This document shows positions 1 through 64,000 of a stretch of DNA of 64,000 nucleotides, piece after piece (position 1 is the stretch's first letter; each line of letters opens with the position of its first letter). The translations under genes and the position numbers were made by a program. The notes beneath the pieces were generated by a model that was given only the letters and a program-made list of their open reading frames with translations, ran no database searches and was not told where the DNA came from. Location: assembly GCF_000284595.1 (NCBI RefSeq), contig NC_017671.1, forward strand, positions 3,877,001 through 3,941,000, given 5' to 3'. Source of the stretch: Stenotrophomonas maltophilia D457 (GTDB taxonomy: Bacteria; Pseudomonadota; Gammaproteobacteria; Xanthomonadales; Xanthomonadaceae).

Positions 1-1
1 G

Positions 2-811
2 ACCCTGGGCGTGCCGACCTCGCCGGGCGTCCCGGCCGGGCTGAGCGAACTGACCCTGACCCTGCCCTACAACGATTTCGAAGCGGCCACTGCGCTGTTC
101 GCGCAGCAGGGTGACGACATTGCCGGCCTGATCATCGAGCCGGTGGTCGGCAACGCCAACTGCATCCCGCCGCGCGAGGGCTACCTGCAGCACCTGCGCG
201 AACTGTGCACGAAGCATGGCGCGCTGCTGATCTTCGACGAGGTGATGACCGGCTTCCGCGTCGCCCTCGGCGGCGCACAGGCGCACTACGGCATCACCCC
301 GGACCTGACCACCTTCGGCAAGATCATTGGCGGCGGCATGCCGGTCGGGGCCTACGGCGGCCGCCGCGAGCTGATGCAGCAGATCGCCCCGGCCGGCCCG
401 ATCTACCAGGCAGGTACGCTGAGCGGCAACCCGGTGGCGATGGCCGCCGGTCTGGCGATGCTGGAACTGATCCAGCAGCCGGGCTTCCACGCCGACCTGG
501 CCGAGCGCACCGCGCGCCTGTGTGCCGGCCTGGAAGCGGCCGCCGCCGAAGCCGGCGTGGCCGTGACCACCACCCGCGTGGGCGCGATGTTCGGGCTGTT
601 CTTCACCAGCGAGAAGGTGGAGACCTATGCGCAGGCCACTGCCTGTGACATCCCGGCGTTCAACCGCTTCTTCCATGCGATGCTGGACCAGGGCGTGTTC
701 CTGGCGCCGTCGGCGTACGAAGCCGGTTTCCTGTCCAGCGCGCACGACGATGCGGTGATCGAGGCCACCCTCGCCGCTGCACGCGTGGCGTTCAAGGCCA
801 CCAAGGGCTGA
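2..811 (+). CDS. hemL: Glutamate-1-semialdehyde 2,1-aminomutase, 3' part
   Basis: PLP enzyme converting glutamate-1-semialdehyde to 5-aminolevulinate in the C5 route of heme synthesis. The window begins inside the gene, so only the last 269 residues are present; the family is usually about 425-430 residues. Visible are DEVMTGFR (cofactor-binding region) and [18 protein letters not shown], whose Lys, near residue 106 of the fragment, is the Schiff-base lysine, followed by the [10 protein letters not shown] segment typical of HemL. It is convergent with the azurin gene, and a perfect 66-bp palindrome between them can terminate both. Identification is firm; only the 5' end is unknown. Confidence 0.95.
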
Positions 812-815
812 TCGC

Positions 816-881
816 AAAAAGGGGACGGAGGGGATTAAGTCGTTTGTGCACAAACGACTTAATCCCCTCCGTCCCCTTTTT
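816..881. repeat. Perfect 66-bp palindrome between convergent genes
   Basis: Arms 816-848 and 849-881 are exact reverse complements with no spacer. Each outer end carries an A run or T run next to a GC-rich GGGGACGGAGGGG block. It lies 4 bp past the hemL stop and 3 bp short of the azurin stop, so both transcripts would end in a hairpin plus U tract. The outer 26 bases recur as an inverted repeat at 23027-23125, so this is a dispersed element and not a gene-specific terminator. Confidence 0.85.
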
Positions 882-884
882 TTT

Positions 885-1337
885 CTAACCGAAGAGGAAC
901 TTGCCCTTCATCATCGCGAAGTGGCCGGGGAACGAACAGAAGAAGGTGTAGTCGCCACCTTTCTGCAGGCCCTGGGTAGAGAAACGCACGCGCGTGGTCT
1001 CGCCGCCGCCGATCACCTTGGTGTGCGCCAGCACGCGCTTGTCGGCCTTCGGCAGGTAGCTGTCAGCCAGGGTCATGCGCATGCCCGCCATCGCCACCGG
1101 CTGGTAATCAGCGCTGCGGGTCAGCACCCAGTTGTGGCCCATCGCGGTGACCGCCAGCTTGCCGGTATGGCGCAGGGTCAGGTCCACGGCGGTGCAATCA
1201 GCGGCAACCTTGATCTCGCGGCTGCTGAAGCTCATCTGGTCGGTGCTGTCGATGCTCACCGCACACACCCGCGCCATCGCCGACGGCGCCAGCATCAGCG
1301 CACCCAGTCCCACTGCCACCCTCCAAGCCTTCATCAT
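885..1337 (-). CDS. azu: Azurin, periplasmic blue copper protein
   Basis: Small type-1 copper electron carrier of the periplasm (150 residues). The start at 1337 was chosen because AGGAG (1343-1347) lies 5 bases upstream; an ATG directly after it (1334) is equally possible. A signal peptide (KAWRVAVGLGALMLAPSAMA) precedes mature RVCAVSIDS. Copper ligands are recognisable: His in MGHNWVL, then Cys, His and Met in FFCSFPGHFAMMKGKF. The two early cysteines (VCAV and ADCT) form the usual azurin disulfide. It stands alone, divergent from the HAD hydrolase gene. Redox partners cannot be read from the sequence. Confidence 0.93.
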   Translation of the reverse strand: MMKAWRVAVGLGALMLAPSAMARVCAVSIDSTDQMSFSSREIKVAADCTAVDLTLRHTGKLAVTAMGHNWVLTRSADYQPVAMAGMRMTLADSYLPKADKRVLAHTKVIGGGETTRVRFSTQGLQKGGDYTFFCSFPGHFAMMKGKFLFG

Positions 1338-1457
1338 TGCATCTCCTGCGGATTCAAGCGCCATTCTAGGCAGCCCCCTGCGGCGCCGTCTGCGACCGTC
1401 TGTCGCATGCCAGCTCCAGGGTTTCCCGCGCACTCATCGCAATGGCATGCTCAGCCG

Positions 1458-2060
1458 ATGCGGATCGACCTGTTGCTGCTGGATGTGGATGGCGTGCTGG
1501 TGCAGTACCAGCGCGGGCAACGCGTGCTGCATCTGGCCCGGACACTGCAGGTTCCGACGCACGCCGTACAGGCCGCGCTGTACGACAGCGGGCTGGAAGC
1601 AGCGCATGACAATGGCACGCTGGATGGCCCGGCCTATCTGGCGCAGCTGGGAGAGCTTCTGGGCACGACTGTCGATGTGGCTGCATGGACCGCGGCGCGA
1701 CGGGCCGCCAGCCATCCTCAGGCGGCCGTGTTGCAACGATTGCAGGCCCTGCAACTGCCAATCGCGGTGCTGACCAACAACGGCGCGCTGATGCAGCAGG
1801 CATTGCCCACCCTGCTGCCGGAACTGTTTCCTGCCCTGCAGGCGCGCGTGTTCTGCAGTGCGGATTTCGGCCTGCGCAAACCGGCGCCGGCGGTGTTTCT
1901 GCGCACGCTGGAAGCGCTGGGCGTGGCACCTTCGCGCACGCTGTTCGTCGATGACCTGTTCGCCAATGTGCGTGGCGCGCGCGCTGCCGGCCTGCACGCG
2001 GAAACCGTGCGCGATGGCCGGGGATTGGGCAAGGTGTTGAAGCGCTACCGGATTGCGTGA
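1458..2060 (+). CDS. HAD-family hydrolase (phosphatase-like)
   Basis: A 200-residue HAD-superfamily protein with all four motifs: DVDGV near the N terminus (nucleophile and acid/base Asp), TNN in LPIAVLTNNGAL (motif II Thr), Lys in LRKPAPAVF (motif III) and the acidic pair in LFVDDLFANV (motif IV). The helical insert between motifs I and II is that of subfamily IA, close to phosphoglycolate phosphatase or epoxide hydrolase-like proteins. The substrate cannot be told. An open frame continues upstream, but MRIDLLLLD is the natural N terminus because the Rossmann strand starts there. It is followed by a SMAG repeat. Confidence 0.8.
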   Translation: MRIDLLLLDVDGVLVQYQRGQRVLHLARTLQVPTHAVQAALYDSGLEAAHDNGTLDGPAYLAQLGELLGTTVDVAAWTAARRAASHPQAAVLQRLQALQLPIAVLTNNGALMQQALPTLLPELFPALQARVFCSADFGLRKPAPAVFLRTLEALGVAPSRTLFVDDLFANVRGARAAGLHAETVRDGRGLGKVLKRYRIA

Positions 2061-2066
2061 ACCACT

Positions 2067-2136
2067 GTAGAGCCGAGCCCATGCTCGGCTGCTGTGGCTT
2101 GGCATCGCGATGAACCGAGCATGGGCTCGGCTCTAC
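2067..2136. repeat. SMAG-type palindromic repeat (two facing hairpins)
   Basis: Begins GTAGAGCCGAGC and ends with its reverse complement GCTCGGCTCTAC. Each half also has its own CCGAGC-CATG-GCTCGG type palindrome, so it can fold as two hairpins or one long one. This GTAG-headed architecture matches the SMAG repeats described in S. maltophilia. Related copies are at 18642-18709 and 63875-63950, with a half copy at 24272-24294. Confidence 0.85.
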
Positions 2137-2153
2137 GGGCATTCCTCAGCAAC

Positions 2154-2192
2154 GGGGTCAGAGCCCTCTCCGCAGGAGAGGGATCCGACCCC
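2154..2192. repeat. GGGGTC...GACCCC palindromic repeat
   Basis: Imperfect palindrome starting GGGGTCAGAGCCC and ending GGGATCCGACCCC around a CTCTCCGCAGGAGAG core. It lies between the HAD gene and the 3' end of argD. The same family occurs at 26519, 29906, 29951, 47527 (variant) and 49578. Confidence 0.8.
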
Positions 2193-2204
2193 GGCATGAT
2201 GGCC

Positions 2205-3431
2205 TCAGCGCGCGGCGATGAACGCGGCAATCGCCGCGCGCAGGCGCTTCAGGCCTTCGGCCACTTCTTCGTCGGTGATGTTCAGCGACGGCACGAAGCG
2301 CAGCACGTCCGGGCCGGCCTGCAGGGTCAGCAGGCCGTGCTCGGCGGCGTGGTCGAGGATCGCACCGGCCTGGCCGGCGAAGTCCTTGCTCAGCACCGCG
2401 CCCAGCATCAGGCCACGACCACGCACGTCGCTGAACACACCGAACTCGTCGTTGATGCGGGCGAAGCCATCGCGCAGCGCCTTGGACTGGCGGCTGACGT
2501 TGGCGGCGATCTCCGCCGAGGCCAGCTTGCGCAGCGCCACGCGGGCCACCGCAGCAGCCAGCGGGTTGCCACCGAAGGTGGTGCCGTGGGCGCCGAACTG
2601 CATGGTCTCGGCCACCTTCGGGCCGGCCAGCATCGCGCCGATCGGGAAGCCGCCACCGAGTGCCTTGGCCAGGGTGACCATGTCCGGCACCACGTCGTCC
2701 TGCCAGTGCGCGAACAGCGTACCGGTGCGGCCCATGCCGGCCTGAATCTCATCCAGCACCAGCAGTGCATTGTGCTGGTCGCACAGTTCGCGCACGCGCT
2801 TGAGGAAACCGGACTTGGCCGGCATCACGCCGCCCTCGCCCTGGATCGGCTCCAGCATCACCGCCGCCACGTCGCCGGCGGCCATCGCGGTTTCCAGCTG
2901 TACTTCATCGTTGAAATCGATGTAGCGGAAGCCGCCGGGCAGCGGCTCGTAGCCTTCCTGGTACTTCGGCTGGGCAGTGGCGGTCACCGCGCCCAGGGTG
3001 CGGCCGTGGAAACTGCCACGGAAGGTGATGATCACCCGCTTGTCGGCCGGGCGGCCCTGGCTGGAGGCCCACTTGCGGACCATCTTGATCGCCACTTCGT
3101 TGGCTTCGGCGCCGGAGTTGCACAGGAACACGCGCTCGGCGAAGCGGCTGGCCTTCACCAGCTCCTCGGCCAGGTGCAGCGGCGGTGCGCTGTAGAACAC
3201 GTTGCTGGTGTGCCAGAGCTTGCCGGCCTGCTCGACCAGTGCGGCCACCAGGTCCGGATCGTTGTGGCCCAGCCCGCACACGGCGATGCCGGCAGCCAGG
3301 TCGATGAACTCACGGCCCTGGCTGTCCCACACGCGGGCGCCCTGGCCTCGCTCCAGTACCACCTGGCGGGGCTTGTAGACCGGCAGGTAATAGTGCGAAA
3401 GGGAGATCAGCGGATCGGTAGCGGCGGTCAT
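2205..3431 (-). CDS. argD: Acetylornithine / succinylornithine aminotransferase
   Basis: Class-III PLP aminotransferase (408 residues) acting in arginine biosynthesis, and possibly in arginine catabolism as AstC. Visible are NSGAEANEVAIKMVRKW (cofactor phosphate binding), FRGSFHGRT, LDEIQAGMGRTG (Asp to the pyridine nitrogen) and TLAKALGGGFPIGAML with the catalytic Lys. Length and order are those of ArgD. Xanthomonads use an acetylcitrulline variant of arginine synthesis, in which this transamination step still applies (family knowledge). It is monocistronic here, and its 5' end faces the start of the K+ channel gene. Confidence 0.9.
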   Translation of the reverse strand: MTAATDPLISLSHYYLPVYKPRQVVLERGQGARVWDSQGREFIDLAAGIAVCGLGHNDPDLVAALVEQAGKLWHTSNVFYSAPPLHLAEELVKASRFAERVFLCNSGAEANEVAIKMVRKWASSQGRPADKRVIITFRGSFHGRTLGAVTATAQPKYQEGYEPLPGGFRYIDFNDEVQLETAMAAGDVAAVMLEPIQGEGGVMPAKSGFLKRVRELCDQHNALLVLDEIQAGMGRTGTLFAHWQDDVVPDMVTLAKALGGGFPIGAMLAGPKVAETMQFGAHGTTFGGNPLAAAVARVALRKLASAEIAANVSRQSKALRDGFARINDEFGVFSDVRGRGLMLGAVLSKDFAGQAGAILDHAAEHGLLTLQAGPDVLRFVPSLNITDEEVAEGLKRLRAAIAAFIAAR

Positions 3432-3494
3432 GGCAGTCGGCAGGGTTCAGGAATCCCCATTCTCGCGCCGGAACCCCTGCGGCACAATGCGCCC

Positions 3495-4367
3495 ATGCGA
3501 CCGTTTTCTGCCCCCCAGCTGAACCCCGCCACCGAGACCGGCTGGCGCCGCCGGTGGTTCGACATCATCTACCGCCACGACTCGCGGCCCTCGCGCAATT
3601 TCGACCTGATCCTGGTAGTGGCGATCGTCGCCAGCATCCTGGTGGTGATGATCGACAGCGTGCAGCACCTGCATGCCGAATGGTCCACCGGCCTGTACAT
3701 CCTGGAATGGGCTTTCACGATCATCTTCACCGCCGAGTACCTGCTGCGGCTGGCCGTGGTCAAGCGCCCGCTGCGTTACGCGGTGAGCATCTGGGGCATC
3801 ATCGACCTGCTGTCGATCCTGCCCGCCTACCTGTCGATGTTCATTCCTGGCGCGCAGAGCCTGCTGGTGGTACGCGCGCTGCGCATCCTGCGCGTGTTCC
3901 GCATCCTCAAGCTGACCCGCTACATCGAGGAAAGCGGCGTGCTGATGACGTCGCTGTGGCGCAGCAGGCGCAAGGTGCTGGTGTTCCTGTTCACGGTGAT
4001 CACCATCACCATCATCGCCGGCGCGCTGATGTACGTGATCGAGGGCCCCGAACACGGCTTCACCAACATCCCGGCCAGCATGTACTGGGCGGTGGTGACC
4101 ATGGCCACGGTCGGCTTCGGCGACATCGTGCCGCAGACCGTGCTTGGCCGCTTCGTCACGTCGGTGCTGATCCTGATCGGCTACAGCATCATCGCCGTGC
4201 CCACCGGCATCTACACCGCGGAGCTGGCCAGCACCATGCGTGAAGCCGAGCTGGCCGCGCGCCGTGATGCGCGTGGCTGCCCGCACTGCGGGCTGGAAGG
4301 CCACGAGCCGGATGCCCGGCATTGCCGCAAGTGCGGGGGTGAACTACCGGATGCATTCAGCCATTGA
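3495..4367 (+). CDS. Voltage-gated-type potassium channel with C-terminal zinc ribbon
   Basis: Six-helix ion channel of 290 residues in the inner membrane. S1 LILVVAIVASILVVMI, S2 WAFTIIFTAEYLLRL, S3 IIDLLSILPAYLSMF, an Arg-periodic S4 (RALRILRVFRILKLTRY), S5, a pore loop with the K+ filter TVGFGD, and S6 ending GIYTAEL. The C terminus adds two CxxC pairs (CPHCG and CRKCG), a zinc-ribbon-like tail. The reading frame stays open far upstream, but the conserved protein starts at MRPFSAPQ, because everything before that is antisense to argD. Role in K+ flux or membrane potential is by family; the ribbon's role is unknown. Confidence 0.88.
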   Translation: MRPFSAPQLNPATETGWRRRWFDIIYRHDSRPSRNFDLILVVAIVASILVVMIDSVQHLHAEWSTGLYILEWAFTIIFTAEYLLRLAVVKRPLRYAVSIWGIIDLLSILPAYLSMFIPGAQSLLVVRALRILRVFRILKLTRYIEESGVLMTSLWRSRRKVLVFLFTVITITIIAGALMYVIEGPEHGFTNIPASMYWAVVTMATVGFGDIVPQTVLGRFVTSVLILIGYSIIAVPTGIYTAELASTMREAELAARRDARGCPHCGLEGHEPDARHCRKCGGELPDAFSH

Positions 4368-4373
4368 GGCACA

Positions 4374-4464
4374 TGCCGGCCAGCGGCCGGCACTACCAAA
4401 CCCGCAGGGTGCGTGCCGGGCGTGACCCGGCACTACCCTCGGTAGCTCCACGCCATGCGTGGAT
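4374..4464. repeat. Cluster of three short palindromes
   Basis: Directly after the channel gene: a TGCCGGCC-AGC-GGCCGGCA hairpin followed by CTACC (4374-4397), a GTGCCGGG-CGTGA-CCCGGCAC hairpin followed by TACC (4413-4437), and a GTAGCTCCACGCCATGCGTG element (4442-4464). The first recurs at 23540-23563 and, in the other orientation, at 45428-45456; the third belongs to the GTAGATCCACGC family found nine more times in the window. Confidence 0.75.
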
Positions 4465-4469
4465 CCTCC

Positions 4470-5429
4470 TCAACGCATGCGGTTGCTGGTGGTCACCAGG
4501 TCGTTGTAGGCATCCAGGATCGTCGACTGCGCGCCCTCAGGATCGGTGGTGAGCCAGCTGCCCGACGCCTTGCGCTCGGCGGCCAACGCATCGGCGGTGA
4601 TCGGCTTGCCCTGCTCCAGACGCTCGACACCGCGACCGGCGGTACGCACCAGCTTGTCGGCCGAACGCTGCACATGACCCCACATCGGGTCGTCCTTGCC
4701 GACACCACTGTTCTGGACTTCCGTCACCAGCGCCTGATAGTCGGCCAGCTGGCCGCGCAACGCCGCAACGTCCGGTGCGTCGCTCTGGAACGCCATCGCC
4801 AGCTGCTTGCCATCGCCGACAAGGCGCAGGGGGGAATAATAGGCCAGCGAGCGGCCTTCGCTTTCCTCGATCTGCTTCAGCTGGGCGGCGCGGCGATCGT
4901 TCTCGTTCTTTTCCAGCGCAGCATCCATCGCTTCGCTGGCCTTGAAGAAATCAGCATAGGCCTGCATCAGCGGGGTATGCTGGCTGCGCATCCCTTCGCC
5001 ACCATCGCGACGATAGTCCTCGCGGGTGAAGTACCCATCGGCACGCTCGATCAGGGTGTTCAGTGCCTGGAATGCCCGCTGGTACTGTCGCGCTGGTGCA
5101 TCCAGCGGCGTGGCAGGGGTCTTTGCCAGCGCATCGGTCAGCGGCTGGCCGCAATAGTCGACCCGGTGCGACAACAGCTTGCCGGGTGAACGCGGCTGAG
5201 CTTCCTTGCCGGTCGGGCCGGCCTGGGGATCCTTCATCCAGCCCGTATAGGTCTGGAAACCCTCGCGGATGGGCTGTTCAACGCCGTTGTAACACTCGAT
5301 GTAGGCGTTCACCTTCCCCAGCCCGGGGTCGGCGACCGCCAGCCCCGCCGGGTTGTTGCAGCCGGCCAGCGCGCCAAGCAGGAGAACGGGAATCAGGCGT
5401 GTGGATGCGTTCAAATCAGTTCCTTGCAC
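4470..5429 (-). CDS. DUF3829-type lipoprotein
   Basis: A 319-residue lipoprotein with signal and lipobox LLLGALAGC, so anchored at Cys after processing. The mature part is helical, with a GKVNAYIECYN motif and two cysteines (one in the YIECYNG segment, one in VDYCGQPL). It resembles the DUF3829/YiiG family, whose function is unknown. It is a paralog of the next gene at 5570-6562: both share NAYIxCxN, a YTxWxKDxxAGPxGxExQ segment and the same helical layout. The two are tandem on the same strand, 140 bp apart. No enzyme motif is visible. Confidence 0.75.
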   Translation of the reverse strand: MQGTDLNASTRLIPVLLLGALAGCNNPAGLAVADPGLGKVNAYIECYNGVEQPIREGFQTYTGWMKDPQAGPTGKEAQPRSPGKLLSHRVDYCGQPLTDALAKTPATPLDAPARQYQRAFQALNTLIERADGYFTREDYRRDGGEGMRSQHTPLMQAYADFFKASEAMDAALEKNENDRRAAQLKQIEESEGRSLAYYSPLRLVGDGKQLAMAFQSDAPDVAALRGQLADYQALVTEVQNSGVGKDDPMWGHVQRSADKLVRTAGRGVERLEQGKPITADALAAERKASGSWLTTDPEGAQSTILDAYNDLVTTSNRMR

Positions 5430-5569
5430 CAGTGAAAACTGCAGGCATCTTCATGCATGGCGCGGGCGCGCGCTCCAGCACCTCGGGAAGGTGCTGGCAT
5501 TCGGGGCTGCGGGGCGCGTCATGTCGCAATCATCCTGCTCGATCGCGACAAAAATAACGTTGAGCTTCG

Positions 5570-6562
5570 CTACTGGCGGTTGCTCTGGAAAACCAGCGAG
5601 TTGTATTCCTGCATCAGCTTGTTGGCGGAGCCACGCGGCGCCATCGAGGGCGAATCCAGCATGCGTCGTTCGAAATCGCTGTAAGGCTTTTTCTCGCCGA
5701 CGCGCTGCAGCCGCTCCTTGCCTTCGCGACGGAAGTTCTCGGCTTCACGCTCGAAGCTGTTCCAGTCCAGCTTGCCCGGCTCCTGATCAGCCACCTTCGC
5801 ATGCGCTTCGTCGGAAATGCGGTTGAACGCATCCAGGCGCTCGCGCGCCTTGGCCTGATCGAAGTCATCCTCACTCATCAGATCCATGATGGCCTTGGCT
5901 TCCAGCATCATTGCCAGACGGTAGTACTCGCGCGTGCGTCCCTCGGCCTGTTCCAATACCTTGAGCTGCTCGCGCTGGGCGGCGTCGTTCTGGCGCTCCA
6001 GCTCGGCGTTGAACGTTTCGCTGGCAGTCACGAACTCCTTGAAGGCGGCCATCAAGGGCGCGTGCAGCTGCTTTCCCTTGGCGAACTGGTCGTCTTCGTA
6101 GTCCTGGCGATCGTAATAGTCGTGCGCGTCCTTGCTGAGCGGCACCAGTGCCTTCAGCGCCTGCTGGTAATGGCCAGCAGCGGCATCGAGCTCAGCCAGC
6201 GCCGGCTTGGCAGCCATCGCCTCGGTCACGGGGCCATCGCACTGCTTCATGTCGTAATCGCTGATCTCGAACGGACCGTACACCTGGGTCTCGCGCCCGC
6301 TCGGGCCGGCCTCGACGTCCTTGATCCAGCGCGTATAGGACTCGATGCTGCCGTGGGTCTTCGAATCAAGCGTGTTGAAGCAGCCGATGTAGGCGTTGAG
6401 CTTGGCGGTCAACTGCTGCTGTGCGTCGGACGGCGCCGCGCTGGCGTCGGGCGTGCTGGAAGGGCCGGCGTCGCCAGTGGTTGCCGGTGCCTTGCCGCCG
6501 CAGGCAGCCAGGACAATCGACAGCGAAGCGGCCAGCGCCGCGACGGAAAGAGTGCGTGACAT
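5570..6562 (-). CDS. DUF3829-type lipoprotein, paralog of its neighbour
   Basis: A 330-residue lipoprotein (signal MSRTLSVAALAASLSIVLAACG, lipid Cys in LAAC) with a Pro/Ser/Ala-rich linker after the lipid anchor and a long helical domain containing NAYIGCFN and YTRWIKDVEAGPSGRE. Same family as the preceding entry; the pair looks like an old tandem duplication. The start at MSRTL was chosen because it begins the signal peptide; an AAGGA lies 9 bases upstream. Role unknown, probably periplasmic face of a membrane. Confidence 0.75.
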   Translation of the reverse strand: MSRTLSVAALAASLSIVLAACGGKAPATTGDAGPSSTPDASAAPSDAQQQLTAKLNAYIGCFNTLDSKTHGSIESYTRWIKDVEAGPSGRETQVYGPFEISDYDMKQCDGPVTEAMAAKPALAELDAAAGHYQQALKALVPLSKDAHDYYDRQDYEDDQFAKGKQLHAPLMAAFKEFVTASETFNAELERQNDAAQREQLKVLEQAEGRTREYYRLAMMLEAKAIMDLMSEDDFDQAKARERLDAFNRISDEAHAKVADQEPGKLDWNSFEREAENFRREGKERLQRVGEKKPYSDFERRMLDSPSMAPRGSANKLMQEYNSLVFQSNRQ

Positions 6563-6655
6563 GGGTTCACGTCCTTGTTGAAAACGATTACAGCCGCGCA
6601 TTCTAGCGCAGCAGGCCGAAGGTCGCAGCCCTCGGCCTCTGCCGGCGACGCGCGA

Positions 6656-7483
6656 TCACTCCAGGAACAGATCCGGCAACAACGGACGCGATGGATCCAC
6701 CGCATAGCCGGACAGATCGGTGATACCCGCCTGTGCCAGCACGTCATCGTCGATCAGGAACTGGCCGTGGAAACCCGCCGCCTCGCGCACCAGCACCGCG
6801 TGCGCAGCATCGGCCATGATCTGCGGCGTGCGGCAGCCGGCCGCATCGACGCCCGGAATCATGTTGATCGCATCGGTGGCGATCACCGTGCGCGGCCACA
6901 GCGCGTTCACCGCCACACCCTGCGGGCCGAATTCCGCGGCCAGGCCGAGCGTGACGAAGCTCATGCCCATCTTCGCCAGCGTGTAGCCGGTATGCGCGCC
7001 CCACCACTTCGGTTCCAGGCTCGGCGGCGGCGCGAGAGTGAGGATGTGCGGGTTCGGCGCCTGCAGCAGGTACGGCAGGCAGGCCTGCGCGCACAGGAAG
7101 CTGCCGCGCGAATTGACCTGCTGCATCAGGTCGAAGCGCTTCATCGGCGTATCCAGCGTGCCACGCAGCCAGATCGCGCTGGCATTGTTGACCAGGATGT
7201 CGATGCCACCGAAGGTATCGACCGTGGCCGCAACTGCGGCGTGTACCTGCTCCTCCTCGCGGATGTCGCACTTCAGGGCCAGGCCCTGCCCGCCTGCCGC
7301 CGTCACCGCTTCGGCCGCGGTATGGATGGTGCCCGGCAGCTTCGGATTCGGCACCGACGACTTGGCCGCGATGGCCACGTTGGCGCCGTCGCGCGCAGCG
7401 CGCAGTGCGATGGCCAGGCCGATGCCACGCGAGGCACCGGTGATGAAAAGCGTTTTGCCCTGCAGGCTGCCCACGTCCCACAC
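6656..7483 (-). CDS. SDR-family oxidoreductase (HSDL2-like)
   Basis: A 275-residue short-chain dehydrogenase. The N terminus carries the dinucleotide site TGASRGIGLAIA, the NNAS motif (ILVNNASAIW) and a YTLAK active-site Tyr/Lys pair. The sequence around WWGAHTGYTLAKMGMS and the long segment with an Asn/Pro-rich insert fit the hydroxysteroid dehydrogenase-like 2 (HSDL2) subgroup, often linked to fatty-acid metabolism. Substrate not known. It is divergent from the lipoprotein gene at 7583, with about 100 bp between the two starts. Confidence 0.8.
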   Translation of the reverse strand: MWDVGSLQGKTLFITGASRGIGLAIALRAARDGANVAIAAKSSVPNPKLPGTIHTAAEAVTAAGGQGLALKCDIREEEQVHAAVAATVDTFGGIDILVNNASAIWLRGTLDTPMKRFDLMQQVNSRGSFLCAQACLPYLLQAPNPHILTLAPPPSLEPKWWGAHTGYTLAKMGMSFVTLGLAAEFGPQGVAVNALWPRTVIATDAINMIPGVDAAGCRTPQIMADAAHAVLVREAAGFHGQFLIDDDVLAQAGITDLSGYAVDPSRPLLPDLFLE

Positions 7484-7582
7484 TCCAGCGTATGCAATGA
7501 GCCGCTAGTATGCCGCGCCGACGTGGAGTTCACCCGGCCTTGACGATACTTGGGCCTCCAGACAACGCACGAGGTCCACGCC

Positions 7583-8266
7583 ATGCGCCGTTCCCGCCTG
7601 TTGCTGCCTGCCCTGGGGCTTGCCCTGCTGACCGCCTGCCAGGGCCGTTCGCCGGAACCGGGCAAGGAGCCACCTGCCGGTGACACGCCCAGCGCGGAGA
7701 AGGCCGCCGCCGACGGCAAGCTGCGCTGGAGCGAGGCCGTGGTGTGGGATGGCGACCTCAACGCCTGCCGCCAGGGCGAGAACGCCGCCACGCGTGATTG
7801 CCTGCGCGATGCGATGCGCGCCGGCGGCGCCAGCGCCGATGCGATCACCGCCGCCGAACAGCTGTCCACCGGGGGCGAGCTGGCCTACGTGACGGCCTGG
7901 CACGAGAACGAAGGCCTGGGCATTGCGACGGTCGAGTATCCGTTCCGCGCCAACACCAACGAGGGCACCCGCCTGGTCGACGCCACCGGCAAGCGCATCG
8001 ATGTGGATGCCGTGCAGCTGGACGACACCCTGCGTGCCGACCCCGCCGTGCAGGCCCTGCTGAAGGACCACCCACAGGCCACGCCGTTCGCACCGGCGCA
8101 GTCGGCCGGGGCCACGCCGCTGGAGAACGGTGGCGTCCGCCTGCAGTACCGCACGCCGCTGCGCGACTGCCACGCCTGCCCGGATGTGGGCCAGCTGCAG
8201 ATCGCGTACGACTTCGACGCCAAGCGCAACTTCATTGGCCAGCAGGTGGTGCCGGCGACGCCGTAA
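7583..8266 (+). CDS. Lipoprotein of unknown function
   Basis: A 227-residue predicted lipoprotein: MRRSRLLLPALGLALLTAC gives a signal with lipobox LLTAC. The start was placed here because GAGGT sits 7 bases upstream and the signal begins here. After a Pro/Gly linker comes a globular domain with a Cys pair (NACRQG and RDCLRD) and a second pair near the C terminus (RDCHACPD), so disulfides are likely. No recognised domain. Single gene, with nothing convincing between it and 8421. Confidence 0.7.
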   Translation: MRRSRLLLPALGLALLTACQGRSPEPGKEPPAGDTPSAEKAAADGKLRWSEAVVWDGDLNACRQGENAATRDCLRDAMRAGGASADAITAAEQLSTGGELAYVTAWHENEGLGIATVEYPFRANTNEGTRLVDATGKRIDVDAVQLDDTLRADPAVQALLKDHPQATPFAPAQSAGATPLENGGVRLQYRTPLRDCHACPDVGQLQIAYDFDAKRNFIGQQVVPATP

Positions 8267-8421
8267 GGCATTAAGCGTTAGCGTTAAGCGCCGAGATGCT
8301 CTGTGGACCGGGCCATGCCCGGCGACATCAACCGCGCGAAGCATACATATCGGCTTTGGCCTGACCACAAAGCCGAACGACGACCGCAGCAGCAGTTTCT
8401 CGCATCTCGCGACAGAGAGAA

Positions 8422-8928
8422 TCAACGGGATCGCTGATAGAAGGAGTCAGTCGTCAGCCGACTTTCAATTACCGATCGAACATAGGCAGCCCGCGCCTTG
8501 CGGGACTGCGAGTATTCGGCAAAAATCGTCATTGCTTCGGACCTCATCTCAGTGCCGCCGGTGGTCGTAAATACGAAAAATGAAGGCTCAAGATAACCAA
8601 CAGTCTCTCGCATAAACCGCTTGCACTCATCAAGCGGAAAATCTGCGGCGTAGTCCGCCCAATCGATATAGCGCCTCCAGAAAGCAGGCGCCCCCCATTC
8701 CCCGCATCTCTCATCAACAAAGAGCTTCAACTCAGAGAGCATGTCGGCGCATGCATCTACAGTTTCATCATCTAAATCCAGCGAAGCAACGCGACCGGGA
8801 TCAACCGCCTGCCAACAAAAAACCATAAAATCCGCAACAAAGCTCTCTTCACAGCCCTCGAAGAAATTACTCTTGTACCAGGCAAGAGTTTTCGCCACAT
8901 CAGTCAATTCATCAGAATCAATCATCAT
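8422..8928 (-). CDS. Probable immunity protein for the Rhs tip
   Basis: A 168-residue acidic, Cys-containing, leaderless (so cytoplasmic) protein of no recognised family. Its ATG overlaps the stop of the tip gene as ATGA, with AAGGTAAG just upstream, so its translation is probably coupled to that of the tip. Base composition is visibly lower in GC than neighbouring housekeeping genes, as is common in variable toxin/immunity ends. Position directly after the variable C-terminal end of an Rhs-core protein is the standard place for an immunity gene. The function is inferred from context only. Confidence 0.6.
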   Translation of the reverse strand: MMIDSDELTDVAKTLAWYKSNFFEGCEESFVADFMVFCWQAVDPGRVASLDLDDETVDACADMLSELKLFVDERCGEWGAPAFWRRYIDWADYAADFPLDECKRFMRETVGYLEPSFFVFTTTGGTEMRSEAMTIFAEYSQSRKARAAYVRSVIESRLTTDSFYQRSR

Positions 8929-9941
8929 CTTACCTTTCCGGCGGCATTAACGCCTGCGTTGACTATCTCACCATTCCGCACATGAACCCAAACCTGCGCC
9001 CCTCCCCTCATCGTCTGAGTGTACGTACTGACACCGGCAGAGGCTGCATCTTGCGTCATTAGCCGCGCGGCAACCGCATCCACCCTTAGGTTCGCCGGGT
9101 TTGAGCTGACACGCTGGAAAAGACCAACAAATCTCATTTGTGAAGCAACCGTAGTGGGATTCACATGCCCTGCGGCGCTTCTAAATACATGCTCTGCTCG
9201 TACCGCAAAATTGAATCGAGCAAGCATTGGAATTGCAGCAGGAACAGAAGCCAGCCCTCCGCCGCCCCGCGAGTACATTGCGGGTATCGCGATATCATGA
9301 AAAAGGGCACCGACGTCAAAGATGTTTCCATTCTTTGTCAAATCTCCCGACAAGCCAAGACGCGACTTTATCTCTTGCCAGTTGGAGTTTGATTCTCCGC
9401 CAGATGCCACGCTCGGAGATGAGCCAGAGGATGGCGCCCTCGGAATCGCGGAGTCAGATGATGTCGGCCCAGTGGCCGTCGTGTTCCCACCGGTACTCTT
9501 ACAAGTACCGTCACTATTCGTGATTCTAGAGCCAGTGCAGCGGCCATCTGGATCAACGAAAGTATAGGGGTTCAGTGCCGAATACATGTATCGATTAAAT
9601 AGGGCTCCGTTGTCCAAGCCCACGTCGACCGGATCTGTCGATAGGAATATCCCGACCAACGGATCGTAGTACCGCTGCTGCATGTACGTCAGACCCGTCG
9701 CCGAGTCCGACACATGCCCGGTGAATCCCGGGCGATCCCCCTTCGCATCACCTACGGTCGCACCATAGGGCTCATAAACGGTGCGCTCGACGATCGCGCC
9801 GTTGGCATCAGAGATGGCAACCGGGGAACCCAGCGCGTCGGTATGCACATACTGGACGATCTCCTGCGCCGAAACACTCACTGTGCCCAGCAACAGTCCC
9901 AACAGAACAGCGACACCAACCAGAATTTTCTTGATCTTCAT
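8925..9941 (-). CDS. Secreted Rhs-associated core protein with variable toxin-like tip
   Basis: A 338-residue protein with its own signal peptide (residues 1-25, cut near SVSA-QE), then the Rhs-associated core: YVHTDALGSPVAISD (31-45), YEPYG, GFTGH, GLTYMQQRYYDPLVGIFLS (83-101) and NPYTFVDPDGR (124-134). A Ser/Thr/Gly-rich linker (about 135-185) leads to a C-terminal domain (about 186-338) containing AEHVFRSAAGHVNP, GGAQVWVHVRNG and NAGVN. That domain is probably a toxin; its spacing of His residues faintly recalls BECR-type RNases, which is a guess. The gene starts 7 bp after the YD-repeat gene and overlaps the next gene by ATGA. Confidence 0.8.
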   Translation of the reverse strand: MKIKKILVGVAVLLGLLLGTVSVSAQEIVQYVHTDALGSPVAISDANGAIVERTVYEPYGATVGDAKGDRPGFTGHVSDSATGLTYMQQRYYDPLVGIFLSTDPVDVGLDNGALFNRYMYSALNPYTFVDPDGRCTGSRITNSDGTCKSTGGNTTATGPTSSDSAIPRAPSSGSSPSVASGGESNSNWQEIKSRLGLSGDLTKNGNIFDVGALFHDIAIPAMYSRGGGGLASVPAAIPMLARFNFAVRAEHVFRSAAGHVNPTTVASQMRFVGLFQRVSSNPANLRVDAVAARLMTQDAASAGVSTYTQTMRGGAQVWVHVRNGEIVNAGVNAAGKVR

Positions 9942-9948
9942 TTTCAGG

Positions 9949-12900
9949 TCACCGAGGGTTGGTCAGGTCGCCGTAATCCACAACGCTCTGCGGATACGGG
10001 TTGGACCAGGCTGAACAACCGCTGGCATTGCAGGCGCGCACAATCTGTACTTCCGCGCAGTAGACCGCGCCCTGAGCTTCGATTGAGCTCTCCGGACCGG
10101 AATACTCGAGCCTTCCGCCGTAGGCCATCATCTCGTAGTTGGTTGCACCCGGCATGCTGGTCCACTTCACCTCGCAGGAGATTTTGGTGGCGCGCCCTTC
10201 CTTCCATTGCGACTTGATGGAATGAATGAACTGCGGCGTACCCGGGGGCGGATTGGAAGCGACGACCACCGTGTTGGAGAAGTCACTGCAGCCAGAGATG
10301 TTGCATGCCCTTACGCGATAGGCGTAGTTGCCGAACACCAGACCATTGCGCTGCGACTGGGTCGAACCGTCGTTCTGGACCGCCGTCCAGGTTCCGCCAT
10401 TGACACTCTCATCCAGCAGGTAGCTGGCCGCCATGGCAACGCCCGTCCAATTCAACGTGACACTGCCCGACGAGGTTCCTGCGGGCGCACTCAGGCTGGG
10501 CGGTGCCGGTGGCCGGATCACTGAAACAACACTCGTCGCCGAGTACACGCCCCACCCCGCATCGTTGCCGGCCCGGACGCGGTAGGCATAGTTGCCGGTC
10601 CCCTTGCCACCGAATGCCTGACTGGTGCTGGCCAGTGAGGCAACCTGTGCCCATGCACCATTGTTGAAGCTCTCCTCCAGTGCATAGCGCAATGCGCCGT
10701 CGACGCTGCTCCACGCAATCGTATAGTTGCCATCGAGACTCTGCCCCGGCACGTTGAGCGAAGGTGCCGCTGCAGGCGGATAGATCACCTGGGTCCGGGC
10801 AACATCTGATTCAGGACCACAGCCCGCTGGGTTACAGCCAAAGACCCGGTACCCATACGTCCCGGCCGGCTTGCCGGAGACCGCGAGACTGCGCGCCGCG
10901 CTCTCCTGCACCGTCTGCCAGGCGCCCGCTCCCACCTGCTCCTGCAGGCGATAGGTTGCCGCGCCCGCCGCTTCCGTCCAAGTAATGCTGTAGCTGCCAT
11001 TGAATGCCGTTGCGGGCGCGCTTACAGCAGCCTTTGCCGCAGGAGGACGCTGCACCACGACACTGGCCGTCGCCGACCAGCCACTGCAGCTGTCCTGTTG
11101 GCAAGCGCGGACAGCATAGCCAAACGTTCCTTCCGCCTTCGCGGACGTGTTCCAGCTACGTTCGGCGCCGTTGTAGATCGTGGCCCAAGCTCCGCCAGCT
11201 GCCTGCTCTCGCAGTTCATAACGGCTGGCGTAAGACACCGCCGTCCACTGCAGTGCATAGGCACCGTTGTTGCTGAACGCGGGCGCGGTCAGGACCGGCG
11301 TAACCGGCGCGACGACCTGGATGGCCTGCGCCACCAGGCTGCCATTGAGGTGGATGTACTCGGTATTGCGGCCCTCCCGGGCATTTTCCTGCCGGCGCAG
11401 CACACCGTCGTTGCCGTACAGCGATCGAATGGTGGCACCGTCATTGGCGCCCGCCGACAGGATGCGCCGGCCATGTGCGTCGTATCGGTATCGCTCCGCG
11501 CTGGCCACACTGCGCAGGCGATTGCCGAAGTCGAAGCTGTAGCCGACGCCGTTGCGGCTGGAGAGGTTGCCCTGTGCGTCGTAGCTCAAGCCCAGAGTGG
11601 TGGCGCCTCCACTGTTCTGTACGTTGGTAAGCCGGTTATGGGTGTCGTACCAATAGACGTGATCCTTGACACCGGTCAGCGCGGCCGAACGCAGGTTGTC
11701 CACAGCATCGTAGGTGTAGCGGTACACGCCATCTCCGCCAAACGAAGGCGAGGTGGCCTGAATCAGACGATCCAGTCCGTCGTAGGCCATGGTGCGCGTG
11801 CGCTGCCCGTCCAGATTGTCGACGATACGCGCGACGTTGCCATTGGCGTCGTACTCATAGGTCGTGTCCAGCGCTCCGGCACTGTCGACCACCCGGGTAG
11901 GCAACTGGCGCTGGTTCTGCGCCATCGTGTGCACGATGCCATTGCCATAGGTGAATTGCTTCATGCCCCCATTGGCGTAGTAAGTCACCCCTGAGGCGTA
12001 GCCTCCCGCCTTGGTCGGCTGGCCCAGCGCGTTGGGCGCATAGTCAACGAAGCGCCCACTCGGATAGGTCAGGCCTGAAAGTGCGCCATTGGCGTTGTAG
12101 GCATATCCCAGCGACTGGATGCCGAGGGTACTGTCACTGGAGGTTTCGGCCGTCAACAACCCACGCTTGTTGTAGGTATAGGTGTTGATCGCCTGCGTCG
12201 TCCCCGCATCGTTTGCCGTGGTCACCGTGGCCGGCTTGCCGTCCCTTGTATACGTCCAGCCCTGGTTGCCATTCCCATCCGGGAACGCAAGTGTCGACAG
12301 CCGATTGCGCGCATCGTAGCCACGAACGATCCTGCGGGCCGCAACCGGTCCAGCATCAGCGTCGCATGCCGTGGTGCTGGAAAGGTCCAGGCCAGCTGCG
12401 CTCCAGGCAAGATTGCCCGCTGCGTCGTAACCCATCAGCGTTGCGCCGGTCTCCGGCTCCACACTCTTGCAGAGCTGCTGATGACCGTCATACACATAAT
12501 TGCGGGCAATCCGGGCGCTGCCGTCCTGGTTGCGGCGCACGATCGAGCGCGGCTTGCCGAAGATGTCGCGATCGATATCGGTGAACGCGCCCGCCGGGTG
12601 AATGATCGACACCGGGGATTCCGTCGACGGCGCACCGAACGCCTGGAAAGTGGTCAGCGTCGTATTGCCCTTGGGGTCGACCACTTTCAAGCCGCCACCC
12701 GCCAGATAACTGGTCAGCGATGTCAGCAGACCGGCCTCGCTGTCGACGGACACCGAGGTCTGCCGCCCCAGCGCGTCGTAGCCGGTCCATGTACCTGTAC
12801 TCAGCACAGCAGACTCGCCAGGGTGCGAGGCGAACACCTGCCGACCCGCTTCGTCGTAGGCAAACCTCTGGTAGCGCTGGGTCACGCCACGCGAGGACTC

Positions 12901-15183
12901 GTCATATTCCTCAGTCAGCAGCGGACGCCAGAAGGCATCGAAATAGACGTTGCGCCGCGCGTTTCCGGTTGCGACGGTCTGCCGCCAATGACCCGCTCCG
13001 ATACCGTACTCGTCGCCGTTGATGGCGGTGAAACTCTGTGTCGTACGTGCCCAAGCCACACTGTCGCCCGCCGGCCAGTCGATGGTGGCCATGCGTCCCA
13101 TTGCGTCATAGCCGTACTGGGTGGTTGCACCGTTCTCATCGGTAACGCTGCTGACCCAGCCATTGTCGTCCACCACCGCCGACTGCACAGCGCCGTCGGC
13201 AAACTGGATCTGCTGTGGCGTGCCGCGCTTCCAGCCGGAAAGCGTAGTGCGATTGCCACGACCGTCATCCACCATGGCCACGGTTCCGTCAGGGTTGTAG
13301 CCCAGTACCTGCTTCAACAACCCATACGAACGCACTTCCGTGGGCCGCATCAGGCCATCGAACGTCGTCTGCTCGACCACCACGCCGGTATTCTCGTTGG
13401 TGACCTTCGCGATCGCGCCCAGAATCCATCTGCTTCGGTCGTCCGCATACTGAGTGGCATCGGTGCGGCTGCCCAAAGGACTGGCGCTATTGACACGCAA
13501 CGGGCGAGCCAGATCATCGAACAACAATATGCTGGTCTGGTAGGTCACGCCATCCTGCTGGATGGCCTCGGCCACGACCGGCCGCACCTGAGCTGTGCTC
13601 GGCTCGTCGCCACTGTAGATCATCCCGTGAAGCGGGGCGAATGGCTGTGATTTCACTTCGTCTTCGGTCATGTAGACCGAGGTGCTGCTCTTGACCACAT
13701 TCCCGGCCGCGTCAATGACGCTGCTACCCAGCAGCCGCCCTTCATTCAGCGCGTACTGCGAGCCATAGCGGTAGGCCGTGCGGGTTCCGTCGGGATTTGA
13801 GATCGTGACCTGCTTTTCCTTCTTGCAGGTCGTGCAGGGGTAGATGGCTGCACCGCCCACGCCGCCCCAGAGCGGCTCGTAGCCGCTGCCATAGTCATAG
13901 CTCCACTGCAGCACCTTCGGCAGGCCCGGTCCCCAGATCTTCTTGGCTCTCAGCGAGACTACGTCGTAGAAAAACGGGGTGACGATTTCGTAGTAGTACG
14001 CCGACTGTGCGATCCGGCGGATGCACTCGCTGGCATGGACGCCACTGCGGTACTGGCGACCATTCGAAAACTGGAACTCACCCATCGCACCGGACGGATG
14101 CTTGATGGTCATGACCAGCGTACCGTCACGCTCCGGCGGCTGCTCCTGACAGGTCTCGTTGCTGTTGCCGTCCCAGTTCACCTTCTCCCAGGCGCGCAGC
14201 GCGCTGGAGTAGGCGTAGGACCAAGTGCTTCCATCGGGCTGGGTAACTGCGGTGAGGCGGTTCTGGCCTTCGACCTGACCGTAGCCATAGTTCCAGGTAC
14301 GGCCCGCGGCAGTCACCGACACCAGAAGCGTGCCGCTGTAGGCCAGCGTGATCTCGCGGCCATCGCTGGACCAGATCCGGGTCGGGTGACCGTTACCGTT
14401 GTACTCGTACTGTACCCAGTTGCCCGACCGGTCCTCTACACGGCTGGCCATGAGGTAGATGCGCGTGCGAGCGATCTTGGTCCTGTCTCCTTCGCCGCCC
14501 GAGCGCTCCAGCGTGCCGCCAAAGCGCGTGAACGCGGTATCGAAGAAGTACGACTCGCCCGAGGTGGTCCTGACCCGATAGCCCTCGCCAGCCAGACCCG
14601 ACTTCATTGGAATACAGTCGATGGCATCGCGATGCGAGGTGCTCCACTTGCGTGCAACGCCGTCTGTCGGCATCGGCGTGTTGTTCCAGGCCCCCAACAT
14701 GGTGCGATCACCACCACCCGGGACATGGATCATGTTGCCCTGCCAGACTTCGTTGAGCCGGAAGGAAATGGGCCACTGAGGCACCATGTCGCCACTGCAA
14801 CGATTGTTCAGCCAGGCGCTCGCGCCGGGGAACATGCCGGTGATGTACGGCGTGTCGACCTCCCAGCCGCCCACACCATCGAGACTGGCGTTGAAGCTGC
14901 CACTCCCGACCAGGTCCATCTCGACACTGAACCGGCGCCGCATCTGCACCGGCAGGGCGTTGTTGCCTGGCAGGCTGACGTCGGTGACGGCAAACTCAGT
15001 CTTGCCGTTGTAGAGGCTGACGCTCTCGCCGAAAAGATCATCCTTCAGCGCCGTCAGGTTCTGGGCGGACTCAATGAGCTTGCGGTATTCCTGGTAGGGC
15101 TCGACTGCCGAGACCGAACCTGCGACCACGCACAGCGTCAGTGCCGTAGCAACACGGCACTGCCAAGCAGCAACTCGCTTCAC
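9949..15183 (-). CDS. Large secreted YD-repeat (Rhs) protein with FN3-like modules
   Basis: A 1744-residue secreted protein with a GTG start preceded by GAGGGG and a signal peptide (to about residue 26, GSVSAVEP). Residues about 260-1250 carry many YD/Rhs repeats, for example YDAMGRMATIDW, YDARNRLSTLAF, YEYDANGNVARI and YRYDAHGRRI. From about 1290 to 1735 there are five FN3-like modules of about 90 residues, opening near PVLTAPAFS, PAAKAAVSAP, PAAAPSLNVP, PAPPSLSAP and PPPGTPQF. The Rhs-associated core normally following the repeats is absent here and is instead encoded by the next gene. It is probably a surface or exported shell protein; the export route beyond Sec is unknown. Confidence 0.88.
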   Translation of the reverse strand: MKRVAAWQCRVATALTLCVVAGSVSAVEPYQEYRKLIESAQNLTALKDDLFGESVSLYNGKTEFAVTDVSLPGNNALPVQMRRRFSVEMDLVGSGSFNASLDGVGGWEVDTPYITGMFPGASAWLNNRCSGDMVPQWPISFRLNEVWQGNMIHVPGGGDRTMLGAWNNTPMPTDGVARKWSTSHRDAIDCIPMKSGLAGEGYRVRTTSGESYFFDTAFTRFGGTLERSGGEGDRTKIARTRIYLMASRVEDRSGNWVQYEYNGNGHPTRIWSSDGREITLAYSGTLLVSVTAAGRTWNYGYGQVEGQNRLTAVTQPDGSTWSYAYSSALRAWEKVNWDGNSNETCQEQPPERDGTLVMTIKHPSGAMGEFQFSNGRQYRSGVHASECIRRIAQSAYYYEIVTPFFYDVVSLRAKKIWGPGLPKVLQWSYDYGSGYEPLWGGVGGAAIYPCTTCKKEKQVTISNPDGTRTAYRYGSQYALNEGRLLGSSVIDAAGNVVKSSTSVYMTEDEVKSQPFAPLHGMIYSGDEPSTAQVRPVVAEAIQQDGVTYQTSILLFDDLARPLRVNSASPLGSRTDATQYADDRSRWILGAIAKVTNENTGVVVEQTTFDGLMRPTEVRSYGLLKQVLGYNPDGTVAMVDDGRGNRTTLSGWKRGTPQQIQFADGAVQSAVVDDNGWVSSVTDENGATTQYGYDAMGRMATIDWPAGDSVAWARTTQSFTAINGDEYGIGAGHWRQTVATGNARRNVYFDAFWRPLLTEEYDESSRGVTQRYQRFAYDEAGRQVFASHPGESAVLSTGTWTGYDALGRQTSVSVDSEAGLLTSLTSYLAGGGLKVVDPKGNTTLTTFQAFGAPSTESPVSIIHPAGAFTDIDRDIFGKPRSIVRRNQDGSARIARNYVYDGHQQLCKSVEPETGATLMGYDAAGNLAWSAAGLDLSSTTACDADAGPVAARRIVRGYDARNRLSTLAFPDGNGNQGWTYTRDGKPATVTTANDAGTTQAINTYTYNKRGLLTAETSSDSTLGIQSLGYAYNANGALSGLTYPSGRFVDYAPNALGQPTKAGGYASGVTYYANGGMKQFTYGNGIVHTMAQNQRQLPTRVVDSAGALDTTYEYDANGNVARIVDNLDGQRTRTMAYDGLDRLIQATSPSFGGDGVYRYTYDAVDNLRSAALTGVKDHVYWYDTHNRLTNVQNSGGATTLGLSYDAQGNLSSRNGVGYSFDFGNRLRSVASAERYRYDAHGRRILSAGANDGATIRSLYGNDGVLRRQENAREGRNTEYIHLNGSLVAQAIQVVAPVTPVLTAPAFSNNGAYALQWTAVSYASRYELREQAAGGAWATIYNGAERSWNTSAKAEGTFGYAVRACQQDSCSGWSATASVVVQRPPAAKAAVSAPATAFNGSYSITWTEAAGAATYRLQEQVGAGAWQTVQESAARSLAVSGKPAGTYGYRVFGCNPAGCGPESDVARTQVIYPPAAAPSLNVPGQSLDGNYTIAWSSVDGALRYALEESFNNGAWAQVASLASTSQAFGGKGTGNYAYRVRAGNDAGWGVYSATSVVSVIRPPAPPSLSAPAGTSSGSVTLNWTGVAMAASYLLDESVNGGTWTAVQNDGSTQSQRNGLVFGNYAYRVRACNISGCSDFSNTVVVASNPPPGTPQFIHSIKSQWKEGRATKISCEVKWTSMPGATNYEMMAYGGRLEYSGPESSIEAQGAVYCAEVQIVRACNASGCSAWSNPYPQSVVDYGDLTNPR

Positions 15184-15348
15184 AATTTTCCCCTCGCGTC
15201 CGCATGCGTAGCCGCGCCAGGACGGCGCGACGTTGCTTCCATGCGACTCTCTCGTTCCTGATTCTAGGCGAGCGCTGCGAACAGATGGAAGGGGTCGTCA
15301 ACGGCAATCATCTGGCACTTGCACGCGACCATTGAATTGCTTAATGCA
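15184..15348. other. Intergenic region upstream of the Rhs operon
   Basis: About 165 bp between the start of the YD-repeat gene and the 3' end of the DUF2867 gene. It must contain the promoter of the three-gene Rhs operon, but no clear -35/-10 pair was found. A GAGGGG ribosome binding site sits next to the GTG start. Confidence 0.4.
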
Positions 15349-15370
15349 CCCACGCATGGCGTGGATCTAC
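15349..15370 (-). repeat. GTAGATCCACGC repeat, forms stop codon of DUF2867 gene
   Basis: Minus-strand copy of the GTAGATCCACGCCATGCGTG palindrome. The TAG of its leading GTAG is the stop codon of the gene that ends at 15367. Confidence 0.8.
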
Positions 15371-15873
15371 CGGTACGCCTGCACCTGCTTCCTCAGCAGA
15401 TGCGGCACGATCAGCCGATGCACGGGTGCAACCGGCAGCATGTACACGCGCCCGAACGCGTTGTGCGTATGGACCACCGTCGCCACTTCCAGCACATCGC
15501 CCTGCCACTGCAGGGCCAGCTGCACACGCAGGTGGCGGTCGTCGTCTTCCAGCACGATGGCATCGTCATCCAGCGACTGCAGGGTGAAGATGCCCAGCCG
15601 TTGCCCCGGACGCGGCTGCGCGATGTCCTGTACCGCACGCAACGAGCCCAGGTGCTTCATGCCGAGCAGGCGCATGCCGCGATTGCGCAGTGCCATCAGC
15701 CCATCGAACCAGCCGGGAATGGTCGCCGCCATGTCGCGATAGGCCTGCAAGGCCGAGCGCCCATCACGACGGGTCGTCGCCTGGCAGGCGTGCACGAAGT
15801 CGGCGCCAGCCAGCTGTGGGCGCAGGATGCTGCCTGCACTCGGCGGGCCGGTCACCACCTGCGTACGGCTCAC
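15367..15873 (-). CDS. DUF2867-domain protein
   Basis: A 168-residue protein matching the DUF2867 pattern, a small domain often found attached to or beside NAD-dependent epimerase-like proteins (for example GMALRNRGMRLLGMKHLGSL, LGIFTLQSLDDDAIVLEDDDRHL, HNAFGRVYMLPVAPVHRLIVP). The GTG start overlaps the stop of the kinase gene as GTGA, so the two are probably translationally coupled. Its stop codon is supplied by a palindromic repeat. Function unknown. Confidence 0.72.
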   Translation of the reverse strand: MSRTQVVTGPPSAGSILRPQLAGADFVHACQATTRRDGRSALQAYRDMAATIPGWFDGLMALRNRGMRLLGMKHLGSLRAVQDIAQPRPGQRLGIFTLQSLDDDAIVLEDDDRHLRVQLALQWQGDVLEVATVVHTHNAFGRVYMLPVAPVHRLIVPHLLRKQVQAYR

Positions 15874-16532
15874 GGCTTCGGCCCCTGCCCCTCGTTGTCT
15901 TCCCAATGCAGGATGCGGCGGGTGACGAAGCGGTAGACCGGCTTGCCGGTGGCGAACCACAGCTCGCGCACCCAGGAGGTGCGCTTGAGCACCCGCTTTT
16001 CCACCGGGGTGAGCGACTCGCGGCAGTACATGCGCTTGTGCTTGAGCAGGTGGCGCAGGTCCTCACGGGCCAGCAGGCGCATCCAGCGCGAGCGCGGGTT
16101 GCCGATCACCGCCAGCTGGAAGTCGATCAGCGCCGGGCGGCCATCGTCGGTGACCAGCCAGTTGGCTTCCTTGGCCAGATCGTTGTGGGCCACGCCATTG
16201 CGATGCAGCTGCTGCAGCAGGCGACGCGCGGCGCGGAACCAGGCCAGGTCACCGCGAGGCGGACGCTGGTACATGGCGTCGCCGGCCATGAAGCTGCGGT
16301 CGAGATGACGTCCATCCCACGCCAGCAGCTGCGGCACATCGGCCATGCCGTGGATGTGGCGCAGTGCGCGTGCTTCACGGCGGGCCAGCCACCAGGCCGG
16401 CAGCCGCAACCACAGTGGTGTGGCGCCCAGATCACGGCGTACAAAGGAGCCGGCCGGCCCTTCCACAAGGAGGATGCGACCGAAGCTGTCGGCCTTCAGG
16501 GCGTGCGAGGGCGTGTCTGACGAATGCGGCAT
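15870..16532 (-). CDS. RIO1-like / lipopolysaccharide-kinase-like protein
   Basis: A 220-residue protein with a reduced protein-kinase fold: LHRNGVAHNDLAKEANWLV matches the catalytic loop (HND..K..N) and ALIDFQLAV the metal-binding DFG-like motif. The N-lobe includes FVRRDLGATPLWLRLPAWWLARREARAL. Such small kinases in xanthomonads are called RIO-type serine/threonine kinases or KDO-kinase-like proteins. The C-terminal 60 residues are basic. The substrate is not known. It is coupled to the DUF2867 gene and divergent from the DedA-fusion gene. Confidence 0.75.
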   Translation of the reverse strand: MPHSSDTPSHALKADSFGRILLVEGPAGSFVRRDLGATPLWLRLPAWWLARREARALRHIHGMADVPQLLAWDGRHLDRSFMAGDAMYQRPPRGDLAWFRAARRLLQQLHRNGVAHNDLAKEANWLVTDDGRPALIDFQLAVIGNPRSRWMRLLAREDLRHLLKHKRMYCRESLTPVEKRVLKRTSWVRELWFATGKPVYRFVTRRILHWEDNEGQGPKP

Positions 16533-16605
16533 GTGCCCATTCTAGGCGATGGCGCCCGTTGCAAACGGTCACCAAGCGGCTGGGAACCAGTCACCTTCAC
16601 GCCCC

Positions 16606-16611
16606 TATAAT
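16606..16611 (+). promoter_or_regulatory. -10 element TATAAT abutting the start codon
   Basis: A perfect TATAAT ends 6 bases before the ATG at 16618, so transcription would begin at or within a base or two of the start codon. No ribosome binding site lies between. The -35 region is weak. This suggests a leaderless mRNA. Confidence 0.55.
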
Positions 16612-16617
16612 CGGGCA

Positions 16618-18615
16618 ATGGACTCTTCATGGATCGACGCCACCCTCGCGTGGATTGCCGCTCACCCCGTGCTGGCGGGTGCCGTTATCTTCCTCATCGC
16701 CTTCTGCGATGCGGTGATCATTCTCGGCGCCATCGTGCCGGCCCTGCCGCTGCTGTTCGCGGTGGGCGTGTTCATCGGGCTGGGCCAGATCTCCGGGCCG
16801 TATGCGGTGGCGGCAGCCGCACTGGGCGCATTCGCCGGTGATGGCATCAGTTACTGGATCGGGCGCCGCTGGGGTGACCGCCTGCGTGGCGTGTGGCCCT
16901 TCAGCCGTTACCCGCAGCTGCTCGACCGCGGCGAAAACCTGTTCCGCCGCAATGCCTTCAAGAGCATCCTGGTAGCACGCTACGTGGGCGCGATCCGGCC
17001 GTTCGTGCCGGCCATCGCCGGCATGATGAAAATGCCGGCCAGCCGCTACATGCAGGCCAGTGGCATCGCCAGCATTTCGTGGGCGGTGCTGTTCCTGGCA
17101 CCGGGCTGGGTGCTCGGCGAGGCCTACGACGCGGTGGCCGCCGTCGCAGGGCGCCTGGTGGTGGTGGTCGGCCTGCTGGCAGTGATCCTCGGCCTGGTCT
17201 GGGCCATCGTGCTGTACGGCTACCGCTGGTCGGCCGCGCGCATGGACAACTGGCTGGCGCGGCTGCTGGACTGGTCCAACCGACACCCGACGCTGGGCCG
17301 CTACACCGTCGGTGTGCTGGACCCGAAGCGCCGCGAGTCGGTGCCGCTGGCGATGCTGGCGCTGATGCTGCTGGTGCTGGGCTGGGGCTGGTTCGCGCTG
17401 CTGACCGTGATGGTCGCCCATGGCGAGCCGCTGGCGATCGACCTGCTGGTGCACCAGGCCATGCTGGCGCTGCGCAACCCGCTGGCCGATTACCCGATGG
17501 CCGCGCTGGCATCGCTGGGCGCCTGGCAGGTGTTGTTGCCGGCCACCGCTGCAGCGATGGGCTACCTGATCTGGCGCCGCCGCTGGATGGCAGCCGCGCA
17601 CTGGCTGGCCGCGCTTGCCTTCGGCCTGGCGTTGACCATGCTGCTCGGCGCAACGGTGGATGTGGTGCGACCGGTCGATGCCAGCAGTGGCTTTGGCTTC
17701 CCGTCGGTGTCGGTGACCATGGCCACCATCACCTTCGGCTTCTTCGCGGTGCTGATCGCCCGCGAGATGCCTGGCCGCACCCGTGTCTGGCCGTACCTGG
17801 TGTCGGGCATCGTGGTCAGCCTGATCGGCTTCTCGCGCCTGTACCTGGGCGCGCACTGGCTGAGCGATGTGATCGGCGGCATGCTGTTCGGCACGTTCTG
17901 GCTGCTGGTGCTGGGCATCGCCTACCGCCGCCGCTTCAACCGCTCGTTCTGGGTGAAGCCGGTGGCGTGGCTGTTCTACGGTGTCTTCGCCGTGGCGGCG
18001 ATGTGGTACGCGCCGCGCCACATTCCGGTGAAGCTGGAACGCTTCGAGCCGACCCTGCCGGCGGCGCAGGCGATGGACATGCAGGCCTGGTGGCAGCACG
18101 ACTGGGCGACACTGCCGGCGCGCCGCAACGAGTTCGACGACGACCAGCGCTGGCCGCTGGACGTGCAGGTGGCGGGCCCGCTGGCCCCGCTGCAGGCGCA
18201 GCTGGAAGCACGCGGCTGGAAGCGGCAGGAACAGGCCGGCTGGCAGGAGGCGCTGCTGATGCTGGACAAGAACACGGGTGCCGACGAACTGCCGGTGCTG
18301 CCAGCCACGCTGGACACGCGCGTGGAAGCGCTGTTGATGGTGCGCCCGGGTACACACCGCGATGAGCGCTACGTACTGCGCCTGTGGCCAGCCCCTGCGC
18401 AGTTGCAACCGGGCAATACGCCGCTATGGCTGGGCAGTGCGCAGACCCTGCGCTACGAGCGTCATTTCGAGTGGATCGGCATGTGGCACCCGCTGCGTGG
18501 CGTCGACCCGGCGCTCAACGCAGTGAAGGACGCCGTGCAGGACCTGCCGCAGCGCGAGGACGTGCACAGCGAAACCGGGTTGCCGGTGCTGCGGTTGAAG
18601 ACCACGGCGCCCTGA
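16618..18615 (+). CDS. DedA / PAP2-like / LssY-C fusion membrane protein
   Basis: A 665-residue inner-membrane protein. Residues about 1-205 are a DedA (SNARE-associated) domain, with FAGDGISYWIGRRWGD and FRRNAFKSILVARYVGAIRPFVPAIAGM. Residues about 280-445 form a PAP2-like phosphatase domain, and about 480-665 a soluble LssY-C-like domain. In the PAP2 part the third motif SRLYLGAHWLSD is intact, but the expected PSGH is FPSVSV and no Lys stands in the KxxxxxxRP position (GATVDVVRP). The phosphatase part may therefore be inactive. DedA proteins are linked to undecaprenyl-phosphate or phospholipid transport; this one may handle lipid carriers (inference). Confidence 0.85.
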   Translation: MDSSWIDATLAWIAAHPVLAGAVIFLIAFCDAVIILGAIVPALPLLFAVGVFIGLGQISGPYAVAAAALGAFAGDGISYWIGRRWGDRLRGVWPFSRYPQLLDRGENLFRRNAFKSILVARYVGAIRPFVPAIAGMMKMPASRYMQASGIASISWAVLFLAPGWVLGEAYDAVAAVAGRLVVVVGLLAVILGLVWAIVLYGYRWSAARMDNWLARLLDWSNRHPTLGRYTVGVLDPKRRESVPLAMLALMLLVLGWGWFALLTVMVAHGEPLAIDLLVHQAMLALRNPLADYPMAALASLGAWQVLLPATAAAMGYLIWRRRWMAAAHWLAALAFGLALTMLLGATVDVVRPVDASSGFGFPSVSVTMATITFGFFAVLIAREMPGRTRVWPYLVSGIVVSLIGFSRLYLGAHWLSDVIGGMLFGTFWLLVLGIAYRRRFNRSFWVKPVAWLFYGVFAVAAMWYAPRHIPVKLERFEPTLPAAQAMDMQAWWQHDWATLPARRNEFDDDQRWPLDVQVAGPLAPLQAQLEARGWKRQEQAGWQEALLMLDKNTGADELPVLPATLDTRVEALLMVRPGTHRDERYVLRLWPAPAQLQPGNTPLWLGSAQTLRYERHFEWIGMWHPLRGVDPALNAVKDAVQDLPQREDVHSETGLPVLRLKTTAP

Positions 18616-18641
18616 CCGGCACCGGTGCGCGATCACCCACT

Positions 18642-18733
18642 GTAGAGCCGAGCCCATGCTCGGCTGCTCTTCGCGGGAACCATCAAGCCGAGCATAGGCT
18701 CGGCTCTACAGTAGATCCACGCCGTGCGTGGAT
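18642..18733. repeat. SMAG element followed by GTAGATCCACGC repeat
   Basis: GTAGAGCCGAGC at 18642 to GCTCGGCTCTAC ending 18709, then immediately a GTAGATCCACGCCGTGCGTG unit (18711-18733). The two repeat families abut here, and again at 61963-62010 and 63846-63950. Confidence 0.82.
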
Positions 18734-18792
18734 GGCATTCCACGCATGCCCCAGCGTGTGCACCAAGGTGCACACCCACCCATGGCAGGCTG

Positions 18793-19371
18793 CTACGGCA
18801 TCCAGCCCAGCAACTGCTGCAATCGCTGGTGCGGGTCGTCCATCTGCAGCAGCTGCAGGCGCTGCTGCTCGCTCAGCGGCAACAGCTCGGCCAGCCGCCA
18901 GCCGACCCAGCTGGCCTGGTCCAGCAACGCCGGGTTGGACGGCGCATAAGCCTCGCCGGCCTGTTCGATGATGTGCCCCAGCACCGTGGCCAGCAGCGCG
19001 TGCTGTGGTCGCAGTTCGTCGTCCGGGTCTTCCTCGCACCAGCGCACGTCGGCCACCACCAGGCCGTTGTCGCGCACGCGGGTACGCTCCACATGGAAAC
19101 GGCGGGTGCCGCGCAGGCGAAGCTGCAGCACGCCATCGGCACCGACATCGAAGTCTTCGATGCGCACCTGCACGCCGTAGGCCGCTGGCGTCGCCGGTGC
19201 GCCGACTTCCTCGCCATCAAGGATCAGGCAGACACCGAACCCCTCACCACTGCGGCCGCTGTCGCGGACCAGGTCCAGATAGCGGCGCTCGAAAACACGC
19301 AGGCCCACCGCCGCACCCGGCAACAGCGTGGTGTGCAGCGGAAACAGCGGCAGCGGGCTGTCGACGCTCAT
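18793..19371 (-). CDS. LON substrate-binding (LON-N) domain protein
   Basis: A 192-residue protein consisting only of the N-terminal substrate-binding domain of Lon protease: PLPLFPLHTTLLPGAAVGLRVFERRYLDLV opens the fold and the C terminus is helical. No ATPase or protease part is present. Stand-alone LON-N proteins are widespread and of unclear role. Its ATG overlaps the mpl stop as ATGA, so it is probably the second gene of an mpl operon. Confidence 0.82.
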   Translation of the reverse strand: MSVDSPLPLFPLHTTLLPGAAVGLRVFERRYLDLVRDSGRSGEGFGVCLILDGEEVGAPATPAAYGVQVRIEDFDVGADGVLQLRLRGTRRFHVERTRVRDNGLVVADVRWCEEDPDDELRPQHALLATVLGHIIEQAGEAYAPSNPALLDQASWVGWRLAELLPLSEQQRLQLLQMDDPHQRLQQLLGWMP

Positions 19372-20732
19372 CGGGCCTGCAACGCGGCGAGGAAGCGGCG
19401 CGGGGCGCCGTCGAAGCCACCGTTGGACATGAACACCACGTGGTCGCCGCTACGCACGCTGGACTGCAGCTGCGCCAGCAATGCGTCGGTATCCGGCACC
19501 GCGTGGGCGTCACCACGTACCGCAGCGATCACCGCAGCGGCATCCCAGGCCAGTTCCGGGCGATGCAGGAACACCACTTCATCAGCCAGCGCCAGCGACG
19601 GTGCCAGTGCCTGCGCATGTGCGCCCAACCGCATCGAGTTGCTGCGCGGTTCCATCGCAACCACGATGCGCGCATCGCCGACCCTGGCACGCAGGCCTTC
19701 CAGCGTGGTGGCGATCGCGGTGGGGTGATGGGCGAAATCATCGTAGACGGTGATGCCGCCATGGCTGCCGATCACTTCCATGCGGCGCTTGACGCTGCGG
19801 AAGCGCGCCAGCGCCGGGATCACCGTGGCCGGCGCCACGCCCACTGCATGCGCAGCGGCCAGCGCGGCCAGCCCGTTGAGCACGTTGTGGCGGCCCAGCA
19901 GCGACCACTGCACGTCGCCCAGCGCCTGCCCACGATGGTGCACGCGGAACGCGCTGCCATCGGCGGCCAGCAGCTCGGCATGCCACTCCAGCGACGGATC
20001 GAAACCAAACCGCTCGACCGGGGTCCAGCAGCCCATCGCCAGCACTTCGGCCAGGCGCTGATCCTCGCCGTTGACGATCAGCCGCCCACGTGCGGGCACG
20101 GTACGCACCAGGTGGTGGAACTGGCGCTGGATCGCCGCCACGTCCGGGAAGATGTCGGCGTGGTCGTATTCAAGATTGTTGAGGATGGCCACCAGCGGCC
20201 GGTAGTGCACGAACTTGCTGCGCTTGTCGAAGAAGGCCGTGTCGTACTCATCGGCTTCGACCACGAACTCGCGGCCCTGGCCCAGGCGCGCGGAGACTCC
20301 GAAATCCTCGGCGACGCCGCCGATCAGGAAGCCGGGCGAGCGCCCTGCACTTTCCAGCAGCCAGGTGAGGATGGTGGTGGTGGTGGTCTTGCCATGGGTA
20401 CCGGCCACGGCCAGCGTGTCGCGGCCCGGCAGCACCTGCTCGGACAGCCACTGCGCGCCGGATATATAGCGCTGGCCGGCATCGAGCACGGCTTCCACGG
20501 CGGCATTGCCGCGCGACAGCGCGTTGCCGATCACCACCTCGTCGGTGCCGGCCGGCACGCTGTCGGCACGGTAGCCCTGGTCCAGGGTGATGCCCAGCTG
20601 TTCGAGCTGGGTCGACATCGGCGGGTAGATGGCCTGGTCGCTGCCGCTGACGGAATGCCCGAGTTCCCGCGCCAGGGCGGCCACGCCGCCCATGAAGGTG
20701 CCGGCAATTGCAAGGATATGTACGCTGCTCAT
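19368..20732 (-). CDS. mpl: UDP-MurNAc:L-Ala-gamma-D-Glu-meso-DAP ligase
   Basis: Cytoplasmic Mur-family ligase (454 residues) that returns the recycled murein tripeptide to UDP-MurNAc. The N-terminal Rossmann-like domain MSSVHILAIAGTFMGGVAALA, the ATP-binding loop GTHGKTTTTTIL, the FVVEADEYDTAFFDKRSKF segment and the C-terminal VYDDFAHHPTAIATTLEGLR are those of Mpl rather than MurC. The start at 20732 begins the conserved domain. A 10-bp inverted repeat (CGCTATCGGG ... CCCGATAGCG) lies upstream at 20776-20850. Confidence 0.9.
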   Translation of the reverse strand: MSSVHILAIAGTFMGGVAALARELGHSVSGSDQAIYPPMSTQLEQLGITLDQGYRADSVPAGTDEVVIGNALSRGNAAVEAVLDAGQRYISGAQWLSEQVLPGRDTLAVAGTHGKTTTTTILTWLLESAGRSPGFLIGGVAEDFGVSARLGQGREFVVEADEYDTAFFDKRSKFVHYRPLVAILNNLEYDHADIFPDVAAIQRQFHHLVRTVPARGRLIVNGEDQRLAEVLAMGCWTPVERFGFDPSLEWHAELLAADGSAFRVHHRGQALGDVQWSLLGRHNVLNGLAALAAAHAVGVAPATVIPALARFRSVKRRMEVIGSHGGITVYDDFAHHPTAIATTLEGLRARVGDARIVVAMEPRSNSMRLGAHAQALAPSLALADEVVFLHRPELAWDAAAVIAAVRGDAHAVPDTDALLAQLQSSVRSGDHVVFMSNGGFDGAPRRFLAALQAR

Positions 20733-21063
20733 GACCGAGGATTGTGACCGATGACGGCTGTATAGGGCCAATGTCCGCTATCGGGTAAGACAACCCCTAC
20801 ACGGGATGTGAGAAAACTCCAATCAGCTGTCAGGGAATTCCCGATAGCGATGTTCTGTGAACCCGGACACAATTCGAACTGCCAGCCGCAGTACCCGAAC
20901 CGGTCCTACTCCCCAAGAGGCCATCCCCAAGGGAGCTCATGCTGCGGGGCCCTGAGCAAGCCCTTCGCTGGCGCCTGTCAAACGACACAGGCCTGATCCT
21001 CGCGGACCAGGCCTGTGTTTTTTTGCGCCCGGGGAGCCGGCAATTCGCGCCGGCCCGGCCGGA
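20733..21063. other. Intergenic region holding a candidate plus-strand small RNA
   Basis: About 330 bp between mpl and adk, both on the minus strand. It has a 10-bp inverted repeat (about 20776-20785 and 20840-20849) and a strong plus-strand terminator at 20985-21024, although no plus-strand protein gene precedes it. The stretch before the terminator has two pyrimidine-rich TCCCC motifs near 20910 and 20924. A short transcript from about 20880 to 21024 is possible; the promoter is not clear (CACAAT at 20868 is the best -10). Confidence 0.4.
20985..21024 (+). terminator. Rho-independent terminator without an obvious gene
   Basis: Stem ACACAGGCCTG (20985-20995) / CAGGCCTGTGT (21008-21018), with partial pairing inside the loop, followed by a run of seven T on the plus strand. 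The minus strand has no T run after the stem, so it does not serve adk. Confidence 0.75.
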
Positions 21064-21627
21064 TCAGGCCTTGATTGCCGCCAGGATGCGGGCTTCGATC
21101 TCGTCCAGCTCACCGACGCCATCGACGCGGGCCAGGGTGCCACGGCCGGCGTAGAAATCGACCACCGGGGCGGTCTGCTCGTTGTAGACCTGCAGGCGCT
21201 GGCGCACCGCTTCCGGATTGTCGTCGGCGCGGCCCTGCTCCTTGGCACGACCGGCGATGCGATCCACCAGCAGCTCGGTGGCCACGTCCAGCTGCACCAC
21301 GGCGTCCAGCGGCTGGCCGATCTTGGCCAGCAGGCCGTCCATCGCATTGGCCTGGGCCACGTTGCGCGGGTAGCCATCGAGGATGAAGCCCTTGGCGACA
21401 TCAGCCTGGGTCAGGCGCGACTCCAGCATGCCCAGCAGGATGTCGTCCGACACCAGGTTGCCGGCATCCATCACCGTCTTGGCCTGCTTGCCCAGCTCGG
21501 TGCCGGCGGCGATTTCCGCGCGCAGCATGTCACCGGTCGAAATGTGGGCGATGCCCAGCTTTTCCTTCAGGCGCGTCGCCTGTGTCCCCTTGCCCGAACC
21601 GGGCGGTCCCAACAGAACCAATCGCAT
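21064..21627 (-). CDS. adk: Adenylate kinase
   Basis: Converts ATP + AMP to two ADP. 187 residues, the short form lacking the LID zinc domain of some families. P-loop LLGPPGSGKGTQ, AMP-binding segments STGDMLRAEIAAGTELG and ILDGYPRNVAQA, and the LID region IAGRAKEQGRADDNPEAVRQRL are clear. The start at 21627 begins the P-loop strand (MRLVLLGPPG). It is divergent from pfp, with about 140 bp between starts. Confidence 0.95.
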   Translation of the reverse strand: MRLVLLGPPGSGKGTQATRLKEKLGIAHISTGDMLRAEIAAGTELGKQAKTVMDAGNLVSDDILLGMLESRLTQADVAKGFILDGYPRNVAQANAMDGLLAKIGQPLDAVVQLDVATELLVDRIAGRAKEQGRADDNPEAVRQRLQVYNEQTAPVVDFYAGRGTLARVDGVGELDEIEARILAAIKA

Positions 21628-21764
21628 TTGACCTGACTCCAACGTGTTGAAAACAAAGAAGGTTCGCGTCCCGGACGGTCCGGTATCGCTGCACCGCAAT
21701 AGCGCCACTTTACCGCATCCGGGTAATGTCCCTGCAATGTCCCCTCCCCCGAGCAGGTAGAAGC

Positions 21765-23021
21765 ATGCGCAACGGTACTCTCCTTTATGCCCAGTCCGGC
21801 GGTGTCACCGCCGTCATCAACGCCACGGCGGCGGCGGTGATCGAGCAGGCGCGGGCCAAGGGCATCAAGGTCCTGGCCGCCCGCAACGGCATCCTCGGCG
21901 CCCTGCGCGAGGAGCTGATCGACACCAGCAAGGAGAGTGCCGCGGCCATCCGCGCGCTGGCCCATACCCCGGGCGGTGCCTTCGGCTCGTGCCGGGTCAA
22001 GCTGAAATCGCTGGACGCCGACCGCGCCCGCTACGACCGCCTGCTGGAGGTGCTGCGCGCGCACGACGTGCGCTGGTTCCTCTACAACGGCGGCAACGAC
22101 TCGGCCGATACCGCGCTGAAGGTCTCGCAGCTGGCCAAGGCCTCCGGCTACGACCTGACCTGCATTGGCGTGCCCAAGACCATCGACAACGATCTGGCGG
22201 TGACCGACACCTGCCCCGGCTTCGGCTCGGCGGCCAAGTACACCGCCGTCTCGGTGCGCGAGGCGGCGCTGGACGTTGCGGCGATGGCCGAGACCTCCAC
22301 CCGCGTCTTCATCTACGAGGCGATGGGCCGCCACGCCGGCTGGCTGGCCGCGGCCGCCGGCCTGGCTGGCAACGGTGATGACGAAGCACCGCACATCATC
22401 CTGCTGCCCGAGCGCGCCTACGACGAGGCCGCATTCCTGGCCAAGGTGAAGGCCGTGGTCGAGCGCGTCGGCTACTGCGTGGTGGTGGCGTCGGAAGGTA
22501 TCGCGACCGCCGATGGCCGCTTCGTCGCCGACGCAGGCGGCGGCAAGGACTCGTTCGGTCACTCGCAGCTGGGCGGCGTGGCCGCGCACCTTGCTGCACG
22601 GGTCAAGGACCAGCTGGGCCTGAAGGTGCACTGGGCGCTGCCGGACTACCTGCAGCGCTCGGCCCGCCACCTGGCCAGCAGGACCGACTGGGAGCAGGCA
22701 CAGGCGGTCGGCAAGGCCGCCGTGCAGCTGGCACTGAAGGGCCAGAACGGCGTGATGCCGGTGATCGTGCGCAGCAGCGATGCGCCCTATCGCTGGAAGA
22801 TCGAAGCGGCCCCGCTGTCGAAGATCGCCAACCACGAAAAGAAGATGCCGGCCGGCTTCATCCGCCGCGATGGCTTCGGCATCACCGCCAAGGCGCGCGC
22901 CTACCTGTCGCCGCTGATCAAGGGCGAAGCGCCGCTTCCCTATGGCACCGACGGCCTGCCGAAGTACGTCACTCTGAAGAACGTGGCGGTGAAGCAGAAG
23001 CTGCCGGCCTTCGAGGGCTGA
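21765..23021 (+). CDS. pfp: Pyrophosphate-dependent 6-phosphofructokinase
   Basis: Reversibly phosphorylates fructose 6-phosphate using PPi in place of ATP. 418 residues; the start lies a few bases after GAGCAGG. PPi-type signatures: GGNDSADTALKV at the phosphoryl site (Asp where ATP enzymes have Gly) and PKTIDNDL, which holds the catalytic Asp and is the PPi-specific form. Substrate binding is seen in MGRHAGWLAAAAGL. With hppA 1.4 kb downstream and ppa at 36 kb, the region concerns PPi as an energy currency; in methanotrophs pfp and hppA are co-transcribed (family knowledge). Confidence 0.92.
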   Translation: MRNGTLLYAQSGGVTAVINATAAAVIEQARAKGIKVLAARNGILGALREELIDTSKESAAAIRALAHTPGGAFGSCRVKLKSLDADRARYDRLLEVLRAHDVRWFLYNGGNDSADTALKVSQLAKASGYDLTCIGVPKTIDNDLAVTDTCPGFGSAAKYTAVSVREAALDVAAMAETSTRVFIYEAMGRHAGWLAAAAGLAGNGDDEAPHIILLPERAYDEAAFLAKVKAVVERVGYCVVVASEGIATADGRFVADAGGGKDSFGHSQLGGVAAHLAARVKDQLGLKVHWALPDYLQRSARHLASRTDWEQAQAVGKAAVQLALKGQNGVMPVIVRSSDAPYRWKIEAAPLSKIANHEKKMPAGFIRRDGFGITAKARAYLSPLIKGEAPLPYGTDGLPKYVTLKNVAVKQKLPAFEG

Positions 23022-23026
23022 CCTGA

Positions 23027-23125
23027 AAAAGGGGACGGAGGGGATTAAGTCGCATACGCCCCTCTGTCATCTCCAACAGCATCAGCAGTGGGTCGGATAC
23101 GACTTAATCCCCTCCGTCCCCTTTT
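23027..23125. repeat. Inverted repeat, 26-bp arms, 47-nt spacer
   Basis: Arms 23027-23052 and 23100-23125 are exact reverse complements and identical to the outer parts of the palindrome at 816-881, but with a unique spacer. It begins 5 bp after the pfp stop, and its right end lies 3 bp before the GGAGGT ribosome binding site of the DUF488 gene. Confidence 0.85.
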
Positions 23126-23138
23126 CATGGAGGTCATC

Positions 23139-23528
23139 ATGGCACTGCGTGTTGTTCGTCTCGGCAGCCCGCGCCAACCCGGTGAGGGTCTGCGCATCGG
23201 CACCGTGCGGCGACCACCACGCGGCGTGCCCCGCAGCGAATTCGCGAAACGGGACTGGTACGACGTCTGGTTCCCGACTCTGTCACCCAGCGCGGAGCTG
23301 GTGAAACAGGCCCATGAGGCGAAGACCGCCGCCGACTGGACTGCGTTCTTCCGCCACTACAAGGCCGAGATGAAAGCGCCCGATGCCGCGCACGCGCTGG
23401 ACCTGCTGGCCGCGATGTCGCAGCACAGCGACCTCAGCGTGGGCTGCTACTGCGAGGACGAAGCGCACTGCCATCGCAGGGCGTTGCGCGAGCTGCTGGT
23501 GGCGCGCGGGGCGACGCTGGCGGAGTGA
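23139..23528 (+). CDS. DUF488-family protein
   Basis: A 129-residue protein with the DUF488 signatures RDWYDVWFPTLSPS and GCYCEDEAHCHR (Cys/His cluster, possibly metal-binding). Start chosen at 23139, with GGAGGT 5 bases upstream. Family function is unknown. The upstream dispersed repeat lies so close that transcription from pfp must cross a long hairpin to reach it. Confidence 0.8.
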   Translation: MALRVVRLGSPRQPGEGLRIGTVRRPPRGVPRSEFAKRDWYDVWFPTLSPSAELVKQAHEAKTAADWTAFFRHYKAEMKAPDAAHALDLLAAMSQHSDLSVGCYCEDEAHCHRRALRELLVARGATLAE

Positions 23529-23539
23529 GATCAGCCGGA

Positions 23540-23563
23540 TGCCGGCCAGCGGCCGGCACTACC
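23540..23563. repeat. TGCCGGCC hairpin repeat
   Basis: TGCCGGCC-AGC-GGCCGGCA followed by CTACC, the same unit as at 4374-4397, lying after the DUF488 stop. Confidence 0.75.
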
Positions 23564-23600
23564 ACGTGGACGACTGCGTGGGCGCAGCGCACGCATCATC

Positions 23601-24104
23601 TCAATTGCAGGCCTTTCCTTCCATCTGCAGCTGCGCGGCGAACATCGTCACCTGTGGAATCTGGCCGGCTGCCGCCTGCTTCTTGGCCTCTTCCAGATAG
23701 ATGCGCGACTGGCCCTGCCCATCCAGCTCGACCTTGTTGCTCGACGGCAGGCGCCACACCCGCACCACCGCCTGCTGCGCCGGGCATGCCGCGTTGGGCA
23801 CGCGGATCACATCGTTGAGCTTCCAGCCCTTGTCGGCACTCGGCTGTGCCTTGGTGTAGTCGACGAAGCGCGCACGTGGCTGGCACTGCTCGCTGGTACG
23901 CACGGCGGAGAAGCGGTACGGGGCGGCGGCATCGCCGGTGAACGCACCTTCCAGGCGTGCGCAGGCCTCGGGAATCTGCCGCAGCGTATGCACCGCGCCC
24001 ACCGCCTGGGGTGCGCCCACGGCACGCTGCAGCTCCGGGGTTTCCGCAGCGAGTGCCGGCACGGCCGGGGCCAGGGCGGCGAGCATCAACAGGGACAGGC
24101 GCAT
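23601..24104 (-). CDS. Exported protein of unknown function
   Basis: A 167-residue protein with a signal peptide ([21 protein letters not shown]). GGAGA lies 5 bases before the chosen ATG. The mature part contains four cysteines ([29 protein letters not shown]), suggesting disulfides in the periplasm, and no recognised domain. Convergent with the DUF488 gene, divergent from hppA. Confidence 0.68.
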
Positions 24105-24459
24105 GGGGGATCTCCATCGGGACTCCGCGCAGGCTTGCAGAGGCTGGCTTAACGGGGTGCAAAGGCCGGTGGCTCGCAAATCATGCCCTTGCCTGGCGGC
24201 GGGTCCGCGCGCATGTCGACGCGCTCATTGGCAGGGCGCCCACGGGTCATGCGGCGCGGCTCCCACGGGCCAGTCGAGCATGGCTCGACTCTACAAAGAG
24301 CGGCACGCATACTGCAGGCACCAGGGAATGCTGAACACCGCCATACGTCGGACGACCACCAAGGTCGGTACGGGTTGGTTCCAGGCTGCAGCCCGTCGTC
24401 CCCCTCGTGGTGCCGTTCATCGCCACTGGATGCCTACATCCATTCTGCGGAGGGGTCTA
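24105..24459. other. Upstream region of hppA with a half SMAG repeat
   Basis: About 355 bp. A single SMAG-type hairpin (CAGTCGAGCATGGCTCGACT then CTAC, 24272-24294) is the only structured element seen. The open frame that runs through here in front of hppA has no homology-like features. The hppA promoter must lie in the second half, but no clear boxes were found. Confidence 0.5.
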
Positions 24460-26483
<2,024 letters not shown>

Positions 26484-26487
<4 letters not shown>

Positions 26488-26557
26488 ATCCGCGCCATGC
26501 GTGGATGACGGCCTCGATGGGGTCAGAGCCCTTTCCTGCGGAAAGGGATCCGACCCC
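26484..26557. repeat. GTAGATCC repeat plus GGGGTC...GACCCC palindrome
   Basis: GTAGATCCGCGCCATGCGTG begins inside the last codon of hppA and supplies its stop (26484-26506). It is followed by the GGGGTCAGAGCCC ... GACCCC palindrome (26519-26557), just before the convergent tonB stop. Confidence 0.82.
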
Positions 26558-26565
26558 ACCGTCAA

Positions 26566-27288
26566 TCACCGCCCACGCAGGAAGAACGACACCGGCACCA
26601 TCACTTCCACCGGGTCGCCGGCCATTTCGGCCGGCGGCGCCGGCAGCGGGCTGGCCCGCTGCACGGTGTCCAGCGTCTCCTGGTCGAGCAACGCGAAGCC
26701 GCTGCTGCGGCCCAGCACCACCGCCGAAACCACACCGTCGCGGGCCACGGCAAAGCGCACGTAGACCACGCCCTGCTGGCGCAGCCGCTCGGCCTGGCGT
26801 GGATAGCGCCGGTGCTTCTGCAGGTGCCCGAGCAGGCGTCCTTCCCAGGTCGCCTCGGCACGACTGCGCTCACCCGCCGTGGTCTGCGGCGCGGTGTAGC
26901 GTGCGGCAGCGTCGGCGGCCACCTGCGGCGGTGCGCTGGTCTGCGCGACGTTGGCATCGGCGCTGTCCGGCGCGGGCGCTGGTTCCGGCGCTTCTGGCGG
27001 AGGCAGCTCACCCTGCGGCTGCACGGGTGCCTTGGGTTGCTCACGCACGGCTGGCGCTGGCGCCTGCTGCCGCTGCTGTTGCTGCTGCAGCGGCCCGGTG
27101 GCGACCTCGCGCGGCGGCGCCGGCGGTGCCTGCGCCATCGGCGCCAGCTCCAGCGTCAGCGCTGCCGGGGGAGCCGTTGCAGCCTGCACCGGTGCGCGCG
27201 CCACCCACCAGCAGGCCGCGCCGATCAACAGCGCGTGCACCAGCAGTACGATCGCCAGGCTGGTCGCCCAGCGCCGCAGTCCGCTCAT
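26566..27288 (-). CDS. tonB: TonB energy transducer
   Basis: 240-residue periplasm-spanning protein: N-terminal anchor LAIVLLVHALLIGAACWW, a Pro/Gln/Ala-rich spacer (about 40-150, including QQQQQRQQ), and a C-terminal TonB domain with HLQKHRRYPRQAERLRQQG, VYVRFAVARDG and DPVEVMVPVSFFL. It couples the ExbBD motor to outer-membrane receptors. Its ATG overlaps the exbD stop as ATGA. It is the last gene of the hemO-DUF454-exbB-exbD-tonB operon, so it is probably dedicated to heme uptake. Confidence 0.88.
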   Translation of the reverse strand: MSGLRRWATSLAIVLLVHALLIGAACWWVARAPVQAATAPPAALTLELAPMAQAPPAPPREVATGPLQQQQQRQQAPAPAVREQPKAPVQPQGELPPPEAPEPAPAPDSADANVAQTSAPPQVAADAAARYTAPQTTAGERSRAEATWEGRLLGHLQKHRRYPRQAERLRQQGVVYVRFAVARDGVVSAVVLGRSSGFALLDQETLDTVQRASPLPAPPAEMAGDPVEVMVPVSFFLRGR

Positions 27289-27710
27289 TGCGTGCGCTGC
27301 TCCAGGCCGACCAGTGCCACCTTCAGGTAACCGGCCGCACGCAATGCATCCAGCGTGGCCATCAGTTCGCCGTAGGGCACGTGGGTATCGGCGCGAAGGA
27401 AGATACGCTGCGCGGTGTCACTGTGAGTGGCCGCCTGCAATGCAGCCGCCAGCCCGTCGCGCGCTACGGCCTGTTCGCCAACGCGAAGCGACAGATCGGC
27501 CTGCACAGTCACATACACCGGCGCCTGTTCGGGCGGCGTGTCACTGGCGCTGCTGGCCGGCAGCTGCACCGGCACCGACACGGTCGCCAGCGGTGCGGCC
27601 ACCATGAAGATGATCAACAGCACCAGCATCACGTCGATGAAGGGCGTGACATTGATCTCGTGCGCTTCTTCGGGGGCATCGTCGCGGTCGGACGCGGTCC
27701 TGATCGCCAT
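27285..27710 (-). CDS. exbD: ExbD proton-channel subunit
   Basis: 141 residues with one TM helix holding the proton-path Asp (INVTPFIDVMLVLLIIFMV) and a periplasmic domain (VYVTVQADLSLRVGEQAV, LRADTHVPYGELMATLDALRAAGY). It partners ExbB in the motor driving TonB. It lies 9 bp after exbB, with a GAGG overlapping the exbB stop, and overlaps tonB by 4 bp. Confidence 0.9.
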   Translation of the reverse strand: MAIRTASDRDDAPEEAHEINVTPFIDVMLVLLIIFMVAAPLATVSVPVQLPASSASDTPPEQAPVYVTVQADLSLRVGEQAVARDGLAAALQAATHSDTAQRIFLRADTHVPYGELMATLDALRAAGYLKVALVGLEQRTQ

Positions 27711-27719
27711 CGTCGCGCC

Positions 27720-28469
27720 TCAGTGCACCGCGCGCAGCGGCGCCGCAGCGGCACGCGGGACGGCACGATCAAGATCGCGCGACACCAGCTGCTGCACGGC
27801 GGCCGACAGATCGCCGAGCAGCCCCCGCAGGCCGGCCAGCACGCGGCTGAAATGGTTGTAGACCAGCACCGCGGGAATCGCCGCGACCAGGCCGAGCGCT
27901 GTCGCCAACAGGGCCTCGGCGATGCCGGGCGCAACCACCGCCAGGCTGGTGGTGTTGCTGTGGGCGATGCCGATGAAACTGTTCATGATGCCCCACACCG
28001 TACCGAACAGGCCGACGAACGGCGCCACCGCGCCGATGCTGGCGAGCGCGCCGATACCGCGCCGCTGCACGCGCGCGGTTTCCAGCTCGATGCGCTCCAG
28101 GCGCGAGGCGACGCGCTCCTTGATGCCGTCGTGGCTGTCCAGCTCCTGCGACAGGCGCAGTTCGGTGCGTGCAGCATCCAGCATCGTCAGTGCGGCGCCC
28201 TGTTGCAGGGTCGCTTCCTCGCTCTGCGTCGGCAGCTGTGCGGACTGCAGCAACAGCGCGCGTGCCGCACGCAGCTGCCGGGCCTGCCGCGCCAGCTCCC
28301 AGCCCTTGGCCAGCAGCACGGTCCAGGTGGCCAGCGACGCCAGTGCCAGCGCGATCATCACGGCCTTCACCACCACGTCGGCGGCCAGGTACATGCCCCA
28401 CGGGGTCAATGCGGGGGCGGCCACAGGGGCCAGGTCAGCAGGCAGCATCGTCTCGGTTTCCATCAGCAT
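27720..28469 (-). CDS. exbB: ExbB / MotA-TolQ-ExbB proton-channel protein
   Basis: About 249 residues, three TM helices: AADVVVKAVMIALALASLATW; then after a cytoplasmic loop, IGALASIGAVAPFVGLFGTVWGIMNSF; and ALLATALGLVAAIPAVLVYNHF, the conserved TolQ/ExbB pore. The start is uncertain: candidates at 28469, 28463 and 28448 all overlap the upstream gene and none has a good ribosome binding site, so translation is probably coupled. Forms the motor with ExbD and TonB. Confidence 0.85.
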   Translation of the reverse strand: MLMETETMLPADLAPVAAPALTPWGMYLAADVVVKAVMIALALASLATWTVLLAKGWELARQARQLRAARALLLQSAQLPTQSEEATLQQGAALTMLDAARTELRLSQELDSHDGIKERVASRLERIELETARVQRRGIGALASIGAVAPFVGLFGTVWGIMNSFIGIAHSNTTSLAVVAPGIAEALLATALGLVAAIPAVLVYNHFSRVLAGLRGLLGDLSAAVQQLVSRDLDRAVPRAAAAPLRAVH

Positions 28470-28902
28470 CAGGGGTCGCTGCGCGACGGCGGGTCGCACG
28501 CGGATCATTGGCGTCGTCCACTTCCACGACCGGATGGGGCTGCAGCCGCGGCGCGGGTCGGCTGAGCACGTAGCCGGCGCTGACCGCGAAGAACAGGCCC
28601 ACGCCCAGCAGCAGGCGCCACGACGGGTGCGCTCCCCAGCAGAACAGCGCAAAACCCACGGCCATGCCGGCACTGGCGAACGCCTTGCCCTTGCGCGACA
28701 CCGCACCCTGCTCACGCCACAGCCGCAGTGACGGGCCGTAGCGCGGATGCGCCAGCAGGCGCTGCTCGAACTTCGGCGAGCTGCGTGCGAAGCAGCCCAC
28801 GGCGAGGATCAGGAAGATGGTGGTCGGCATCACCGGCAGCAACGCGCCGATCACCCCGAGGACGACCATCAACCACCCCAGCGCGAACCAGAGCCAACGC
28901 AT
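28435..28902 (-). CDS. DUF454 (YbaN-like) membrane protein
   Basis: 155-residue inner-membrane protein starting MRWLWFALGWLMVVLGVIGALLPVMPTTIFLIL, with FARSSPKFEQRLLAHPRYGP, the signature of the DUF454/YbaN family, and two further TM helices. Function unknown. It sits between hemO (31 bp upstream) and exbB (35 bp overlap), so it belongs to the heme operon. The last 40 residues after the TM part are polar and read through the exbB start region. Confidence 0.82.
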   Translation of the reverse strand: MRWLWFALGWLMVVLGVIGALLPVMPTTIFLILAVGCFARSSPKFEQRLLAHPRYGPSLRLWREQGAVSRKGKAFASAGMAVGFALFCWGAHPSWRLLLGVGLFFAVSAGYVLSRPAPRLQPHPVVEVDDANDPRATRRRAATPDADGNRDDAAC

Positions 28903-28933
28903 CAGCGCTGCATCCGCAGGCGGGCACCAGGCA

Positions 28934-29521
28934 TCAGGCGAATTCCACTTCGACGTGGCCGTGCACGCTGCGGAACGCGGCGTCGGCCGCATCGATCACC
29001 TGCTGCTCCTGCCTGGCACTCAGCGGTACCGCGTCCAGCGCAGCGGTGAACTCGCGCCAGTGGCGCGCCGCGCCATCCGGATGCGCGGCCAGGTGGCGGG
29101 CGCCGAAATCACGATCCAGGCCGAGCCTGGCGGCCATCTTGTACAGAATGGTGCCGCCGAGGTTGGACCCTTCGGCCACATACAGCCACCCCAACGCGGC
29201 GGGCAGTTCCAGATCGGACGGCAACGCCGCGATGTCGGCCCCGGGCAGCGTCTGCTCCAGATCCTGCAGGTCGCGCGCCACCTGGGCCAGGCGGCGGCGC
29301 TCGCCCAGGTCCGGCAGCAGTGCGTCCAGCGCAGGGTTGGCATACAGCGCATCGATGCTGCGATGGAAGCGGTACTGCACGCGCAGGAACCGGGCGAAGT
29401 TGCTGCGGTCGGCGAAGATGTCACCGGCCATGATGCGCTTGTCCAGGGCGCCATGGCTGTCGCGGGTGGCGGCCTTGAGCCGCAGGCTGCGGCTGTCTTC
29501 AGGGGCGGTGTGTGCGTTCAT
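28934..29521 (-). CDS. hemO: Heme oxygenase
   Basis: 195-residue bacterial heme oxygenase that opens the heme ring to biliverdin, CO and iron. The proximal ligand is His23 in KAATRDSHGALDKRIM, and the distal helix shows the Gly-rich GSNLGGTILYK. The rest (FLRVQYRFHRSIDALY, LGWLYVAEGSNLGG) matches the HemO/BphO family. First gene of an operon with DUF454-exbB-exbD-tonB, hence an iron-from-heme role; BphO-type supply of chromophore to a phytochrome is the alternative, but no phytochrome gene is in the window. Confidence 0.88.
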   Translation of the reverse strand: MNAHTAPEDSRSLRLKAATRDSHGALDKRIMAGDIFADRSNFARFLRVQYRFHRSIDALYANPALDALLPDLGERRRLAQVARDLQDLEQTLPGADIAALPSDLELPAALGWLYVAEGSNLGGTILYKMAARLGLDRDFGARHLAAHPDGAARHWREFTAALDAVPLSARQEQQVIDAADAAFRSVHGHVEVEFA

Positions 29522-29627
29522 GGGGGATGCCAAGGGGGTCGTCCTGCTGTAGACGTTCGCCACGGGGCTTTCCCCAAGGCTATGTGCGCCGATAATGGCG
29601 CATCCCTTCTTACCGCAGGAACCGACG

Positions 29628-29885
29628 ATGATCACCACCGAACCGCGCATGACCAACCTGTTCCTGCAGCTGGGCCTGGACGCCAGCGCCGAGGGCATCG
29701 CCCGCTTCATCCGCGAGCACCAGCTGGCCACCGATGTGGAAGTGGTCGAGGCGCCGTACTGGAACGATGCGCAGCGCCAGTTCCTGTCCGAGTCGCTGCA
29801 GGCCGATGCGGCATGGACCACCGTGGTGGATGAGCTGAACGAGTCGCTGCACGAGGACGCGGTGAAGGCGGCGACGGGGCTGTAA
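29628..29885 (+). CDS. DUF2789-family small protein
   Basis: 85 residues: MITTEPRMTNLFLQLGLDASAEGIARFI, WNDAQRQFLSESLQADAAW and a C-terminal helix, the pattern of DUF2789 (function unknown). Start placed after GCAGGAA. A GATAAT (29589-29594) is a possible -10. It is divergent from hemO, within the heme region but not part of the minus-strand operons. Confidence 0.75.
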   Translation: MITTEPRMTNLFLQLGLDASAEGIARFIREHQLATDVEVVEAPYWNDAQRQFLSESLQADAAWTTVVDELNESLHEDAVKAATGL

Positions 29886-29905
29886 GCGGGGTATCCCGCG
29901 CTGTT

Positions 29906-29981
29906 GGGGTCAGAGCCCTTTCCGCAGGAAAGGGATCCGACCCCGCCGCTCGCCCTTTCCGCAGGAAAGGGATCCGACCCC
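29906..29981. repeat. Two adjacent copies of the GGGGTC...GACCCC palindrome
   Basis: A full copy (29906-29944) is followed by a 5'-shortened copy (29951-29981) sharing CGCAGGAAAGGGATCCGACC. They lie between two convergent genes and could terminate transcripts from both sides. Confidence 0.8.
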
Positions 29982-30000
29982 AGCGCTCATCCGCGACCGA

Positions 30001-32919
30001 TCAGTACTTCCAGGTCAGCGCCAGCCGCGCGGTGCGGCCCGGTGCCGGCATCACGCCCAGGGCCAGCGGGTCCAGGTAGTAGCGGTCGGTCAGGTTGTCC
30101 ACGCCGGCTTCCACCGAGAGCTGGTCGTTGAAGCTCCAGCTGGCGAACAGGTCCACCAGCGTGGTTGGCCGGTACAGCTGCTGGATCGCCGACAGGCCCA
30201 CGTTCCAGTCCTTGTCCAGCTTGCTGATCGGGCCGGCGTTGTGGACCACGCGGGTGCCGAAGGTCAGGCGCTCCTCGAACAGGCGCGAGCCCAGGGTCAG
30301 GTTGACCATGTAGCGCGGCGGGTTCTGGGTATTGGTGTACGAGCCCTCGAAGCCGCCGTCCACGCAGTCGGGCGTGTTGGCCAGCTCGCCGTTCCTGCGC
30401 TGCGCCCCATAGGCACGGCGCTCGGCGGCGATGTCCGGCGCGCAGGTCTTGGCCTTGAAGTAGTAGTGCGCGGACAGATCGGCAAATACCTTGCCGCTGT
30501 CATAGCTGGACTGGAACTCCATGCCCGAGACCTTGAACTGGTCGACGTTGCGGATCAGGCCCGCCGACAGCGTGCGGTAGTCACGGGTGATCAGGTCGTC
30601 GATACGGGTATCGAAATACGCCAGCTTCAGCGCCAGGCGGTCGCCGGCAGTGAACAGGTCGTAGCGGAGGGTGCTGGCGCCGATTTCCCAGCTGCGCGCG
30701 CGCTCCGGCTTAAGCTCGCCCACCGGCTTGGCGGCGGTGAACAGGCCCAGCGTGGTCTCGAACAGGCTCGGCAGCTTGGTGCCTTCGGCGTACTTCACGT
30801 AGACCATGGTGTCTTCGCTGAAGCGATAGGCCACGCTGGCGGTCGGCGAGAACGCGCTGTCGCGGCGGCGGATCGGCTGCGACCAGTTCCAGCTGACCGG
30901 CACTTCCAGATCCTGCGCCTTGCCAGCGTCGTAGAAGTTCCAGCCACCGATGTCGGCCACCGTGCCCTTCTTGTACGGCGAGGCCAGCAGCGATTCCCGG
31001 GTGAAGTTGCCGTTGGCATCCGGGTACCAGTTCAGCAGCGCGATGCGCTTGGCCCGCCACGACGGCAGCGCCGGGTTGCCATTGAGCAGTTCGGTATAGC
31101 GGTACTGGCCCTGCACCTCATAGGCATCGGGCGTGGCCAGGCGGTTGCGGTCATGCACATCCACGCGGTTCCAGCGGCCGCCGGCCAGCAGTTCCCAATG
31201 CTCATCGGGCTGCCACTTCAGCGAGGCCACGGCGCTGTACTCCTTGCGCTCGGCGTTGCGCAGGAAACGGTTGTTGACCAGGTCGTCGTGCATGACCGGC
31301 CCCGAACTGCCCGGCGCGATGTCTTCGTCGCTGTAGGACAGTCCGTAGTCGAGGGTGAACGCACCAGCGCGGGTGTCGAACCTGGAGGTATTACTGGCAT
31401 CCAGGCCGAAGCGTTTGTGCCGCAGCGGATTGCGGTAGGCATCCTTGTAGCCGGGGTCACCGCTGAAGCTGGGCGCGTCATACCACTCGGTGCGGCGGTC
31501 GAAGTACCACGGGGTGATGCCGGTCAGGCTGTTGTACATCACGCTGTCGGTGTCGGTGTACGCGGCGTTGACGCGCAGGTCGATCAGCTCGCTGTCCGGA
31601 TTGAAGCGGTAGCGCAGGCTGTAGCTGTCCATGTCGACGTGGCCCGGATCCCACTGTGGAATGCGGTCACGATCCACGCGGATGATCTGCGAGGCCATGA
31701 TCTCGCCGGCAGTGCCTTCATAGCGGCGATAGCCGGCTTCCAGCGTCTGCGTGTCGTCGATGCGCCAGGTGCCCTTGAGCAGCGCCGACTTCGAGCGCGA
31801 AGAGGTATTGAAAACCTCGGTGCGCGGCGGATTCAGCGGCGCCAGCGTGCGCCGATCCTGCGGGAAGTCGTCGTAGCCATGGCGGCCGGAGAAGTAGTTG
31901 CCGTTGTCACGGTAGGCGTAAGCGGCGACCAGATCGAAGCGGTCCCAGTGCCCTGCGGCGGCCACGTTGAAGAACTGGCTGCCGGTGGCGCTGCGATCGG
32001 TGCGCGGTGCCGCACTGTAGGACGGCAGGCTGTTGGCACTGCCATTGGCCAGGCCGCCGCGCACGCGCACGCCGACGTCGCGGCCCTCGCGCAGCACGTC
32101 ACCGATCTTCAACGTCTCCATCTCGACCACGCCGCCGATGCCACCGGACGCGTTGGCCTGCAGGCTCGGGCCCTTGGTGATGGTCAGGCTGGAGATCAGG
32201 TCCGGGTCGAGGTAGGTGCGCTGCGACTGGCCGGCGTAGCCACGGTAGGTATCCATGCTGGACTGGCCACCGTCGATGATCACCGGCACGCGGCCCTGGC
32301 CCTGGATACCGCGGATGTTGACGTCGAAGCCGTTGCCCACGCGCGGATCACCGGCGGTGACACCGGCCACACCCTTGACGATGTCGCCGTTGGAGGTGCC
32401 GCGGAAACGCTCCAGATGCGTGCGATTGAGCGTGGTGGTCGAACCCACGCTGCGATAGCTGTCGAGCAGGCGTGCTTCATCACTGGTCGCGCCGCTCCCG
32501 ACGCGGTCGCCGGCCACACTCAGCGTGTCGGTGACGATCACACCACTGTCGGTCTGCAACGGCGTTGCCGCTTCCAGGGTGACCGCATCGGCGCTGACCC
32601 GGCGCACTGCCAGGCCACTGCCCTGCAGCAGCTGCTGCAGCGCCTCGTTGGCCGACAGGCTGCCGCCGACCGCGCGAGAGGTTACGCCGCGTGCCAGCGA
32701 TGCGGGATAGACCACCTGCACACCGGACTGGCGCATGTAGCTGCGCAGCGCGTCATCCAGCGGTTGCGCCGGAATATCGAAGCGCAGCACGGCCGCGTGG
32801 TCGCTGCTGGCGCTCTGCGCCAGTACGGACGGCGCGGCACTGGCCAGGCCGGCGGCGAGCAACGCGATGCACAGGCGGGACGGGCGCAGCACGCGGCCCG
32901 GGCGATGGAAGTCGAACAT
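30001..32919 (-). CDS. TonB-dependent receptor with signalling domain, probably for heme
   Basis: 972-residue outer-membrane receptor. Signal peptide to about residue 35 (SVLAQS), then an STN signalling domain (LRFDIPAQPLDDALRSYMRQSGVQVVYPASL), a plug (FDVNIRGIQGQGRVPVIIDGGQ, DPDLISSLTITKGPS, GGIGGVVEMETL) and a 22-strand barrel ending LALTWKY. STN plus fecI-fecR directly upstream on the same strand means surface signalling. The nearby hemO-exbBD-tonB operon and a plug of the heme/hemophore-receptor kind point to heme as the ligand; other iron chelates cannot be excluded. A 256-bp gap with tandem repeats separates it from fecR. Confidence 0.85.
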   Translation of the reverse strand: MFDFHRPGRVLRPSRLCIALLAAGLASAAPSVLAQSASSDHAAVLRFDIPAQPLDDALRSYMRQSGVQVVYPASLARGVTSRAVGGSLSANEALQQLLQGSGLAVRRVSADAVTLEAATPLQTDSGVIVTDTLSVAGDRVGSGATSDEARLLDSYRSVGSTTTLNRTHLERFRGTSNGDIVKGVAGVTAGDPRVGNGFDVNIRGIQGQGRVPVIIDGGQSSMDTYRGYAGQSQRTYLDPDLISSLTITKGPSLQANASGGIGGVVEMETLKIGDVLREGRDVGVRVRGGLANGSANSLPSYSAAPRTDRSATGSQFFNVAAAGHWDRFDLVAAYAYRDNGNYFSGRHGYDDFPQDRRTLAPLNPPRTEVFNTSSRSKSALLKGTWRIDDTQTLEAGYRRYEGTAGEIMASQIIRVDRDRIPQWDPGHVDMDSYSLRYRFNPDSELIDLRVNAAYTDTDSVMYNSLTGITPWYFDRRTEWYDAPSFSGDPGYKDAYRNPLRHKRFGLDASNTSRFDTRAGAFTLDYGLSYSDEDIAPGSSGPVMHDDLVNNRFLRNAERKEYSAVASLKWQPDEHWELLAGGRWNRVDVHDRNRLATPDAYEVQGQYRYTELLNGNPALPSWRAKRIALLNWYPDANGNFTRESLLASPYKKGTVADIGGWNFYDAGKAQDLEVPVSWNWSQPIRRRDSAFSPTASVAYRFSEDTMVYVKYAEGTKLPSLFETTLGLFTAAKPVGELKPERARSWEIGASTLRYDLFTAGDRLALKLAYFDTRIDDLITRDYRTLSAGLIRNVDQFKVSGMEFQSSYDSGKVFADLSAHYYFKAKTCAPDIAAERRAYGAQRRNGELANTPDCVDGGFEGSYTNTQNPPRYMVNLTLGSRLFEERLTFGTRVVHNAGPISKLDKDWNVGLSAIQQLYRPTTLVDLFASWSFNDQLSVEAGVDNLTDRYYLDPLALGVMPAPGRTARLALTWKY

Positions 32920-33072
32920 GGGGGAACCTGTCAGGTAATCGGTGCCGCGAACGCGGCGTCATCCGCAACACGGGCGGACACGGCGACGTACGTGGCGGCG
33001 GCGGGTACGTTCGCGGAGTAAGACGGATGAAAGCGTGGCAACCCCAAGGGGATTTGCAGTCGAAGCAGGTGC

Positions 33073-33158
33073 CGACGGTTGCGCGCCCGGTTGCAGTGGT
33101 GGGCGCCGACGGTTGCGTGGCTGGTTGCAGTGGTGGGTGCCGACCGTTGGTCGGCACC
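33073..33158. repeat. 34-bp direct repeat (2.3 copies) and palindrome
   Basis: Units 33073-33106 and 33107-33140 both begin CGACGGTTGC and share GGTTGCAGTGGTGGG; a third starts CGACC. The array ends in GGTGCCGACC-GTT-GGTCGGCACC (33136-33158). It lies between fecR and the TonB-receptor gene. Confidence 0.75.
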
Positions 33159-33163
33159 GGGGC

Positions 33164-33179
33164 AATGGCGTGGATCTAC
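33164..33179 (-). repeat. GTAGATCCACGC half repeat, forms stop codon of fecR
   Basis: Minus-strand GTAGATCCACGCCAT; the TAG is the fecR stop codon (33176-33178). The right half of the palindrome is missing. Confidence 0.7.
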
Positions 33180-34111
33180 CGATGGACGATGGCGACGCCG
33201 AGCGGCAGCCGGGTCACCTGCAATCCAGCCGTCGCGGCCAGCGCATCCAGCGCCTGTTCCGGGCGGTCGATACGCAACGCCGCGCTTACCGCCGGCAGCT
33301 GCGATAGATCACCACGCACGAAGGTTGGGCCAGCGCGATAGCGCCCCACCCATTGCACCGCGTCAGCAACGCGGGCCTGTTCCAACAGCAGCTCGCCCTG
33401 ACGCCAGGCGCCGACGCTGTCGGCCGCAACGTCCCCCAATCGCCTCACCCCACTGTGTTCACCGTAGGCCGCGCGCTGGCCCTGCTGCAGGTAGGTCCAG
33501 CCACCGTCAACCGGGCTGGCCATCCGTACCCTGCCCTGCCCGACCTGGGTTTCCACCTGGTCGTGGCCCCGCGCCACGGTGAAGGCGGTCGAGATGTCCT
33601 CGACCACGCCATTGCCGGCGCGCACGCTGAAACGTCGCTGCGCGTCCGGACTGACCTCGAACCAGGCACGCCCGCGCAACAGCTCGACCTGGCGGGCGTT
33701 CGCATCAAAGTGCACGGCAATCGCACTGTCGGCGTCCAGCACCGCACGGCTGCCATCAGGCAGCAGCACGTTCTGCACCTGGTGCGTGCTGCGGTGATCG
33801 GACTGCAGGCGCAGCCACGCCTCCGGCCATGCCACCAGCATCGCCAGCATTGCCGCCGCAGCCATGGCCCAACGCCGTCGGCGCGGGCGTCGATCAGCCA
33901 CGCGGGCCGGCTGCGCTCGCGGCCCGACGCTGCGCCACAGCGCGCGCTCGTGTTCGAAGGCCCTGCGGTGCCCCGGCTGTTGCAGCCAGTGTTCGAACGC
34001 CTGCATGCGCGCGTCGCTGATATCGCCCGAGGCCAGCCACGCGATCCAGTCCCGGGCCTGCTCGGCCAGGGCATCGTCATTGGCGGCAGGCAGCATGTTC
34101 GGCGGGCTCAT
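33176..34111 (-). CDS. fecR: FecR-like anti-sigma / sigma regulator
   Basis: About 311 residues: cytoplasmic DUF4880-type N domain (ALAEQARDWIAWLASGDISDARMQAFEHWL), one TM helix (RRRRWAMAAAAMLAMLVAWPEAWL), and a periplasmic FecR domain (VLLPDGSRAVLDADSAIAVHF, GRAWFEVSPDAQRRFSV). It relays ligand binding at the STN receptor to the sigma factor. The start is uncertain: MSPPNM at 34111 is preferred, MRPSF at 34162 or a TTG at 34180 are possible. Lies 105 bp after fecI. Confidence 0.85.
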   Translation of the reverse strand: MSPPNMLPAANDDALAEQARDWIAWLASGDISDARMQAFEHWLQQPGHRRAFEHERALWRSVGPRAQPARVADRRPRRRRWAMAAAAMLAMLVAWPEAWLRLQSDHRSTHQVQNVLLPDGSRAVLDADSAIAVHFDANARQVELLRGRAWFEVSPDAQRRFSVRAGNGVVEDISTAFTVARGHDQVETQVGQGRVRMASPVDGGWTYLQQGQRAAYGEHSGVRRLGDVAADSVGAWRQGELLLEQARVADAVQWVGRYRAGPTFVRGDLSQLPAVSAALRIDRPEQALDALAATAGLQVTRLPLGVAIVHR

Positions 34112-34216
34112 CGGCTGGCGGACAGGCGCATTCAAGCGCGGGGCGGAGAAACTGGGCCGCATCCACGGTCCAATGATCAAGACGTTTGCGCGAAGGCCAG
34201 CCCCAAGGCGGCGCGA

Positions 34217-34717
34217 TCATCGGCCGCTGCGGGCCCAGGCCAGGCGCTGCAGCGCGGTGCGTACGTGATTCTCCACCGTGGTCACCGATACCCCAAGGCG
34301 GCGTGCGATCTCGGCCTGGGTCAGGCCCTGAAGGCGGTTGAGCCGGAAGATGGTGCGGGTCGGCTCCGGCAGATGGCCGGCCGCGTCGAGTACCCGCTGC
34401 AGCTCGTCCTGCGCCATGGCCTGCTCTTCGGTGGAGATCACCTCGTCCGGCCCCCACAGGTAGTGATCGGCCAACAGGCGGTTGCGCCGGGTCGACTCGC
34501 GGCCGTGGTCGGTGGCCAGGTTGGCGGCCAGCCGGTACAGATAGGCGCGTGGGTTGTCGATGGCCTGGCTGTCATCGACCCCACGGGCCTTGAACCACAC
34601 CGCCTGGATCACGTCCTCGGCGCCGTTGTCGCCCCCCAGTATCCGTTGCACCCGGCGCAGCAGCGCTGGCCGCTCGCGGATCAGCAGTTCGGTGAGGGAG
34701 GCAGCATTGGAGGACAT
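34217..34717 (-). CDS. fecI: ECF sigma factor, FecI-like
   Basis: 166 residues: sigma region 2 (RILGGDNGAEDVIQAVWFKA, NPRAYLYRLAANLATDH) and region 4 helix-turn-helix (LNRLQGLTQAEIARRLGVSVTTVENHVRTAL). FecI subgroup by the downstream FecR and STN receptor. Expected to direct RNA polymerase to the receptor promoter when ligand is bound. A Fur-box-like sequence lies 50-75 bp upstream. Confidence 0.9.
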   Translation of the reverse strand: MSSNAASLTELLIRERPALLRRVQRILGGDNGAEDVIQAVWFKARGVDDSQAIDNPRAYLYRLAANLATDHGRESTRRNRLLADHYLWGPDEVISTEEQAMAQDELQRVLDAAGHLPEPTRTIFRLNRLQGLTQAEIARRLGVSVTTVENHVRTALQRLAWARSGR

Positions 34718-34766
34718 GCGCGGAGCCGGGACGACAGACGGGAGGCGCCGCGCATGCTACTCCGCA

Positions 34767-34791
34767 AATGCGAATCAGTCACGTTTGCATT
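34767..34791. promoter_or_regulatory. Fur-box-like inverted repeat upstream of fecI
   Basis: AATGCGAA and TTTGCATT form a 7-of-8 inverted repeat with a 9-nt spacer; AATGCGAATCA resembles the left half of Fur operators. It would place fecI under iron control, as is usual for fecI genes. No footprint-level certainty. Confidence 0.4.
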
Positions 34792-34801
34792 GTCGAAATG
34801 G

Positions 34802-35278
34802 TCACAGGCAATCAGTCAGCCCCTCGTAAACGTGGGTGCTGGTTCCGGGCAGGGTGGCATGCAGGGCGTCATGCCCGGCGCGCTCCCACGCTGCCAGCAG
34901 CTCGTCCAAGCGGGTTCCCGCCGCCAGTGGCAGCATGCAGGCATAGCGTCCCTGGTCAACATCGATCTGCCCGGTCTTCTGGACCCAGGTGTAGCTCCCG
35001 GCGAACGTCCAGACACAACGGGTCACAACACCGGTGGCCCGCTGCACTGAGCAACGCAAGCGCATCGCCCGCAGGTTGTAATACTGCCCTTCGCAGAAGG
35101 TATCCCCACAGATATCGTCAAAGCCGCGCACCAACAGACGTTCGGCCGCCAGGAAGCGCTCGCGCCCGGTTGCCGGATTCGGGTAGTCACGGGCATCGAC
35201 AAATTGAGGGGTCGCCTGGGCGTTGGCTGCCATCAGCAGCGCGCAGACCAGCCATCGTGCCGGGAAGACGCGCATCAC
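34802..35278 (-). CDS. Exported Cys-rich protein of unknown function
   Basis: 158 residues with a signal peptide (MRVFPARWLVCALLMAANAQA). The mature part shares with the upstream gene a pattern of FVDARDYPNP, FDDICGDTFCEGQYYNLRAM, RCSVQ, TRCVWTF and a C-terminal TDCL. Six or more conserved Cys suggest disulfides in the periplasm. Its ATG overlaps the stop of the upstream paralog (ATGA). No known domain recognised. Confidence 0.68.
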   Translation of the reverse strand: MMRVFPARWLVCALLMAANAQATPQFVDARDYPNPATGRERFLAAERLLVRGFDDICGDTFCEGQYYNLRAMRLRCSVQRATGVVTRCVWTFAGSYTWVQKTGQIDVDQGRYACMLPLAAGTRLDELLAAWERAGHDALHATLPGTSTHVYEGLTDCL

Positions 35279-35766
35279 CCCGCCCTCCCGGTCTTCCGGA
35301 GGCAGTCCGGCAGCGCATCGAACAGGCCATGGTCAAGTCCAGGCAGGTTCGCCGTCAGGCCATCTGGTGCTTCCAGTGAAGCATGGAAGGCGTCAACAGG
35401 TACCCCTGGCCCCAACTCCAACGGACAGACCCAGCGGCCATTGTCGACCTGCACCTCCCCGGTATCGGCCTGCACGGCCAGCTCGCTGGCCACCACCACC
35501 CAGGCGCAGCGCTGCACCGTTCCGCGATGGGCCAGCACCGCGCAGCGGACCTCCATCACCCGGTAGTTGCTGTACTCACCTTCGCACCAGGTATCGGCAC
35601 AGAGCAGGTCGAACTCCCTTGCCAGGGCGGCCTGCAGCCCGTAGGCGCGCTCCCAGTTGGCCTCGGGCCGGGGGTAATCGATCAGGTCCACGTGCAGACC
35701 GCGGGCGGAGACAGGCAGGGACGCCAGCAACAGCACGCCCCCCATGCATCGGGCATACCAGGACAT
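35275..35766 (-). CDS. Exported Cys-rich protein, paralog of its downstream neighbour
   Basis: 163 residues with a signal peptide (MSWYARCMGGVLLLASLPVSA). It shares LIDYPRPEANWERAYGL, FDLLCADTWCEGEYSNYRVM, RCAVL, QRCAWVV and a C-terminal PDCL with the gene it overlaps by ATGA. The pair is a tandem duplication with strong divergence but a strict Cys pattern. GAGGAG lies about 10 bases upstream of the start. Function unknown; divergent from ppa. Confidence 0.68.
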   Translation of the reverse strand: MSWYARCMGGVLLLASLPVSARGLHVDLIDYPRPEANWERAYGLQAALAREFDLLCADTWCEGEYSNYRVMEVRCAVLAHRGTVQRCAWVVVASELAVQADTGEVQVDNGRWVCPLELGPGVPVDAFHASLEAPDGLTANLPGLDHGLFDALPDCLRKTGRAG

Positions 35767-35953
35767 CGGCGGAACTCCTCGGGAATGAGCGTCCAGCCTG
35801 CGCCGGCCTGCCCTCCTGGCCCATCGGCCAAGGGCGGCGCCCCCCGTCAGGCCTTGCCGCGTCGGCAGGTCGGCCACCCGCCCGCTGCACAGCGCCCGGC
35901 AAAGGCATAAAATGGTGAGCTATCCGTCTATATCCCCCCACCTGGAGCACACC

Positions 35954-36490
35954 ATGGGTCTGGAACTCGTCTCGCCCGGCAAGAACCCGCCGGAAGAAAT
36001 CAACGTCATCATCGAGATCCCGAAGGACTCGGAGCCGGTGAAGTACGAAGTGGACAAGGAAACCGGCGCGATCTTCGTCGACCGCATCCTCTCCACCCCG
36101 ATGCGCTACCCGTGCAACTACGGCTACGTGCCGAGCACGCTGTGTGGCGACGGCGATCCGGCCGACGTGCTGGTGGTGCTGCCGCTGCCGCTGGTGCCGG
36201 GCTCGGTCGTGCGCTGCCGTCCGGTCGGCGTGCTGAAGATGAGCGACGAGGCGGGCAGCGACGAGAAGATCCTGGCCGTGCCGGTCTCGAAGATCTTCAG
36301 CGGCTACGCCCACGTCGAAGACATCGCCCAGGTCTCGAGCCACTGGCTGGAGCGCATCGGCCACTTCTTCGAGCACTACAAGGACCTGGAGAAGGGCAAG
36401 TGGGTCAAGCTGGACGGTTGGGGCGGCGCCGCTGAGGCCAAGCAGATCCTGATCGAGGCGCACCAGCGCCATCTCGACAGCAAGGCCTGA
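35954..36490 (+). CDS. ppa: Inorganic pyrophosphatase (soluble, family I)
   Basis: 178-residue family-I enzyme hydrolysing PPi to phosphate. Hallmarks: VIIEIPKDSEPVKYEVDKETG, RYPCNYGYVPST and the Mg-binding DGDPADVLVV, plus KWVKLDGWGG. Start after CTGGAG. A TAAAAT at 35908-35913 is a likely -10. It coexists with hppA and pfp in the same window, so the cell can use PPi three ways. A perfect 11-bp stem follows the gene. Confidence 0.95.
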   Translation: MGLELVSPGKNPPEEINVIIEIPKDSEPVKYEVDKETGAIFVDRILSTPMRYPCNYGYVPSTLCGDGDPADVLVVLPLPLVPGSVVRCRPVGVLKMSDEAGSDEKILAVPVSKIFSGYAHVEDIAQVSSHWLERIGHFFEHYKDLEKGKWVKLDGWGGAAEAKQILIEAHQRHLDSKA

Positions 36491-36501
36491 GCCTGAACCG
36501 G

Positions 36502-36531
36502 ATCGCTCCGGCGGTACCCTGCCGGAGCGAT
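36502..36531. repeat. Hairpin after ppa
   Basis: ATCGCTCCGGC (36502-36512) pairs exactly with GCCGGAGCGAT (36521-36531) around an 8-nt loop. No T run follows, so it may protect the ppa mRNA end rather than be an intrinsic terminator. Confidence 0.6.
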
Positions 36532-36642
36532 GCGGGTCACGTTTCATGACGACGGCACATCACTCTTGCTGCCGTATTAGGTAAATTGCGTCACTTCACA
36601 CGTCATCGACATCCATCGTCGAGACAGCCAGGGGAATGTGTC

Positions 36643-37764
36643 GTGCGTATTCTGCTTGTTGGGGATGCAGCCAGCCTGCCGGCCGAGCTGACCGAATTCA
36701 TTGCCGATCTTGGGGAAGACTGGCAGCCGTTGACCGCCACCGATGGCCAGGCCGCGATGACCGCGGTGGCCACGCAGGGCGTGGACGCGGTGATCGTCTG
36801 CCCGCAATTGCCGGATCTCAATGCCACCACGCTGCTGGGGCAGATCCGGACCTTGCGCCCGGAGACCATCCGCATCGCGCTGGTCGATGCGCAGCATGGC
36901 AACCGGCCGCCGCCGGCGCGCCTCATTGGTGTCGCCCACCGCTTCCTGCCGCTGCCGCTGGCGCCGGAAGTGCTGCTGGAGGCACTGACCAGCCTGGAAG
37001 AACTGCGCGAAGTGCTGGACAGCCCGCGCCTGCGCGATGCCATCGGCCGTATCGAGAAACTGCCCTCGCCGCCGCACCTGTACCTGAGCCTGACCCAGGC
37101 CCTGGAACATGACGACGACGCCGACAGTGCCGATGTCGCCAAGCTGGTCGCCGCCGATCCGGCGATCGCCGCCAAGGTGCTGCAACTGTCGAACTCGGCC
37201 TTCTTCAGCCAGGGCCGCACCATTGCCGACCTGCGCACCGCCGTGACCCGGCTGGGCCTGGCCACGCTGCGTGACCTGGTGCTGGCCAGCGAAGTGTTCT
37301 CCGCACCGACGCTGTCGGCCGCCGAGCGCAACTCGCTGCAACAGCGCGCACTGCTGGCCTCGCGGCTCGCCGCACGCCTGCTGCCCGAATCCAGTGCCGA
37401 ACTGGGAGCGACTGCCGCGCTGCTGGCCGACATCGGCCTGCTGCTGCCGGGTGTGCGCAACGAGCGCAGCGAGCCCTCGCTGGCCGGCGACACCCGCCCT
37501 GGCCATGCCGAGGCCGGCGCCTACCTGCTGGGCCTGTGGGGCCTGCCGATGCCGATCATCGAAGCGGTGGCCTTCCACCTGCAGCCGCAGCGCGCCAACA
37601 CCCGCAGCTTCTGGGTGACCGGTGCGGTGCACGTGGCCCTGGCGCTGGTCAATGGCGATCCGGTGGACGAGGACTATCTGCAGCGCGCAGGCGTGCTGAA
37701 CAAACTGCCGCAATGGCGCGAACACGCCAATGCGCTGATGGGACTGGTGCCCAGCGACGCCTGA
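36643..37764 (+). CDS. Receiver-like plus HDOD-domain regulator
   Basis: 373 residues, GTG start after AGGGGAA. The N-terminal 120 residues resemble a response-regulator receiver (VRILLVGDAASLPAELTEF, GVDAVIVCPQLPDLNATTLLGQIR), but the phosphoacceptor site reads VCPQ instead of a usual Asp, so it may be a pseudo-receiver. Residues about 140-350 are an HDOD domain (LVAADPAIAAKVLQLSNSAFFSQG, AVTRLGLATLRDLVLASEVF, AALLADIGLLL). HDOD proteins in xanthomonads affect stress response and motility. Single gene with its own terminator. Confidence 0.82.
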   Translation: MRILLVGDAASLPAELTEFIADLGEDWQPLTATDGQAAMTAVATQGVDAVIVCPQLPDLNATTLLGQIRTLRPETIRIALVDAQHGNRPPPARLIGVAHRFLPLPLAPEVLLEALTSLEELREVLDSPRLRDAIGRIEKLPSPPHLYLSLTQALEHDDDADSADVAKLVAADPAIAAKVLQLSNSAFFSQGRTIADLRTAVTRLGLATLRDLVLASEVFSAPTLSAAERNSLQQRALLASRLAARLLPESSAELGATAALLADIGLLLPGVRNERSEPSLAGDTRPGHAEAGAYLLGLWGLPMPIIEAVAFHLQPQRANTRSFWVTGAVHVALALVNGDPVDEDYLQRAGVLNKLPQWREHANALMGLVPSDA

Positions 37765-37791
37765 GCGCGTTGCATGATGTCCGGATGACAG

Positions 37792-37818
37792 AGGGCGCAC
37801 CCACAAGGTGCGCCCTTT
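37792..37818 (+). terminator. Rho-independent terminator of the HDOD gene
   Basis: AGGGCGCACC (37792-37801) / GGTGCGCCCT (37807-37816), loop CACAA, followed by TTT. The symmetrical stem may also serve the convergent small gene. Confidence 0.7.
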
Positions 37819-37823
37819 CCATG

Positions 37824-38033
37824 TCAGCGGGTACCGCAGGCGTCCTGCACGCAGCGACGGTACTGCGACTCGCAGATGACTGGTGACTTGCCACTGGCCA
37901 GGCACTGCTGGCGGAACTCCTCGCAGTAAAGCCCACCGCCGCAGACCCCGAGGCCCTGCGCGAACACTGCGCCCACCAGCGTTGCGTAGATCAATGCAGC
38001 GGCCGATGCCTGCCGCAGCAACGTGTTCTTCAT
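37824..38033 (-). CDS. Small exported Cys-rich protein
   Basis: 69 residues: signal MKNTLLRQASAAALIYATLVGAVFAQ, then a mature part of about 40 residues with six Cys (VCGGGLYCEEFRQQCLAS, VICESQYRRCVQDACGTR), probably three disulfides. GGAGAGGG just before the ATG supports the start. No known family; a periplasmic or secreted miniprotein. Convergent with the HDOD gene. Confidence 0.65.
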   Translation of the reverse strand: MKNTLLRQASAAALIYATLVGAVFAQGLGVCGGGLYCEEFRQQCLASGKSPVICESQYRRCVQDACGTR

Positions 38034-38145
38034 ATCCCTCTCCACATGCAAGCGTCCGGTAGTGGACCTCCTGACTGTGTTGATTACGACACGACGGGAC
38101 CGTGACTGCGCTCACCTTCCAACAATTTCCGGAATTCCCCTACAA

Positions 38146-38174
38146 GAAAAAGGGCGGACCTTGCGGTCCGCCCT
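38146..38174 (-). terminator. Rho-independent terminator of the TonB-receptor gene
   Basis: AGGGCGGACC (38151-38160) / GGTCCGCCCT (38165-38174), loop TTGC. Read on the minus strand the stem is followed by five T, so it terminates the gene ending at 38203. Confidence 0.85.
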
Positions 38175-38202
38175 CCTTCTGTTGCTACCGCACTTCGATG
38201 GA

Positions 38203-41052
38203 TCAGAAGCGCTGGGTGTACTTCATGTACAGGAAGCGACCCACGTCGAAGCCGCCGTAGTAGGCGAACGCCGAGTTCGGAGCCGAGTACTGCAGGGCAC
38301 CCTTGTGGTCGAACACATTGTTCGCGCCCAGGGCGATGGTCGCATCCCACGGCGCCTTCCAGCTGACCTGCAGGTCGTGGAAGGTGTTGGAACCGGTGTG
38401 ACGCAGCGGATCGGTCTCACCGTTGGCCATGTGGTTCGGAGCATCGCACCAGCCGTCAGCCAGCGAGATGCAGCTTTCCTTCATGCCCGAGTAGTAGCGC
38501 GCGGTGTAGTTCACACCGAAATCGCCGTACTGCCAGTTGACGCCCAGGTTCGAACGCACGCGGAACAGGCCCGGCTCGCTGACGCGGCCGACCATGATGT
38601 TGTCGCCCGCGCTGTTCTGGCGCTGCTCGTCGTACTTGGCGGTGTAGCTGGTCTGCCAGTCGATGCTGAACTGACCAATGGCCAGTTCCGGCAGGCGGTA
38701 CTTGATGCCCAGATCGTAGCCCTGGGTTTCCATCTTGCCGAGGTTGGCGGTGCCGTAGGTGATCGCACTGACGTGGCCGTCAGCCGCACGGGTCACGCTC
38801 GAGCAGCGCGAAGCGTTACCCAGCACGTAGCAGTCACGCAGGATGCGGTCGACGCTGTCAGCGATGATCATGTCGCTGATTTCGTACTTGTACCAATCCA
38901 GCGACACGTCCAGGCCCTGCACCCAACGCGGGCTCCACACCAGGCCGAAGGTGGTGCTCTTGGAGGTTTCCGGCTTCAGGTTCGGATTGGCACCCGAGAT
39001 GAACTGGTCACCCGACTGGCACGGCAGGGTCGAACATTCCTTGCCTGCCTGGCCCAGCTGCACGTAGTTGGCCGGCACGCCTGCGCCGGAGCACGCGGCA
39101 TTGCCTGCAACGCTGCCCGGAGCCTTCACGCCGCACGGATCGATGTAGGACTCGAAGCTCGAGCTCAGGCCACCGTACAGGTCGCTGATGGTCGGAGCGC
39201 GGAAGCCCTCGGCGTAGGTGCCGCGGACCAGCAGTTCATCCAGCGGACGCCAGGTCAGGCCGAACTTGCTGTTGGTGGTGCCACCGAAGTTGCTGTAGTC
39301 CGAATAACGGCTGGCAACGTTCAGGGTCAGTTCCTTGGCGAAGGCCATGTCGGCCAGCAGCGGCACGTTCAGTTCGAGGTAGACCTCGTTCAGATCGTAC
39401 TGGCCGCGGGTCGGCTTCTGGCCCAGGCCGGTGGACTGGCCCGACTGTGCGAAGGCGTCCGGCACGTAGCTGCCTTCTTCCTTGCGGTGCTCGACACCCA
39501 GGGCGAAGCCCAGGTCGCCGGCCGGCAGGGTCACGATGGCGCCCGACAGGTTGGCGGTGAAGCTGGTGGTCTTGGTGACGCCACGGGTGGTGAAGGTCGG
39601 GAACAGGAAGTCCTGCAGCTCCTGGTTCGCCAGCGAGCCCTGACCCTCAACGCCGTACGGCAGCAGCGGGTTCCACGGACGGCAATCGCCCAGGATCGGG
39701 TTGGCCGCGGTGCCGCAGCGGGCAACGCCACCGGCATCGATGAACGACGGGCCCAGCGCCTGACGCGCGCCGATCAGGCTCATGTCACCGCGGTTGCTCT
39801 TGATCGACTCGTTGCGGTTCCACAGCGCGCCGACATCCCAGTCGAAGGTCTTGCCACCCAGCTCGAAGAAGCCGGTCAGGGTCGGAGCGAAGCGCAGGGT
39901 CTTCAGCTGGCTGTCAGTGGTACGCGGCACTTCCCACAGGCGGCGGCGGAAGCTGACGTCCTGGCCAACCGGGTTGAAGGCGCTGTCTGCCGACAGCGGG
40001 GTGTTGATCGACTTGGAAGCGGACTGGTACGGATAGCCGGCGATCTGCTGGAACGTCTGGCGCTCGTTGTAGAGCACGTCGGTGTTCAGGCTGATCGAAT
40101 CGGTGAAGTCGTAGGTGCCGTTGATGTAGACCGACTTGCGCTTCACACCGGTCAGCAGGGTCATCTGCTCGTTCGAGTTGGCGAACTCGTCTTCGGTGAT
40201 CGCGTGGTAGTCGTTCGGGTTCTTCGGATTGCCACCCGGGTTCAGGGTCTGCCACACCGCGCTCGACTTGCTGCAGTCGTACAGCTTCGGGTTGCACCAG
40301 CTGCCGTTCTGGCTGATCGGGCTCCAATCAGCCGAGGTGGAGTTCGGACCCAGCGAGCCGTCACGGCTGTACCAGCGGTCCTTGGCCCACACCGGATCCT
40401 GCTTCGAGTACTCGGCCGACAGGGTCAGGCTGCCGCGCTCACCGCGGGCACCGAGGGTCATCGAATAGGTTTCGCTGTCGCCGTCGCCCTTGCCGTACTG
40501 GCCGACGTAGACATTGGCTTCGCCGCCGTCGAAGTTCTTGCGGGTGATCACGTTGACCACGCCGGCAATGGCGTCGGAACCGTAGATCGACGAGGCGCCG
40601 TCCTTCAGGATCTCGATGCGCTCAACGGCCGACATCGGGATCTGGCTCAGGTCCTGCAGACCCGAGGTCGAAGCGCCCAGGCGCTTGCCGTTCATCAGCA
40701 CCAGGGTGCGCTCGGCGCCCAGGTTGCGGATGTCGACGTAGTAGCCGCCCACGTTCTCGCCCGAAGCCAGCGACTCCGAACGCGAAATGGCCGGGGAACC
40801 GGCCGAGGTCAGGTTGTTCAGCACGTCGGCGACGCTCGAGAAGCCCTGCTTTTCCAGGGATTCGCGGGTCATCGTCAGGATCGGCTGCTGGGTCTCCACC
40901 GAGGCGCCGCGGATGCGCGAGCCGGTGACCGAAATGCGGTCCAGGTCGGTGGTGCCCTTTGCTTCCTGAGCCGAAGCAAAGGCCGGCGCCAGCGCCAGCG
41001 CAATGCCGGCCGGCAGCAAGCCGAACCGCACTGCGGGATTACGAACGTTCAT
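38203..41052 (-). CDS. TonB-dependent outer-membrane receptor
   Basis: 949 residues: signal peptide (ALALAPAFASAQ), TonB-box-like ISVTGSRIRG, plug (VADVLNNLTSAG, VDIRNLGAERTLVLMNGKRLG, IPMSAVERIEILKDGASSIYGSDAIAGVVNVIT) and a barrel ending in F (YMKYTQRF). No STN domain. The extracellular loops are Cys-bearing (SWCNPKLYDCSK, DPCGVK, NAACSG, ECSTLPC). The ligand is unknown; such receptors in Xanthomonadaceae take up plant or peptide-derived compounds as well as iron. An AraC regulator starts upstream on the same strand with 49 bp between. Confidence 0.88.
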   Translation of the reverse strand: MNVRNPAVRFGLLPAGIALALAPAFASAQEAKGTTDLDRISVTGSRIRGASVETQQPILTMTRESLEKQGFSSVADVLNNLTSAGSPAISRSESLASGENVGGYYVDIRNLGAERTLVLMNGKRLGASTSGLQDLSQIPMSAVERIEILKDGASSIYGSDAIAGVVNVITRKNFDGGEANVYVGQYGKGDGDSETYSMTLGARGERGSLTLSAEYSKQDPVWAKDRWYSRDGSLGPNSTSADWSPISQNGSWCNPKLYDCSKSSAVWQTLNPGGNPKNPNDYHAITEDEFANSNEQMTLLTGVKRKSVYINGTYDFTDSISLNTDVLYNERQTFQQIAGYPYQSASKSINTPLSADSAFNPVGQDVSFRRRLWEVPRTTDSQLKTLRFAPTLTGFFELGGKTFDWDVGALWNRNESIKSNRGDMSLIGARQALGPSFIDAGGVARCGTAANPILGDCRPWNPLLPYGVEGQGSLANQELQDFLFPTFTTRGVTKTTSFTANLSGAIVTLPAGDLGFALGVEHRKEEGSYVPDAFAQSGQSTGLGQKPTRGQYDLNEVYLELNVPLLADMAFAKELTLNVASRYSDYSNFGGTTNSKFGLTWRPLDELLVRGTYAEGFRAPTISDLYGGLSSSFESYIDPCGVKAPGSVAGNAACSGAGVPANYVQLGQAGKECSTLPCQSGDQFISGANPNLKPETSKSTTFGLVWSPRWVQGLDVSLDWYKYEISDMIIADSVDRILRDCYVLGNASRCSSVTRAADGHVSAITYGTANLGKMETQGYDLGIKYRLPELAIGQFSIDWQTSYTAKYDEQRQNSAGDNIMVGRVSEPGLFRVRSNLGVNWQYGDFGVNYTARYYSGMKESCISLADGWCDAPNHMANGETDPLRHTGSNTFHDLQVSWKAPWDATIALGANNVFDHKGALQYSAPNSAFAYYGGFDVGRFLYMKYTQRF

Positions 41053-41101
41053 CTATCTCTCCAAGGTACGTGTTAGCAGCGTGTTAAAACACCCCAGCAC
41101 G

Positions 41102-42001
41102 TTACGATTGCGTTGCAGCGCTGTATTTGCGCGAACCAACCGGAGACTTTGCGGATTGTGGCGGGAGCAAGCCGCCGTTCTCCCTGAAGCGCGACGCGGA
41201 CTGGCCGTAGCGGGCGCGGAACGCACGCGCGAAGCTGCAGCAGTTGTCGAAACCGCTGGCGGCAGCGACCTCGCCCACCATCATGTCGGTGTCGCGCAGC
41301 AGATCAGCGGCGCGTTCGAGGCGCAGTCGTGCCGAAAGCGACTGCGGGCTTTCCTCGTACAGGCTCTGGAAGGTCTTGGAGAGGTACCAGCTGGAGAAGT
41401 TGGTCAGTTCGGCCAGTTCGCCGATGCGCACCACCCGGTGGCTGTTGCCTTCCAGATAGAGGCGCGCACGCTGCATGCGGCCGAACACCTGGCGCTTGCG
41501 GCTGCGCGAGCGGCCTGGGCAGCGCTGCACGTTGTCGGCCAGGCCACGCTGCAGGCCAGCAAGGTGCAGCAGCAGCGGACGCATGGCCTGGGCCGGCTGG
41601 CCGCTGGCCAGCGCATCGCGCCACAAGCGCAGCGCAACGCGGGCGTCACTGCGGTTCATGCGGCCACGACCGGCATACAGGCCACAGTCGGCCATCTCGG
41701 TCAGCACGCGAAGCGCTTCAACGTTCAGGTTCAGGCCAACGCACAACCCGTTGCGACCGGCCTGCACCAACGGCCGCGATTCCTTTTCGAAGGCGATCCA
41801 CTCGCCCTGGCGCAGGCGGAATCGTCCTTCCTTGGCCTCCACCCACGAACTGCCACGCACCTGCATCCAGACAGTGAAGCTGGAGCCGGCGGTCTGCAGG
41901 CTGCCCAGCCGGGCCACGCCCAGGCAGGTCGGCGTGACATCGTCGAGCGACCGGTCCAGGGAGACGGTTTGGCCGCGATCGGCCAGCGAGAGTTGACGCA
42001 T
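41102..42001 (-). CDS. AraC-family transcriptional regulator
   Basis: 299 residues. The C-terminal double helix-turn-helix: VVRIGELAELTNFSSWYLSKTFQSLYEESPQSLSAR and DTDMMVGEVAAASGFDNCCSFARAFRARYGQSASRFR. The N-terminal domain is of unknown specificity. Located directly before the TonB-receptor gene, so it may control it. An ABC of coding order (regulator, receptor) on one strand is common in the group. Confidence 0.85.
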   Translation of the reverse strand: MRQLSLADRGQTVSLDRSLDDVTPTCLGVARLGSLQTAGSSFTVWMQVRGSSWVEAKEGRFRLRQGEWIAFEKESRPLVQAGRNGLCVGLNLNVEALRVLTEMADCGLYAGRGRMNRSDARVALRLWRDALASGQPAQAMRPLLLHLAGLQRGLADNVQRCPGRSRSRKRQVFGRMQRARLYLEGNSHRVVRIGELAELTNFSSWYLSKTFQSLYEESPQSLSARLRLERAADLLRDTDMMVGEVAAASGFDNCCSFARAFRARYGQSASRFRENGGLLPPQSAKSPVGSRKYSAATQS

Positions 42002-42116
42002 GGGGGCACCACGGATTTGCCTAGTACAGGACTCCGTTTTGCCTAATCAGGCGGCACCGCGTCAGGAAAGTCCGACGAGATCGCCACGAATTCGCGACGA
42101 GATCCAGACGAAGAAA

Positions 42117-44441
42117 TTACGAAGGCCCATTTCCACTGAAAAACAACAACTTGGAGAACGCCGGGAACAGCGCGGGGGGGCGTTCGGGCAACCGCATCAC
42201 ACCGATGTCGGCACCATCGCTGACCGCCATCGCCACGAACAGGTCACGCCCGTCAGCGCTGGCGCTGAGTCCGTTGCCGGCGCTGAGCCGTTCCGCATCC
42301 AGGCAGCGTTCCGGCTCCGCGCGGCCGGGCAGGATGCGCACGAAGGTGGTGCCACACGTGCTCGAAGTGCCGAGGTAACCGACGCCAGTGTTGCCGGCCA
42401 CGGTCCAGGCCCGGTATCGCCAGCGGCTGGGCCGGTCATCGCTGATCTGCTGCACGCTGCCCGACGACAACGCGGCATCGGCCGACCACAGGCCACCGGC
42501 GGCCAGGCGGGTGAACAACACGCGGCCACTGCTGCGGTCGAAGCGCGCCTGCGACACCCCTTCGATGCTGGCCAACCGGCGCCAGGGCTGGGTGCTGCGG
42601 TCGAACAGACTCAACCGGGTGCGCTGGTCGGCATCGCGCTCGACCACAAACAACTGCTCCGGCGACGCGCCATACAGGGCCTGCAGCGGCTGTTCGGCCG
42701 GGACCGGCAAAGGTTGCAGGCGTTCATCGCGTGGCGCGATCTCGTAGACCACCGTGCGCCCATGCGCGTCGCGGCCGACCACGAGCAGCTGGCGGCTGTC
42801 GGCCGACCAGTCCGGTGCCTGCCGCGCTTCCGGCCGCAGCCCTTCAATGGGGCGCAGCGAATCCGGCCGCTGCATGTCCGCCCACCACAGGGCGAAGCTG
42901 CCGGAGCGATCCGAGGTGAAGACCAGCTGGCGGCCATCGGGCGCTGCCATCGGCTGCCCATCGCGGCCACTGGATGCAAACAGGCGTTCGGGCGCGCCGC
43001 TGCCCTGCACCGGCACCTTGAACACGCCGAACTGCGCGCGCCGGTGGACGAAGGCCAGCATCCCGCCACGTCGCGACACGGCGGGCCACTGCGCATCATC
43101 CAGGCCGGCATCGCGCAGCGTGTGCCGCTCGACGTCCAGATAATAGAGCCGCGCCTCGCTGTCGACGCGGCGACCGAACACGATGGTGCGGCCATCGTCC
43201 AGCCAGGCCCATCCGCGCAGCTCTGCCGCCTCGTTGGTCAACTGCTCGGGCGTGCCGCCCGCGGCCGGCACCCGCCACAGATCGCCCAGCTGCGGATTGC
43301 GCACGAACACCAGCCATTGCCCATCGGGCGAGTAACGCGGTGCGTAGTCGAAGTCGTCCTGGTCGACGCTGTACGCCAGCGCGCGCCACTGACCACTGGC
43401 CAGATCCAGCACGCGGATGCCACGGTGCGCGTAGCGCCCGACCATGCTGCCGAACACCAGGCCGCGACCATCGGGCGTCCAGTCGAAGCTGAGCAGCTCG
43501 GTGCCATCGCAGCGCGTGGCCTGGCGCAGTGCGCCACCGGTAGCGCTGGCGATCAGCACCTGGCAGCCACCGTCGGCAGAGAACCGTGCGAAGGCAATTT
43601 CGCGACCATCCGGCGACCAGTTCGGGAATCGATCGACGGCACCGGCCGGCGGCGCCAGCAACTGGCGCGCCGGCGCGTTGCCGGAGGTCTGTACCTTGAT
43701 CGCACCACCGCCGTTGCCATCTTCGTTGGCGCCTTCATAGGCCACCAGCGAACCATCCGGTGACAGCGTGGGATAGGTTTCAAAGCCGCTGGTTGCGGTG
43801 ATCAACCGATAGGGACGCTGGGGGCTGCCGATCACCCGCGTGCCGTTCTCCACGGCGGCCTCCACCGGCGAACTGCTGGCCGGTGCGCGGCGCAGCAGCA
43901 GCGTGGTCATCACCAGCAGCGTGGCCAGCATCAACACGCCCAGCGCCAGCAGCACGCGGCGGCGGACATGGCGCCAGCGGCGGCGCGATTCCTGCGCGCG
44001 CGCGGGCAGCACCGCAGCGGCGGCGAGTGCGGGCTGCACGTCCACACCTTCGTCGTCAGGCAAGCCCGCAGCCGACGGCTCCGCATCGTCCAGCGCCTGT
44101 ACCGGTACCAGAAGCCGATAGCCGGTCTTGGCAATGGTCTCGATGTAGGCCTGGCCGCTGTCGTCGTCGTTGCTGAACGCCTTGCGCAGCTGGGTAACGG
44201 CCTGGGTCAGCACATCGTTGGTCGGCAGCGTGTCCGGCCACACCTCGGCGAACAACTCGTCGCGGGTGACCACACGGCCCGGCTGCCGCAGCAGCACGCG
44301 CAGCACGCCCAGCGCCTTCGGCGTCAGCCGGCGCGGACGACGCGCACCGACGACCTCGACTTCGCGCGAGGACAGAGTGACGATGCACTCTCCTATCCGT
44401 ATCCGATCGGACACGGGTGGCTGTATTTCGCTGCTGTTCAT
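42117..44441 (-). CDS. CadC-like winged-helix regulator with beta-propeller sensor
   Basis: 774-residue membrane-bound regulator. Residues about 15-115 are an OmpR/PhoB-type winged helix (LTPKALGVLRVLLRQPGRVVTRDELFAEVWP, AVTQLRKAFSNDD, YIETIAKTGYRLLVPV). A TM helix follows at about 163-183 (VLLALGVLMLATLLVMTTLLL). Residues about 210-770 form a periplasmic TolB/WD40-like propeller with repeated SPDG..VA / PDGR..VF blades. It probably senses something outside the membrane and acts directly on DNA. It lies upstream of araC and the TonB receptor on the same strand, which may be its targets. Confidence 0.85.
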   Translation of the reverse strand: MNSSEIQPPVSDRIRIGECIVTLSSREVEVVGARRPRRLTPKALGVLRVLLRQPGRVVTRDELFAEVWPDTLPTNDVLTQAVTQLRKAFSNDDDSGQAYIETIAKTGYRLLVPVQALDDAEPSAAGLPDDEGVDVQPALAAAAVLPARAQESRRRWRHVRRRVLLALGVLMLATLLVMTTLLLRRAPASSSPVEAAVENGTRVIGSPQRPYRLITATSGFETYPTLSPDGSLVAYEGANEDGNGGGAIKVQTSGNAPARQLLAPPAGAVDRFPNWSPDGREIAFARFSADGGCQVLIASATGGALRQATRCDGTELLSFDWTPDGRGLVFGSMVGRYAHRGIRVLDLASGQWRALAYSVDQDDFDYAPRYSPDGQWLVFVRNPQLGDLWRVPAAGGTPEQLTNEAAELRGWAWLDDGRTIVFGRRVDSEARLYYLDVERHTLRDAGLDDAQWPAVSRRGGMLAFVHRRAQFGVFKVPVQGSGAPERLFASSGRDGQPMAAPDGRQLVFTSDRSGSFALWWADMQRPDSLRPIEGLRPEARQAPDWSADSRQLLVVGRDAHGRTVVYEIAPRDERLQPLPVPAEQPLQALYGASPEQLFVVERDADQRTRLSLFDRSTQPWRRLASIEGVSQARFDRSSGRVLFTRLAAGGLWSADAALSSGSVQQISDDRPSRWRYRAWTVAGNTGVGYLGTSSTCGTTFVRILPGRAEPERCLDAERLSAGNGLSASADGRDLFVAMAVSDGADIGVMRLPERPPALFPAFSKLLFFSGNGPS

Positions 44442-44700
44442 TTTCTGCTACACAGTAGAGACAGGTCCCGGGCAGTGTTTGCCTTCGTTACGGTCCCGTC
44501 CTGGGAACAGCGAAAAGCCAGACTCCGCACAAAGCATCGGCGCATACCGCAAAAACAATCGAGCGCGCGAATACTAGCCTATGCAAGTTACCTCGCCTAT
44601 CGCGTGGTCGACATCAGGCTCTCTCTCGCCGACGCATTCACATAATTCGCGACATCATTCGCGCCCTCTTGGGCGCGAAATTTTTATCTGGCGTTCATTT
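44442..44700. other. Intergenic region with an orphan plus-strand terminator
   Basis: About 260 bp between two minus-strand genes. It contains the promoter of the CadC-like gene and, near 44658, a plus-strand intrinsic terminator with no plus-strand gene before it. A small transcript from about 44575 is possible. Confidence 0.4.
44658..44685 (+). terminator. Intrinsic terminator without an assigned gene
   Basis: TTCGCGCCC (44658-44666) / GGGCGCGAA (44671-44679), loop TCTT, followed by ATTTTTAT on the plus strand only. Confidence 0.65.
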
Positions 44701-45372
44701 TCACATGCGCCGCAGCATGGTCAATCCGACCAGCCGCGAAACCACCAAAGCCACGTACATCACGCCGGAAAACTGCTCCAGCATGACCAGTGCTCGTGCC
44801 TGTGGATGAAGCGGCACGACATCACTCAAGCCGACTCCAGACAGCAAGCTGAAGCTGAGATAAAGCAGCTCCATCCAACTGCGCTGCGCCTGCCCGCCGG
44901 TGCCCTGGAAACTGCCCGGATACCACTGCTGGCACACCGCGAACGCGAAGGCGAACGCCCACGCCAGCAGGGTGAAGGTTGCGCCAGCCGCGAACAGTTC
45001 GTCGCGGGTGACCTTGTGGTCCTGGAGCATGTAGGCAATCAGGGCGCCAGCCGTGTAGAAGTACAGCAGGCTCTCCAGCACCTGCGCGGTGGTCAGCAAT
45101 GCGGTGCGCTCGAGCAATGCACCTGCCAACGAGAACACCACCGAGGGAATGGCCAGCAACAGCGCCAGCCAGGTGCCCAGCGGGCTGCGCTGGACCACCC
45201 ACAGCGCCAGGCCGAGTACCGCCATGCCGAACATGCCCAGTGCCGCGCGGCCGGCGGCGGTGTCATCCAGCGCGGGATACAGCAGCACCGCCAGCAGCTG
45301 CGCGCCCAGCAACCAGGCCGAAGGATGCCGGCGGGCAATGGCCAGCCAACGGGTGGTCATGGCAACAGGCAT
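44701..45372 (-). CDS. Two-pore-helix ion-channel-like membrane protein
   Basis: 223 residues with about six TM helices. The C-terminal part has a pore loop and helix as in Ion_trans_2 (KcsA-like) proteins: SWMELLYLSFSLLSGVGLSDVVPLHPQARALVMLEQFSGVMYVALVV. The filter reads SGVGLSD, where K+ channels have TVGYGD, so selectivity may differ. The first 120 residues are four hydrophobic helices. ATG at 45372 or 45360. Stands alone. Confidence 0.7.
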   Translation of the reverse strand: MPVAMTTRWLAIARRHPSAWLLGAQLLAVLLYPALDDTAAGRAALGMFGMAVLGLALWVVQRSPLGTWLALLLAIPSVVFSLAGALLERTALLTTAQVLESLLYFYTAGALIAYMLQDHKVTRDELFAAGATFTLLAWAFAFAFAVCQQWYPGSFQGTGGQAQRSWMELLYLSFSLLSGVGLSDVVPLHPQARALVMLEQFSGVMYVALVVSRLVGLTMLRRM

Positions 45373-45427
45373 GGTGTCCTTTCCCCGGGATGATGGGCGG
45401 AGGATAGCCGGGAGCGGCGTGATGAGC

Positions 45428-45456
45428 GGTAGTGCCGGCCGCGGGCCGGCACCACC
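45428..45456. repeat. GGTAGTGCCGGCC hairpin repeat
   Basis: GGTAGTGCCGGCC-GCG-GGCCGGCACCACC, the inverse orientation of the units at 4374 and 23540; lies between two minus-strand genes, just after thiC. Confidence 0.75.
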
Positions 45457-45465
45457 GTCTGCGCA

Positions 45466-47492
<2,027 letters not shown>

Positions 47493-47526
47493 TGCGCATT
47501 AGAGCATAGACCGCCCGCCCCCGCGG

Positions 47527-47559
47527 TCAGATCCGCTTTCCTGTGGAAAGCGGATCTGA
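47527..47559. repeat. TCAGATCCGC palindrome (GGGGTC family variant)
   Basis: TCAGATCCGCTTTCC-TGT-GGAAAGCGGATCTGA, exact 15-bp arms. Same TTTCC/GGAAA core as the other members but different outer parts. It lies between the riboswitch and the BCCT gene. Confidence 0.75.
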
Positions 47560-47746
47560 TCCGGATCGCTGTTCGTTAACAGAACCATGACGTCGCGTTC
47601 AGTAACGTGCACGTCCGTCGCCCTCCAGCGACCGATGCCTCCTTCGCCGCCGACGCGGCCCCTGCCCGGTTCGCGCTGCATGCCGCCGGTCCTTCGCTGC
47701 AAGCTCTGCTCGCTCCCCTCAATCCCTTGATCGGAGAAGCTCCTTC

Positions 47747-49324
47747 ATGGTGTTTCGCGTTTCCATCGCACTCGTTCTGCTGCTGGTGCTGCTTGCCGGT
47801 ATTGCACCAGGCCCCTTCAATGCCGTGGTGCAGTCGATGCTGGCAGAAGTCATCCGCAGCGTCGGCTGGCTGTACCTGCTGGTGGTATTCCTGGCCCTGG
47901 TGTTCCTGATGTACCTGGCTTTCGGTCGCTTCGGCAACCTGCGCATCGGTGGCGAAGACGCCGAGCCCGAGTTCTCGCGAGCCAGCTGGATGTCGATGCT
48001 GTTCGCCGCCGGCATGGGCATCGGCCTGGTGTTCTGGGGCGCCGCCGAGCCCATTTCGCACTTCAGCAAGCCACCGGAAGGGCTTGCTCCGCAGAGCCTG
48101 GATGCGGCACGCGCCTCGATGCGCTATGCATTCTTCCACTGGGGCCTGCACCCGTGGGCCATCTATGCGCTGATCGGGCTGGCAATGGCCTGGTTCCAGT
48201 TCAATCGCAACGGCCGCGGCCTGGTCAGCGACATGCTGCAGCCGATCATCGGCCGCCACCATCGCGGCTGGATCGGTAGGGTGGTCAACATCGCTGCAGT
48301 CGTCGCCACCGCGATCGGTGTCGCGACTACGCTGGGCTTCGGCACCATCCAGATCGCCGCCGGCATCGAGCGCGTGTTCGGCGTGCAGGCTACCGTCGCA
48401 GTGCAGATGACCATCATTGCCGTCGCCTTCGTGCTGTATATGGCGTCCACCGCCAGTGGCGTGGAGCGAGGTGTGAAGTGGCTGTCCAATTTCAACCTGG
48501 CGTTGGCTGCCCTGCTGGCCGCCATCCTGCTGGTGCTGGGGCCGACCGGATTCATCTTCGATACGTTCACCACCACGCTGGGCTCCTACCTCAACCAGCT
48601 GGTGACGATGAGCCTGCGCATGTCACCGTTCTCCGGCAGCACCTGGGTGGCGGACTGGACAATCTTCTACTGGGCCTGGTGGATCTCGTGGGCACCGTTC
48701 GTGGGGTCGTTCATCGCACGCATCTCGCGCGGCCGCAGCGTGCGCGAGTTCGTGATCGGCGTGGTGCTCGCGCCGACGCTGCTGGGTTTCTTCTGGTTCG
48801 CCGTTTTCGGTGGAACGGCCTTGTGGGCACAGATCTTCGGCCATGCCGATCTGGTGCAGGCGCTGGGCAATGGATATGAGACGGTGTTGTTCACGTTGTT
48901 CGACAGCATGCCGCTGCCGCTGCTGCTGTCGTGCATCGCACTGGTACTGCTGATGATCTTCTTCGTGACCTCGGCCGACTCGGCGGTACTGGTGCTGGCC
49001 AGCATGTCCACTGACGAGGCTGGCGATCCTCCGTTGAAGCGCAAGCTGGCCTGGGGCATTGCGGTGGCGTTGATCGCAGCGGCCTTGCTGCTGGCCGGTG
49101 GCCTGGATGCACTGCAGGGCATGATCACGATTGCGGCGTTGCCATTCGCGCTGCTGATGGTGCTGGTGATGGTGTCGCTGTACCGCGTGCTCGACCAGGA
49201 GTACACGCGTGAGCGGCGGCAGGCGCAGCGCCAGCGGCACATGATCGATGCGTGGATCGCGCGCGAGATGGCGGCGCAGGAGGAGACCCAGGCCGAGGCG
49301 GCGCGCGCGCAGGATTCGGATTGA
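47747..49324 (+). CDS. BCCT-family transporter (betaine/choline/carnitine type)
   Basis: 525 residues, 12 TM helices. Family signatures GMGIGLVFWGAAEPISHF and IFYWAWWISWAPFVGSFIARISRGR with the Trp-rich substrate box. The C-terminal tail of about 40 residues is charged (RERRQAQRQRHMI, EETQAEAARAQ), as in osmo-sensing members. Substrate could be choline, betaine or carnitine; no metabolic partner gene is adjacent. Confidence 0.88.
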   Translation: MVFRVSIALVLLLVLLAGIAPGPFNAVVQSMLAEVIRSVGWLYLLVVFLALVFLMYLAFGRFGNLRIGGEDAEPEFSRASWMSMLFAAGMGIGLVFWGAAEPISHFSKPPEGLAPQSLDAARASMRYAFFHWGLHPWAIYALIGLAMAWFQFNRNGRGLVSDMLQPIIGRHHRGWIGRVVNIAAVVATAIGVATTLGFGTIQIAAGIERVFGVQATVAVQMTIIAVAFVLYMASTASGVERGVKWLSNFNLALAALLAAILLVLGPTGFIFDTFTTTLGSYLNQLVTMSLRMSPFSGSTWVADWTIFYWAWWISWAPFVGSFIARISRGRSVREFVIGVVLAPTLLGFFWFAVFGGTALWAQIFGHADLVQALGNGYETVLFTLFDSMPLPLLLSCIALVLLMIFFVTSADSAVLVLASMSTDEAGDPPLKRKLAWGIAVALIAAALLLAGGLDALQGMITIAALPFALLMVLVMVSLYRVLDQEYTRERRQAQRQRHMIDAWIAREMAAQEETQAEAARAQDSD

Positions 49325-49407
49325 GGATGTTTTGCAGCCTGCGGCTGCACTGCCTTTTTCAAGCAACGGCAACGTCTAAACCGGCTCTGGGATGCTGAGG
49401 GTTTGGC

Positions 49408-49505
49408 GGGGCGGTGTGGGTGGGCAGGACACGCCGTGAACCCATCCTTGGGGGCTCGATGGCGCCATCCATGGCGCCAACGGTCCTGCCCACCCACACC
49501 GCCCC
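49408..49505. repeat. 23-bp inverted repeat with inner palindrome
   Basis: Left arm 49408-49430 and right arm 49483-49505 match exactly as reverse complements, enclosing about 52 bases that include ATGGCGCC..GGCGCCA. It is a candidate miniature element. Confidence 0.75.
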
Positions 49506-49577
49506 ACGCCCGACAGATTTCCGGTGACGGTTGGTTTTCCACGCTTTGCGTGGAAGAGGTGTATCGGAAAACAAGAA

Positions 49578-49618
49578 GGGGTCGGATTCGTTTTCCTGCG
49601 GAAAACGGATCCGACCCC
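49578..49618. repeat. GGGGTC...GACCCC palindromic repeat
   Basis: GGGGTCGGATTCG ... CGGATCCGACCCC around TTTTCCTGCGGAAAA. Full-length member of the dispersed family. Confidence 0.8.
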
Positions 49619-49703
49619 AACCCAAAGCCCGCGGCTGTTGCCGTTGCCTTTGCTCTTGCTCTTCTTTTTCTTTTCCTGCGGTGACGGACACGGAAACTGT
49701 CCG

Positions 49704-49791
49704 TGGCCGGGCGGGTGGGTTGGCTGGGGGCGTGAGCCGCATGGATGCGACGTGTTCACGGCGTCCCCCAGACAATCCACCCGCCCGGCCA
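49704..49791. repeat. Long imperfect inverted repeat
   Basis: Outer arms TGGCCGGGCGGGTGG (49704-49718) and CCACCCGCCCGGCCA (49777-49791) are exact complements; inner parts (TTGGCTGGGGGCG / CGTCCCCCAGACAA) pair with few mismatches. Confidence 0.7.
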
Positions 49792-49849
49792 AGCCAAGCA
49801 TCGCTGAACCATCACCGGAGAGGGGGCTGCGCCCGGTGGCCGGGAAACC

Positions 49850-51568
49850 TCAATACCCCGCCGCCTGCCCATCCTTGCGACTCTCCGAAGCTCCGTAATA
49901 AACCCCGCTCTCGGGGTCGCGCATGATCGCCTGGTACCCGCCATAAGGCCCATCGGCGAACACGATGCGATGCCCCTTGCGCATCAGCGCACGCACCGTC
50001 TCGTAGGGGAAGCCGGTTTCCAGATTCACTTCGCCGCCATCGGTCATCGCCGTGGCCTGACCCGTCGGTTCAGTCGAGCCTTCGTGCTGGATGCGCGGCG
50101 CATCACCGGCTTCCTGCAGGTTCATCCCGAAATCCACCAGGTTCATCACGATCTGCGCATGGCCCTGCGGCTGCATCGCGCCGCCCATCACGCCGAAGCT
50201 GGCATACGGCTTGCCGCCCTTGGTGATGAACCCCGGAATGATGGTCTGGAATGGACGCTTGCCCGGCGCGTAGCCGTTGGGATGGTTCTTCTGCAGCACG
50301 AACATCTCGCCACGGTCCTGCAGGATGAAACCCAGACCGGGCGGTGCCATGCCGCTGCCCATGCCACGGTAGTTGGACTGGATCAGCGAAACCATCATGC
50401 CGTCGGCGTCGGCCACGGTCATGTAGATCGTGTCGCCCTCCTCCAGCTGCTTCGGCGTGCCCGGCTGCACTTCCTTCAACGCCTTGTCCATCGAAATCAG
50501 CGCGCGGCGCTGCGCGGCGTACTCCTTGGAGATGAGCTTCTGCACCGGCGCCGGCTGGAACGCCATGTCGGCGTAGAAGCGTGCACGGTCGGCGAAGGCC
50601 AGCTTCTTCGCTTCGACGAACAGGTGCACGTGCTCGGGTGAACCGAACCGGATCTTCGAGAAATCGTAGCCTTCCAGCACGTTGAGGATCTGCAGCGCGG
50701 CGATGCCCTGGCTGTTCGGCGGCAGCTCCCACACGTCGTAGCCACGGTAGTTGCTGCTGACCGGTTCGACCCACTCACCATGGTGGTCGGCCATGTCCTG
50801 GTAGCTCAGGTAGCCACCATTGGCCTTGAAGTAATCGCCGATGGTGTGGGCAATGGCGCCCTTGTAGAAGGCATCGCGTCCGCCGTCGGCAATCTGCTGC
50901 AGGGTGCTGGCCAGGTTCGGGTTCTTCCACATCTCGCCCTTGCGCGGGGCGTGGCCGTTGATCGTGAACTGCTCCTTGAAGCCCGGGTACTGCGACAGCT
51001 TGGGCACCGAGCGGTCCCAGTAGTAGGCGATCACCTCGGCGACGGGATGGCCCTCGCGCGCGTAGCGGATGGCCGGCGCCAGGTTGTCGGCCATCGGCTT
51101 GCGGCCGAAGCGGTCGTGCAGCGCGAACCAGCCGTCGACCGCGCCGGGCACGGAGACCGGCAGCGGGCCGGTGGCCGGGATGTCCTTCAGGCCACGTCGC
51201 TGGAACTCGGCCAGGGTCAGCGACTTCGGCGAGCGCCCCGAACCGTTGTAGCCGTAGAGCTTCTGCGTCTTCGGGTCCCAGACGATGGCGAACAGGTCGC
51301 CACCGATGCCGTTGCCGGTCGGCTCCATCAGGCCAAGCGCGGCGTTGGCGGCGATCGCCGCGTCCACCGCCGAGCCTCCCCCTTTCATCACGTCCAGTGC
51401 AATCTGGGTGGCCAGCGGCTGCGAGGTAGCGGCCATCGCATGCGGGGCGATCACCTCCGAACGGGTGGCAAAGGTGTGGCCGGTGATGCGGTCGGCGGCC
51501 GAAGACAGTGCGGGCACAGCGGCCAGTACAGCGGCGGCCAGCAGGGAACGGGCAAGGCGTCGGGACAC
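49850..51568 (-). CDS. ggt: Gamma-glutamyltranspeptidase
   Basis: Periplasmic Ntn-hydrolase that cleaves gamma-glutamyl bonds (glutathione and others). About 572 residues from a GTG start at 51568, chosen because the signal peptide (SRRLARSLLAAAVLAAVPALSSA) begins there; an ATG at 51643 in frame is possible. GGGSAVDAAIAANAALGLMEPTGNGIGGDLFAIVWD and NSQGIAALQILNVLEG are typical. Autoprocessing should occur before the Thr in EGDTIYMTVADADGMMVS, and the Gly-Gly of FGVMGGAMQPQGHAQ forms the oxyanion site. Confidence 0.9.
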   Translation of the reverse strand: MSRRLARSLLAAAVLAAVPALSSAADRITGHTFATRSEVIAPHAMAATSQPLATQIALDVMKGGGSAVDAAIAANAALGLMEPTGNGIGGDLFAIVWDPKTQKLYGYNGSGRSPKSLTLAEFQRRGLKDIPATGPLPVSVPGAVDGWFALHDRFGRKPMADNLAPAIRYAREGHPVAEVIAYYWDRSVPKLSQYPGFKEQFTINGHAPRKGEMWKNPNLASTLQQIADGGRDAFYKGAIAHTIGDYFKANGGYLSYQDMADHHGEWVEPVSSNYRGYDVWELPPNSQGIAALQILNVLEGYDFSKIRFGSPEHVHLFVEAKKLAFADRARFYADMAFQPAPVQKLISKEYAAQRRALISMDKALKEVQPGTPKQLEEGDTIYMTVADADGMMVSLIQSNYRGMGSGMAPPGLGFILQDRGEMFVLQKNHPNGYAPGKRPFQTIIPGFITKGGKPYASFGVMGGAMQPQGHAQIVMNLVDFGMNLQEAGDAPRIQHEGSTEPTGQATAMTDGGEVNLETGFPYETVRALMRKGHRIVFADGPYGGYQAIMRDPESGVYYGASESRKDGQAAGY

Positions 51569-51833
51569 GGTCGGGTTCCGATGGAAGGGTGGTCCCCCGA
51601 TCTTCGCCGCTGCGGCCATCCTGGGGTATCGGGCAGAGGTCATGGACGTTGGTCCTGGGGTGGGTGTGCAAGGTCCGCACCCAGCAAGGCGAGGATCCGC
51701 CGGATTCCGCGCAAAAACCGTCCTGAAAGGAGTGAATTCCGGTTCACCGAAACACTTTCAGCGGCAACCATCCTTGTGCCACAGGCGATTGCGCCGGATG
51801 CAACGGAAACCAACAAGAATTCCGTCGCGAGGG
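51569..51833. other. Divergent control region between ggt and the ilv operon
   Basis: About 265 bp. It contains the ggt 5' region (possible longer N terminus up to 51643) and runs up to the TTGACA box at 51834 of the ilv leader. No repeat or further gene seen. Confidence 0.4.
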
Positions 51834-51839
51834 TTGACA
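51834..51839 (+). promoter_or_regulatory. -35 box of the ilv leader promoter
   Basis: Consensus TTGACA. The -10 region about 17 bases on (near 51857-51862) is poor. The predicted transcription start would fall at or beside the leader ATG at 51871. Confidence 0.5.
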
Positions 51840-51870
51840 TCGCCAAAACGGCTGTGTTTCTCTCGATCAC

Positions 51871-51999
51871 ATGTTGCATCACAACACGCCACCGCGAACC
51901 CACAACGAAGCCGCCGACATCGGCGCCGCCTCGCTGCGTTCGATTCTTGTGCTCGTACTTATTACCCAACCAACAGGTGCGGGACGAGCCAGCGTGTAA
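51871..51999 (+). CDS. ilv operon leader peptide (attenuator)
   Basis: A 42-codon open frame, MLHHNTPPRTHNEAADIG..., whose residues 25-31 are Ile-Leu-Val-Leu-Val-Leu-Ile, then ending TQPTGAGRASV. A run of all three branched-chain amino acids ahead of a terminator is the signature of transcription attenuation in ilv operons. Ribosome stalling at these codons would free the downstream antiterminator arm. No ribosome binding site is seen, consistent with the transcript starting at or near the ATG. Confidence 0.82.
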   Translation: MLHHNTPPRTHNEAADIGAASLRSILVLVLITQPTGAGRASV

Positions 52000-52056
52000 G
52001 CAACGAATACACCGGAACTCTTCAAAAACCCGCACCCGCCCCGGTGCGGGTTTTTT
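51976..52056 (+). terminator. Attenuator: antiterminator arm and rho-independent terminator
   Basis: GGTGCGGG (51976-51983, inside the leader frame) can pair with CCCGCACC (52029-52036). That same CCCGCACC pairs instead with GGTGCGGG (52043-52050), followed by six T (52051-52056), to make the terminator. So the two structures are mutually exclusive, as in classical attenuation. Confidence 0.85.
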
Positions 52057-52088
52057 CATTTCAGAACCTGGTTTCAGACGCAACCACC

Positions 52089-52190
52089 ATGCACACCGCC
52101 CAACGCAAAACCCGGACCCACACCGCCGCCACGCCTCGTGGTGGCTGTGCCTGCGCGGCGCATGGTGCCTCCTCCACCGCTTTCCCCTGA
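52089..52190 (+). CDS. Possible second leader ORF, Thr/Ala-rich
   Basis: 33 codons between the attenuator and the second terminator: [17 protein letters not shown]... with six Thr and eight Ala, ending one base before the next hairpin. No ribosome binding site and no antiterminator arm was found. It may be translated, coupling to threonine (precursor of isoleucine), or may be chance; speculative. Confidence 0.3.
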
Positions 52191-52191
52191 C

Positions 52192-52232
52192 CGGCCGGTA
52201 CGTCACCTCGACGACCGGCCGTTCTTTTTTTT
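52192..52232 (+). terminator. Second strong terminator immediately before ilvC
   Basis: CGGCCGGT-A-CGTC (52192-52204) pairs with GACG-ACCGGCCG (52210-52221) around ACCTC, followed by TTC and eight T (52225-52232). It ends 26 bases before the ilvC ATG and lies in the only leader of the operon, so it must be read through or conditionally inactive. Confidence 0.8.
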
Positions 52233-52257
52233 CTTCCCACCGCAAGGAACCTCCCCC

Positions 52258-53232
52258 ATGAGCACCAACGACCTGCCCCAGACCAAGATCGCCGTCATCG
52301 GCTACGGCAGCCAGGGCCGCGCCCACGCACTGAACCTGCGCGAATCCGGCTTCGACGTGGTGGTAGGCCTGCGTCCGGGCGGCCCGACCGAAGTCAAGGC
52401 ACAGGCCGACGGCTTCACCGTGAAAGCACCGGCCGACGCGGTGAAGGATGCGGACCTGGTCGCCGTGCTGACCCCGGACATGGTGCAGAAGAAGCTCTAC
52501 GACGACGTGCTGGCGCCGAACATGAAGCAGGGTGCGGTGCTGCTGTTCGCGCACGGCCTGAACGTGCACTTCGACATGATCAGGCCGCGCGACGACCTGG
52601 ACGTGGTGCTGGTTGCGCCCAAGGGCCCTGGCGCGCTGGTGCGCCGCGAGTACGAGATCGGCCGTGGCGTGCCCTGCATCTGGGCGGTCTACCAGGACAA
52701 GAGCGGCAAGGCGGCCGAGTACGCACTGGCCTATGCGGCCGGCCTCGGCGGTGCACGCGCCAACCTGATCCAGACCACCTTCAAGGAAGAGACCGAGACC
52801 GACCTGTTCGGCGAGCAGGCGGTGCTGTGCGGCGGTGCCTCGGCACTGGTGCAGGCCGGTTTCGAGACCCTGGTCGAAGCGGGCTACCAGCCGGAGATCG
52901 CCTACTACGAAGTGCTGCACGAACTGAAGCTGATCGTCGACCTGTTCTATGAAGGCGGTATCTCCCGCATGCTGGAATTCATCTCCGAGACCGCGCAGTA
53001 CGGCGACTACGTCAGCGGCCCGCGGGTGATCGACGCCGGCACCAAGGCGCGCATGAAGGAAGTGCTGAAGGACATCCAGGACGGCACCTTCACCAAGAAC
53101 TGGGTGGCCGAGTACGAAGCGGGCCTGCCGAACTACAACCGGTTCAAGCAGGCCGACCTGGAGCACCCGATCGAGAAGGTGGGCAAGGAACTGCGCGCCA
53201 AGATGGTCTGGTTGCAAGGACAGGCCGCGTAA
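52258..53232 (+). CDS. ilvC: Ketol-acid reductoisomerase
   Basis: NADPH-dependent isomeroreductase of valine/isoleucine synthesis, 324 residues (class I). The dinucleotide site [17 protein letters not shown] is followed by VVGLRPGG, whose Arg contacts the phosphate of NADPH. The Mg-binding catalytic domain shows [16 protein letters not shown] and [20 protein letters not shown]. The start follows CAAGGAAC. First structural gene of the ilv-leu region, under the leader attenuator. Confidence 0.95.
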
Positions 53233-53271
53233 CCGCGCGGCCCTCCCCCACCCGCTTTGCAAGGTTCCCCC

Positions 53272-55008
53272 ATGAACTCTTCCACACACCGCAGCGCGCC
53301 GCCCAACGGCGCGCGCTGGCTGACCCAGGCGCTGGAAGCCGAAGGCATCCGCACGCTGTTCGGCTATCCCGGCGGCACCATCATGCCGTTCTACGACGCG
53401 CTGGTGGATTCGTCGCTGAAGCACATCTTGGTGCGCCACGAGCAGGGTGCCGCACTGGCGGCGAATGGATTCGCCCGCGCCAGCGGCCAGGTCGGCGTCT
53501 GCGTGGCCACCTCCGGCCCGGGCGCCTCCAACCTGGTCACCGGCATTGCCGATGCGATGCTGGATTCGGTGCCGATGGTCTGCATCACCGGCCAGGTCGC
53601 CACGCCGCTGCTGGGTACTGACGCTTTCCAGGAACTGGATGTGTTCGGCCTGACCATGCCGATCGTCAAGCACAGCTGGCTGGTGCGCAGCGTCGACGAC
53701 CTGCCGCGCGTGGTCGCCGATGCCTTCCGCGTCGCCCGCGAGGGCCGGCCCGGCCCTGTGCTGATCGACCTGCCCAAGGACGTGCAGCTGGCCGATGCCA
53801 GCCACCTGCCGGCGCACGTGCCGAGCAGCGTCGAGCCGCCACCTGCGCCGGCCGAAGCGGCCATCGCCGAAGCCATCGCCGCACTGGCGGCCGCCGAGAA
53901 GCCGGTGGTCTACGCCGGTGGCGGCATCGCGCTGGGCGATGCGGTGCAGGACCTGCGCGACTTCGTCGAAGCCAGCGCCATCCCCACCGTGATGACCCTG
54001 CGTGGCCTGGGCGCGCTGCCGGCCAGCCATCCGCAGTCACTGGGCATGCTGGGCATGCACGGTACCCGCGCGGCCAACATGGCGGTGCAGGAAAGCGACC
54101 TGCTGCTGGTGCTGGGTGCACGCTTCGACGACCGCGCCACCGGCAAGCTGGCCGAGTTCGCACCGTTCGCCCGCGTCGTCCATATCGATGCCGACGCCTA
54201 CGAGATCTCCAAGCTGCGCAGCGCCGATGTCGCCGTGCCTGGCAACGTCGGCCATGCCATCCGTGCCCTGCGTGCGGCCTTCCCCTCCCCCAAGGCCCAC
54301 CAGGACGCGTGGCGCAGGCGTTGCGCGCAGCACCGCGACCGCTTCTCGGCACGCTACGACGCACCGGGCCAGCACATCTACGCCCCGGCGCTGCTGAAGC
54401 GCCTGAGCGAGCTGGCCCCGGCCGATGCGGTGATCGCCTGCGATGTCGGCCAGCACCAGATGTGGGTGGCGCAGCACTGCCGCTTCAACCACCCGCGCAA
54501 CCACCTGACCAGTGGCGCGCTGGGCACCATGGGCTTCGGCCTGCCGGCGGCGATGGGTGCGCAGTTCGCATGCCCGGAGCGCACCGTGGTGCTGGTGTCC
54601 GGCGACGGCAGCTTCATGATGAACGTGCAGGAGCTGGCGACCATCGCGCGTTGCCGCCTGCCGGTGAAGATCGTGCTGCTGGACAACAGTTCGCTGGGCA
54701 TGGTGCGGCAGTGGCAGGAACTGTTCTTCGCCGAGCGTTACAGCGAGATCGACCTGTCCGACAACCCGGACTTCGTGGCGCTGGCACAGGTGTTCGGCAT
54801 CGCCGCCACCCGCATCGACAACCGCGACGACGTGGAAGGCGGCCTGGCCGCGCTGCTGGCCGAACCGGGCCCGGCCCTGCTGCACGTGGCCATCGATGCA
54901 CGTGCCAACGTGTGGCCACTGGTGCCGCCGAACACCGCCAACAGCACGATGCTGGAAAGCAACCCCGCCCATGCCCGCCAGGAGACCCCCAATGCAATAC
55001 CGGCTTGA
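53272..55008 (+). CDS. ilvG: Acetolactate synthase, large subunit
   Basis: ThDP/FAD enzyme (578 residues) forming acetolactate or acetohydroxybutyrate. Catalytic Glu in LVRHEQGAALAANGFARASG, the GPGASNLVTGIADA segment, FAD region GMHGTRAANMAV and LGARFDDRATGKL, ThDP motif GDGSFMMNVQELATI. Called IlvG because the small ilvM follows. Lies 39 bp after ilvC and overlaps ilvM by 17 bp. Confidence 0.93.
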   Translation: MNSSTHRSAPPNGARWLTQALEAEGIRTLFGYPGGTIMPFYDALVDSSLKHILVRHEQGAALAANGFARASGQVGVCVATSGPGASNLVTGIADAMLDSVPMVCITGQVATPLLGTDAFQELDVFGLTMPIVKHSWLVRSVDDLPRVVADAFRVAREGRPGPVLIDLPKDVQLADASHLPAHVPSSVEPPPAPAEAAIAEAIAALAAAEKPVVYAGGGIALGDAVQDLRDFVEASAIPTVMTLRGLGALPASHPQSLGMLGMHGTRAANMAVQESDLLLVLGARFDDRATGKLAEFAPFARVVHIDADAYEISKLRSADVAVPGNVGHAIRALRAAFPSPKAHQDAWRRRCAQHRDRFSARYDAPGQHIYAPALLKRLSELAPADAVIACDVGQHQMWVAQHCRFNHPRNHLTSGALGTMGFGLPAAMGAQFACPERTVVLVSGDGSFMMNVQELATIARCRLPVKIVLLDNSSLGMVRQWQELFFAERYSEIDLSDNPDFVALAQVFGIAATRIDNRDDVEGGLAALLAEPGPALLHVAIDARANVWPLVPPNTANSTMLESNPAHARQETPNAIPA

Positions 55009-55243
55009 CCTGGTGCTGCACCCGGCCGAAGGCGCGCTGCTGCGCGTGATCGGCATGGCCGAACGCCGCGGCTTCGCACCGCGCGCGATCAGCGGTGCGC
55101 CGGTGGCCGACGACGATGGCCGCTGGCACCTGCAGCTGGTGGTGGATGGCCAGCGCCCGGCGGAAACGCTGTGCCGGCAGATCGAGAAGATCTACGACTG
55201 CGTGTCCGTGCAGGTCACTGCCGTGGAAGGAGCATCCGTATGA
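54992..55243 (+). CDS. ilvM: Acetolactate synthase, small subunit (ACT)
   Basis: 83-residue ACT-type regulatory subunit: MQYRLDLVLHPAEGALLRVIGMAERRGF, then HLQLVVDGQRPAETLCRQIEKIYDCVSVQV, a single ACT fold. AGGAG lies about 8 bases before the ATG, inside the end of ilvG. Much shorter than IlvN/IlvH, as expected for IlvM. The stop overlaps the next ATG (ATGA). Confidence 0.88.
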   Translation: MQYRLDLVLHPAEGALLRVIGMAERRGFAPRAISGAPVADDDGRWHLQLVVDGQRPAETLCRQIEKIYDCVSVQVTAVEGASV

Positions 55244-55353
55244 ACACCCGTACCGTAGTGACCACGGTGCCGGTACGGAGGCGTCTTCTTCGCCGCCCGT
55301 GCCCGCATGCGGCGGTCGCCCGCACCGCGCTGGTGGCCCATGCCGGCCGCTGA
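55240..55353 (+). CDS. 37-codon ORF coupling ilvM to ilvA
   Basis: Starts at ATGA on the ilvM stop with GGAAGGAG 7 bases before it, the best ribosome binding site around, and ends inside the first codons of ilvA (start 55340). MNTRTVVTTVPVRRRLLRRP... is Arg-rich with no known family. Its likely role is to carry ribosomes to the ilvA start, which has no ribosome binding site of its own. Could also encode a short functional peptide. Confidence 0.5.
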   Translation: MNTRTVVTTVPVRRRLLRRPCPHAAVARTALVAHAGR

Positions 55354-56427
55354 TGCCAGCCAGGAAAGCGATGTCGGCGACGTAAGCGTCGCCGACGTAC
55401 TGGCGGCGCAGGCCCGGCTGCGGCGCTTCCTGCCGCCTACCCCGCTGCACCATGCCGAGCGCTTCGGCACCTGGCTGAAGCTGGAGAACCTGCAGCGCAC
55501 CGGGTCCTACAAGGTACGCGGCGCGTTGAACGCGTTGCTGGCCGGCCGCGAGCGCGGCGATACCCGGCCGGTGATCTGCGCCTCGGCCGGCAACCATGCC
55601 CAGGGCGTGGCGTGGGCGGCCTACCGCCTGGACGTGCCGGCCATCACCGTGATGCCGCATGGCGCACCGGCCACCAAGATCGCCGGCGTCGCCCACTGGG
55701 GCGCGACCGTTCGCCAGCACGGCACCAGCTACGACGAGGCCTACGCCTTCGCGGTCGAACTGGCACAGCGACACGGCTACCGCTTCCTGTCCGCGTTCGA
55801 CGACGCCGATGTGATCGCGGGCCAGGGCACGGTCGGCATCGAGCTGGCCGCACACGCGCCGGACGTGGTGATCGTGCCGATCGGCGGCGGTGGACTGGCC
55901 TCCGGCGTTGCACTGGCGCTGAAATCGCAGGGCGTGCGCGTGATTGGCGCGCAGGTGGAAGGCGTCGATTCGATGACACGTGCGATCCGCGGCGACGTGC
56001 GCGAGATCGCCCCGGTTGCCTCTCTGGCCGACGGCGTGCGGGTGAAGATTCCCGGCTTCCTGACCCGCCGCCTGTGCACCTCGCTGCTGGACGATGTGGT
56101 GATCGTGCGCGAGGCCGAACTGCGCGAAACGCTGGTCCGGCTTGCGCTGGAGGAACACATCATCGCCGAGGGCGCGGGCGCGTTGGCGCTGGCGGCCGGC
56201 CGCCGCGTCGCCGGCCGCCGCAAGTGTGCGGTGGTGTCCGGCGGCAACATCGATGCCGGTGTCCTGGCCGGCCTGCTCACCGACATCCGTCCGCGCCCGC
56301 CACGCAAACCGCGGCGACGGCGCAGCGAAACCCCGCGCTCGCCGACCAAGGCCAGCGCCCTCGCCTCCCCCGCCTCTTCCCCTTCCCCCCTGCAAGCCGT
56401 CGCACCCGCTGTCGAGGAGATTTCCCT

Positions 56428-56431
<4 letters not shown>
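55340..56431 (+). CDS. ilvA: Threonine dehydratase, short form without regulatory domain
   Basis: PLP enzyme making 2-oxobutyrate from threonine for isoleucine synthesis (363 residues). PLP Lys in [41 protein letters not shown]. It lacks the C-terminal ACT-like regulatory domains of biosynthetic IlvA, so it resembles the catabolic TdcB type; here it must be regulated otherwise. The last about 60 residues are a low-complexity Pro/Arg/Ser/Ala tail ([14 protein letters not shown]). The stop overlaps the leuA GTG as GTGA. Confidence 0.88.
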
Positions 56432-58014
<1,583 letters not shown>

Positions 58015-58024
58015 GGATCCCACC

Positions 58025-58804
58025 ATGAGCGCCTTCGACACCCCCACCCCGGCCAGCGCCGCTGGCCAGCAGTGGAACGCCCAGGACTATGCGATCGATG
58101 CCGGCTTCGTGCCGCTGCTCGGCGGTGCGGTATCGCGCCTGCTCGACCCGCGCGCCGGTGAGCGCATCCTCGACCTGGGCTGTGGCGATGGCGTACTCAG
58201 CACCGAACTGGCCCTGAGCGGTGCGCGCATCCACGGCGTGGATGCCTCGCCGGAACTGGTGATCGCCGCCCGTGCGCGCGGCGTCGACGCCCAGCTGATG
58301 GACGGCCACGCACTGTCGTTCGACAGCGAGTTCGATGCGGTGTTCAGCAATGCGGCACTGCATTGGATGACGACTCCGGACCGCGTGCTGGAAGGCGTGC
58401 GCCGCGCCCTGCGCCCCGGTGGCCGCTTCGTCGCGGAGTTCGGCGGCCACGGCAACGTGGCCACGATCATCGCGGCCGTGCAGGCCGCGCGCGTGGCCCA
58501 CGGGCATGGCGCCAGCACCTTCCGGTGGTACTTCCCGACGGCCGACGCCTACGCCGATCGCCTGCGCCAGCATGGCTTCCAGGTGCAACTGATCGAGTGC
58601 ACGCCGCGCCCGACCGCACTGCCGACCGGCGTGGCCGGCTGGCTGCGGGTATTCGCCGCACCGCTGCTGGACGACCTGCCGGCCGAGGCCCGCGCCACCG
58701 TGCGCGAGGCGGCCACCGCACTGCTGGCCGAGCTGCCGCGTGACGCATCTGGCCAGCCGCTGGCCGACTACGTGCGCCTGCGTGTGCTCGCCCGCCGTCG
58801 CTGA
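58025..58804 (+). CDS. SAM-dependent methyltransferase within the leu operon
   Basis: 259-residue class-I methyltransferase: motif I ILDLGCGDGVLSTELA, GVDASPELVIAARARG, and FSNAALHWMTTPDRVLEGVRRALRPGGRFV. The layout of WNAQDYAIDAGFVPLLGG and NAALHWM is that of trans-aconitate 2-methyltransferase-like proteins. Located 10 bp after leuA and before leuC, so it is probably co-transcribed. Yeast Tmt1, of the same activity class, methylates 3-isopropylmalate; a link with leucine intermediates is inferred from position. Confidence 0.8.
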   Translation: MSAFDTPTPASAAGQQWNAQDYAIDAGFVPLLGGAVSRLLDPRAGERILDLGCGDGVLSTELALSGARIHGVDASPELVIAARARGVDAQLMDGHALSFDSEFDAVFSNAALHWMTTPDRVLEGVRRALRPGGRFVAEFGGHGNVATIIAAVQAARVAHGHGASTFRWYFPTADAYADRLRQHGFQVQLIECTPRPTALPTGVAGWLRVFAAPLLDDLPAEARATVREAATALLAELPRDASGQPLADYVRLRVLARRR

Positions 58805-58864
58805 CTTGACCGTTCCGCTTTCCTTACTGATGTTCGCTATTTCGTACTTCTGCCAGGCATACGC

Positions 58865-60283
58865 ATGACTTCCGCACCCCGCACCCTGTACGACAAACTG
58901 TGGGACGCCCACGTGGTGGTTCCCGAATCCGACAGCGCGCCCGCCGTGCTGTACATCGACCTGCACCTGATCCACGAGGTGACCTCGCCGCAGGCCTTCA
59001 CCGAACTGCGCGAACGCGGCTTGTCGCCGCGCCGGCCGGACCGCACCAAGGCGACGATGGACCACTCCACGCCGACCCTGCCGGCCGCCGCGGACGGCAC
59101 GCTGCCCTATGCCAGCGCCGCCTCCGAGGCACAGGTCGCCACGCTGGCGCGCAACTGCGCCGAGCACGGCATCGAGCTGTTCGACATGGCCTCGGACAAC
59201 CGCGGCATCGTCCACGTGATCGCGCCCGAGCAGGGCTTCACCCAGCCGGGCATGACCATCGTCTGCGGCGACAGCCACACCTCCACCCACGGTGCCTTCG
59301 GTTCGCTGGCGTTCGGCATCGGCACCAGCGAGGTCGGCCACGTGCTGGCCACGCAATGCCTGCTGCAGCGCAAGGCGAAGACGCTGGCGATCACCGTCGA
59401 TGGGCCGCTGGCGCCGGGTGTCGGCGCCAAGGACGTGGTCCTGCACATCATCGGCGTGATCGGCGTCAATGGCGGCACCGGCCACGTGATCGAGTTCCGC
59501 GGCAGCACCATCGAAGCGATGGACATGGAACAGCGCATGACCCTGTGCAACATGTCGATCGAAGCGGGTGCGCGTGCCGGTATGGTGGCGCCGGACCAGG
59601 TCACCTTCAACTTCGTCGCCGCTACGCCGCGCGGGCCGAAGGGCGCCGATTTCGACGCCGCCGTGGCGCGCTGGCAGCAGCTGCGCAGCGATGAGGGCGC
59701 GCGTTTCGACAGCGAAGTGCACATCGACGCCGCCGATATCCGCCCGACCCTGACCTGGGGCACCCACCCGGGTACCGCCATCGCGGTGGATGCGCCGATC
59801 CCGGCCGCCAACGATGCCGCCGCACAGAAGGGCCTGGACTACATGCATTTCCAGGCCGGCAAGGCGCTGGCCGGAACGCCGGTGGACGTGGTGTTCGTCG
59901 GTTCCTGCACCAACGGCCGCCTGAGTGACATGCGTGAGGTGGCGCAGGTGCTGCGCGGTCGTCGCGTCGCCGACCGGGTGCGCATGCTGGTGGTGCCGGG
60001 CTCGGAGATCGTCAAGCGAGAGGCCGAGGCCGAAGGCATCCATGAGATCGTGCGCGCGGCCGGTGCCGAATGGCGCGAGCCGGGCTGCTCGATGTGCATC
60101 GCCATGAATGGTGATCTGGTCGCGCCCGGGCAGCTGGCCGTGAGCACCAGCAACCGTAATTTCGAAGGCCGCCAGGGTCCCGGTTCGCGCACCCTGCTGG
60201 CCTCACCGATGAGCGCGGCGTGGGCCGCGGTGAACGGGCATGTCGCCGACACCCGCGAGCTGTTCGCACAGGAGGTGGCGTGA
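58865..60283 (+). CDS. leuC: 3-isopropylmalate dehydratase, large subunit
   Basis: Aconitase-family 4Fe-4S isomerase of leucine synthesis (472 residues). [32 protein letters not shown], the cluster cysteines in VGSCTNGR and GCSMCIAMN, and [19 protein letters not shown]. Stop overlaps the leuD start by one base (TGATG). Preceded by a 60-bp gap after the methyltransferase that might hold a secondary promoter, not resolved. Confidence 0.96.
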
Positions 60284-60861
60284 TGGCCGGTTTCCGTACC
60301 TTGACCTCGGCCAGCGTGGTGCTGCGCCAGACCAACATCGACACCGACCAGATCATCCCGGCGCGGTTCCTGTCCACCACCGAACGCGCCGGCCTGGGCC
60401 GCAACGCCTTCAATGACTGGCGCTGGCAGGCCGACGGTTCACCGGTGGCCGACTTCGCCTTCAACCAGCCGCACAACGCCGGCCGCAGCATCCTGCTGGC
60501 GGGTCGCAACTTCGGCTGCGGCTCGTCGCGCGAACATGCACCGTGGGCGCTGACCGACCTGGGCCTGCGCGCCATCGTCAGCAGCGAGATCGCCGACATC
60601 TTCCGTGGCAACTCGCTGAAGAACGGCCTGCTGCCGATCGTGCTGGACGAGGCCGACGTGCAGGCGCTGATGCAGCGCCCGGATGATGAGCTGACCATCG
60701 ACGTGGCCGCGCGCGAACTGCGCACGCCGGACGGCCGCGTCTATTCCTTCCCGCTGGACGGCTTCTCGCAGACCTGCCTGCTGGAAGGTGTCGACCAGTT
60801 GGGGTATCTGTTGGGCCGTGTCCCTGAAATCGAACGTTACGAGAGTGAGCATGCACGCTGA
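60283..60861 (+). CDS. leuD: 3-isopropylmalate dehydratase, small subunit
   Basis: 192 residues, the swivel subunit: [30 protein letters not shown] and [15 protein letters not shown]. Works with LeuC. GGAGGTGGCG just before the ATG. Overlaps leuB by 11 bp. Confidence 0.95.
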
Positions 60862-61912
60862 AATTGTTGTCCTGCCCGGTGATGGCATCGGCCCGGAAGT
60901 GGCCGCCGCGGCAGTCGCCGTCCTGAAGGCCGTCGCCAAACGCTTCAACCACACCTTCACCTTCAGCGAGCACGACATCGGTGGCATCGCCATCGACCGC
61001 CACGGCGAACCGCTGCCGGCGTCGACCCTGGCCGCCTGCCAGGCCGCCAGCGCGGTGCTGCTGGGCGCAGTCGGTGGACCGAAGTGGTCCGACCCGAACG
61101 CCAAGGTGCGTCCGGAACAGGGCCTGCTGGCGATCCGCAAGGCGCTGGGCCTGTACGCCAACCTGCGCCCGGTGCGCACCCATGAGGCCGCGCTGCACGC
61201 CTCGCCGATCAAGGCCGAGCTGCTGCAGGGTGTGGACTTCGTGGTGGTGCGCGAACTGACCGGCGGCATCTACTTCGGCGACAAGACCCGCGATGCCGAC
61301 AGTGCCAGCGACCTGTGCCGCTACACCGTGGCCGAGATCGAGCGCGTGCTGCGCAGTGCCTTCCGCCTGGCCCGGCAGCGGCGTGGCAAGGTCACCTCGG
61401 TGGACAAGGCCAACGTGTTGGAAACCTCGCGCCTGTGGCGCGACGTGGCCGCGCGCATCGGCCGCGAGGAGTTCCCGGAGGTGGCGCTGGAGCACCAGCT
61501 GGTCGATTCGATGGCCATGCACCTGCTGGCCAAGCCGCGCGAGTACGACGTGATCGTCACCGAGAACATGTTCGGCGACATCCTCACCGACGAAGCCTCG
61601 ATGCTGGCCGGCTCACTCGGCCTGCTGCCCTCGGCCTCGCTGGGTGAACCGGGTGCGGTGGGCATCTACGAACCGATCCACGGTTCGGCCCCGGACATCG
61701 CCGGCAAGGGCATCGCCAATCCCTACGCGACGATCTTCAGCGCGGCGATGCTGCTGCGCCATTCGCTGGGGCTGGAAGACGAAGCCGCAGCAGTGGAAGC
61801 GGCGGTGCACGCGGTGCTGGATGATGGGGTGTTCACTGCCGACCTGGCCGCCAAGGGCCAGGCCGTGAGTACCGCCGCCGCCACGGATGCGGTGCTGGCC
61901 AAACTCAACTGA
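60851..61912 (+). CDS. leuB: 3-isopropylmalate dehydrogenase
   Basis: 353-residue NAD-dependent beta-decarboxylating dehydrogenase, last gene of the operon. [63 protein letters not shown] and [18 protein letters not shown] are all present. The start overlaps leuD. Followed by a hairpin GGCGCCA...TGGCGCC and several repeats. Confidence 0.96.
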
Positions 61913-61918
61913 TCCGAT

Positions 61919-61941
61919 GGCGCCACTCCATGCGTGGCGCC
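61919..61941. repeat. GGCGCCA hairpin after leuB
   Basis: GGCGCCA-CTCCATGCG-TGGCGCC, 7-bp perfect arms, starts 6 bp after the leuB stop. Only a weak T-rich tail (CTCTGCCTTTGG), so termination strength is uncertain. Confidence 0.6.
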
Positions 61942-61962
61942 TCTGCCTTTGGTCATTGTGCG

Positions 61963-62050
61963 CAGCCACCCATGGGGTGGCTCTACTGTAGATCCACGCC
62001 ATGCGTGGATCGTTCGAATGTCGCGCAGCAGATCCACGCCATGCGCGGCT
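61963..62050. repeat. Repeat cluster (GTAGAGCCACC variant and two GTAGATCCACGC units)
   Basis: A variant SMAG hairpin GCAGCCACC-CATG-GGGTGGCTCTAC (61963-61987), then GTAGATCCACGCCATGCGTG (61988-62010) and a CAGATCCACGCCATGCGCGG unit (about 62029-62048). They abut and lie between convergent leuB and the SDR gene. Confidence 0.75.
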
Positions 62051-62053
62051 GCA

Positions 62054-62827
62054 TTATTTGGTGGTGTACCCACCATTGACCAGGATGGTCTGCCCGGTCA
62101 TCCACCAGCCATCGGTGACCAGGAAGCGGATCCACGGCACGATGTCGGCGATGTCGGTCAGGCCGGTACGGGTGAACGCCGAGAGCGCGGCCGCGGTCTT
62201 GTGGTACGCCTGTGCATCGGCACTCTCGGCCGGGTAGAAGAACGGCGTGTCCATCGGGCCCGGCCCGATCGCAGTCACCGAGATGCCGCGCTCACCGAAC
62301 TCCTTTGACGCCGCGCGGGTGAAATGCTCGACCGGCGCCTTGGTGCCGGCATAGCTGGAATAGAACGGCGTGAACGCACCCAGCAGTGAGGTGACCAGGG
62401 TGCAGATGCGACCGCCGTCGTTGACCTGGCGGCCGGCCTCCTTGAGGAAGAAGAATGCGGCCTTGGCGTTGACCGCGCTCATCTCGTCGTACTCCGCTTC
62501 GCTGATGTCCAGCAGCGGCTTCTTCAATACCTTGCCGACCGTATTGATGGCGATGTCGGGACGGCCGGCTGCGGCCACGGCATCGGCGAACAAGCGCTCC
62601 ATCGCTGCCGCCGAGGTCAGGTCGCCCTGCAGGGCCACCGCCTTGCTGCCGGCCGCCTGCACGGCGGCAACGGTTGCTTCTGCATCGGCCTGGGTAGCGG
62701 CACTGTTGTAGTGGATGACGATGGCTTTGGCGCCCTGTGCGGCGAAGTCGCGGGCGATCAGGCCGCCCAGGTTCTTGGCACCACCGGCAATCAGCACAGT
62801 CTTGCCCTTGAGGGAATGGTCGGTCAT
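62054..62827 (-). CDS. SDR-family oxidoreductase
   Basis: 257-residue classical SDR: TVLIAGGAKNLGGLIA (cofactor), NTVGKVLKKPL (NTVG replaces the usual NNAG), SSYAGTKAPVEHF (YxxxK) and IGPGPMDTPFF, with the C terminus VNGGYTTK. It is divergent from the LysR gene at 62944, with 116 bp between starts, and so probably its target. Substrate unknown. Confidence 0.82.
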   Translation of the reverse strand: MTDHSLKGKTVLIAGGAKNLGGLIARDFAAQGAKAIVIHYNSAATQADAEATVAAVQAAGSKAVALQGDLTSAAAMERLFADAVAAAGRPDIAINTVGKVLKKPLLDISEAEYDEMSAVNAKAAFFFLKEAGRQVNDGGRICTLVTSLLGAFTPFYSSYAGTKAPVEHFTRAASKEFGERGISVTAIGPGPMDTPFFYPAESADAQAYHKTAAALSAFTRTGLTDIADIVPWIRFLVTDGWWMTGQTILVNGGYTTK

Positions 62828-62943
62828 GGCTTCGGTCTCAGGAGGGGGCTGCCCGGGTGGCAACCCTGCCCTGACGACGATATCGTGCAGAAAATGCGGA
62901 TAAAGCCCGCCACATTGACTTAACTTTCCAGGACCAGCGAACA

Positions 62944-63849
62944 ATGGACCGGATCGATCGCTTCCGCATCTTCACCCGGGTCGTGGAATGCGCCAGCTTC
63001 ACCCGTGCTGCCGACCAGCTCGGCCTGCCCCGCTCGACCGTCTCGGCGGCGATTGCCGAGCTGGAACAGCGGCTTGGCACCCGCCTGCTGCAGCGCTCGA
63101 CCCGACGGGTATCCACCACCCATGACGGCGACGTGTTCCATGCCCGCTGCCTGCGCCTGATCGCGGAGGTTGAAGACGCCGAGTCGCTGTTCCGGCAGGA
63201 CGACGCGCAACCGGCCGGTTTGCTGAAGATCGACGTACCCAGCCGCATCGGCCGTCGCATCATCGCCCCGGCGTTGCCGGATTTCTTCGCGCGCTACCCG
63301 CAGGTGGAACTGGACCTGGGCATGACCGACCGCGCGGTGAACCTGATCGAAGACGGCTGCGATGCCGTGCTGCGGGTCGGCCAGCTGGGCGATTCCAGCC
63401 TGGTGGCGCGCACGCTGGGCCAGCTCGACTTCGTCAACGTGGCCGCGCCGGCCTACCTGCGCGAGCACGGCATGCCGCAGCACCCTGCCGACCTGCAGCA
63501 GCACCGCGCGGTGAACTACGCATCGCCGACCACGGCACGGGTGGAACCGTGGGAATGGCAGGATGGCGGCCAGCTGCGCACGCTGCCGATGCCCGGCTGG
63601 GTACGCGTGAACAGCGCCGAGGCCTCGATCGCGTGCTGCGTGGCGGGATTGGGGCTGTTGCAGATTCCGCGCTACGACGTGCAGGCCGAGCTGCAGTCAG
63701 GCGCATTGGTGGAGGTGATGCCGCAGTACGCGGCGCAGCCGCTGCCGGTGACCCTGCTGCAACCGCATCGGCAACACCGTGCACTGCGCGTGCAGGTGTT
63801 CGTCGAGTGGCTGCTGCCAGTGCTGCGGATCGGCCTGCAGCTGCAGTAG
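62944..63849 (+). CDS. LysR-family transcriptional regulator
   Basis: 301 residues: N-terminal winged helix (FRIFTRVVECASFTRAADQLGLPRSTVSAAIAELEQRLGTRLLQRSTR) and a C-terminal effector domain (LLKIDVPSRIGRRIIAPALPDFFARYPQVEL). Divergent from the SDR gene it probably controls. The stop TAG is part of a GTAGATCC repeat. Confidence 0.87.
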   Translation: MDRIDRFRIFTRVVECASFTRAADQLGLPRSTVSAAIAELEQRLGTRLLQRSTRRVSTTHDGDVFHARCLRLIAEVEDAESLFRQDDAQPAGLLKIDVPSRIGRRIIAPALPDFFARYPQVELDLGMTDRAVNLIEDGCDAVLRVGQLGDSSLVARTLGQLDFVNVAAPAYLREHGMPQHPADLQQHRAVNYASPTTARVEPWEWQDGGQLRTLPMPGWVRVNSAEASIACCVAGLGLLQIPRYDVQAELQSGALVEVMPQYAAQPLPVTLLQPHRQHRALRVQVFVEWLLPVLRIGLQLQ

Positions 63850-63867
63850 ATCCACGCCATGCGTGGG
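63846..63867. repeat. GTAGATCCACGC repeat, forms stop codon of lysR
   Basis: GTAGATCCACGCCATGCGTG plus GG; its TAG (63847-63849) ends the LysR gene. Confidence 0.85.
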
Positions 63868-63874
63868 TGCTTCT

Positions 63875-63950
63875 GTAGAGTCGAGCCATGCTCGACTCAT
63901 CCCATCATCGCGCGAAGAGCGAAGAGCAGCCGAGCATGGCTCGGCTCTAC
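63875..63950. repeat. SMAG-type repeat
   Basis: GTAGAGTCGAGC-CATG-CTCGACT and, 30 bases on, CCGAGCATGGCTCGG then CTCTAC: the paired GTAG hairpins of a SMAG element. Confidence 0.85.
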
Positions 63951-63975
63951 AGAAAGCAGATCCCGCGAGCAGATC

Positions 63976-63994
63976 AGTCCACGCCATGCGTGGA
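63976..63994. repeat. Partial GTAGATCCACGC repeat at window end
   Basis: CAGTCCACGCCATGCGTGGA, lacking the initial GTAG; similar to the unit at 62029. Confidence 0.6.
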
Positions 63995-64000
63995 TGCATG

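What the first reader, a model, noticed from the sequence alone, without database searches (positions are those of the whole stretch)
8422..15183. Rhs system split in three coupled genes: secreted YD/FN3 shell, separately secreted Rhs-core tip, immunity-like gene
In a canonical Rhs protein the YD repeats, the Rhs-associated core and the variable toxin are one chain. Here the 1744-residue protein ends after YD repeats and FN3 modules, and the Rhs-associated core begins a second protein with its own signal peptide, 7 bp downstream. A third gene overlaps the tip by ATGA. Two independent Sec signals imply that both parts are exported and perhaps reassemble outside the cytoplasm.
Basis: partly seen in the sequence, partly recalled or inferred. 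Interest (0 to 1): 0.78.

Follow-up and report, generated by a model that had tools for sequence, protein, structure and literature searches.

The report
Two-part secreted Rhs toxin system
In this Stenotrophomonas genome a toxin that bacteria usually make as one giant protein is encoded as a separate container and a separate toxin-bearing plug, each with its own predicted export signal, and relatives show that the division is conserved and that different toxin plugs go with similar containers.

Summary
A 1744-aa shell (Sec signal, YD repeats, Ig/FN3-like tail) is followed after 7 bp by a 338-aa tip (Sec signal, Rhs-associated core, unassigned C-terminus) and, overlapping by ATGA, a 168-aa immunity-like gene. 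It is not a broken gene: among fetched relatives, 50 of 55 shells ending before the core have a core gene next on the same strand, 48 of them with a predicted signal peptide. The same YD protein is cut at four recurrent places. Near-identical cores carry unrelated C-termini and unrelated next genes, as in polymorphic toxins. Some genomes have several tips and one shell; 16 of 38 tip-bearing genus genomes show no full shell. The closest studied case is the Xanthomonas perforans bacteriocin Bcn-A, whose ORFA and signal-peptide-bearing ORF4 fit shell and tip; both are required, and activity needs type II secretion. Its authors took ORFA as the toxin; I read ORF4 as the toxin. Assembly of the chains after export is inferred; neither structure prediction tested it. 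New variant of a known kind.

The parts
9949..15183 (-). Shell gene, 1744 aa, GTG start: Sec signal, front region, YD-repeat barrel, Ig/FN3-like tail; no Rhs core found
15106..15183 (-). Shell signal peptide (about residues 1-26)
   Evidence: heuristic
11326..15045 (-). Front plus rear YD region (about residues 47-1286), the part shared with one-chain relatives
   Evidence: home-made profiles
9952..11325 (-). Ig/FN3-like tail, 458 aa; a tail of at least 97 aa is present in 49 of 50 shells that are followed by a tip
8925..9941 (-). Tip gene, 338 aa: Sec signal, Rhs-associated core, variable C-terminus
9867..9941 (-). Tip signal peptide (about residues 1-25)
   Evidence: heuristic
9540..9857 (-). 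Rhs-associated core (about residues 29-134) with the two conserved Asp motifs (DP and DPDG)
8928..9539 (-). Variable C-terminus, presumed toxin; residues 184-338 match no Pfam family
8422..8928 (-). Immunity-like gene, 168 aa, overlapping the tip by ATGA

Best explanation
This is an antibacterial Rhs (YD-repeat) polymorphic toxin whose container and toxin-bearing plug are separate Sec-exported proteins. Shown here: the architecture, its conservation, and cassette-like variation of the toxin end and the next gene. Taken from published work on the related bacteriocin Bcn-A: both large genes are needed and activity depends on the type II secretion system. Inferred: both chains cross the inner membrane unfolded; the tip's core closes the open end of the YD barrel in the periplasm; the Ig/FN3 tail helps join or display the two chains; the complex leaves by type II secretion; and the third gene protects the producer and its siblings. 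Separate genes would let similar shells be armed with different tips.
For: (1) Recurrent split with signal peptides: of 103 N-terminal pieces, 55 end before the core, 28 at or within the front region (2 of these are fragments), 10 and 3 at two places inside the barrel, 6 are one chain, 1 other. Following pieces carry a signal peptide in 48 of 50, 16 of 20, 10 of 10 and 3 of 3. (2) A natural one-chain form, L180, has shell, Ig/FN3-like modules and core in one ORF. (3) Polymorphic-toxin pattern: 365 of 401 close-core pairs with unrelated C-termini; next genes related in 59 of 116 pairs with related C-termini but 2 of 9793 with unrelated ones. (4) Of 45 tips scanned (of 63 listed), members match Peptidase_M91 (2), M23, Tox-GHH, Ntox50, GH-E, Tox-REase-7, Ntox10 and HNH (1 each). 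(5) Shell and core distances correlate in 50 neighbouring pairs (r 0.50; 0 of 5000 permutations as high), and in the 18 Stenotrophomonas and 15 Xanthomonas pairs alone. (6) Bcn-A: ORFA (1398 aa), ORF2 and ORF4 (290 aa, signal peptide, some identity to WapA and RhsA) are required, ORF5 is immunity, activity is in the supernatant and is lost in an xpsD mutant (PMC7259588). The printed primer at the end of ORFA translates to LYQLLL, found at the end of 10 of 11 short-tailed Xanthomonas shells. Two printed ORF4 stretches match just behind the core of one tip (43% identity, E=0.009, 1 of 20 genomes). (7) The genome has two type II secretins over cut-off and no VipA match.
Against: No interaction between the chains was measured or successfully modelled. 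16 of 38 genus genomes with a complete signal-peptide tip have no full shell by my list. Of 114 core-only ORFs in the fetched genus loci, 96 are not counted as next to a shell (at least two of these, in L108 and L062, do follow a shell that is interrupted or cut). The Arg of the core GRF motif is kept in only 40 of 116 parsed tips (33 of 149 not parsed) and is Ile in the window, so core cleavage may differ. Bcn-A also needs ORF2, a small protein; no relative of the small secreted proteins found at Xanthomonas loci was seen in the window. Toxicity and immunity in the window are untested. Co-variation of shell and core is partly shared ancestry.
Confidence: 0.65

Rival explanations
1. The tip is a self-sufficient secreted toxin that kept an Rhs core as a relic; the shell is a separate adhesin or an older toxin remnant.
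For: 16 of 38 genus genomes with complete signal-peptide tips have no full shell by my list, and several genomes hold more tips than shells, e.g. 5 tips in G060 and 6 in G033 (shells).
Against: Bcn-A needs both ORFA and ORF4 (PMC7259588). Tips next to a shell have a complete core in 18 of 18, others in 61 of 96, as expected if orphans decay. Cores and shells co-vary and L180 joins them in one chain.
Confidence: 0.18
2. The system works like the TcB/TcC halves of a Tc toxin: two chains assemble into one YD cocoon before leaving the cytoplasm.
For: Rhs cores of TccC3 and YenC2 are among the PDB matches of the tip; the two-chain logic is the same.
Against: Both chains here have predicted Sec signals, so assembly in the cytoplasm is unlikely. 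TcB/TcC being cut elsewhere and lacking Sec signals is recalled. TcA was not searched for.
Confidence: 0.1
3. A once continuous gene was broken by a frameshift or insertion and the pieces are decaying.
For: One-chain relatives exist (6 of 103); some tips and shells elsewhere are interrupted.
Against: The split and the signal peptide are conserved across species, with Ig/FN3-like tails on 49 of 50 shells at this junction (length).
Confidence: 0.03

Closest known systems
Bacteriocin Bcn-A of Xanthomonas perforans (Marutani-Hert et al. 2020, PMC7259588)
   Same: Large YD protein, separate Rhs-like protein with signal peptide, immunity gene last; both large genes required; end of the YD protein (from the printed primer) like the short-tailed Xanthomonas shells found here.
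   Different: Bcn-A has two small genes (ORF2, ORF3) between the large ones and, judged from its length, only a short tail; the window has a 7-bp gap and a 458-aa tail. Its authors take ORFA as the toxin; I read ORF4 as the toxin.
WapA of Gram-positive bacteria (Streptococcus suis, PMC12704120; passages and one section seen)
   Same: YD barrel exported by Sec, variable C-terminal toxin, core modelled as sealing the barrel.
   Different: One gene; pieces arise by autocleavage; anchored in the cell wall.
TcB-TcC cocoon of Tc toxins (4o9x, 4igl, 6h6e)
   Same: Two-chain YD cocoon with core and toxin on the second chain (recalled); core matches by sequence.
   Different: No Sec signals, another cut place and delivery by TcA (all recalled, not tested).
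Type VI secretion Rhs effectors (7q97, 8h8a, 8cp6)
   Same: Core matches by sequence; polymorphic C-terminus.
   Different: One-chain and T6SS-delivered (recalled); here two chains with Sec signals and no VipA match in the genome.

Membership tests
Rhs/YD-repeat polymorphic toxins | YD repeats plus Rhs-associated core | tested here: met
   PF05593 in the shell, TIGR03696 in the tip, but on two chains
Rhs/YD-repeat polymorphic toxins | Conserved carrier with exchangeable C-terminus and co-varying next gene | tested here: met
Rhs/YD-repeat polymorphic toxins | YD repeats, core and toxin in one polypeptide | tested here: not met
Rhs/YD-repeat polymorphic toxins | Conserved Asp residues of the core (protease role recalled) | tested here: met
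   Asp in all parsed motifs: 116 of 149 and 108 of 149 tips parsed; invariant at D103, D130 and D132 in 45 rows. The GRF Arg is not kept in the window
Rhs/YD-repeat polymorphic toxins | Toxic C-terminus neutralised by the next gene | not testable with these tools
   needs an assay; C-terminus has no family
Bcn-A type bacteriocin | Separate YD protein and signal-peptide Rhs-like protein, immunity gene last | tested here: met
   layout in the window against the paper
Bcn-A type bacteriocin | Small genes (ORF2, ORF3) between the two | tested here: not met
   7-bp gap; no window ORF matches the small secreted proteins of Xanthomonas loci
Bcn-A type bacteriocin | Sequence kinship of shell and tip with ORFA and ORF4 | tested here: inconclusive
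   only the translated primer and two printed ORF4 stretches could be compared
Bcn-A type bacteriocin | Activity depends on the type II system | not testable with these tools
   type II secretins present; no experiment
Tc toxin TcB/TcC | TcA partner | not tested
   no search was made
T6SS Rhs effector | T6SS in the genome | tested here: not met
   no PF05591 (VipA) match in the genome; other T6SS parts not searched
T6SS Rhs effector | PAAR domain on the Rhs protein | tested here: not met
   no PAAR in the Pfam scan of the three proteins

The most novel reading that the evidence does not exclude
A YD cocoon can be built outside the cytoplasm from two or three separately exported chains, cut at a few permitted places with Ig/FN3-like modules at several of the cuts, so that one shell gene serves an array of interchangeable toxin plugs.
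Probability: 0.45. Interest if true: 0.82.

Novelty: new variant of a known kind. Interest (0 to 1): 0.64.

Why it matters
It would give a published bacteriocin a new reading, show that YD cocoons can form from separately exported chains, and give Rhs toxins a route out without a type VI system. Separate chains also make it testable how a cocoon is loaded and closed, because container and plug can be made apart.

Tried and rejected
Gene breakage: rejected for this junction. Type VI delivery: made unlikely for this genome (no VipA; no PAAR).

Toxin class: the last 155 residues of the window tip gave no Pfam family at E up to 10, and 5 of 326 family genomes, its own included, had a match. The AlphaFold model of the tip has mean pLDDT 50 and pTM 0.25, so no fold search was run on it. 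AlphaFold of an L180 fragment modelled barrel and Ig/FN3-like modules (mean pLDDT 80) but the core only at 22-38; none of the 42 other rows filled more than 50 of 100 core columns, so the docking test is void, neither for nor against. The fold search of that model was not accepted and not repeated.

Bcn-A primers: no held locus matched the set closely, so no held genome was shown to be X. perforans.

Limits. The signal-peptide score is home-made, not SignalP; it also accepts 51 of 142 genes after a tip. Shares of architectures are not unbiased: loci were drawn by likeness to the tip core or shell front. Before the count of 103, 15 pieces cut by a locus end and pieces whose front match begins after profile position 20 were dropped; that drops, for example, the L108 shell, which has an in-frame stop. 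Of the four front-rear cases without a signal, two pair a second, farther front gene with a rear whose nearer front was also counted, and L258 looks like a signal by eye. In one search tips were counted only in fetched loci, and the list of 22 shell-bearing genomes includes G007 (interrupted shell), G076 (shell in two pieces) and G030 (shell cut by the stretch fetched); some of the 16 others have shell pieces, e.g. G003. Before the tree, 8 of 107 rows were dropped; it is a quick tree without bootstrap.
Full report
Observation. The three ORFs are where the finding puts them, on the minus strand: shell 15183-9949, 1744 aa; tip 9941-8925, 338 aa, after 7 bp; third gene 8928-8422, 168 aa, overlapping by ATGA. 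The shell carries RHS repeats and an Ig/FN3-like tail; the Rhs-associated core is in the tip. Both leaders pass a home-made signal-peptide score. G+C falls along the locus: shell 62.7%, signal plus core 56.4%, C-terminus 54.5%, third gene 50.1%; window 66.4%.

Where it lies. The same genome holds four more complete signal-peptide tips (5 in all), a core on a 1314-aa open frame behind a 906-aa front gene, and two weak core matches on open frames of 1583 and 1588 aa.

Not a broken gene. In the genus, 78 of 91 genomes have a core match of some kind and 46 of 91 a shell-front match of some kind. After removal of duplicates, 149 tips with a complete core were held; 137 pass the signal score, against 199 of 1500 unrelated ORFs over leaders of the same lengths, 756 of 4654 over 60 aa, and 51 of 142 genes that follow a tip. 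In a first, smaller set 39 of 143 tips had a shell of 1200 aa or more within 60 bp upstream, 17 of them overlapping by 4 bp. The nearest shells to the window's are split too.

The cut recurs. Profiles of shell front, shell rear and core sorted 103 N-terminal pieces: 55 end before the core, 28 at or within the front (2 are fragments), 3 at rear position about 223, 10 at about 317, 6 are one chain, 1 is other. Of the 55, 50 have a core gene next on the same strand within 3 kb; the other five are the array shells below. In 11 of the 50, all Xanthomonas, 593-1630 bp lie between. Following pieces have a signal peptide in 48 of 50, 16 of 20, 3 of 3 and 10 of 10, upstream pieces in 52 of 55, 25 of 28, 3 of 3 and 10 of 10. 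Some loci have front, rear and tip apart (L258, L261, L270, L062, L195; in L225 no tip was seen). Rear genes at the inner cuts can begin with Ig-like modules (N_BRCA1_IG in L050 and L219). Shells cut before the core have a tail of at least 97 aa in 49 of 50 pairs; the exception, L202, has about 100 extra residues on its tips, Ig-like only by eye. On a quick tree of 99 rear regions the before-core state needs 15 changes, at least 11 forced by starred branches; gain and loss cannot be told apart.

A one-chain counterpart. L180 (2184 aa) has shell, about 585 residues of Ig/FN3-like modules and then the core in one ORF. It suggests that the three belong to one machine.

Arrays and orphans. In G060, G083, G033, G031 and G015, tips or tip remnants lie upstream of a shell of 1864-1879 aa with no core gene found after it in the fetched stretch. 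Of 114 core-only ORFs in the fetched genus loci, 18 were counted as next to a shell, all 18 with complete core; of the other 96, 61 have it. Of 38 genus genomes with a complete signal-peptide tip in the fetched loci, 22 have a shell by my list and 16 do not. Of 99 tips not next to a complete shell, 66 have a core at least 80% identical to a shell-side tip. Orphans may be decaying reservoirs, or tips that act without a shell; this is the main fact against an obligatory pair.

Polymorphic toxin. C-termini of 147 tips fall into 73 clusters. Of 401 pairs with cores at least 85% identical, 365 have C-termini not related over half their length (21 share a short match); both next genes are held for 326 of these and none are related. 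Where C-termini are related the next gene is related in 59 of 116 pairs; where not, in 2 of 9793. Of 45 tips scanned (of 63 listed), eight toxin-type Pfam families gave nine member matches, which may overlap. The window's own C-terminus is unassigned.

Core. Both Asp motifs are kept wherever parsed (116 and 108 of 149 tips), but the Arg of the GRF motif is kept in 40 of 116 and is Ile in the window.

Co-variation. Shell and core distances correlate in 50 neighbouring pairs (r 0.50), the 18 Stenotrophomonas pairs (0.46) and the 15 Xanthomonas pairs (0.52), each with 0 of 5000 permutations as high; with rear and core in one ORF r is 0.74 (35 rows). Shared ancestry contributes.

The published case. 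In X. perforans, mutants of ORFA (1398 aa, YD repeats), ORF2 or ORF4 (290 aa, signal peptide, some identity to WapA and RhsA) lose Bcn-A activity and an ORF3 mutant has less; ORF5 gives immunity; activity was in the supernatant and not the cell fraction, and was absent when the genes were expressed in an xpsD mutant of X. euvesicatoria (PMC7259588: abstract and outline, first of three parts of Results, first of two parts of Discussion, and passages). Genus g7 is taken as Xanthomonas because G387 C11 has the length of the X. bonasiae record of L129 (652138 bases). There, 11 shells of 1386-1441 aa (L143 included) have a tail of 97-98 aa, 10 of the 11 ending with LYQLLL, as do three rear genes of shells cut in two; six other shells have long tails and other ends. 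Small secreted proteins lie between many of these shells and their tips. The primer printed for the end of ORFA translates to LYQLLL. So ORFA is very probably a shell and ORF4 a tip. The authors proposed that ORFA is the toxin and that ORF2 and ORF4 act in delivery and processing. A review lists Bcn-A and glycinecin R as Rhs-containing (PMC11639067, passages); no primary paper on glycinecin R was listed. S. suis WapA is a Sec-exported YD protein that is cleaved into pieces, with the core modelled as the seal (PMC12704120, passages and one section).

Searches for print. Nine searches, whose listings were capped at up to 20 papers, listed no paper that by title or abstract start describes shell and core as separately exported halves. 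The library holds open-licence PMC papers only.

What failed. The tip model is poor, and the L180 model says nothing on docking. The link to type II secretion in this genome rests on two secretins and on Bcn-A.

Noticed in passing
L258, L261, L270, L062, L195 (and L225 without a tip seen): The shell itself is cut again, giving front, rear and tip as separate genes.
   Followed up: partly
31 loci, mostly Xanthomonas with some duplicates, e.g. L143:9025-9828, L203:6801-9448: One to six small, often signal-peptide-bearing proteins, mostly between shell and tip, where Bcn-A has ORF2 and ORF3. Function unknown.
   Followed up: partly
G060, G083, G033, G031, G015 (L121/L212, L122/L213, L072/L214, L215, L216): Tips or tip remnants upstream of a single shell, the reverse of the window's order.
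   Followed up: partly
window tip core, about residues 97-99 (9653-9645), and other tips: The Arg of the core GRF motif is replaced in most parsed tips (R in 40 of 116; Ile in the window) while both Asp motifs are kept.
   Followed up: partly
genes after the tip at 142 loci: 51 of 142 look signal-peptide-like, which may mean periplasmic or lipoprotein immunity for some toxins.
   Followed up: no
window 4470-5429 and 5570-6601, minus strand: Two neighbouring, similar-looking lipoproteins, perhaps paralogues.
   Followed up: no
own genome near 2.72 Mb and 4.48 Mb: Two long YD proteins (open frames 1583 and 1588 aa) with weak core matches, although no VipA was found.
   Followed up: no
L051/L127 (G033): The closest relative of the window tip ends early at 140 aa; described only.
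   Followed up: no
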